Positions 1-31,251 of a DNA stretch of 31,251 nt are shown one piece after another. The stretch spans positions 1 to 31,251 of the IMG/VR virus record IMGVR_UViG_3300034954_000061. One strand, 5' to 3'. Position 1 is the first letter of the stretch; the number at the start of each line of letters is the position of its first letter. This stretch comes from a virus. Both the position numbers and the translations under genes were made by a program. The notes below the pieces were generated by a model that saw only the letters and a list, made by a program, of their open reading frames with translations, made no database searches and was not told the DNA's origin.

Positions 1-226
1 CGTTAGCTTTGTCAGATCCTGCAGTTCCTAATGCCACATTATCAGCACCAAACACTTTTGTAACTTCTGGCGCATCTATGCCTTTCATTCTAAACTTTAA
101 TGGGTTACCATATTGATCTACTTCACTAGTAGAAGCCAAAGTATCTCCATCTATAAAAGCATAATCTTCGTTAAGATCTTTATTTAACAACCGATTTGCT
201 ACTGATTTTGATGATATTTCTGCCAT
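1..226 (-). CDS. N-terminal part of a virion protein with a staphylococcal-nuclease-like (TNase) domain
   Basis: Only the first 75 codons are in the window; the gene runs off the left edge. ATG at 226-224 overlaps the stop of the upstream gene as TAATG, so translation is probably coupled. Residues 22-55 show the two halves of the SNase/TNase signature: D26-G-D28-T29, then R46-M-K-G-I-D51-A-P-E54. By alignment with staphylococcal nuclease these match the Ca2+ ligands D21 and D40, the catalytic R35 and the general base E43. The second catalytic arginine (R87 in SNase) would lie outside the window. Position directly after the putative ejection proteins suggests a virion or co-ejected protein, but that is inference from context. 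Total length and downstream domains are unknown. Confidence 0.7.
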   Translation of the reverse strand, partial: MAEISSKSVANRLLNKDLNEDYAFIDGDTLASTSEVDQYGNPLKFRMKGIDAPEVTKVFGADNVALGTAGSDKAN

Positions 227-3200
227 TAATCTACCATTCCGCTAAGTACGTTGTTGATTGAAGCTTTAGACCATTCCATAAAACCAGTTGTTGTTTTAGA
301 AGACTTTGCGTTCCACTGGTCTTTTTGTTCTCTAGTTAAAGTACCCCACTTACTTACTAACTCTTTAAAAGCTTCCATAGATACTTGTGCATCTGGTATT
401 CCAGCAACATCTGGTTCAGTAATTCTCATCCATCTAATTGCATTTTGCTTTAGTCTTTCAAACTCTTTAGCTTCAACTATTTTACCAAAACCTCTAGCTT
501 TTTCGTTTTCAGTATCAGGTGGTAATCTAAACAACTCATCTTCGTCCGTGCCCTCTAATAAACTTTCTCTAATTTTAAGAGCATCTAAATAATTAACTAT
601 ACTAGTGGCTTTATATCCTCTGCCTGTATCTTCAAGCATATCATTATAAGCAAGACCAATTAAAGAACGCATTCTAGGTAAGTCTACTCTATTATCTAAT
701 GCCCAAGCTGCTACAGCTCCAGCATCAGCGGCAACATCAATGTCGTCTCTGTATGTTTTCTTTCCTTTATCTATACCCATAAGAGATTTGCTTTCTCTAA
801 TACTGTTCATGACACTTTGAAAATCACCAGTATATGTTCTTAAAGCTTCTCTATGTTTAGGGCTTTTACTATTGTATACAGGATCTAACTCGTAGTCAAG
901 AGGGTTATGTTCGTTACCAAACTTATCTAAGAATACTCTAGGAGCATTATCTCCTGTACCAGCTTTATACTCCATAACTTGTATTGCAACATCTTTACCA
1001 TTTACAGTTTTATAAAGAGTCATAGGATTACCTGTAGATATAAGCTGTTTAGGTAATGGAATTAAATCTGTTATATCACCACTCTTTGCATACTTAGCTA
1101 GTGACTTAGCAGTATAAGCTTTAGCTGCACCCGCGCTTGTTGCGAACTTTACAGCAGCCTTTTCTTTAGCATCAACTCTTTGTAAGTAGTTTTTAACAGA
1201 AAAACTTAAACTACCACCATGACTATAGCCCATTAATCTAGAACCAAGATACATTACAGCCATACGCTTTAATTCATCAGTATCAAACAAGCTACCAAAC
1301 AAACCTTTTAGAAAACTAGTTGTTTTATTTTGTTCTGCAGCAGGAGCATTAGACCCTGTGTTCTTAACAGTATCAGGATCAGCATCAGGTCCTTTTTGAT
1401 CTGGCCCAGGCCCTGTTTGATTTTTGTTTTGTTTTTCTATTTCTGTAGCAACTTTTTGCTTTTGATCGTAGCCTTTTTCAATAGGCTCTAGCTTTTTCAT
1501 TTTTGCTAAATCTGCTTGTGCCTTTTCTTCTTGTTTACCGGTAAGACCTCTTTCGTTTCTAAACTCTTTAGGGCTAACTAAATACTTACCAGCTTTTCTA
1601 GCAAAATCATCAATAGCTTTAATCTCTTCACCAAGACCTTCAGCTCTTTTTATTTCGTCATCACTTAAAAACTGTGGTGCATTTTCTTTATTAATATCCG
1701 CTTGCATACTATCAACAAGTCTATCTAGTTCTGGAGGATTAAAGTTTTCCATAGCTCTTCGATCAAGTTCTTGTTGACTTGTTGGCCTGTCTGTACCTTC
1801 ATATAGATCATATCGTTGACGCGTTTGACCTCTCTTTTGCTCATCTGATACAGTTGCAGCACCTGGTGCAGCCTGTTCAATTATATTTTGAAAACTAGAT
1901 GGTTTAGGTACAACTTGACTAGGAGGTACTTGAGTTACAGGAACTCTTAATCTACTACCAACAAAATCTTTAAACACTTGCGAGTCTGCCCCTAATCCAC
2001 CCATATCATTATCTTGCATTGCATCTAAATATTCAGGTGTTAAGGCTACACGCTTACCATCAACTACTCCTGTAGGTATCGGTACGCCAGCTGGTTTATT
2101 TATATCTAACATTGGGTTTACACCAGGTATTTGTCTTGTATCTAGTGTAACGTTTGCTCTAGGTATAACTCCATCATTATTAAAATAGTCATCAGCTTTT
2201 AATCTTAAGTTTCTAAGGTAGTTAGTATAGTCGTCTGATGGCTTTAAGTTACCCATAACTTCAGCAATTCTACCAGAACTCGGCCCTGCAATCGGCTCCA
2301 TAGAGGACATGTCTCTTGGCGGTATACCTATATTCATAGAAGGTACTGAAGACGCGTTAGCGGCCACCTGTGTAGGGCTAGCAGACGTATCTGGTTGAAG
2401 TTTTGCCACAGTAACACCAGGTATTTTATCTTTAGCTCTACCATCATAGTAATCTGAAATACTAGCAAAAGTCATTTTGCCATCATCACCTGCCCAAACT
2501 TTATTTCGCTCATAGCTATCACTACCTTCAGCAAAAACTTCTTGATTTAAATCCCCTTTATTATCTCCACTTCTAAATTTTTCAAAATATTTACCAGGAG
2601 CTGCTTGCATAATTCCTAAATGCGCATCTCCACCATACTTCCATCTATCTAAATACGTTTCATATAGCTTTAACTGATCAGTAGGACTCATATCTTTAAT
2701 TTTGTCTGTAGTAAAATCTTTATCTATTTTACCCTGATCTTTTAAATCGTTTATAGCAGTATCAGTAAACTGAAATAAACCAGTAGCACTACTTTTAGGG
2801 TTCTTAACAGTAGGGTCAAAGCTACTTTCTCCATCTATAATGTTATATAGCTTATCTTTAGTAAACTCTGATCCTTCGTACTTGTCTAGCATTTTATTAA
2901 GCTGAGTTTGGAATGCTTCATCTTCATCTAGCAAACCACGAGATAGCACTTGTGTACCTTCTTGCGCGTACATAGCTTTGTTTTGATCTTGTTTTTGCCT
3001 ACCTATATCATTCATTTTCTTTATTGTAGGACCAAACATTTCTGTTGCTTCTTTGTTTACTACAAACTCACCGGGTGTAAGCCAAGCTGGCACAGTATCT
3101 GTACCTTTAGGTTCGCCTGGATGGTCATACATAGGTATAGACTGCATAGCAGGTACATTAGCCTGCGGTACGTCAAATTCAAAAGACATCATATTCCCAT

Positions 3201-3234
3201 GTCGGTCTTTTCTTGTAAACTTCTTAAGCTGCAT
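226..3234 (-). CDS. Large internal virion (ejection) protein with lytic transglycosylase (SLT) domain
   Basis: A 1002-aa protein starting at an ATG that overlaps the previous stop as TAATG. Residues 37-75 carry the motif DTVPAWLTPGEFVVNKEAT, which recurs in phage tape-measure and ejection proteins. Residues 115-215 look like an SLT lytic transglycosylase: catalytic Glu within DGESSFDP (E135), followed by SSATGLFQF. In short-tailed phages such proteins are packaged in the head and injected to open the peptidoglycan ahead of the DNA, as T7 gp16 does. The middle (about 270-640) is Pro/Gln/Lys-rich and probably extended. The C-terminal third (about 640-1000) is mixed helical with no motif I recognise. 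Role as a virion muralytic enzyme is well supported; the exact structural position is inferred. Confidence 0.85.
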   Translation of the reverse strand: MQLKKFTRKDRHGNMMSFEFDVPQANVPAMQSIPMYDHPGEPKGTDTVPAWLTPGEFVVNKEATEMFGPTIKKMNDIGRQKQDQNKAMYAQEGTQVLSRGLLDEDEAFQTQLNKMLDKYEGSEFTKDKLYNIIDGESSFDPTVKNPKSSATGLFQFTDTAINDLKDQGKIDKDFTTDKIKDMSPTDQLKLYETYLDRWKYGGDAHLGIMQAAPGKYFEKFRSGDNKGDLNQEVFAEGSDSYERNKVWAGDDGKMTFASISDYYDGRAKDKIPGVTVAKLQPDTSASPTQVAANASSVPSMNIGIPPRDMSSMEPIAGPSSGRIAEVMGNLKPSDDYTNYLRNLRLKADDYFNNDGVIPRANVTLDTRQIPGVNPMLDINKPAGVPIPTGVVDGKRVALTPEYLDAMQDNDMGGLGADSQVFKDFVGSRLRVPVTQVPPSQVVPKPSSFQNIIEQAAPGAATVSDEQKRGQTRQRYDLYEGTDRPTSQQELDRRAMENFNPPELDRLVDSMQADINKENAPQFLSDDEIKRAEGLGEEIKAIDDFARKAGKYLVSPKEFRNERGLTGKQEEKAQADLAKMKKLEPIEKGYDQKQKVATEIEKQNKNQTGPGPDQKGPDADPDTVKNTGSNAPAAEQNKTTSFLKGLFGSLFDTDELKRMAVMYLGSRLMGYSHGGSLSFSVKNYLQRVDAKEKAAVKFATSAGAAKAYTAKSLAKYAKSGDITDLIPLPKQLISTGNPMTLYKTVNGKDVAIQVMEYKAGTGDNAPRVFLDKFGNEHNPLDYELDPVYNSKSPKHREALRTYTGDFQSVMNSIRESKSLMGIDKGKKTYRDDIDVAADAGAVAAWALDNRVDLPRMRSLIGLAYNDMLEDTGRGYKATSIVNYLDALKIRESLLEGTDEDELFRLPPDTENEKARGFGKIVEAKEFERLKQNAIRWMRITEPDVAGIPDAQVSMEAFKELVSKWGTLTREQKDQWNAKSSKTTTGFMEWSKASINNVLSGMVD

Positions 3235-3995
3235 TACTTTCCTCCGTTACTTGCAGGAACTTTTCCACCTTGATTAGCAAAGAAACTTCCACTAAATATA
3301 CCACCTTCATCAAACACACTTTGTGTAGGTTGACTGTAGTCAGGTACATTATTCATAGCTTGCGTACCAGGATCTAATGGAGCTCCTGTAAAATTTCCTG
3401 AGCTGTCAAATCCTGTATAGGCTTCATTATAATTATCAAACATATTTATACCTTCACCCATAGGAACTTCAAATGCTAGCTTTTGTGTATTTAGTCTATT
3501 AGCTTCTATATCTTGTAGCTGTTGACCTGTCATTTTAGGTTTTACACCTAACATAAATTTTTCTTGTGTATCAGAATAACCAGGAGCTAGCTGACTTAAT
3601 GGATATGTATATTTTCCTGCAGGTTCAAACTCTCCTGTACCAGGATTGTATACAAAGTTTTCAGTATCACTTAAATAATTTTTTATATCTTGATCTGTTA
3701 ACGAGTCTGTTGTAAAATAAAATGGCTCTTTTCCTGACTCCATAGGATGAGCATTTGTTCCTTGATACAAAGAATAATCAACAGGCTTTGTTACAGGTTT
3801 ATAGCTTTGATTAAAAGCAGCAGCATCAAAAGTATTGCCTAACGCTCCTTCATTACCACCCGTTACTGGAGCTGAGTAGTTTGTTCTTGGTACTATTTTA
3901 TTTAATGGAGTAATTGGAATATCAAAATAATCACTATCAAAATCTATACCTGTTGATCCTCCTGATGAAGAACTGCCTCTAAAACCTACTGCCAT
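3234..3995 (-). CDS. Putative virion protein of unknown function, 253 aa
   Basis: The 253-aa product is rich in Gly, Ser, Asn, Tyr and Pro, with no transmembrane segment, coiled coil or catalytic motif I can recognise. It begins with a Ser/Gly-rich stretch and ends in NQGGKVPASNGGK, an extended Gly/Lys tail of the kind also seen in other proteins of this cluster. Start ATG at 3995 is preceded by GAGG about 9 nt upstream. The stop overlaps the transglycosylase start as TAATG. Its place between the nozzle/GNAT genes and the muralytic protein suggests an ejected or tail-associated structural protein. This is inference from order alone. Confidence 0.65.
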   Translation of the reverse strand: MAVGFRGSSSSGGSTGIDFDSDYFDIPITPLNKIVPRTNYSAPVTGGNEGALGNTFDAAAFNQSYKPVTKPVDYSLYQGTNAHPMESGKEPFYFTTDSLTDQDIKNYLSDTENFVYNPGTGEFEPAGKYTYPLSQLAPGYSDTQEKFMLGVKPKMTGQQLQDIEANRLNTQKLAFEVPMGEGINMFDNYNEAYTGFDSSGNFTGAPLDPGTQAMNNVPDYSQPTQSVFDEGGIFSGSFFANQGGKVPASNGGK

Positions 3996-3996
3996 A

Positions 3997-4677
3997 TCAA
4001 CGTCCTCTAAAATTATTAAACATATTCTTTATGCCGGTCATCATATTTCTAGAAGGGTCTTTAGATATTTCGTACTCTAACGTTAAGCTTCCACTACCCT
4101 TACCCATATCAGGTTTAATACTATATCCTGCGCCTAATGGCATTTTACCTGATCGCAAAAAGTTTTGAAACGCACCATCAACAGAAGTAGGTGACATACC
4201 CATATTACCAAACATTAGTTCTTCACCAGACTTTGGCATTACAAAAGCTCCTTCATTATATTTCCTAGCTAAATCTGGATCTATCTTTTGCTGTACGGCT
4301 TCAGGTAGTTTAGCAAACCCTTTATATTTTTTAGGTACACCACCAGTTACTTCTCCACCTGGTGCTAAAGCTAATGGTCCTGCATAACCACCTCTTGCAA
4401 AGAATAACCTTTTTAAAAACGGTGCTAGCATTTCTCCTGCAACTTCTCCACCTATTGCGCCTATAGGTCCCATTATTGCGCCACCTGCAGTAGCAAGTGC
4501 TTTCTTTGCGCCTTCTTTTCCTACTTGTCCTAATGCATAATCTATAGCTTTAGTTTCTGCTATATCAGCAGCCATGCCTAAGGGTGATTGTTTACGTTGA
4601 AGCATAGGTACTTGTGGGTCTTCTCTTCTTGCTTGCATAGGAGCCATACCTATCATAGGTTGTGCTAGACTTATCAT
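3997..4677 (-). CDS. Putative ejection protein with glycine/alanine-rich hydrophobic segment, 226 aa
   Basis: The 226-aa product has a Met-rich N-terminus, then an Ala/Gly-rich hydrophobic stretch at about residues 58-90 (including ATAGGAIMGPIGAIGGEVAG) with small residues spaced like a glycine-zipper membrane helix. This is followed by a Gly/Lys-rich region and a conserved-looking block around residue 140 (YNEGAFVMP). Its start overlaps the previous stop as ATGA (4674-4677). A membrane-active segment in a protein next to the transglycosylase fits a DNA-ejection protein that inserts in the inner membrane, but no family was recognised. The next gene starts 2 bases after its stop. Confidence 0.65.
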   Translation of the reverse strand: MISLAQPMIGMAPMQARREDPQVPMLQRKQSPLGMAADIAETKAIDYALGQVGKEGAKKALATAGGAIMGPIGAIGGEVAGEMLAPFLKRLFFARGGYAGPLALAPGGEVTGGVPKKYKGFAKLPEAVQQKIDPDLARKYNEGAFVMPKSGEELMFGNMGMSPTSVDGAFQNFLRSGKMPLGAGYSIKPDMGKGSGSLTLEYEISKDPSRNMMTGIKNMFNNFRGR

Positions 4678-5231
4678 TTGCCGCCTCCTGTTTGTGTAGT
4701 AGTAGTTGATCGAGGCACTGCTTGTGATCCTAAATAGCCAAAGTATCTAGTAGCCATAGTATCATCAGCATCTAATAGCTGTTGTTTGTATGCTTGTTGT
4801 GCACTACCCACATCTCCTAATAGATCTGATCCACCTAAAGCAGTTTGTTGTCTGTCTTTTGCAAACTCTAAAGATCTATCAGCTAATGCTTGATTCATAG
4901 CAGCCTGAGATCTAGCAGAACCTAGCATACCACCAGTAGCTGCTTGTCCCATACTACTACCTAATATACCTTTTAAGTCTGCTTCTCTAGCTGCAGCAGT
5001 ATCAAAAATACCTGTACCTGCCATCATATCTTGAGCAAAACCTTTTTGTGCAGTAAGCGCATCTTTTTGCTCTTGGGTAAGATCTGCTACAACAGATTCA
5101 GGGCCTTTTAATCTATCAGCCTCATACATATCAGTAACGTCTGATAAAACTCTTTCTACGTATGGCGCAAATTGATCAGCTATGCCTGAGTTTGCTACCT
5201 GAGTAGTAGTGCCTCCGCCTCCACTTCCCAT
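4674..5231 (-). CDS. Putative internal virion protein, Gly/Ala/Gln-rich and helical, 185 aa
   Basis: The 185-aa product opens with a poly-Gly stretch (MGSGGGG), has mainly helical central segments rich in Ala, Gln, Asp and Met (about 20-160), and ends in a Thr/Gly-rich tail (STTTTQTGGGK). Start ATG follows TAGGAG with good spacing. It lies in a run of four genes between the GNAT-like gene and the truncated nuclease-like gene. The low-complexity helical composition and location are typical of podovirus core or ejection proteins. I recognise no domain with certainty, so the functional label rests on context. Confidence 0.65.
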   Translation of the reverse strand: MGSGGGGTTTQVANSGIADQFAPYVERVLSDVTDMYEADRLKGPESVVADLTQEQKDALTAQKGFAQDMMAGTGIFDTAAAREADLKGILGSSMGQAATGGMLGSARSQAAMNQALADRSLEFAKDRQQTALGGSDLLGDVGSAQQAYKQQLLDADDTMATRYFGYLGSQAVPRSTTTTQTGGGK

Positions 5232-5232
5232 A

Positions 5233-5703
5233 TTAATCTCCTATTTTTCCTCTAACAGAAATATATAAATTACCATTAAAACGTTTTTCTAAAAATTTAC
5301 CATAACGTAAAGCATCGTCGTATGGTTGTACTGAGTCTGCTCGCCAGTACTTACCACCATGTTCTTTAGTATGGTCTATCATATGAGTAAACAACTCATG
5401 TACTACTTTACCATTTAATCTATAGTTTTTATCTACAATACAATCATTAACATCCATAACTGCTTTATTGTTATAGTAGTTTATGTATGTTGATGCAGCT
5501 AAAAACCCTTTTAAATCGTTATCATAATATCCTAGTACTAAAGCATTAGGATCTTTTTTACTTTGTTTATCTACTAAATTACAAAAGAAACGTATCCAGG
5601 TATTTTGGTTACGCTCAATACCTTTATAGTCATTTTGTTCATTAGATTTATTCATTAATAATATGGCTTCCAAAACATCATTTTGGCCTATAGCTCTTAT
5701 CAT
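5233..5703 (-). CDS. GNAT-like acetyltransferase, 156 aa
   Basis: The size and layout resemble the GNAT fold: an N-terminal MIRAIGQND with a following helix (ILLMNKSNEQNDY), central strands (NALVLGYYDNDLKGFLAAS), then a strand and helix region (VMDVNDCIVDKNYRLNGKVVHELFTHMID). The usual acetyl-CoA loop R/Q-x-x-G-x-G/A is only partly visible, at YRLNGKVV (about residues 94-101), so catalysis is unproven. The start overlaps the stop of the 55-aa gene as ATGA. In marine phages I recall similar proteins encoded between tail and internal virion genes; whether they modify host or virion proteins is not known to me. It could also be a degenerate structural homologue. Confidence 0.6.
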   Translation of the reverse strand: MIRAIGQNDVLEAILLMNKSNEQNDYKGIERNQNTWIRFFCNLVDKQSKKDPNALVLGYYDNDLKGFLAASTYINYYNNKAVMDVNDCIVDKNYRLNGKVVHELFTHMIDHTKEHGGKYWRADSVQPYDDALRYGKFLEKRFNGNLYISVRGKIGD

Positions 5704-5867
5704 TTTTCGTCTATCCTTTCCTTAAGGTCTGCAAGACTACTGGCAGCTCTAATGTCTGCCAATAGCTTTAAATGTTCTTCTTGCCTTTCGTTAAGTGCTC
5801 TAATTAACTCTAATAATGTAAAGTCTAAGTTAGCATCTCCTGTGCTAGGAGGATTACTAATACTCAT
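5700..5867 (-). CDS. Small helical protein, 55 aa
   Basis: ATG at 5867 overlaps the nozzle stop as TAATG and has a strong GGGAGG upstream; the stop overlaps the next start as ATGA. The peptide starts MSISNPPSTGDANLDFTLLE and continues as a charged amphipathic helix (about residues 16-55) ending in KERIDEK, probably a short coiled coil. Dual start-stop overlaps and the ribosome binding site make it a real gene. Function is unknown; it may assemble with the nozzle or ejection proteins. Confidence 0.75.
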   Translation of the reverse strand: MSISNPPSTGDANLDFTLLELIRALNERQEEHLKLLADIRAASSLADLKERIDEK

Positions 5868-8800
5868 TAGCGCTTACCTCCCTTCTTAACATCTAGTTGT
5901 AAACCAGATACGTTCCAAGCTTTGTTATTAGCTGCTGTGTTAGCATTCGCTGCTTGTGCATCATCGATCCTATAATTAATTAATCGACCAAACACTCGCA
6001 TATCTGATTTATAATTACTAGCAACACCAAAATCGTTAACAACAAGCTTATTAGCTTTAGCATTACTTTGAGTATTATCTTCTGCTACAGTTAAGTAAGA
6101 TAGCTGACCTGGGTTATTAGTAGCTCTAGCTCTTATACGTAATGTAGCTCTTACGGGCTCACCACCTACAGTTTCAATACTACCACCATCAGCCCATAGT
6201 GCCATGCTGTTTACTTGCTCAGTATCAAATGTAGGACTAATAGATAGCTCTATTCTTTCAAAGTAAGATACATAATTAGTGCCAGCAAAAGTAAATCCTA
6301 AATCTGCAACGCGTATCCTATTAGTAATATCACCATTAGAAGCAGTTTCAGATTGTAAAAGTATAGGATATATTTTAGTGGCATTTATTTTAGTTGACTC
6401 CCATGGTCTTATAATATCAAAAGTTGTACTTATACTTGTACCGCTTGTACTAAACGTAGGAGCAGAATCAGAAACAGCAGTACCTTCTGCAGCATTAGTA
6501 AGGTTTGTAGTTGTTGGTGCTACCCTACTAGCTATCACTTCTGTTACTGGCGCAAACGCAGTAATAAAGTTAGCAGTAGAACTAAACTGACTAGGAGCAA
6601 TAACTATATTTGTAGGGCTACTCGAACTATCAGGCGTTAAAGATAGTAACGCGTTGTTAGTTAACGCAGTTAATATATCTAATAAAGCTTGTTGCATATT
6701 TTGAACAGCACCATTAGGCTTAGCAAGTTCTGTACTGTTTTGTGTAGCATCAGTATTGTAATAAGCAGCTAAGTAAGCTGAATTACTGCTATGACTTGTT
6801 TGACCATAGTCACTATCATTTGCAGCTTTTACAAACGTAGGATCTAGAAGTCGTCCAGGCCCTTCGCCATAATGCTTATCAAATAGTACGCTACTGCCGC
6901 TAGCAGTATTTGCAGTAAGAGTAACGCGAGTCCCCCTAGCATAGGCAATATCTACTCCTTCTGTTGTGGCTATATTACTACCTGTAGAATTAGTTATTAG
7001 TCCAGTTAGTAATGTACCTGTTCTTGAAGCACCTTCAGTAACAGTATATGCAAAGTTACCAGATATAGCTTTCCTACTTGTAGCTAAAAATGTTAATACA
7101 GCATTGTTTCTTGTAACTGTAAAATGTGTAGTATCTGTATGTGCTGCTTGTAAAGCTGTAGCAATTTGTATAGCAGTTACTTCAGCTGTAGTTTGTGATC
7201 CATCAGGATCAAAAGCAGGATAAGCAGACAAATCATTAAAGTTAACTGTTATAGCATTACCTAAAGGTGGCGTTAGCGTAACACTATCTGTAGTGCTAGC
7301 TGCGGCCACCCCAGCGCGCGTTTGTGCTGCTGTAAACGTACTATTACTAAAGCCTGATGGTAATGACCCAGCGCATGTTAGAGCCACACTGAAGTTATTT
7401 GAGATTATGCCTACTGCAGAAGCTGTAGCAGTAACTAAACCTGTAGATGTAGCTGTTGTAAATCCTGATCCAGCGTTTATAAGTCCAGCAACTTCACTAA
7501 CAATATTAGCTCTTGTAAACTGTCCATCTAGTATTTTACTTTGTGTACTAGCATCTGGAAATGTTACAGTAAGTGTTATAACTTTTTGACTGTTATCGAC
7601 ACCAGCAGTGCTAACTGTTACGCTACTGTTTAGGTTACCACCAAAAGCCGTTTCACTATAATTTGTACCACCGGAAGATGTTAAGAACGTAACTGTTATA
7701 GGGTTATGGTTTGCTCCTATCCTAGAGGTAAGTCTAACGTTATTACCACTAGCTGCAACACTATAAATAGAACTACTGTTTCCATTAAACTGACTCAATG
7801 CTTGTAATTTAGTTATTATATCGTCACGTATATCTGCCGCTGCAGTTTTATTCTTAGCTAATACTATTGTTTGATCTATAGCTGCATGTACACCGCTAGC
7901 TTCAGAAGACTGTAATCTCATAGATATAGCAGGACTTATGTTAGCAGCAATACCATACACACCGACACCAGTAGTTGTAACGTTAGTTGTAAGGTTACTA
8001 GTAGAACCACCACCTATAGCAAATGTACTAGTATTAAATGTTCTAGGTCCTGGTACGTCTGAAGTTAACGTTAACACATTTGTGCTAGCTGTTGCAGTAA
8101 AATCTGATAACGCGTTATTAGCATTAATATAATCTCTTACAGCAGCAACAAACGTAGTCATGTTAATAGTTGCACCGTTATTTTGGTTATTACCTAATAT
8201 ACTAACAGCAGGAAAACTAACATCACCTATACCGTGAGATGCACTACCTTTTATAACAGCACTAGCACCACCATCAAGGTAGTTACTCTGAGTTCTATCA
8301 TATGCAAAAGTAGCAGAAGAAGGAAAAGTTATTGTAGTTACTTGATTAACAACATTAGGTCCTGTATCTCCTGTTATTGCAAGATCTACAACTTCTCTTA
8401 TGTTTGTTTGAAACGTAGTAAAAGAAGCTACAGCTATAGTCTTTTTAGCTTTAGTACCTACAGTACGTCTAGGAGTTTTACCGTTTATTGTTACTGCAAC
8501 ACTTTCTTTTTTACCTCTGTTAGTGTAGCCAAAAGAACCACTGTTGCCAGTTAGCGCAACGGTAGCAGAAGGTACTCCACCACCTTTTACAGGTCCCATA
8601 TCTCCTGACATAACACCGTTTAAGTCTCTTATAGTCCATGTATTATCTCTATAGTTCCATATTAATACTTCATCTAGTTCACCAGCAAGTGAATCTAGCG
8701 TAGGATAACAAACCCATATTTCATTTTCCAAATGATTTTGCATTAGCATCAATTGGTTTTCGTGTATCGGGTTTAGGTTATCAAAGAAGTATGTTTGTAC

Positions 8801-10117
8801 TCTACCACCTGATAACGTTTGTATGTTAGATGGGTTACCTTGAAATACGTATATATCATTACGTCCTACTACAAAGTGTTTACCATCATATTCTTTTACA
8901 GCTCCTTTTGTAAGAGCACCATACTCATCAGTAACAGGCGCAAAACTAACAGGCACATTTACGTTACCTGTAAGACGCATAGCATGTATAGAGTCAGTAG
9001 CATATATGTACATGTTACCTTGCAGTGGCTTCATGTCTTGTATTTGACTTGTTTCAGATAATGTAAACTCGTCAGCAGTACTAGCACCAGCTTCAAAAGG
9101 GTTCCAGTTAATAGGCAATGCACCCGGTGCAGCAACATCAGAAGTTCTAACAACACCTGATAGTCTACGTATTGTATTACCGCTTGTATCTATTTCAGTT
9201 AAATCACCTGCAACAAGTAAGTTACCAAACGCTTCTAATACACCACATCGTACATTTACAGGGTTACGTGAGTTAACATTAACTGTTACTGTATTACCAT
9301 TACTTAAATTACCTATTACAACAACAGTAGTATTAGTAGATGCGTCTGTGTATATTTGAAAGTTATCACCAGTTACAGATGGTGTAGATCCTGGCAAAGC
9401 TCCTGGTACAAAGTTAGTACCATTTACTGTACCACTACCAGCCGGACTACCTGCCTGTGCATTCTTTGTAGTCGTCCCTGTTACACTAATGCTATTAGCT
9501 GCAAAGTCTACTTTCTGTCCTAAATCAAATACATTACTATCTCCTGTAGAAAATGTATCTGAGTGAGTTGTTTGTGCTACGTTATAACTATCCCAACCAG
9601 GTAGCTCAGCTAATACTATATTATTAATGTTTGTATTACCTGGCGTATCCTTTATATAATGTGGCTTTTCTATCCCATTGTTTATAATAAACGTAAAACC
9701 ACCATTAAATAACGTATGCATCCATCCATCAGTGCTAAATGTAAAACCATTACCACTATTTAAAGTAGAGGGAGTTATGTCTCTTTTATTTCCTAAATGA
9801 TCTTGTATGTAAACCTTTTGGCCTACAATAATATTGTTATTAAGTAAGTCTACTACAAATATATAATAACAACCTGTTGGTTGCAAGTTAGGATCTTGCC
9901 ACACAGCAAAGTACCTAACCTTACCGTGTGACAATGAACCTGTTAACTCATCTGCAATATTGTTAAGTAGCAGCTCTCCTTCCATTTTTCTTATGGCGCC
10001 ATCTTTAAATCTAACATTACGTACGTCAGTAAATATGTTAGGTGCTAAAGCGATAGGCGGAGTATCTTTAACAACACCTTTACTGGCTATATCGACAATG
10101 TTTAGATCTTCTGCCAT
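5867..10117 (-). CDS. Giant tail nozzle / P22 gp10-like tail hub protein with inserted repeat domains, 1416 aa
   Basis: The N-terminal part (about 1-530) resembles the P22 gp10 / podovirus nozzle family: it opens with IVDIASKGVVKDTPPIALAP and NVRFKDGAIRKMEGE, and contains blade-like strands with GKHFVVGRNDIYVFQG and LDEVLIWNYRDNTWTIRDL. The C-terminal part (about 1230-1416) returns to a structured region (FDIIRPWESTK, then FERIELSISPTFDT and ALWADGG). Between them, about 690 residues form divergent Thr/Ser/Asn-rich modules (see repeat entry). The protein is far longer than gp10-type hubs (roughly 470 aa). The start has TAGGAG upstream. It probably forms the tail tube end below the adaptor ring and may carry surface-exposed domains. 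Confidence 0.75.
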   Translation of the reverse strand: MAEDLNIVDIASKGVVKDTPPIALAPNIFTDVRNVRFKDGAIRKMEGELLLNNIADELTGSLSHGKVRYFAVWQDPNLQPTGCYYIFVVDLLNNNIIVGQKVYIQDHLGNKRDITPSTLNSGNGFTFSTDGWMHTLFNGGFTFIINNGIEKPHYIKDTPGNTNINNIVLAELPGWDSYNVAQTTHSDTFSTGDSNVFDLGQKVDFAANSISVTGTTTKNAQAGSPAGSGTVNGTNFVPGALPGSTPSVTGDNFQIYTDASTNTTVVVIGNLSNGNTVTVNVNSRNPVNVRCGVLEAFGNLLVAGDLTEIDTSGNTIRRLSGVVRTSDVAAPGALPINWNPFEAGASTADEFTLSETSQIQDMKPLQGNMYIYATDSIHAMRLTGNVNVPVSFAPVTDEYGALTKGAVKEYDGKHFVVGRNDIYVFQGNPSNIQTLSGGRVQTYFFDNLNPIHENQLMLMQNHLENEIWVCYPTLDSLAGELDEVLIWNYRDNTWTIRDLNGVMSGDMGPVKGGGVPSATVALTGNSGSFGYTNRGKKESVAVTINGKTPRRTVGTKAKKTIAVASFTTFQTNIREVVDLAITGDTGPNVVNQVTTITFPSSATFAYDRTQSNYLDGGASAVIKGSASHGIGDVSFPAVSILGNNQNNGATINMTTFVAAVRDYINANNALSDFTATASTNVLTLTSDVPGPRTFNTSTFAIGGGSTSNLTTNVTTTGVGVYGIAANISPAISMRLQSSEASGVHAAIDQTIVLAKNKTAAADIRDDIITKLQALSQFNGNSSSIYSVAASGNNVRLTSRIGANHNPITVTFLTSSGGTNYSETAFGGNLNSSVTVSTAGVDNSQKVITLTVTFPDASTQSKILDGQFTRANIVSEVAGLINAGSGFTTATSTGLVTATASAVGIISNNFSVALTCAGSLPSGFSNSTFTAAQTRAGVAAASTTDSVTLTPPLGNAITVNFNDLSAYPAFDPDGSQTTAEVTAIQIATALQAAHTDTTHFTVTRNNAVLTFLATSRKAISGNFAYTVTEGASRTGTLLTGLITNSTGSNIATTEGVDIAYARGTRVTLTANTASGSSVLFDKHYGEGPGRLLDPTFVKAANDSDYGQTSHSSNSAYLAAYYNTDATQNSTELAKPNGAVQNMQQALLDILTALTNNALLSLTPDSSSSPTNIVIAPSQFSSTANFITAFAPVTEVIASRVAPTTTNLTNAAEGTAVSDSAPTFSTSGTSISTTFDIIRPWESTKINATKIYPILLQSETASNGDITNRIRVADLGFTFAGTNYVSYFERIELSISPTFDTEQVNSMALWADGGSIETVGGEPVRATLRIRARATNNPGQLSYLTVAEDNTQSNAKANKLVVNDFGVASNYKSDMRVFGRLINYRIDDAQAANANTAANNKAWNVSGLQLDVKKGGKR
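7028..8155 (-). repeat. Tandem divergent protein modules inside the nozzle gene
   Basis: Within nozzle residues about 655-1030, four modules share one plan: a helix with I/V and L at fixed places, then FxxT/S-like strands, a LTLTS / VRLTS / VTATA / LTFLA strand, and a G-x-x-N/G-N-F/P-x-V turn and strand. They lie near residues 655-705, 757-815, 867-915 and 980-1030, about 105 residues apart. A weaker fifth may lie near 1135-1190. DNA identity between modules is low, so they are old duplications or recruited domains. The recurrent plan was judged by eye. Confidence 0.55.
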
Positions 10118-10129
10118 AGTTATCTCCTA

Positions 10130-11866
10130 TTAAGCACATTCGCGAATCCCAGTCTGCGGATCCACAAAGCACGCTTCGACTTTATCTTCTTCTTGAATTG
10201 GTTGAATCTCAGCCGTATCCTTCTTTTCTTCTTCCACGGTCGTAAGTACTCCGTATCGTTTACCACTGAGTCGGAACGTTGTACATCCTTTCGCCCCACC
10301 TTTCCAGGCATCCACGTAAACTTGCTTAAACTCCTCGTACCCAACATCGTCTCCTACATTACAAGTTTTAGAACAAGCACTATCTACATAATGCTGAGCT
10401 AATAGTAAAACAGATAAGTGCTCTTGTACTGTTGTCTCGTTAGCTGTTTTGCCTTCTACGCCTTTAGCGTATGCATAATCTTCTACACGTTCAACTTTAG
10501 GTCCTTCGAATGTTTGTATTGTTCTATCGTAGTAGTGGCTAAATACCGGCTCAATCCCTCCTGACACATTGTCAGCGACCAAGCTAATAGTGCCAGTAGG
10601 AGCGATAGAAGTAAGGTGCGAGTTTCTAATCCCATATTCTCTTATCAACTTCTTTACTGATTGTGGTAAACTTCTTACAAAGTTTGACTTTAAATATTCC
10701 TCTCTGTATAAAGGGAAAGGTCCTTTTTCTTTAGCTAATAATGCAGAAGCTTTATAACAATTGTCTCTAAGACAAGCAAATACTTTTTCTGCCCAGTCCA
10801 TAAACTCGTCTGATGCATAGGGTAATCCTAGCATTTCACCTGCATTAGCAAGACCAGTTACACCTAGTCCCATACGTCTTTTATCTTTTGCTTCATCAGA
10901 TTGCTGCTTTAATGGATATATAGTTCTATCAATAACATTATCCATAGCTCTTACAATTTTAGGTATGTCATCTTTAAACTGAGCAAAGTCAAACGTATTT
11001 TGTAAATCTTCTACTATGTATTTTGTTAAGTTAAAACTACCTAATAAGCAAGCTCCATATGGTGGCAATGGTTGTTCACCACAAGGGTTTGTTGCTACTA
11101 TTTCTTCACAGTAGTGTAGGTTATTCATTTCAGCTATACGATCTATAAACAACACACCAGGCTCTGCCCAGTCCCATGTAGATTCCATAATCTGATCCCA
11201 TAGCTTTTTAGCACATATGGTCTTATATGTTTTATGTTCAAACACTAAATCAAAAGAGCTATCATCAGTGTTTGTAAGCGCTTCCATAAACTTATCTGTT
11301 ATACCTACGCTAATATTAAAACCAGTAAGACGATCAGAATTGCGTTTAGCACTAACGAATTCCTCAATGTCCGGATGGTCGACCCTGAGGACACCCATCT
11401 GCGCCCCGCGTCGGTGTCCCGAACTAGCGATGGTCTGGCAGATAGAATCAAAGATGCCCATAAAGGAGACCGGACCACTAGCTTGGCTATCGAGCGATTT
11501 AATCTTATCGCCTCTGGGCCTGATTTTTGAGAAGTCGTAGCCAATCCCACCACCTCTGCGCATTGTTTCAGCTGCTTCACTTGCTTTCTCCATTATTGTA
11601 TTCATACTATCTTCTATAGTTCCTGATACAAAGCAGTTATAAGCTGTAGTTATTCGACTGCTTCCTATTGCAGATTGTACTCTACCAGCAGGTAAGAACC
11701 TCATATTACCTAATATATCTTTTAAACTAGATTTATGTTGATCGTCATCTGCCAAAGTTCTAGCTATTCTAGAAACCTTTTCGTTAAATGTTTCTTCTTT
11801 CTGGCAGTATTTCATCTTATCTATTTCTATAGATATTGGCTTTGTTGGTCCCTCGTACGTCTGCAT
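10130..11866 (-). CDS. nrdJ: Adenosylcobalamin-dependent (class II) ribonucleotide reductase
   Basis: This 578-aa enzyme reduces ribonucleotides to deoxyribonucleotides for phage DNA synthesis, using a B12-derived radical and no oxygen. Hallmarks are: redox Cys in AYNCFVSGT (C78), the RRGGGIGYDFS block (103-113), NPCGEQPLPPYGACLLGSFN (260-279) with thiyl-radical C262 and E264, the phosphate-binding IAPTGTIS (421-428), and a C-terminal Cys pair (C566, C577) for re-reduction by thioredoxin-like partners. It is compact compared with many bacterial NrdJ proteins. ATG at 11866 follows AGGAG at 11873-11877. Codon use is mosaic: GC-rich around residues 105-172 and at the C-terminus, AT-rich between. 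Placing it between lysis and tail genes ties its expression to the late operon. Confidence 0.95.
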   Translation of the reverse strand: MQTYEGPTKPISIEIDKMKYCQKEETFNEKVSRIARTLADDDQHKSSLKDILGNMRFLPAGRVQSAIGSSRITTAYNCFVSGTIEDSMNTIMEKASEAAETMRRGGGIGYDFSKIRPRGDKIKSLDSQASGPVSFMGIFDSICQTIASSGHRRGAQMGVLRVDHPDIEEFVSAKRNSDRLTGFNISVGITDKFMEALTNTDDSSFDLVFEHKTYKTICAKKLWDQIMESTWDWAEPGVLFIDRIAEMNNLHYCEEIVATNPCGEQPLPPYGACLLGSFNLTKYIVEDLQNTFDFAQFKDDIPKIVRAMDNVIDRTIYPLKQQSDEAKDKRRMGLGVTGLANAGEMLGLPYASDEFMDWAEKVFACLRDNCYKASALLAKEKGPFPLYREEYLKSNFVRSLPQSVKKLIREYGIRNSHLTSIAPTGTISLVADNVSGGIEPVFSHYYDRTIQTFEGPKVERVEDYAYAKGVEGKTANETTVQEHLSVLLLAQHYVDSACSKTCNVGDDVGYEEFKQVYVDAWKGGAKGCTTFRLSGKRYGVLTTVEEEKKDTAEIQPIQEEDKVEACFVDPQTGIRECA

Positions 11867-11872
11867 TTTTAT

Positions 11873-11906
11873 CTCCTAATAGTATATTATTTATCTCTAA
11901 TAGGAG
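11873..11906 (-). promoter_or_regulatory. Hairpin sequestering the nrdJ Shine-Dalgarno
   Basis: On the minus strand CTCCTATTAG (11906-11897) can pair with CTATTAGGAG (11882-11873): ten positions with one T-T mismatch, around a 14-nt AT-rich loop. The 3' arm contains the AGGAG that serves nrdJ, 6 nt before its ATG. In RNA that includes the 5' arm, the ribosome site would be masked. The pairing is seen directly; regulation is inferred. Confidence 0.6.
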
Positions 11907-11909
11907 ACA
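11894..11909 (-). promoter_or_regulatory. Candidate phage promoter motif upstream of nrdJ (copy 1)
   Basis: Minus-strand TGTCTCCTATTAGAGA begins directly after the stop of the 43-aa gene, 27 nt before the nrdJ ATG. The same 16-mer with one change (TGTCCCCTATTAGAGA) is at 29237-29252 in the same relation to the next gene. CTATTAGAGA recalls the core of single-subunit phage RNA polymerase promoters (CTATAGGGAGA type), but no such polymerase gene is visible here, so the assignment is tentative. Confidence 0.4.
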
Positions 11910-12041
11910 CTACTTCTTCTTTTTACTTGCCTGTGCAGTTGCCATTGCTTTAGCTGTAGGAGCACCCTTTGCACCTTTCTTACGCATCTTTTCACCACGC
12001 TTACGCTTAGCATGTATGTTAGCCCATAATCCTTTTTTCAT
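11910..12041 (-). CDS. Small basic protein, 43 aa
   Basis: ATG at 12041 overlaps the holin stop as ATGA; the gene ends TAG at 11910. The peptide opens MKKGLWANIHAKRKRGEKMR and continues with KGAPTAK and a Lys-rich end. Small proteins with the GLWANIHAKR...GEKMRKKG...GAPT plan are, from memory, widespread in phage genomes near structural genes. The strong positive charge suggests nucleic-acid or membrane contact; no function is established. It is the last gene before the nrdJ regulatory gap. Confidence 0.85.
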   Translation of the reverse strand: MKKGLWANIHAKRKRGEKMRKKGAKGAPTAKAMATAQASKKKK

Positions 12042-12436
12042 TTAGTTAATCCCTTCTGTTTCTCATATGTACGTAAACCACCTATGCCTAACATGCCACC
12101 TAATATAGGTAATAATGTACCCATATCAAACTCAGGTAAGTCAGGTAGTGCTATACTAAATGTAGCTAATATAAACACTAACAAAGGTTGTAATATAAAA
12201 TGATATGCAAAAGCTAATCCACATACCCATCCTATAAAAGGACGCCAACCACCTTTAAAAAACGATCCGCTAGCTGCTTCAGCTTTGTTAACTTCTATTT
12301 GTGATATAGCTAACTCTTGTGCATGCTTTGCACCCATTGTAGCTATTTCATGCGCTAATGCTGCTTTTTGGTCTTTATCTTCTATAAACTTATCTAACAA
12401 CCCGGTTACAGGTCCTATCAAATTATTTAATACCAT
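12038..12436 (-). CDS. Holin of the 3-TM family, 132 aa
   Basis: Residues about 1-55 form a charged amphipathic helix, followed by SGSFFKGGWRPFIGWVCG, the signature block of 3-TM phage holins, then hydrophobic segments at about 65-80, 82-97 and 106-122. Holins make inner-membrane lesions that release or activate the endolysin at the end of infection. Here the nearest candidate endolysins (SleB type at 29.3 kb and M15 type at 27.4 kb) are far away, so the lysis genes are split. The start lies one base after the stop of the Cys-rich gene. Confidence 0.85.
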   Translation of the reverse strand: MVLNNLIGPVTGLLDKFIEDKDQKAALAHEIATMGAKHAQELAISQIEVNKAEAASGSFFKGGWRPFIGWVCGLAFAYHFILQPLLVFILATFSIALPDLPEFDMGTLLPILGGMLGIGGLRTYEKQKGLTK

Positions 12437-12437
12437 A

Positions 12438-12920
12438 TTACTTTCTCTTAAAACTATCGTTTAATGAATCAACTACGCTATCTATGTTAGGCTCTTTACC
12501 ATTAGGATCATACTTACATCTATACTCGTTCGGGCAGTTACCCTCTACTACAAGTGTATATGTATCATTTGCTCCTCTATATAAACAAACTTGCTGTCCA
12601 TTCTTAGCTTGCTTTCTTTTATATCGACGGCAAGTAATATACTTAGGATCTTCTCGTATACCTAAACGTTTTTCTTGCTCCCATGTCCAATCGCTAAACT
12701 TTTTTAGAAAACATGTGTAACAGTTCTTAATGTTGTCTGATTGTGCTAAACGTATAACTTTACCATCGGTACAAAGCCACTCAAACGTTTCTTGGCCACC
12801 TTGTTTTCTTATGCACTTTTCTCTTGTTTTATATCCACCCTCTGTCGACCCCCATAAGGGTAAGAGTAAACAGCACCAAACCACTAAGACCAACAATAAG
12901 AACCACTGTAAGCGCGACAT
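12438..12920 (-). CDS. Exported or membrane-anchored Cys-rich protein, 160 aa
   Basis: I prefer the ATG at 12920 (MSRLQWF) over an in-frame TTG six bases upstream; AAAGG lies about 9 nt before it. Residues about 5-24 form a strong hydrophobic signal or anchor (LQWFLLLVLVVWCCLLLPLW). The rest is polar with eight cysteines, several in C-x2-C or similar spacing (YTCF, ITCRRYKR, QVCLYRG, GNCPNEYRCKYD), suggesting a disulfide-rich periplasmic domain. Its first 92 bases overlap the end of the upstream gene, so one DNA segment encodes hydrophobic helices in two frames. No lipobox is clear. No family recognised. Confidence 0.7.
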   Translation of the reverse strand: MSRLQWFLLLVLVVWCCLLLPLWGSTEGGYKTREKCIRKQGGQETFEWLCTDGKVIRLAQSDNIKNCYTCFLKKFSDWTWEQEKRLGIREDPKYITCRRYKRKQAKNGQQVCLYRGANDTYTLVVEGNCPNEYRCKYDPNGKEPNIDSVVDSLNDSFKRK

Positions 12921-13320
12921 ATCCAATAACCTTTTCTCTAAATATTTTTTTATCGTAAATTTCTTTTTGTCTGCGTTTACGTATTTGTCCTTCCATTCTT
13001 AACAAGTCGTCCCAAGCTGCCGTACCATGCGTAAACTTTATAAACTGCTGTAGTTCGTAGCGTTGTTCTTCTAATTTCTTTTTAGCTGTAAAAGCTTCTA
13101 TTGCTTCTTGTTCTATGGATCCACCACCTAATACTTTACGAAACATTGTAGGATTCTTAGCAGCCTTATGAGCTGCATCTACATCTGACACTGCACCCAT
13201 CCATCTAGACAGATCTTGACTCATAGCTTCTAAATCACGACCTGCCGCAAAGGCTCTCTTAATTCCGTTAAATGCTGTACTTGCTACGCCTATTGCTGCG
13301 CTAATCGTTACTGGATCCAT
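12829..13320 (-). CDS. Conserved phage membrane protein, 163 aa
   Basis: The N-terminus (MDPVTISAAIGVASTAFNGI) is a small-residue amphipathic helix, followed by a helical, charged region (about 25-125) with RWMGAVSDVDAAHKAA. A transmembrane helix is at about 132-155 (VIGYVALTVVLIVGLSGLVLF). From memory, proteins with this start and C-terminal anchor occur in many marine phages and lie near lysis or tail genes; their function is not known to me. AAAGGA precedes the ATG. Its last 92 bases overlap the next gene. A membrane role in lysis or superinfection control is possible. Confidence 0.75.
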   Translation of the reverse strand: MDPVTISAAIGVASTAFNGIKRAFAAGRDLEAMSQDLSRWMGAVSDVDAAHKAAKNPTMFRKVLGGGSIEQEAIEAFTAKKKLEEQRYELQQFIKFTHGTAAWDDLLRMEGQIRKRRQKEIYDKKIFREKVIGYVALTVVLIVGLSGLVLFTLTLMGVDRGWI

Positions 13321-13332
13321 GCTTGTTTTCCT

Positions 13333-13575
13333 TTAGGTTTCTTCCCATACAAAACGGGTTTTATCCAAGCAGCCAACTTCTAATACTGTAGACTTAGGTT
13401 TTCCTAAAGTTTCAAAGTGATCTATTAAACTCATGTTAATAGCTTCAGCATTGAGATGTAAATACGCTTCACATTTATCTTTGTTTTTAAACTGTATAGG
13501 TTTAAACTCTTGCGTAATAATTACATCTCCAAAGTTTATAACTGCATAAATAATAAATACGGCTATTGACTCCAT
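13333..13575 (-). CDS. Small membrane-anchored or secreted protein, 80 aa
   Basis: Residues 3-18 (SIAVFIIYAVINFGDV) are hydrophobic and look like a signal or membrane anchor. The rest is a polar domain with two cysteines (C35 and C69) that could form a disulfide outside the cytoplasm. AAAGGA lies upstream of the ATG. It belongs to a block of five small genes that are mostly membrane proteins, ahead of the holin. No family recognised. Confidence 0.65.
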   Translation of the reverse strand: MESIAVFIIYAVINFGDVIITQEFKPIQFKNKDKCEAYLHLNAEAINMSLIDHFETLGKPKSTVLEVGCLDKTRFVWEET

Positions 13576-13587
13576 CTCGGTCCTTTC

Positions 13588-13752
13588 TTAAGTTATTATT
13601 TGTGTGAATATGCTTATTGTAAATGCGACATAACCACCTATTAAAGCGATTAATATCATTTCTAATCTATGTAAACGTTTTTCTAATGACTGCATTCGTG
13701 TATGCATAACAGCCATATCGGTTAATACTTGTTGTACCTGATCATTATCCAT
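13588..13752 (-). CDS. Coiled-coil plus single-TM protein, holin-accessory-like, 54 aa
   Basis: The ATG at 13752 starts one base after the stop of the upstream gene and the frame closes at TAA 13588. The peptide begins MDNDQVQQVLTDMAVMHTRM, has a heptad-like helix to about residue 31 (SLEKRLHRLEM) and then one transmembrane helix (ILIALIGGYVAFTISIF). This plan (short coiled coil, then one C-terminal helix) resembles XhlA-type haemolysin/holin-accessory proteins. Similarity is structural, not a proven family match. It lies three genes upstream of the 3-TM holin. Confidence 0.75.
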   Translation of the reverse strand: MDNDQVQQVLTDMAVMHTRMQSLEKRLHRLEMILIALIGGYVAFTISIFTQIIT

Positions 13753-13753
13753 T

Positions 13754-14107
13754 TTAAACACTCTTTATAAGTGCTAGATAGTTTGTTTTCATATCAGAAG
13801 TAAAATAATCTGTTAGTTCTTTCTTAAGGTCAGCGTCAACTTCATCAAAAGCTTTGTTAAGCTCAACATCCCAATCCCAATCTTCTTGAACCCAACCACG
13901 ACCAGCTTTCTTTACGTCACCAAACTTTTTTCCAGATGGTAGCGTATCTGCTTCTAATACAGTCACTCCATCTCTTACAATTTTATCCATATAAAGTTCA
14001 TCTGGTTCATGAAAAACTTTAGAACACATGAAAGCAGATGCGTGATTATCAGAGTTTCGCACTATATCTATTGAGTGTGAGTTTTTTGTTATTGTATATT
14101 TACTCAT
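13754..14107 (-). CDS. Hypothetical protein following the tail fibre, 117 aa
   Basis: A soluble, acidic 117-aa protein with no signal or membrane segment. The N-terminus suggests strands (KYTITKNSHSIDIVR), the middle has Trp-rich GRGWVQEDWDWDVELN, and the C-terminus is helical (DADLKKELTDYFTSDMKTNY). TAGGAG is well placed before the ATG. It directly follows the second tail fibre gene and so may be a fibre cap, chaperone or assembly factor; that is only context. No family recognised. Confidence 0.65.
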   Translation of the reverse strand: MSKYTITKNSHSIDIVRNSDNHASAFMCSKVFHEPDELYMDKIVRDGVTVLEADTLPSGKKFGDVKKAGRGWVQEDWDWDVELNKAFDEVDADLKKELTDYFTSDMKTNYLALIKSV

Positions 14108-14127
14108 CTATTTCTCCTATTACCTAT

Positions 14128-15012
14128 CTAACTAGCTGTTATATACCAACCGCTTATATAATGATGAGCATCAACATCATTACCATTGCCGTCATATGCT
14201 GACATTTTATAATTGTCTACTGAATGGTCATGATCAGTAGTATCATAATTAGCTAACACACTTGCCGCACTATTTTTATTTTCTGTAAAGTAAAGGTTAG
14301 TTGAATTTTGTACAATATGACCAGACCATTGATGGGGGTCATTTGCTACAAACGAACCAGAAATTTTAAACTGTCCAACAAACCAATCTGAACCTATACT
14401 GATAGAAGTAAAAGGCAATCCAGTATAATAAAATACAGCGTAAAGAACCGATGCACTTTGACCAGAAACGTATGCCGCTGAATTCCATTGATAATGAGCT
14501 TGGAAATAACACACTTGACCAATCTTTTGATACTTACCATTAGTACCAGAAACAAAACCACCATTACTAGGAGCTATTGTCCAAGTGCCAGTCGTTGGTG
14601 CAGAAGATGGTATATTTGTCAGATTGGCTCCAGAGAAAGTAGGCGTACCATATCGAGCATTAGGAATAGTTCCTGATGTTAAGTTCGATGCGTTAAGAGC
14701 AGTCAAATCCACATGTTGCGTAACAGATGATGAAGATAATCGAGCATCAGCAAACGTACCACTTGTAATTTTTGACGTAGCTAAGTCTGGAACGTCACTT
14801 GCTGCTAGCGATAACCTTGCAGATGGTACTGTACCAGATGTAAGATTAGATGCACTTAAGTTTGATAAATCTACGTGCTGAGTGACGTTGCTTGATGCAA
14901 GTCTTGCGTCAGCGAAAGTACCAGACGTTATTTTCGATGCTGGCAAAGCTGGAATATCAGCTTCTGTAAATCCGCCAGATATTAAGTTTGCTAAATCTCT
15001 TGCTTTTGTCAT
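14128..15012 (-). CDS. Tail fibre protein with two 50-54-residue repeats, 294 aa
   Basis: The N-terminus MTKARDLANLISGGFTEADI is a common opening of marine phage fibre proteins. Residues 19-72 and 73-122 are two copies of one unit (DIPALPASKITSGTFADARL and DVPDLATSKITSGTFADARL), each continuing with VTQHVDL and NLTSGT. The C-terminal half (about 140-294) is Gly/Ser/Tyr/Trp-rich and probably a receptor-binding or trimeric tip domain. TAGGAG lies before the ATG. The next genes upstream encode a fibre-assembly chaperone and an oxygenase, so this is a host-range module. Confidence 0.8.
   Translation of the reverse strand: MTKARDLANLISGGFTEADIPALPASKITSGTFADARLASSNVTQHVDLSNLSASNLTSGTVPSARLSLAASDVPDLATSKITSGTFADARLSSSSVTQHVDLTALNASNLTSGTIPNARYGTPTFSGANLTNIPSSAPTTGTWTIAPSNGGFVSGTNGKYQKIGQVCYFQAHYQWNSAAYVSGQSASVLYAVFYYTGLPFTSISIGSDWFVGQFKISGSFVANDPHQWSGHIVQNSTNLYFTENKNSAASVLANYDTTDHDHSVDNYKMSAYDGNGNDVDAHHYISGWYITAS
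14647..14958 (-). repeat. Two tandem repeats in the tail fibre gene
   Basis: The units are about 14797-14958 and 14647-14796. They encode near-identical segments around SKITSGTFADARL and SVTQHVDL / NVTQHVDL. Nucleotides have diverged at synonymous positions, so the protein repeat is probably maintained by selection rather than freshly duplicated. Confidence 0.7.
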
Positions 15013-15021
15013 TTACTTCTC

Positions 15022-15504
15022 CTATGTCGGCTTTGTAATTTTTTTAGAACCACTGACAGACACATATCCATCCCCAAACTCAATATCTTTTGCATTGTTA
15101 GAAGAATAAGTCTGTGGAATATTTCTAAGATTATTTCTGTAAGTAATGTATTCTTGTTTCTTATCGTTTGATAAAGGACTATCTGACATTACTGTCCAAT
15201 CTGTATCTAAAAGTAAATGGTTTCTTGCTTGTCTAACTCTATTCCAATTATTTTGCCAAGCTGTTTCTGCATCTTCTTTTACTTTTTTTAAAGCATCATA
15301 TTTGTCTTTTACTGCTTTTATTTCTTCTTCTGTTGCAGAACGATTTTCACCAGATGTAGGCTCAACTTCTCCACTACTATCATTTATTTGAATAGCATGA
15401 ATAGAAGAATAGTCATTCAACCAAGTATCATCAGATGCTAATCGCAAACCAACACCATCTTTGACTATCGTTTTATCTGGTACATTTAAAGCATAATGTG
15501 TCAT
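15022..15504 (-). CDS. Tail fibre assembly chaperone-like protein, 160 aa
   Basis: The central-to-C-terminal segment reads RNHLLLDTDWTVMSDSPLS, then YITYRNNLRNIP. This is the LR..RN.lL..tDWt..pDs.ls......w..YRq.LRdiP plan of phage tail-fibre assembly / tail assembly chaperone proteins. The N-terminal part (1-50) is strand-rich and a charged helix spans about 57-90 (EEEIKAVKDKYDALKKVKED). It lies just upstream of the fibre gene, with TAGGAG before its ATG. Such proteins help fold and attach fibres, or may stay on the tail. Confidence 0.7.
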   Translation of the reverse strand: MTHYALNVPDKTIVKDGVGLRLASDDTWLNDYSSIHAIQINDSSGEVEPTSGENRSATEEEIKAVKDKYDALKKVKEDAETAWQNNWNRVRQARNHLLLDTDWTVMSDSPLSNDKKQEYITYRNNLRNIPQTYSSNNAKDIEFGDGYVSVSGSKKITKPT

Positions 15505-15513
15505 TTTAATCTC

Positions 15514-16104
15514 CTATGAAAATGAATACCAGCCAGTGGCGATATATTTTGTTGTTGTATAAACTGGATTACCTCTATGTGTATGTGTCCAAGCCGCTGG
15601 AAAATAACAAAGTCTAGCTTTCTTTGGTTGTACCTTTAGTCCAAACTCTAAAAACTCTGTTTCACCCTCACCCTCTGGTACATCATTTAAATACAATGTC
15701 CAAGTTAAAGTTCTATAGACGCTATCGAAACTTGGTCCATGTTCTGGATGCCAAGTATGAAAGCCACCTTTAGGAGCTGTTCTTTGCACTTTACTTGAAT
15801 GAGAACTGTGATTACCCATATTAAAACTTGGAAACATTTCTGCATATTTCGGTGTATACTCAGCTAAAACTTTGTGTATTTTTTCATGGTATTCCATTGA
15901 ACACGTTTGAAAAAGTAAGCTTTCATCTTTTCTATTTTGTGTACCATTATTTGATTCAGAACCATTCATATAAAATCCAACAGTTCCTTTTTCATTAGCT
16001 ATAATTTTTTCAAACTCATCAATAATCTCATCACATAAATCGTGATACTGTGTATCAAAACTTGTTATAAAATTAGCATCTGCTATTTTTTGACTATCAA
16101 ACAT
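15514..16104 (-). CDS. 2-oxoglutarate/Fe(II)-dependent oxygenase, 196 aa
   Basis: The C-terminal half has the jelly-roll oxygenase pattern. A first iron ligand pair lies in GGFHTWHPEHG (H119 and E121 as an HxE facial pair), then WTLYLNDVPEGEGETEF, LKVQPKKARLCYFPAAWTHTHRG with the distal His (H174 or H176), and a basic residue for 2-oxoglutarate (K186, in TTKYIATGWYSF). Such enzymes hydroxylate protein or other substrates and are frequent in marine phages. Here it lies inside the tail fibre module, between the collar gene and the fibre chaperone, so a fibre protein is a plausible but unproven substrate. AGAGG precedes the ATG. Confidence 0.85.
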   Translation of the reverse strand: MFDSQKIADANFITSFDTQYHDLCDEIIDEFEKIIANEKGTVGFYMNGSESNNGTQNRKDESLLFQTCSMEYHEKIHKVLAEYTPKYAEMFPSFNMGNHSSHSSKVQRTAPKGGFHTWHPEHGPSFDSVYRTLTWTLYLNDVPEGEGETEFLEFGLKVQPKKARLCYFPAAWTHTHRGNPVYTTTKYIATGWYSFS

Positions 16105-16112
16105 CTATACCT

Positions 16113-16760
16113 CTAAGTCTTAATCATAAATTTAAGTGCAATATATGGCTGTACTACAGATGTAGCTGAGCCAGAAAAGTTTCCTGTTGGTGTTACAGCA
16201 CTACCAGAAAAGTTAGCACTAAGGTTATGGCTATGTGAACCACCGCCGCCAGTGCTTGTATTAGGCAAAGTATTTTGAGCATTATTCTGTAGCTGAGAAT
16301 AGTACAATCTAGTTCTATTATAACCCCAATCATATTCAACAACGTGTCCATCATGGTCATGGCTTGGAATTTGTGAAGTTGAAAGTGTGTGACCTCCAGT
16401 GCTTCCAGCAATATTACCAGCTGGTGTAACAGATGCTATTGTTAGAGTACCACTTGATGCAACTGTTTCCGCACCTCCAGTTGATGCTACTGCTCTTGAA
16501 CTACTAACGCCAAGAGGAACTTTATCTTGTAAGTTTGGTAAATTAAATGTACTTGACCCATTACCAGCACCATAGTCTGTACCAATTACTGCAAACAAAG
16601 CAGAATAGGTAGACCGAGAAACAGCAGTACCATCACAATTTAAATAGCCAGATGGTAAAGTACTATTACTCCAAGATAAAATTGTACCAACCTCAACTGC
16701 AACAATTCCAGAAATTGATGCTCCATTAAAACTATATCTAACAGCTTCGTATGTACTCAT
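16113..16760 (-). CDS. Phage tail collar domain protein, 215 aa
   Basis: Residues 24-85 match the tail-collar domain: VGTILSWSNSTLPSGYLNCD, then SALFAVIGTDYGAGNG and STFNLPNLQDKVPLG. The middle carries His-rich stretches (QIPSHDHDGHV and GGSHSHNLS) typical of the metal-binding shaft or collar regions of fibres. Repeated ...TPTGNFSGSA-type strands close the C-terminus. The N-terminus (STYEAVRYSFNGASISGI) resembles other marine fibre proteins. GGAG precedes the ATG. It probably forms part of the adhesion device together with the neighbouring fibres. Confidence 0.85.
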   Translation of the reverse strand: MSTYEAVRYSFNGASISGIVAVEVGTILSWSNSTLPSGYLNCDGTAVSRSTYSALFAVIGTDYGAGNGSSTFNLPNLQDKVPLGVSSSRAVASTGGAETVASSGTLTIASVTPAGNIAGSTGGHTLSTSQIPSHDHDGHVVEYDWGYNRTRLYYSQLQNNAQNTLPNTSTGGGGSHSHNLSANFSGSAVTPTGNFSGSATSVVQPYIALKFMIKT

Positions 16761-16761
16761 A

Positions 16762-19203
16762 TTATTTCTCCATTAATACCCAGCCTTGCGCTGCATTTAC
16801 GTATACCAAGGCAAAACCAGCTCTTTCAGTAGATACAGTCATATCCGACGCTGCTCCTTGTATTTTGTGGCTATTTCTACCAATAGTTAAGTTATTACTA
16901 TCAAAAGATGCTGTATGATCTATAAAACGTATAGTATCTCCTAATGTTGCAGAACTAGGCAATGTTGCTGTTACAGCTGCACTAGATGTATCAACAAAGT
17001 ATCCACGACTAGCAGCAGCAGTAAATGCGCTTGTTTTAATTTCCCAAACAAAATCTTCTTGTAACGTAACAGAACCACCTAATGATACTGCTGAACCATT
17101 AATAGTTATACTACTATTTGCTAATTTATTATTAGCTATTGAACCTGCTAGTTTATCATTAGTAATTGACCCAGCTAATTTTGCATTTGTAATGCTTGGC
17201 AATCTATCAATGTTTATTGTACCACTATTGATTGCAGAACCAGCAACTGCCGCCACATTAAATGTACCAAAACCAACTATGTCTACCACATCGCCATTTG
17301 CCAGGGCAGACGCAAAAGTAACTGTATCACCACTTGTTACAGTAACGTCAGTTCCGTTGACTTGCTTGACTCCATTTAAAAACACATCAATAAATCCGGC
17401 ATCGTATGCTAAAGTGTTGCCGTTTGCGTCAGCTCCTGTTACTGATGTTGGTGTACCAGATATATTATAAGTAAATCGAGCAGAAGTTCCGTTTATTGTA
17501 GAACCAGCCGCCGCCCAACCAGATGACTTATACACCTTCAGCTCATTAGCAGTCGTATCAAAATACAAATCACCAACATCTAGTGATGAGGTCGGTGCAG
17601 AAGATGCGATTCTGTATCTATCAGCAAATGAATTAACACCACTTACATTATTTGCTACAGTGGTCACGTTTGACGAAATGCCAGCTACTGTTGCTATGTT
17701 ACCAACTACGCCACTTGCTCCAAGAGTAGCCATGTTTGTAACATTGGCACTTGTTGCTAGTAAATTCATATCTGTAACAGCATCACTTGTTCCTAATAAT
17801 GCCATGTCAGCAATAACATCACTTGTTGCAAGCAATGCCATATCAGCTATTACATCAGAAGTTCCTAGTAATGCCATATCAGCAACAACGTCAGTAGTTC
17901 CTAATAATGCCATATCTGTAATAACATCACTTGCAGCTAAAGCAGTAATGTTAGCATTAGCTCCTGCAACTGTATTTATGTTACTTATAGATCCAGCAAC
18001 TAATGATATATTACTATCTTTAACAGTAATAGTATTACCCATACCATTACCATGAACATAACAATAGTATCTTAAACCACTGCTAGGCGCGTTAGAAGCC
18101 ACCTCTATTTGAACTTTACGTACTCCTGAACTTCTACCAGCATTAAATGTTGTAGTGTTTACGTAATTAGATTGTGTGGCCTCTGATCCATTTAGAAAAT
18201 ATGTTACTCCTATTTCATAAGCCGAGCTACCATTCTTAAACACTAATGGATGACCATCGTTAGTAGCATCACTTTGATTAAAAATGTAAGTGTTACCTCT
18301 AAACATTTCAATAGCTGGTGCATTACCATCAGATCCTAATACAAATACGTTACCAGAACCTGGATTTGTAACTGTAACTGTGTAAGTCTTTTCTAAACTG
18401 TTAGCAAGAGACGTCACATCACTAGCTATATTTGCAACACTAGTTACATTAGAGCTAATACCACCTACTGTGTTAATATTTGTAGCGTTTCCTGCTACTG
18501 CAGTAATATTTGAGTTAGCTGCTGCTACTGTATTAATATTTGTTTGTTCAGAGCTAGTCGGTTTTACATCTTCCCATGCAGATCCGGTATAAACTTTCAT
18601 ACCATCGCCAGTTTTAAAGTATAAAGCACCTGTAGCTAGTGCATCTCCATCATTATCGGTTGACGGATCACTACTTTTAGCCCCTAAATACCTATCATCA
18701 AAACTATCAAAGCTGTTTGCAGCAGCTGTGGCACTAGTAGCTGCCGCAGATGCGCTCGAAAGGGCAGAGTTGGCTTGTGTTGTGGCATTTGTGGCCTGAG
18801 TTGACGCTGTTGAAGCTGAATCTGCTGCGTTCGATGCACTAGTTGCTGCATTTGTTTCACTTGTAGCAGCATTTGTCGCGTTTGTTGTAATAGTAGACAC
18901 AGCATTACTAGCTGTTGTGGCGCTACCTGCTGCAGCGGTTGCGCTTGAAGCTGCTGCAGTTGCAGAACCAGCTGCTGCGGTTGCAGAAGTTGATGCTTCT
19001 GTAGCTTTTGTTGTGGCGGTTGTTGCCTGTGTGGTAGCTGTAGTAGCAGAAGCGGCTGCATTAGTTGCAGAAGTTTGCGCAGATGCAACGTCTGCTGCAA
19101 CAAGATCGGGTATCCCATCAATTTTTGAGTCAGTAAATAAACCACCATTAGCTTCATTGTCTGTAGCTCCTGTAAACTGACCTGGTCGTGCTGGTGTTGT
19201 CAT
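16762..19203 (-). CDS. Long tail fibre with Ala/Ser/Thr stalk, cupredoxin-like domain and 12-residue repeats, 813 aa
   Basis: The ATG overlaps the adaptor stop as TAATG. Residues 38-165 are an Ala/Ser/Thr helical stalk. Residues 166-215 carry FDDRYLGAKSSDP...DNDGDALATGALYF, a common marine fibre block, echoed at 525-565 (FADRYRIASSAP). Residues about 271-398 look like a cupredoxin-type beta-sandwich with H318, C381, H384 and M388 in blue-copper order. Residues 425-500 hold six to seven 12-residue units (DVIADMALLGTS). Then come a FIDVFLNGVKQVNG domain, three NxKLAGSI-type repeats (673-695) and a beta-rich end that may form the tip. The N-terminal stalk start probably attaches to the tail. Confidence 0.85.
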   Translation of the reverse strand: MTTPARPGQFTGATDNEANGGLFTDSKIDGIPDLVAADVASAQTSATNAAASATTATTQATTATTKATEASTSATAAAGSATAAASSATAAAGSATTASNAVSTITTNATNAATSETNAATSASNAADSASTASTQATNATTQANSALSSASAAATSATAAANSFDSFDDRYLGAKSSDPSTDNDGDALATGALYFKTGDGMKVYTGSAWEDVKPTSSEQTNINTVAAANSNITAVAGNATNINTVGGISSNVTSVANIASDVTSLANSLEKTYTVTVTNPGSGNVFVLGSDGNAPAIEMFRGNTYIFNQSDATNDGHPLVFKNGSSAYEIGVTYFLNGSEATQSNYVNTTTFNAGRSSGVRKVQIEVASNAPSSGLRYYCYVHGNGMGNTITVKDSNISLVAGSISNINTVAGANANITALAASDVITDMALLGTTDVVADMALLGTSDVIADMALLATSDVIADMALLGTSDAVTDMNLLATSANVTNMATLGASGVVGNIATVAGISSNVTTVANNVSGVNSFADRYRIASSAPTSSLDVGDLYFDTTANELKVYKSSGWAAAGSTINGTSARFTYNISGTPTSVTGADANGNTLAYDAGFIDVFLNGVKQVNGTDVTVTSGDTVTFASALANGDVVDIVGFGTFNVAAVAGSAINSGTINIDRLPSITNAKLAGSITNDKLAGSIANNKLANSSITINGSAVSLGGSVTLQEDFVWEIKTSAFTAAASRGYFVDTSSAAVTATLPSSATLGDTIRFIDHTASFDSNNLTIGRNSHKIQGAASDMTVSTERAGFALVYVNAAQGWVLMEK
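17704..17931 (-). repeat. 36-bp repeats encoding 12-residue units in the long tail fibre
   Basis: Six in-frame units, plus a decayed seventh, encode variants of DVIADMALLGTS at residues 425-500. The inner four are closest; the last ones drift (ANVTNMATLGAS, GVVGNIATVAG). The DNA differs at third positions. Units of this length often form a regular trimeric stalk. Copy number could change by slippage. Confidence 0.75.
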
Positions 19204-20069
19204 TATATCAACCCTCTTCCGTTAAAGTTTATTTGTACATTACCACCAGAAGCATTTCTTTTCCTGTCTTCGTTATTAAGTTCATTAATTTCGTTATCAA
19301 ACATTAGTTTATACTTAGCAGCTTGTTGATCATCTTGCACAAATGCAAAAACTTCTACTAATGCCCCATATAGTAGTATGCGTTCGTTTTGGTCTCTTAA
19401 CCAGTTTGGTACTTCCGTACCTATATAATTAACTGAGTTTGTACCTGCGCTTCCTGTATCAGCAGCTGTAGCTTCTGATTGAGTTGCATATGCAGTAGTT
19501 GTATTACCATTTACAAAAAACAACGGAGTTGTACCACCAGAGGTAGTTAAAAATCCCGCTGTAAAGTTTAATACTGTTACGGCATATTTAGCATCTAATG
19601 CAGGTAATCTTCTATAATATAGTAACTCAATACTGTCTGCTGTATTACCAAAAGCATTTTCACCAAAGCCAGGTGTTAAAAATATTAAGTTACGTTCTCT
19701 AGTAAAGTAGTTATTAGCTAAGTACTTTTCTGCTGTAGGATCGTTAAACGTTCTAACATCTAACTTTTCATTAAATACTCTAGTTGCACCACCAGCAGAA
19801 TCTAACTCTTTTATTTGTATTATTTCAATTAAATCAAATGGAACTTTTATTTCAGTTTTACTAGATTGTAGTTGAGTGTTATTAGTTGTAGCTGCTTCTA
19901 AAGTTGTTTTGTTATAAGTTGCAACGTTTTCTAAAGGAGGAACTCTAAGATTTCTATAAGCCTTATCAGCTGCGTATCTCAAAGAATCTTTAATAATGTT
20001 ATCACTAACAACTTCTTCGTCTCTATTAGACCAATTGCGTACTAAAGCTACGAGTTCAGTATAAGTCAT
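19203..20069 (-). CDS. Head-tail adaptor protein (SU10-type / tail tubular A-like), 288 aa
   Basis: The N-terminus is helical (TYTELVALVRNWSNRDEEVV), followed by IKDSLRYAADKAYRNLRVPPLE, as in ring-forming adaptors that bind under the portal. The middle has strand segments with FDLIEIIQIKELDS and SIELLYYRRLPAL. The C-terminal helix (PNWLRDQNERILLYGALVEV) and a tail of AKYKLMFDNEINELNNEDRK complete the family plan. The gene lies between small head genes and the fibre, upstream of the nozzle, the order expected for portal-adaptor-nozzle tails. TAGGAGG precedes the ATG. Confidence 0.75.
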   Translation of the reverse strand: MTYTELVALVRNWSNRDEEVVSDNIIKDSLRYAADKAYRNLRVPPLENVATYNKTTLEAATTNNTQLQSSKTEIKVPFDLIEIIQIKELDSAGGATRVFNEKLDVRTFNDPTAEKYLANNYFTRERNLIFLTPGFGENAFGNTADSIELLYYRRLPALDAKYAVTVLNFTAGFLTTSGGTTPLFFVNGNTTTAYATQSEATAADTGSAGTNSVNYIGTEVPNWLRDQNERILLYGALVEVFAFVQDDQQAAKYKLMFDNEINELNNEDRKRNASGGNVQINFNGRGLI

Positions 20070-20078
20070 AATACCCTC

Positions 20079-20420
20079 CTATGTATTTACAAGCAGATGA
20101 GGATATTCCATTTTTAATATAACTTTTAACTTTTTAAGCTTGTCCTTATCGTGCATAAAAGCAGGATCATGTAAATCAATACCATAATCTTGGTTTATTT
20201 TTATAGCAACTATATCAGGTATAGTAGCCATTTTACGATAACCCATTTTGCTTTTACCAAAGTAAGCCTCTCTATCCCTATCTTGCTTTACCGATTCAAT
20301 AAAATGTGTTACATCTTGTGTAGCTTGCCAATTGTTAGTCTCTAAATCATATCCAGCCTTTATAGACTTTTTAGGATCAACGGTGGCACTAGAAAAATTA
20401 AATTCGTATTGCCTTCCCAT
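20079..20420 (-). CDS. Conserved phage protein before the adaptor, 113 aa
   Basis: A soluble 113-aa protein with central segments THFIESVKQDRDREAYFGKS and YRKMATIPDIVAIKINQDYG, and a C-terminus ending KMEYPHLLVNT. No catalytic motif is visible. The start overlaps the previous stop as TAATG. Location between the capsid and adaptor genes is where head-completion and closure factors are usually found, so such a role is possible. From memory, close relatives occur in other marine phages in the same place, unnamed. Confidence 0.7.
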   Translation of the reverse strand: MGRQYEFNFSSATVDPKKSIKAGYDLETNNWQATQDVTHFIESVKQDRDREAYFGKSKMGYRKMATIPDIVAIKINQDYGIDLHDPAFMHDKDKLKKLKVILKMEYPHLLVNT

Positions 20421-20641
20421 TATGTAGCAGCCTCTGTTATAGCAACAAATCTTCCTGACTTGCCTATATAACCTAGCTCATCACCAGCAGTTGCAGCTGC
20501 AGGTGCTGCGTTAGTTGCTACTGAACCTGCGTTAGGCGTAAAATGTGTTAGCTTATATCCACCACTAGTTACTTCAGCAATTCTAAATACTGATCGATCT
20601 ACCGGATAGATATTACCATTAGCTGCTCTTATTACGTACAT
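20420..20641 (-). CDS. Small beta-rich protein, 73 aa
   Basis: The frame is open 12 codons further upstream, but I choose ATG at 20641: AAAGGAGG lies 8 nt before it, and the longer start has no such site. The product MYVIRAANGNIYPVDRSVFR is strand-rich, then has an Ala/Thr linker (AAPAAATAGDE) and ends with LGYIGKSGRFVAITEAAT. The first 23 bases overlap the end of the previous gene. It could be a head-decoration or neck component, but no family was recognised. Confidence 0.65.
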   Translation of the reverse strand: MYVIRAANGNIYPVDRSVFRIAEVTSGGYKLTHFTPNAGSVATNAAPAAATAGDELGYIGKSGRFVAITEAAT

Positions 20642-20804
20642 TAGCTTTCCCTCCTTTATGTACAGTCTGTATTTCAAACGAAGCTTTTAAACTTGCTCCT
20701 TTATGTGGTTTATATCCACCTGCAGGATTTTTCATTAGTTTAAAACTTTTACCGTGTTTCATCCAGTGAAACCCTTCAGGCGCTTGTACAGATTTATTTG
20801 CCAT
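20619..20804 (-). CDS. Small basic protein, 61 aa
   Basis: The product is Lys/His-rich with HWMKHGKSFKLMKNP, then GYKPHKGASLKASFEIQTVH, and a basic tail. It starts inside the end of the previous gene (11-base overlap) and its own end contains the ribosome site of the next gene, a tight coupling. Similar small proteins, from memory, accompany the capsid genes of marine phages. Function unknown. Confidence 0.65.
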   Translation of the reverse strand: MANKSVQAPEGFHWMKHGKSFKLMKNPAGGYKPHKGASLKASFEIQTVHKGGKANVRNKSS

Positions 20805-21084
20805 TTGTTTTCCCGTGTGCTTTTCTTATTGCTTGTTTGCCTTTCTTAAATATACTAGATACTTGTGACTTACCCATAACTCTAGCTCGTTGTTCTCCTA
20901 CTGTAAGTATTTGTATCTTTCTAGCATAAGGCTTATTAATTCTTTTTACTTTAGCTACTGTAGCTCTAGCATCAGCTGGCGTAGCAAACTTTATACTTAC
21001 TGTATCTTTAGGATTTTCATCGGTATAAAGTCTGCGTCCAGAACCTTTAGGCTTTTTACCAGTACCTTTTTTAGGATCTGGCAT
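20794..21084 (-). CDS. Small basic conserved phage protein (DUF5872-like), 96 aa
   Basis: The sequence opens MPDPKKGTGKKPKGSGRRLY and continues TDENPKDTVSIKFATPADAR and KINKPYARKIQILTVGEQRA-type blocks (here with RINKPYARK). I recall this plan as DUF5872, a family found in aquatic phages and some bacteria; the name is from memory. It is strongly basic in its N- and C-terminal parts. The start overlaps the previous stop as TAATG. Possible DNA- or capsid-associated accessory protein. Confidence 0.75.
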   Translation of the reverse strand: MPDPKKGTGKKPKGSGRRLYTDENPKDTVSIKFATPADARATVAKVKRINKPYARKIQILTVGEQRARVMGKSQVSSIFKKGKQAIRKAHGKTNGK

Positions 21085-21398
21085 TATGCTTTTTTCTTCA
21101 TAGGATTATTTCTAGCTGGTCCACAACCTGCTACTTTAGCTCCTTTTTGATAGTATTTAGCATCATGAACTTTACCACCATGCATCTTCATCATAACTTT
21201 ATTCATGTCGTCCATTACCATTCCACCACCTGGTTTGTAATGTACTTTACCACCGTGCATTTTGTAAGATGCTGACATTTTCTTTTCTTTTCTGTTTGCA
21301 AGTGTAGCTCCTGGTAAACTTGCAAGCGATTTAATTAATAACATAGCTTTAGCTGGACTGTGTGTTTTCCCATCTATTTTTTTCTTATGACCCGGCAT
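21084..21398 (-). CDS. Gly/Met/His/Lys-rich small protein with a doubled KMHGGKVH motif, 104 aa
   Basis: The product starts MPGHKKKIDGKTHSPAKAML and holds two copies of KMHGGKVH, followed by YKPGGGM and DAKYYQKGAKV respectively, in a Met/Gly-rich low-complexity region. GGAG precedes the ATG. It is the first gene after the capsid terminator, so its expression depends on read-through or an unseen promoter. The His/Met content could bind metal, but composition alone does not prove it. No family recognised. Confidence 0.65.
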   Translation of the reverse strand: MPGHKKKIDGKTHSPAKAMLLIKSLASLPGATLANRKEKKMSASYKMHGGKVHYKPGGGMVMDDMNKVMMKMHGGKVHDAKYYQKGAKVAGCGPARNNPMKKKA

Positions 21399-21416
21399 TT
21401 ATATCTCCATTGATTT

Positions 21417-21447
21417 AAAAAATGGGGAGGCGATTAAACCTCCCCAA
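21417..21447 (-). terminator. Rho-independent terminator after the capsid gene
   Basis: In the minus-strand sense, GGGGAGG (21445-21439) pairs perfectly with CCTCCCC (21430-21424) around an 8-nt loop, and is followed by ATTTTTT. The stem begins 7 bases after the capsid stop codon. It is the only convincing intrinsic terminator I found. Confidence 0.85.
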
Positions 21448-21452
21448 AAGTC

Positions 21453-22595
21453 TTATGCAAGACCGTAGATAGCTCCGCAACCCTTAGGATTACGTACTTC
21501 AAGTGTGAGCTCTTCAACCATCATTCCAACAGTTGAGTCACCCTTTTGCCCTACGTCTACCTCTTGTAGAGGTCGTAGATTCGCAATAGCGAAATACATA
21601 GGATCGTAAATTAACGCTGACTTGTCTGCCATGTTAGTTGTAGCACCTAGGTTACCAGGTGATCCAGCAGAGTTTGTTAGCTGTACAGCATTTGTTAGAC
21701 CCATGATGTAGTTTGGTACTACCATTAAGTCACCAAAGTCAGACATGTATACGTCTACAGATTGACGTAGTTGTCCTGATGTACCTAGCTCTCGCTTAAC
21801 GCCAGTGTCAGATACCATTAGGTCGGAGAAATCTCTCCTTAGTTTTGGTGATACCATTATGCTAGTAGCAGTTCCACCTTGCTCATAGATTTTCTGCATA
21901 ACAGAGTCAATATCTGTTAATGCTAAAGAACCTGTAGAAGGCTGAGAAGTTCCAGAAGTAGCAGCACTTCTAATTCTACCAGTACCATCTGCAGTTGTTG
22001 CAGGAGCACCATATCCACCTACGTATACGCAAGTGTCAGTAGAGTTAATGAAGGACTGGTATCCACCAGCACTTCTAGCGTTAGCATTTTGGTTACCAAC
22101 AGCAGCAGAAACGTTGTGTGAGTGAATCATGTCGTGCTCGACGTCACGCTTCATTTCAGTTCCACGCTTTTTAAGTTGGTAAGCATATTCATCAGCTACA
22201 CCAGCTTGATCAACAGCTCGTCTAGTTCCTGACACAGCAATAGTTTTACCATTGATCTGTGTGTAGTTACCTAGTCGTGTTCGGTTAGGTCCATCAGTTG
22301 CAAACTTAGCACCAACTGCAGGAGTTGCAGACGCACCACCACCGGATACAGGCTCAATGTAATCGGTACCCTCACCAATTCTTGAGTCACCAGGTGTTTC
22401 TAGTTCGTCAGTTTGCCATTCATGATAGATTGCGGTAGCTTTCGCTTTACCGATAGATGATATAAAAGGAGTTTCGTCCCTTGTAATCATCGTAATAAAA
22501 TCAGCAAGGTCTTCCCTTTGGGAGACGTCCTTGCCTGTGGATCTAGCTGGACCACCGGGTCCACCTGCACCACGTACACCAAGTACATTAGTCAT
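21453..22595 (-). CDS. Major capsid protein (SU10/DUF5309 type), 380 aa
   Basis: The N-terminal block reads SQREDLADFITMITRDETPF, followed by KAKATAIYHEWQTDELETP, the hallmark of the DUF5309 / SU10-type major head proteins with an HK97-like fold. Further blocks include RRAVDQAGVADEYAYQLKKR, SIMVSPKLRRDFSDL, and ALIYDPMYFAIANLRPLQEV near the C-terminus. GGAGG precedes the ATG. Its local GC and codon use are higher than in the surrounding small genes, in keeping with high expression. It lies directly after the scaffold gene and is closed by a strong terminator. Confidence 0.92.
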   Translation of the reverse strand: MTNVLGVRGAGGPGGPARSTGKDVSQREDLADFITMITRDETPFISSIGKAKATAIYHEWQTDELETPGDSRIGEGTDYIEPVSGGGASATPAVGAKFATDGPNRTRLGNYTQINGKTIAVSGTRRAVDQAGVADEYAYQLKKRGTEMKRDVEHDMIHSHNVSAAVGNQNANARSAGGYQSFINSTDTCVYVGGYGAPATTADGTGRIRSAATSGTSQPSTGSLALTDIDSVMQKIYEQGGTATSIMVSPKLRRDFSDLMVSDTGVKRELGTSGQLRQSVDVYMSDFGDLMVVPNYIMGLTNAVQLTNSAGSPGNLGATTNMADKSALIYDPMYFAIANLRPLQEVDVGQKGDSTVGMMVEELTLEVRNPKGCGAIYGLA

Positions 22596-22614
22596 TTGTA
22601 ATTACCTCCAAAGA

Positions 22615-22639
22615 CTGAGTTAAGTTAAACGTTACTCAG
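22615..22639 (-). promoter_or_regulatory. Small hairpin between scaffold and capsid genes
   Basis: Minus-strand CTGAGT (22639-22634) can pair with ACTCAG (22620-22615) around a 13-nt loop that contains the scaffold stop codon. It has no U-tract, so it is not a terminator. It lies just before the capsid ribosome site and might affect RNA processing or capsid translation. Six base pairs is modest and could be chance. Confidence 0.3.
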
Positions 22640-23725
22640 AGACTTTTGGGCTATTGACTTTAGGAAATCCATATCTTCGTTGCCTTCACCTTTCCCAGCT
22701 AGTACTTTTGCACGCAGTACCTGGTCAGCATCTTGTTTCTGTTTAGAAACAGTTTTAGCTTTCCTCACTGGTGCCTTCTTAACTGGTAAGGCTTTGCGCT
22801 TTACAGAACCTTGCTTGATACCTTGCTTTAGTTGTCTGTAGTCATCTACAAACTTTACTATACTAGGATCAGTAACAGTATTTAAAACACTTTCGTTTAT
22901 TCCTTCTGCTAAAGCAAACTCACGTATAAGTTTAGCTCTACCTTCGTCGTAACCAGGTATCATAGTAGGAATAGTATCGTTAAAATGCTTTATTTGCTCA
23001 TTCCAAGCTTTCTGAGTTTCCTCCTGTGCTTGTTTTTGCACAGCAGCTGTTAATTGCTCTCGCTTGTTACGAGCAGTCCAATACTCTTTTTGCACTTGTT
23101 CACGCTCGTCTTTTAACTCACTTAAGTTGTATGAATCATTATCCTTACGTGCTTCTGTAATTTTTTCCTCGAGTTTATGGTATTGTTCCGCTAAGTCTTT
23201 TTCACTTGAATACAATACTGTTAAACTAGCTTTTGACATACCGTCAAGTTGTGCTAATTTATCTTGGTATTCTTTTTCAAGTTCTTTCCTAGCATCTCCA
23301 AGCTCTCGACCCTTCTTAGAAAGAGATTGTTCGGTAGCGTAACCTTTAATAAGATCACCAAAAGATACTTCAGTATCTGTACCGTCAATTTTAACGGATA
23401 CTTTAGCATCTAAGTCTAAGTCTTCTTGAGAATAAGTTTCAGTTTCTTGGGTAGCGGCTTCTTCAGCGGCATCCTCAACTGGCGCTTCTTCACTTTCTTC
23501 TTGGACTTCCTCTTCAACTTCTTCACTAACGGGTTCCTCAGACTCTTGGGTCTCTGAATCTGATTCTTCCGGGTCTAACTCAGGCACTTGCTCTTCGGGT
23601 AGAGATTGTGTAAAAGGCGAGCTTTTCACAATGTCAGCCAGCAACTGATCTTCTGTTCGACCTACATTGGCTTGGGAGTCATCCTGTTGGGTAGAGTCCA
23701 CTTGTGCTTCTGTATTATTATCCAT
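22625..23725 (-). CDS. Capsid scaffolding protein, 366 aa
   Basis: Composition shows three parts: a very acidic, Glu/Ser-rich N-terminus (about 1-100), a long charged coiled coil (about 140-245, including LGDARKELEKEYQDKLAQL and KDEREQVQKEYWTARNKREQ), and a basic C-terminal part (about 300-366, VKRKALPVKKAPVRKAKTV) that usually contacts the capsid. This is the classic scaffold layout and it sits directly upstream of the capsid gene. AAAGGAGG lies before the ATG. Start overlaps the previous gene by 8 bases. Confidence 0.85.
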   Translation of the reverse strand: MDNNTEAQVDSTQQDDSQANVGRTEDQLLADIVKSSPFTQSLPEEQVPELDPEESDSETQESEEPVSEEVEEEVQEESEEAPVEDAAEEAATQETETYSQEDLDLDAKVSVKIDGTDTEVSFGDLIKGYATEQSLSKKGRELGDARKELEKEYQDKLAQLDGMSKASLTVLYSSEKDLAEQYHKLEEKITEARKDNDSYNLSELKDEREQVQKEYWTARNKREQLTAAVQKQAQEETQKAWNEQIKHFNDTIPTMIPGYDEGRAKLIREFALAEGINESVLNTVTDPSIVKFVDDYRQLKQGIKQGSVKRKALPVKKAPVRKAKTVSKQKQDADQVLRAKVLAGKGEGNEDMDFLKSIAQKSLSNV

Positions 23726-23918
23726 TAGCTACCTCCTTTACCGGGGCTGCCTTAGAATTCTTTAATTCCTTTTTGTATATATCTTTTAAAGTATACAGAC
23801 TTACTAACAAACTACAGTTAACTTTTGTTTTACCTGCAGATCTCATAGAGTCATACTCTAAAGTATTTATCATTGTTTCTATATTATATAGTAGTTCGGT
23901 TTTATTTATTTCCCTCAC
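23718..23918 (-). CDS. Small helical protein upstream of scaffold, 66 aa
   Basis: I choose GTG at 23918 over ATG at 23924: the GAAGGAG site is only one base from the ATG but 7 bases from the GTG. The product is a helical, Lys/Leu-rich protein (REINKTELLYNIETMINTLE, then LLVSLYTLKDIYKKELKN). It overlaps both neighbours slightly. No family recognised; a head-assembly accessory role is only suggested by position. Confidence 0.6.
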   Translation of the reverse strand: MREINKTELLYNIETMINTLEYDSMRSAGKTKVNCSLLVSLYTLKDIYKKELKNSKAAPVKEVANG

Positions 23919-24240
23919 TCTCATTCTCCTTCATTATAGGTACATTTTTTCCATAAGTCTCAATATTTATCATCTTTTCTTTGACACTACCAAGTGCCAT
24001 TGCAGTTGCGTATAAAAACTCTCGAGACTTAGTTTCGTGAGGCTCGGTCTTTAACCATTGTAAAAACAGATCTACTAGTATATCACCATATGCTTCATCA
24101 AAAAACTCATCCCGTTCTCTAGCTGCGAACTTACCTTGTACATGAGCTCGCCTAGCTAGTTCTTCCGGGTGTATCTTATGATTACCATAGGATTTAGTAT
24201 TACTTAGCCTCTTCTCAGCCGTCGCTTTATACTTATCCAT
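23902..24240 (-). CDS. Hypothetical protein in the head cluster, 112 aa
   Basis: A soluble, mainly helical protein. Central segment ERDEFFDEAYGDILVDLFLQ, then WLKTEPHETKSREFLYATAM and ALGSVKEKM. AAGGA is placed 7 nt before the ATG. It lies between Hsp20 and the scaffold. No motif I know; conserved-looking helices suggest a head-morphogenesis accessory. Its last bases overlap the next gene. Confidence 0.7.
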   Translation of the reverse strand: MDKYKATAEKRLSNTKSYGNHKIHPEELARRAHVQGKFAARERDEFFDEAYGDILVDLFLQWLKTEPHETKSREFLYATAMALGSVKEKMINIETYGKNVPIMKENESEGNK

Positions 24241-24247
24241 TTTGTCC

Positions 24248-24664
24248 TTATTTTATTTTAATCGTTCTAGGTTTTTTCTCTTCAGGAAGTATCTTTTCTA
24301 ATTTAATAGTAAGTAAACCACAAAGCAAAGATGCGTCTTTTACAACTACATCTTCAGCTAGTGTAAACTTTTTATGAAACTTTCTGTAAGAAATACCTCG
24401 ATAAATTTTATCGTTATCATCTTTATTTTCTTTTACAGATTTAATAGATAGCATGCCATCAGCTACTGTAACTTCTATTTCAGACTTGTCAAAGCCAGCT
24501 ACTGCCATTTCTATCTTAAATTTTTCTGCATCCTCCTTTACAATATTAAACGGAGGATAAGTATCCGTATTTGTATTTTCTGCTAACCTTTCTACTAATC
24601 TATCAAAACCAATAGTGTAGGGTGTGTAATTATTGAACCAATCAATTATTTCTAAATGTCTCAT
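24248..24664 (-). CDS. Small heat-shock protein, Hsp20/IbpA type, 138 aa
   Basis: The frame is open upstream, but I choose ATG at 24664 (MRHLEIIDW), preceded by AAGGAG with 7-nt spacing. The alpha-crystallin domain spans about 35-125: TYPPFNIVKEDAEKFKIEMA, VAGFDKSEIEV, then YRGISYRKFHKKFTLAEDV and CGLLTIKLEKILPEE. The tail ends RTIKIK, giving the I-x-I motif that docks dimers. N-terminal IGFDRL matches IbpA-type proteins. The role is ATP-independent holding of unfolding proteins; its place between portal and scaffold suggests a capsid-assembly helper. Hsp20 genes are known from marine phages. Confidence 0.93.
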   Translation of the reverse strand: MRHLEIIDWFNNYTPYTIGFDRLVERLAENTNTDTYPPFNIVKEDAEKFKIEMAVAGFDKSEIEVTVADGMLSIKSVKENKDDNDKIYRGISYRKFHKKFTLAEDVVVKDASLLCGLLTIKLEKILPEEKKPRTIKIK

Positions 24665-24674
24665 TTGTTTCTCC

Positions 24675-24752
24675 TTAAAAAGCAAGATAATAAATGCATA
24701 AAACACCTAAGATAACCATAAGAATATGCGTTATCAAAGCTTCTTTATTCAT
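24675..24752 (-). CDS. Single-helix membrane peptide, 25 aa
   Basis: ATG at 24752 follows directly on the TAA of the 98-aa gene, and the frame closes at TAA 24675, just before the Hsp20 ribosome site. The product starts MNKEALITHILMVILGVLC and ends IYYLAF, almost all one hydrophobic helix. It has no separate ribosome site, so it would rely on coupling. Precise packing between two genes supports it, but at 25 codons chance is not excluded. Confidence 0.5.
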   Translation of the reverse strand: MNKEALITHILMVILGVLCIYYLAF

Positions 24753-25049
24753 TTATGCAATCAGCGTGTTATATACAATCTCACCATTTTGTGCAGATGT
24801 ACCATGTGCTGTTGTTAAACTAGTTAATGTTTGGGCTCCATCATCTAGCCCAGTTACTATTTTAAACGACTTTGCAGCACAGTGAATACCTGTTTGTACA
24901 TCTGTACCCGCTGTAGCTACATTAAATGTAATAGCCGCATCAGAGTCATTAGTAACAATAATACTTCCAGCTCCTGAGCCAGCAGCAGTTGTTACTGTAC
25001 CTGATTGTGTGCCTCCAACTCCTGAAGCATTAATTGTTACTGTTCCCAT
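24753..25049 (-). CDS. Small beta-rich protein after portal, 98 aa
   Basis: A Gly/Thr/Ala-rich, strand-rich protein: MGTVTINASGVGGTQSGTVT, then GAGSIIVTNDSDAAITFNVA and a C-terminus GTSAQNGEIVYNTLIA. AGGAGG lies before the ATG, and its first 20 bases overlap the portal end. No signal peptide or catalytic motif. Size, composition and place among head genes fit a capsid decoration or head-fibre protein, but this is inference. Confidence 0.65.
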   Translation of the reverse strand: MGTVTINASGVGGTQSGTVTTAAGSGAGSIIVTNDSDAAITFNVATAGTDVQTGIHCAAKSFKIVTGLDDGAQTLTSLTTAHGTSAQNGEIVYNTLIA

Positions 25050-27186
25050 TTTTTCCTCCTAAAATGCTACTTGCCATCATTAATATTTCGTCATAGCTCG
25101 GATGAGGTGGTATTTGTGCCCCTTCCTTCTGAGCTTTAACACTAAGTTCTGCCCATTGCTGAAAATGTTTATCTATAGCAACAGCTAGTTGTCTAGCATT
25201 ATCGTCCATAGTATTTTTAGCTTGAGCGTTTGTATAGGCAACATTGGCTTCTTGTAACTTAACATCACTCATTGCTTTTTGCATAGCCGCGTCTCTAGTT
25301 GTTTTAGCGGCTTGCGATTGCAACTGTATTGCTTTCATAGCTTTTTGCCTAAACTCGTCTTTATTATAATCTTCTAAAAAATCGTTACTATCTAAATTCA
25401 TAGCTTCTATTATTTTAGTAGCTAATACTGCAGGAGCTTCTGGCTTTATAGCCATACCTGCTCCTTGTTTATTTAAAGCCGGGAGAACTTCTGCACCTAT
25501 TTGTCTCAACTTGTTTAGTCGAGTGCTGTTACTATTTTCTCCTATATCAAGAAGAATTTCAACTTCCATCTTACTTGGTAGTGCGTTCATATCTATAGTT
25601 TTGTATACATTATTCATATTAAAAGAAAGTTTTCTTTTCATATTTTTATGCATAGTAGTATAGACCCCAGCAATTAACCGCTTAAATCCTGTTTCAGCAA
25701 ATCTCCGCGCAATATGAGATATACGCTTCTGGGCTGCTGATTGAACAGCGGCAAATTTTTGCTCAGAGTTACCTGATACGTACAAAGTATCATTAAGACC
25801 TTGTACTGTTTTACTCATACCTGTAGCTTGTTCTTTTATTGTTTGTAAATGATTTAATAAAGGAACTGTACCTGTAGATATAGTTTCAGGTGGTAGAGTT
25901 GTTACTGATCCTTGCGGATTACCGTTTGTAGGTATAATCTGCTTTGGTTTCATGTTTTGTAAAGCAGAAAAATCTACTACGTTTGGATCAGCAAGCTTTG
26001 GAGCATAGTTAGTTAGGTAAGTATTTTCTACAAAACCTCTTAATATTGCTGTGTTTGCTAATGTAGAGCTTCTTGTAAAGTCTGCCATTGACAAACCATA
26101 AAACTCAAATGGTATATCAATAGGAACTATAGAAGCTAGTGGTATTTCATCAACGTCATTTTCATATATAATATGATTACCAATAGTCATGATGTGTTTT
26201 AGCTCAGCAATACCATCTCCATCTCTATCTACTCTTATCCAGCATTCTGTAACGTTTACATTTATATTTGCTTCTAATGGTACTTCATATGATTCAGCAG
26301 ATCCTTGCCAATACTCTTGCCCTGTTACATGCTTTCTAGCTGCAACATCTTGTGAGTACTTAGCAGAACCTAACCATGAAGTATCATGCATAGTATCAAA
26401 ATCTATATCATCAGATACTTCTGGATAATACTTTCGTATTTCAGATCTTGACATTTGTGTCTGTATTCCTACAAACTGAGCATCAGATATACATGTAGAC
26501 TCTCGTGATATTCTAAAATTTTCTGGTGGTATTAGTTCTAGTTTTACTTTAGACTTATCTATTTTCTTTCTAACTCTAACGTCAACATAAACTAATTCTA
26601 ATTCATCTTCCTGTGTTATTTCAGATTTAACAGGTCTGTTTTCAAACTCTAATTCTCCAATAACTTCTACATTGTCATCAGCTAATATTTCATCTAGTTT
26701 TACCTGTGTTATTTCTTCGTAATCTTCAAACACATAATCGTAATCTTCTACAAAGTCCCATCTACATACAGAGTTTTTCCATAGTAAAGCAGCTTTAATC
26801 CATTGTGACATAAACTCCCAACCATTGTTTTGTTTAAACATACAATAGTTAACTATATCACTAGCGTCTTTTGCAGACTTAAATGCTGCTGGACTATCAT
26901 CGTAAGGCACAAACCTAGCTAGCTTATGATTATTTAAAAACAAATCAGATAAAATAGCAGTGTATGCTTCTATAACTTCAGTAGTAGAAGTATCAACAAT
27001 AGTGGAAACTCCTTGTGGTGATAAATGATCTGACGGAACTCCAGCGTATTCATAAGTTGCTTTCAGTCTTTCTCTAGCTAAGTCAGAACTATTAAGAAAG
27101 TCACCAGTACTGTTTTGAACTCCCATTTCGATAAGATTAATGAGTTGCTCGTCGGTAACTGGTTCTTTATAACCGTACCTTTTCAT
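25030..27186 (-). CDS. Portal protein (P22/SU10-like large portal), 718 aa
   Basis: A 718-aa protein placed between the terminase/lysis genes and the scaffold/capsid genes. Typical portal segments include RARLKATYEYAG-like start (here ERLKATYEYAGVPS), VDTSTTEVIEAYTAIL, and a wing and stem region with TECWIRVDRDGDGIAELKHI. The stem/crown part has IPFEFYGLSMADFTRSS and LNHLQTIKEQATGMSKTVQG. A long helical C-terminus (about 600-690) would form the barrel inside the head. The DRDGDGIAE stretch (D320, D322, D324, E328) is like a calcium-binding loop, common in such portals. The ATG overlaps the previous stop as TAATG. Confidence 0.88.
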   Translation of the reverse strand: MKRYGYKEPVTDEQLINLIEMGVQNSTGDFLNSSDLARERLKATYEYAGVPSDHLSPQGVSTIVDTSTTEVIEAYTAILSDLFLNNHKLARFVPYDDSPAAFKSAKDASDIVNYCMFKQNNGWEFMSQWIKAALLWKNSVCRWDFVEDYDYVFEDYEEITQVKLDEILADDNVEVIGELEFENRPVKSEITQEDELELVYVDVRVRKKIDKSKVKLELIPPENFRISRESTCISDAQFVGIQTQMSRSEIRKYYPEVSDDIDFDTMHDTSWLGSAKYSQDVAARKHVTGQEYWQGSAESYEVPLEANINVNVTECWIRVDRDGDGIAELKHIMTIGNHIIYENDVDEIPLASIVPIDIPFEFYGLSMADFTRSSTLANTAILRGFVENTYLTNYAPKLADPNVVDFSALQNMKPKQIIPTNGNPQGSVTTLPPETISTGTVPLLNHLQTIKEQATGMSKTVQGLNDTLYVSGNSEQKFAAVQSAAQKRISHIARRFAETGFKRLIAGVYTTMHKNMKRKLSFNMNNVYKTIDMNALPSKMEVEILLDIGENSNSTRLNKLRQIGAEVLPALNKQGAGMAIKPEAPAVLATKIIEAMNLDSNDFLEDYNKDEFRQKAMKAIQLQSQAAKTTRDAAMQKAMSDVKLQEANVAYTNAQAKNTMDDNARQLAVAIDKHFQQWAELSVKAQKEGAQIPPHPSYDEILMMASSILGGKNGNSNN

Positions 27187-27344
27187 TAATACTTACCTCC
27201 TATTTTTAAATAAGTTCTTGCTGCCTTTTCTAATTCAGCAGCTGTATATTCTTTAGGTTTAGGAAGAGGTTTGTCTAATACCTCTTTAGTTGTTTTTTCT
27301 TTTTTCTGTTGCTGAATTACAGCATCCTGTATATATCTAGTCAT
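27186..27344 (-). CDS. Small charged protein before the portal, 52 aa
   Basis: ATG at 27344 with GGGAG 6 nt upstream; the stop overlaps the portal start as TAATG. The peptide starts MTRYIQDAVIQQQKKEKTTK, has a Pro/Lys linker (DKPLPKPKEY) and a second helix (TAAELEKAARTYLKIGGKY). Its end carries the GGAGG ribosome site for the portal. Function unknown; coupling to the portal suggests a head role. Confidence 0.8.
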   Translation of the reverse strand: MTRYIQDAVIQQQKKEKTTKEVLDKPLPKPKEYTAAELEKAARTYLKIGGKY

Positions 27345-27367
27345 GATCCGCTCCCGGGTTCATTCAA

Positions 27368-27841
27368 TCAATTAAACATTAATTCAAAGTGAGGGCCATC
27401 GATAAATGGTCGTCTACCTTGTGATCTCCTTAAATCAACGTATTTATTCATAGCTTCTTCAGCAGTGCCTGGATAATCCCTAATGTCACCTTCAGACCAA
27501 GCAGCTCCCCACTTAACAGCTATATTATTTTTCTTAGCAGCTTCTTTCATTGCATCACATATATCATCGTATACATTTATTTCCCAGCAAGGTTCTCCAT
27601 CAACATATGCCATTAGATCTACAGCATGACAAAACCCATCTTCTTGTTTTAAATGTTTGCTTTTCATAGTTTGTGATCTGCCAGCAGCTACTAGCTTTTC
27701 TTGTTCTTCTACAGTTCTTACACCATATATAACACCAAAGTCTATCTTAGTTAGCTCAATGGCATCTTTTACAACAGAATTTAAATATGGATGTACACCA
27801 ACTAATTTCTGAAACGATCTTTGTGATAATTTAAAAGCCAT
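27368..27841 (-). CDS. Endolysin, M15-type L,D/D,D-peptidase, 157 aa
   Basis: The zinc peptidase pattern is visible: substrate-binding IYGVRTVEEQEKLVAAGRS, zinc ligands in SKHLKQEDGFCHAVDL (H63 and D75), a segment KWGAAW, and the closing DGPHFEL with probable catalytic D148 and zinc ligand H151. Such enzymes cut the peptide stems of peptidoglycan, as T5 endolysin does. Oddities: a longer-than-usual spacer between the first His and Asp (with Cys71) and about 30 residues between KWGAAW and DGPHFEL. No signal peptide, so release needs a holin. AAAGGA precedes the ATG. Confidence 0.88.
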   Translation of the reverse strand: MAFKLSQRSFQKLVGVHPYLNSVVKDAIELTKIDFGVIYGVRTVEEQEKLVAAGRSQTMKSKHLKQEDGFCHAVDLMAYVDGEPCWEINVYDDICDAMKEAAKKNNIAVKWGAAWSEGDIRDYPGTAEEAMNKYVDLRRSQGRRPFIDGPHFELMFN

Positions 27842-27852
27842 AACTTTCCTTT

Positions 27853-28170
27853 CTATTTCTTGCTCATATAGGCTGTTGTACCCATATATGCTCCTACTAT
27901 ACCCGCGCCACTAATATAAAATAAATTACTAATATCTGATAATGCAGTTACTCTATCCAAAGGTACAATAAACATTACCACCGTGAACGCACCCATTCCG
28001 ATAAGTGTCCAAGTGGCCATTCGTCTTTGTGCACGCTGTTTCCGTAAATTATGCTCGACTTCTTTAATTTCTTTGACATGCCGCAATTCTTCATCTGTGA
28101 CGATTCCATCGCCGTCCTCGTCATACTCATTGTACTTGCTACCTTTTTGTAAGGATTTCGTATCTTCCAC
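27853..28170 (-). CDS. Two-helix membrane protein with an EF-hand, holin-like, 105 aa
   Basis: GTG at 28170 is the start for this frame, with GAGG 8 nt upstream. Residues 17-28 (DEDGDGIVTDEE) are a perfect EF-hand calcium loop: acidic at 1, 3 and 5, Gly at 6, hydrophobic at 8, Glu at 12. A charged helix (30-50) is followed by two membrane helices (about 52-70 and 82-102). Location directly before the endolysin and its size suit a holin or lysis regulator. An ATG two bases upstream opens a 65-aa frame that lacks these features and is rejected. Confidence 0.8.
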   Translation of the reverse strand: MEDTKSLQKGSKYNEYDEDGDGIVTDEELRHVKEIKEVEHNLRKQRAQRRMATWTLIGMGAFTVVMFIVPLDRVTALSDISNLFYISGAGIVGAYMGTTAYMSKK

Positions 28171-28180
28171 ATTTATTACC

Positions 28181-28588
28181 TCAGTTAAGATTTTTAGGTT
28201 CTACACCAAATTGTATTTCGATATCATCTAGTGCTTCTTGTAATTCTTCGTCAGTCAAGTCAGCAGTTTTAGTTACTTGATTTATATCTTGTCTTTGTAG
28301 TTTAGGCGCTTCAAACTCTGCTAATACTGTTGCTAATCGTGTAGCTTCATCCATATCTTCTACAGATAAAGCTTTTGTCATAGCTATTTTTAATACATCT
28401 AAAGCCGCAGGAGCATCATCTTTAATTTCTTCCTTTAAAGCTTTCCAGTCGTTTAATGTAAGTTTCAATGCTTCTCGCGCCTCTTTATTAGCTTTACGCG
28501 CTATAACAGAATTCTTTTGGCCGGCGCGCGCACCTTCTTTAGAGAAGGGGCGCAGATTCTTTAGTGAGTTAGGGTGTACTTTGCTCAT
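28181..28588 (-). CDS. Putative small terminase subunit, 135 aa
   Basis: The N-terminus is basic: SLKNLRPFSKEGARAGQKNS, then VIARKANKEAREALKLTLND, resembling a DNA-binding start with the NLRPF...GA/GQ pattern of phage terminase-associated proteins. The rest is helical (about 40-100) and acidic at the end (LTDEELQEALDDIEIQFGVE), which may contact the large subunit. It lies six genes downstream of terL in the packaging region. The ATG overlaps the previous stop as ATGA, with only a weak ribosome site. The assignment is tentative because no conserved motif is decisive. Its first about 100 bases are GC-rich. Confidence 0.5.
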   Translation of the reverse strand: MSKVHPNSLKNLRPFSKEGARAGQKNSVIARKANKEAREALKLTLNDWKALKEEIKDDAPAALDVLKIAMTKALSVEDMDEATRLATVLAEFEAPKLQRQDINQVTKTADLTDEELQEALDDIEIQFGVEPKNLN

Positions 28589-28887
28589 GATTTCTTCTTC
28601 TTTTTAGAACCTCTAGCTTTAGCAGCTAAGTCTTTATCAGCTCCTCCCCATGTACCTGGCTTCTTAGCGATAAATGAGTTTACTCTAGCCATAGCCCATT
28701 GTTGTGGTGACTTAACTCCTGGTCTTGTACCTGTAGTCTTAGCAGCTCCTATACCTCTTCTGTATACTGCGCTTAGTACACTTGCAGGTATTCCTGATTC
28801 TGCAGCTTTTTTAGCTATACCAGTTTTCTTAGTACTCTTACCGGTACCTTTGCTTTTAGGAAATTTCTTTTTTGTAAGTTTTACCAT
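28585..28887 (-). CDS. Small basic protein (DUF5824-like), 100 aa
   Basis: The C-terminal block reads AAKTTGTRPGVKSPQQWAMA, then RVNSFIAKKPGTWGGADKDL, which I remember as the DUF5824 family of aquatic phages and related elements. The N-terminal part is Lys-rich (KKKFPKSKGTGKSTKKTG) with a central helix (SVLSAVYRRGIGAA). It is one base away from the previous gene. Function is not known; the charge suggests a DNA- or capsid-bound protein. Confidence 0.75.
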   Translation of the reverse strand: MVKLTKKKFPKSKGTGKSTKKTGIAKKAAESGIPASVLSAVYRRGIGAAKTTGTRPGVKSPQQWAMARVNSFIAKKPGTWGGADKDLAAKARGSKKKKKS

Positions 28888-28888
28888 G

Positions 28889-29128
28889 TTAACATTTCCA
28901 CCTTCTTCTAGCTGCTTTACCTCGTTCGCTTGTCCAACCTTTAGATCTAGCGCAAAAAGACTTTCTACGTTTTGCAGCTTTACTTCCAGGCTTTACTTTA
29001 CCGGTTACAGCGGTTTTTAATTTAGATCCAGGATTAGCACGTCTGTACTTTGCTACTCCTTTTGCGGTTAAGCCAGCTCCCTTTTTAGTGGGTAACTTCT
29101 CACCTCTTCCAACAGATAAGTTTACCAT
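28889..29128 (-). CDS. Small basic protein (DUF6321-like), 79 aa
   Basis: The sequence has GAGLTAKGVAKYRRANPGSK, then TGKVKPGSKAAKRRKSFCAR and SKGW, the repeating basic pattern I remember as DUF6321, common in marine phages near terminase and portal genes. It is extremely basic and has two cysteines (C59 and the last residue). The ATG follows directly on the TAA of the 27-aa gene. Function unknown; possibly DNA-binding. Confidence 0.8.
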   Translation of the reverse strand: MVNLSVGRGEKLPTKKGAGLTAKGVAKYRRANPGSKLKTAVTGKVKPGSKAAKRRKSFCARSKGWTSERGKAARRRWKC

Positions 29129-29212
29129 TTACTTATTCTCAGTGCAAGTACAGTCATCATTGCATTTACGATTTAGTATCGCACAGAATATTCTTTTTAA
29201 GTATCTATACAT
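29129..29212 (-). CDS. Tiny Cys-rich peptide, 27 aa
   Basis: ATG at 29212 has AGAGG 7 nt upstream; TAA at 29129 is followed directly by the next ATG. The peptide starts MYRYLKRIFCAILNRKCNDD and ends with CTCTENK. It has a basic amphipathic or hydrophobic first half and four cysteines (C10, C17, C21, C23) that could bind metal or anchor to a membrane. It is the first gene after the second motif copy. The good ribosome site and exact packing support it; function unknown. Confidence 0.7.
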   Translation of the reverse strand: MYRYLKRIFCAILNRKCNDDCTCTENK

Positions 29213-29219
29213 GTGATAA

Positions 29220-29252
29220 CCTCTACTTTATAAAATTCTCTAATAGGGGACA
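29220..29252 (-). promoter_or_regulatory. Candidate promoter motif (copy 2) with weak RBS hairpin
   Basis: Minus-strand TGTCCCCTATTAGAGA (29252-29237) lies 2 nt after the SleB stop and 24 nt before the ATG of the 27-aa gene. It matches copy 1 (11894-11909) at 15 of 16 bases. CCCCTATT can pair with AGTAGAGG (29227-29220), one mismatch and one wobble, masking the ribosome site as at nrdJ. The match is seen directly; promoter or RNA-switch function is inferred. Confidence 0.4.
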
Positions 29253-29254
29253 GG

Positions 29255-29680
29255 TTACTTTTCCCAGCGATAAAAGATATGTTTATCTATTCTAGTTGTA
29301 CGCTTTTTAGTCTTAGCCCATGCAGGTCTAACGTAGCTTGCATGATAGTGAGTAGCTCCATCGGTTACGTCTATATTAATAGTTTCAGTCATTATTATAG
29401 ATGCGTGACGTATAGCATTACTCCAAGCTTTACTATCTCTATTAGGTTCATCAGACTTACCATCACAGTACCAGCTAAACTGGCATTTACCTATAACTAC
29501 TTTACCGTTTCTATAGGTCAGTCCTTGCTTAACTACTTCACATACTGTATCAGGGTATCTATTATCTTCTACTCGATTCATTACTACTTGTGCTACTGCA
29601 AACTGTCCTAGCATAGACTGGTTTTTTGCCTCATGATATATATTTGCTGCCATGCACATTAGTGCTGTTTCTAGTATCAT
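29255..29680 (-). CDS. Cell wall hydrolase, SleB (Hydrolase_2) type, 141 aa
   Basis: I choose ATG at 29680 over GTG six bases upstream: it overlaps the terminase stop as ATGA and has GAGG 5 nt before it. The domain fills the protein: ANIYHEAKNQSMLGQFAVAQ with the catalytic Glu of YHEA (E17), VVMNRVEDNRYPDTVCEVV, GKCQFSWYCDG, and late THYHASYVRPAW. The family cleaves peptidoglycan glycan strands, as in spore-cortex SleB and many phage enzymes. No signal peptide. It may be the second endolysin or a virion enzyme; its place between terminase and small basic genes does not decide. Confidence 0.9.
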   Translation of the reverse strand: MILETALMCMAANIYHEAKNQSMLGQFAVAQVVMNRVEDNRYPDTVCEVVKQGLTYRNGKVVIGKCQFSWYCDGKSDEPNRDSKAWSNAIRHASIIMTETINIDVTDGATHYHASYVRPAWAKTKKRTTRIDKHIFYRWEK

Positions 29681-31251
29681 ATCCACCTCGTGTCATCTTG
29701 TTCTATATCAGTAAACTTCTGATTCCAAGGAACTTTATTGGTTGTTATACGATCGTAATGTGAGCGCAGCACTTCCAGTGCTATAGCAAAAGACATGACA
29801 TAATCATCATGACAACCGGCTGCTGCTTCTGCCTTACCTTGATCGTTTACGATATAATCTTTTAGTTCTTGTATAATATCGGCACTAGGTACATACACAT
29901 CATCGTTCTCAAGTGCATTTTTAAGATTACCTATGATTGTACTCCTAGTCGCTGTAGTTGTTCTAAAACCTAGCCTATCGCCCTCCTGGTTAGATATATT
30001 AGATATTTTAGTTTGCCTGTATAAGTTTACATATGACATATCATCTAGTTTCTGTAGTGTTGCTATACCCATTGAGTTAGACTCAACAGCAAGCAAAGCA
30101 TTATTATAATACCTACCTAAATAAAATAAGAAGTCACCAAACTTACTAGGATCTATTCTATTGTTTCTATAAGCTGCTACTATGTTTCTATTCTCATCTA
30201 TAACTACAGCAGCAGAATAATCTTTACCTACGCCTAGTGCAACGTCAGCACCAATAACATAACCCATATCGTGATCTGGGTAATCATATATTTCTATATC
30301 ACCTTCACTCGTAGTCTCAAAGAACTTAGAATCAAGGTCAAGCTTCATCTTTTTTAAATAAGGTACTGGCTCTAGTTCAGCTAGCTTACCAGCATCAAAG
30401 ACACTATTACCACTTACTAAGAACGCTTCTTCAGCAGTCGTCGGATATTCTTGCAGAAACTTTCTTTCACCCGACTCAGCAATCTTGAGACGCCTCCAAT
30501 ATAGCTGATCAAAGTCCAGTCCATGTTTATCCATAAGTTTAGACTCTTCTTCAGTAGGCTCAAAGCTTTCTGGAGCTTCTCTCCTATATTCAGCAGTGAT
30601 ATACCAAGGTAAAAAGATAGGTACATACTCAGTACCACCTTTCTCATAATCTCTTTCAGCTTGTTTCCAAAGCCTATAAAATTCTCCTTTAGCACCGTTG
30701 GCCGTCGATTCCAATATAACTTCGGTACCCTCAGCCTGAGAGATACCTTGGAAAAGTCCGGCAAGAATCTTCTCGTCAAAAGTCCAAAAGGCCACCTCAC
30801 TAAGATGGGCAATTGTAGGGGTAGTTCCTCGACCTGCTTCAGGACTACCCGCCGTATATAGTCTATATCCCGCATTGTTATGCTCAAATTTAATCTCCTT
30901 TGCGTTTGAAGCTAGCAGCTTAGGTCTAAACTCATCTGCCATACGGTCAAACAAGTTTTTACTCATAGCAAACAAAGCATCAGAAGTAGCACTATCATGA
31001 GCCATAACTACTGATCGGGCATTAGGGGTAAAAAAGCTTTTCCAAGCTGTACGTGCAGTACAGAACGTAGATATGCCTTGTTGTCTAGCTTTTAGTATTA
31101 AAGCTCTAACCCTGCCCTTTTCTCTCAACTGCTGCTCTAATGCTTCATTTACTTTTTGCTGAGCTTCGTTAAATATAAATGGCACAAATCCTTTACTAGC
31201 ATCTTTAGTAATTATTTTGATTTGTTGTTTTGCAAACTGTTCGAAGTTTGT
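29677..31251 (-). CDS. terL: Terminase large subunit, 5' end outside the window
   Basis: The frame stays open to the window edge: 22 further codons upstream of a GTG at 31185 read TNFEQFAKQQIKIITKDASK, with no stop, so the true start is beyond 31251. Numbered from that GTG, the ATPase shows a Walker-A-like KARQQGIST (32-40), a Walker B LSEVAFW (128-134) and the coupling motif ILESTANG (157-164). The nuclease has GADVALGVGKDYSAAVVID (312-330), VESNSMG (367-373) and CHDDY (458-462), giving the RNase H-fold acidic residues. It packages DNA into the prohead through the portal. Around 30660-30840 the gene is GC-rich compared with its 3' part. Confidence 0.95.
   Translation of the reverse strand, partial: TNFEQFAKQQIKIITKDASKGFVPFIFNEAQQKVNEALEQQLREKGRVRALILKARQQGISTFCTARTAWKSFFTPNARSVVMAHDSATSDALFAMSKNLFDRMADEFRPKLLASNAKEIKFEHNNAGYRLYTAGSPEAGRGTTPTIAHLSEVAFWTFDEKILAGLFQGISQAEGTEVILESTANGAKGEFYRLWKQAERDYEKGGTEYVPIFLPWYITAEYRREAPESFEPTEEESKLMDKHGLDFDQLYWRRLKIAESGERKFLQEYPTTAEEAFLVSGNSVFDAGKLAELEPVPYLKKMKLDLDSKFFETTSEGDIEIYDYPDHDMGYVIGADVALGVGKDYSAAVVIDENRNIVAAYRNNRIDPSKFGDFLFYLGRYYNNALLAVESNSMGIATLQKLDDMSYVNLYRQTKISNISNQEGDRLGFRTTTATRSTIIGNLKNALENDDVYVPSADIIQELKDYIVNDQGKAEAAAGCHDDYVMSFAIALEVLRSHYDRITTNKVPWNQKFTDIEQDDTRWI

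Follow-up and report, generated by a model that had tools for sequence, protein, structure and literature searches.

A putative copper-binding cupredoxin-fold module in a phage tail fibre and its relatives in tail proteins of other marine phages

The window, which is the whole 31,251-base virus contig analysed here, contains an open reading frame with an ATG start on the minus strand (16762..19203) that encodes an 813-aa protein. The protein is assigned as a tail fibre from its translation, from the PHROG tail-fibre families that cover both of its ends (phrog_38058, 3.5e-41, and phrog_21412, 7.5e-37) and from its location in a block of head and tail genes; the neighbouring genes encode a terminase, a portal, a scaffold, the major head protein and a tail collar protein. 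The nearest relative of the portal and capsid proteins is Roseobacter phage CRP-7 (about 52% identity), and so the record probably represents a marine short-tailed phage. A gene for the large subunit of ribonucleotide reductase (10130-11866, minus strand) is present among the virion structural genes.

Residues 271-398 of the fibre form a distinct segment (18010..18393, minus strand) that has shaft repeats on either side. On the N-terminal side these are of the N-I-N/T-x-V-A type and occupy residues 222-270 (18394..18540, minus strand), and on the C-terminal side they occupy residues 399-434 (17902..18009, minus strand); both sets were delimited from the sequence and from a sibling fibre, L261. 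Repeats of the DMALLGTSDVIA type, recognised in the sequence, occupy residues 425-498 (17710..17931, minus strand). The segment, which occurs once in the record, was delimited as a cupredoxin-fold module with an AlphaFold2 model and Foldseek. The initial annotation had placed this domain at 18010-18390; the start is correct and the end lies 3 bases further.

Four residues of the module are predicted copper ligands, and all of them are at the positions originally given. They are, on the minus strand, H318 (18250..18252), the second residue of a GHPLVF motif that starts at residue 317, followed by C381 (18061..18063), H384 (18052..18054) and M388 (18040..18042), which belong to a stretch, RYYCYVHGNGMGN, starting at residue 378. 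C381 would be the thiolate ligand and M388 the axial one. The spacing in the window copy is H-x62-C and C-x2-H-x3-M. The corresponding ligands are H37, C84, H87 and M92 in plastocyanin and H53, C92, H95 and M98 in amicyanin (PMC517927), and so the H-x3-M of the window copy is intermediate between amicyanin (x2) and plastocyanin (x4). The order of the type 1 blue copper ligands (His, Cys, His and Met or Gln, the last three on one loop) is thus found here, as was originally proposed by comparison with plastocyanin.

A short motif of this kind could be due to chance or to a false reading of the open reading frame in a low-complexity fibre, and the fibre outside the module is indeed rich in Ala, Ser and Thr. 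However, C-x2-H-x(2-4)-M has just nine occurrences among 356,047 residues from open reading frames that were listed mechanically and have no detected domain, and four of these nine are unrecognised gp9 copies of the same domain; the background is about 0.01 per 813-aa protein. In addition, each of 60 close relatives has all four ligands, and the structural models described below are confident. Chance is therefore an extremely improbable explanation, and it is refuted by the conservation.

The wider conservation was evaluated in a 79-row alignment of fibres, baseplate proteins and cellular proteins, with a mean column identity of 31%; the ligand-less gp7 copies discussed below were kept out of this alignment and tallied separately. 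The four ligand columns (H48, C111, H114 and M118 in domain numbering) are the four most conserved ones (79, 79, 79 and 78 of 79), level with or above every structural Gly, Pro and Phe, and the only row without the Met is cut at the end of the match. Exactly one Cys per domain, the predicted ligand, is present in 78 of the 79 members, which rules out an intradomain disulphide. The codons for the His and Cys residues differ synonymously among the members, e.g., both CAT and CAC occur for the first His. Together, the strong conservation of the ligands and the synonymous variation of their codons imply purifying selection rather than recent ancestry.

Profile searches gave a similar picture. The full ligand set is at the aligned columns in 180 of 193 matches, and in the rest the alignment is shifted, the contig ends or the copy is ligand-less. 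A second viral scan was selected on the first-His motif alone, so that the conservation of C-x2-H-x-M in that scan is independent of the selection. The ligand loop has eight residues in 138 copies and seven residues in 21 copies, the latter being the length found in amicyanin (C92-H95-M98; PMC517927).

The window domain, modelled with AlphaFold2 and 25 homologues, consists mainly of strands and has a pLDDT of 93.7 and a pTM of 0.88. When this model was compared to the PDB with Foldseek, type 1 copper proteins (CueO, two-domain laccases and rusticyanin) made up most of the best matches, with modest TM scores to cupredoxins of 0.38-0.59; the list also contains a small number of beta folds other than cupredoxins (PADI chains). 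The window copy is a long form in which a helical insertion separates the first His from the Cys. Sibling fibres have a compact form that does without this insertion, and its AlphaFold2 model (pLDDT 95.8) has copper nitrite reductase 2dv6 as its best PDB match (TM 0.71, E 1.7e-5), followed by rusticyanin (E 1.7e-4), plastocyanin 3cvb (TM 0.58), pseudoazurin and laccases. In the models the first His is located ahead of a strand, the Cys at the end of a strand and the second His and the Met toward the last strand; these positions agree with plastocyanin, in topology alone. Hence both predicted forms resemble solved cupredoxins in the Foldseek comparisons, and the all-beta sandwich that the initial annotation had anticipated is what structure prediction returns.

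Sequence-based searches are less informative. The window copy has no match in Pfam or NCBIfam and so falls short of the curated cut-offs of PF00127 (Copper-bind) and PF13473 (Cupredoxin_1), for which the best E-values of any member are 0.0015 and 0.0047, respectively; single members have weak links to SoxE (1.6e-4) and to the NCBIfam plastocyanin model (0.0019). In phmmer and hmmsearch searches against the PDB, cupredoxins were not singled out (plastocyanins had E-values of 0.14-0.95 and antibodies scored as well or better), and since these sequence-only searches were insignificant, the fold comparison was used instead. No one cupredoxin family was linked to the domain by evidence of homology at the alignment level. 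None of the 79 members matches PROSITE PS00196 when its pattern is written as a regular expression, which also barred S, E, D or T directly before the Cys. The pattern, [GA]-x(0,2)-[YSA]-x(0,1)-[VFY]-x-C-x(1,2)-[PG]-x(0,1)-H-x(2,4)-[MQ] (PMC517927), demands that the second His be preceded by Pro or Gly, and this preceding residue is mostly V in the phage domain; therefore, the copies are missed by the signature. No description of a cupredoxin or copper domain in phage tails was found in the open-access literature, which was the scope of the search.

Some cyanophage baseplate copies retain the domain and have lost the C, H and M together, and usually the first His as well. These ligand-less gp7 copies are present in S-CAM22, S-RIM2, ACG-2014b and P-SSM7 (L088, L089, L094 and L095), plus a few others. 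In these four loci, ligand-bearing copies adjoin ligand-less ones within the same gp7 protein. Among the named phages, the first His is present in 25 of 25 copies that have C-x2-H-x-M and is also lost in six of the eight copies that do not have the C, H and M. A Fisher test on these counts, which were tallied by hand and without phylogenetic correction, gives p 2.5e-5 for joint presence or loss, a value that is overstated because the gp7 rows are orthologues and not independent. The suggestion that the domain might be a retired fold consequently does not apply to the window copy, whose ligands are conserved, and probably does apply to the few gp7 copies that have lost them.

The persistence of the gp7 and other structural copies without ligands in S-CAM22, S-RIM2, ACG-2014b and P-SSM7 indicates that the domain can exist without them, and antibody folds are among the weak profile matches. 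One could thus imagine a metal-free, Ig-like decoration in which packing or some other requirement maintains the Cys, His and Met. We regard this as very unlikely, since no residue of the domain is better conserved than the ligands and C, H and M are lost jointly, which packing does not explain. The pattern of loss also agrees with the homologue comparison as a whole, in that the four residues are not lost freely.

If a metal is bound, its identity has to be considered. Overexpressed Cys-His2-Met sites can take other metals, and the cytosol in which the phage is assembled has more available Zn than Cu, so that Zn, Ni or Cd could serve as a purely structural clamp in which copper is not special. 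However, Met is seldom kept in structural Zn sites, yet it is present in 78 of the 79 members here, and one Cys, two His and an axial Met in a cupredoxin fold are the type 1 Cu set (PMC517927). Another soft metal is consequently quite unlikely in our opinion. Judged from the ligand residues and the predicted fold, the domain very probably binds copper. What counts against copper is the cytosol in which phage proteins fold, which is poor in this metal.

The initial annotation treated the domain as a single instance in one fibre; the instance is real and the domain is in fact widespread in tail proteins of marine phages. A tblastn search found it in 227 phage records at E < 1e-3, mostly T4-like cyanophages (in the gp7 baseplate wedge); other carriers include a Pelagibacter phage and Methylophilales phages. 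Pelagibacter phage EXVC032P Baldr and Prochlorococcus phage P-HM2 are examples of cultured phages that possess the module. The T4-like cyanophages have one to five copies each, in gp7, in the gp9 tail-fibre connector and in other structural proteins. Tandem pairs of the domain occur within one viral protein in L069, L070, L112, L113 and L124, and a cyanophage protein (L222, P-SSM2 25544-25837) has the domain with collagen-like GPT repeats on either side. Among predicted viral structures (BFVD) there are 58 matches, mostly cyanophage tail proteins and a few proteins from deep-sea giant viruses. The latter include A0A481Z7Q7, A0A481YXP1 and others, which are "beta-sandwich" proteins of Pithovirus LCPAC and Marseillevirus LCMAC that have a domain of similar structure.

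Contigs catalogued as cellular also have the domain, in phage-like proteins (e.g., L176) and in lipoproteins of Marine Group II archaea. The archaeal proteins (L184-L197, e.g., L191:2290-3312) combine a lipobox and collagen-like Gly repeats with a C-terminal H...C-x2-H-x2-M domain. The domain thus recurs on trimeric-type stalks of both cells and phages.

Among 80 fibres that share the C-terminal part of the window fibre, the module is present in 13 and absent in 67, a few of which end at a contig edge, and in the sibling fibre L261, where it is absent, the shaft repeats continue through the insertion point. These observations imply that the domain is a mobile and dispensable module.

Our preferred explanation, which we consider rather likely, is that the cupredoxin-fold module, with its type 1 set of copper ligands, decorates the fibre in a copper-loaded state and has a stabilising or adhesive function. 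The module is inserted between the repeats of the shaft in a tail fibre that is presumably trimeric, and one Cu per chain would give three per fibre. The copper would most likely be acquired extracellularly or upon lysis, given that the cytosol has little free Cu. Once bound, the Cu would clamp the ligand loop and so stiffen the domain, which would stand out from the shaft and serve as a stable decoration or as a surface for adhesion. This would not call for electron transfer, an unlikely role because no partner for it is known.

Another role for the copper would be as a Trojan horse, in which the Cu-loaded domain passes for a small cuproprotein or a Cu ligand and is seized by a copper-uptake or cuproprotein-docking protein on the host surface. 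The ligand set is intact and under strong selection, many marine phages have the domain on their fibres or elsewhere in the tail, and an iron analogue has been proposed (the Ferrojan hypothesis, described in PMC11705849). However, the domain is also present in the baseplate proteins gp7 and gp9, which have less direct contact with the host, and most of the sibling fibres do without the module. We therefore consider this explanation unlikely. By analogy, it is nonetheless possible that copper is used directly, e.g., in docking on a copper-handling surface protein of the host.

Whichever role applies, virus particles bearing the module would probably carry copper, judging from the ligand set. 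If so, very common marine virus particles carry a cuproprotein domain that standard annotation overlooks, which would be relevant to host recognition, to the stability of fibres in seawater and to the speciation of oceanic copper. One can tentatively go further and suggest that abundant marine phages (pelagiphage-like podoviruses, T4-like cyanophages and Methylophilales phages) have virions that are copper metalloproteins and use Cu in infection, either for docking to receptors on host surfaces that handle copper or in a redox or thiolate switch, although we have considerable doubts about this. Phage particles would then be a pool of copper ligands in the ocean, and copper in phage fibres would parallel the proposal of iron in phage tails.

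The known systems most similar to the module are the type 1 cupredoxins, for which we considered plastocyanin, amicyanin, rusticyanin, pseudoazurin and the cupredoxin domains of copper nitrite reductase and laccases. The phage domain shares with them the all-beta sandwich (by Foldseek), the ligand order H...C-x2-H-x(2-3)-M and, in the models, the placing of the first ligand before a strand and of the other three on a loop between the last two strands. It differs in that it is embedded in a virion fibre and is no soluble electron carrier, in that it does not have the proline or glycine of CxPH and has a loop of eight or seven residues and, in the long form, a helical insertion, and in the low identity of about 6-19% in the Foldseek alignments.

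The PetE plastocyanin of cyanophages has the same fold class and ligand order and is found in similar marine phages (400 records). However, PetE is a separate small protein, and the phage module has no sign of capture from petE; an origin from this gene is unsupported, with hhalign giving a probability of 2.8% over 18 columns around C/H/M only. The At5g54830-like domain of Pfam (PF25489) weakly matches nine of the 79 members (best E 2.1e-4), but the individually listed copies are under the curated Pfam cut-off and the window copy has no match.

Two other comparisons concern tail proteins. The HxH iron-binding fibres of T4 (gp37) and Alteromonas phage R22Y also have metal ligands in a tail fibre and a marine setting, but they hold iron between the chains of the trimer with paired His residues as the sole ligands (PMC11705849), whereas the module is a separate folded domain with a predicted Cys/His/Met site within one chain. 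Finally, the module resembles the mobile Ig-like and other decoration modules of phage tails in its presence or absence between shaft repeats, its tandem copies and its occurrence in both fibres and baseplates, but it is set apart by its fold and by the conservation of a metal-type site.
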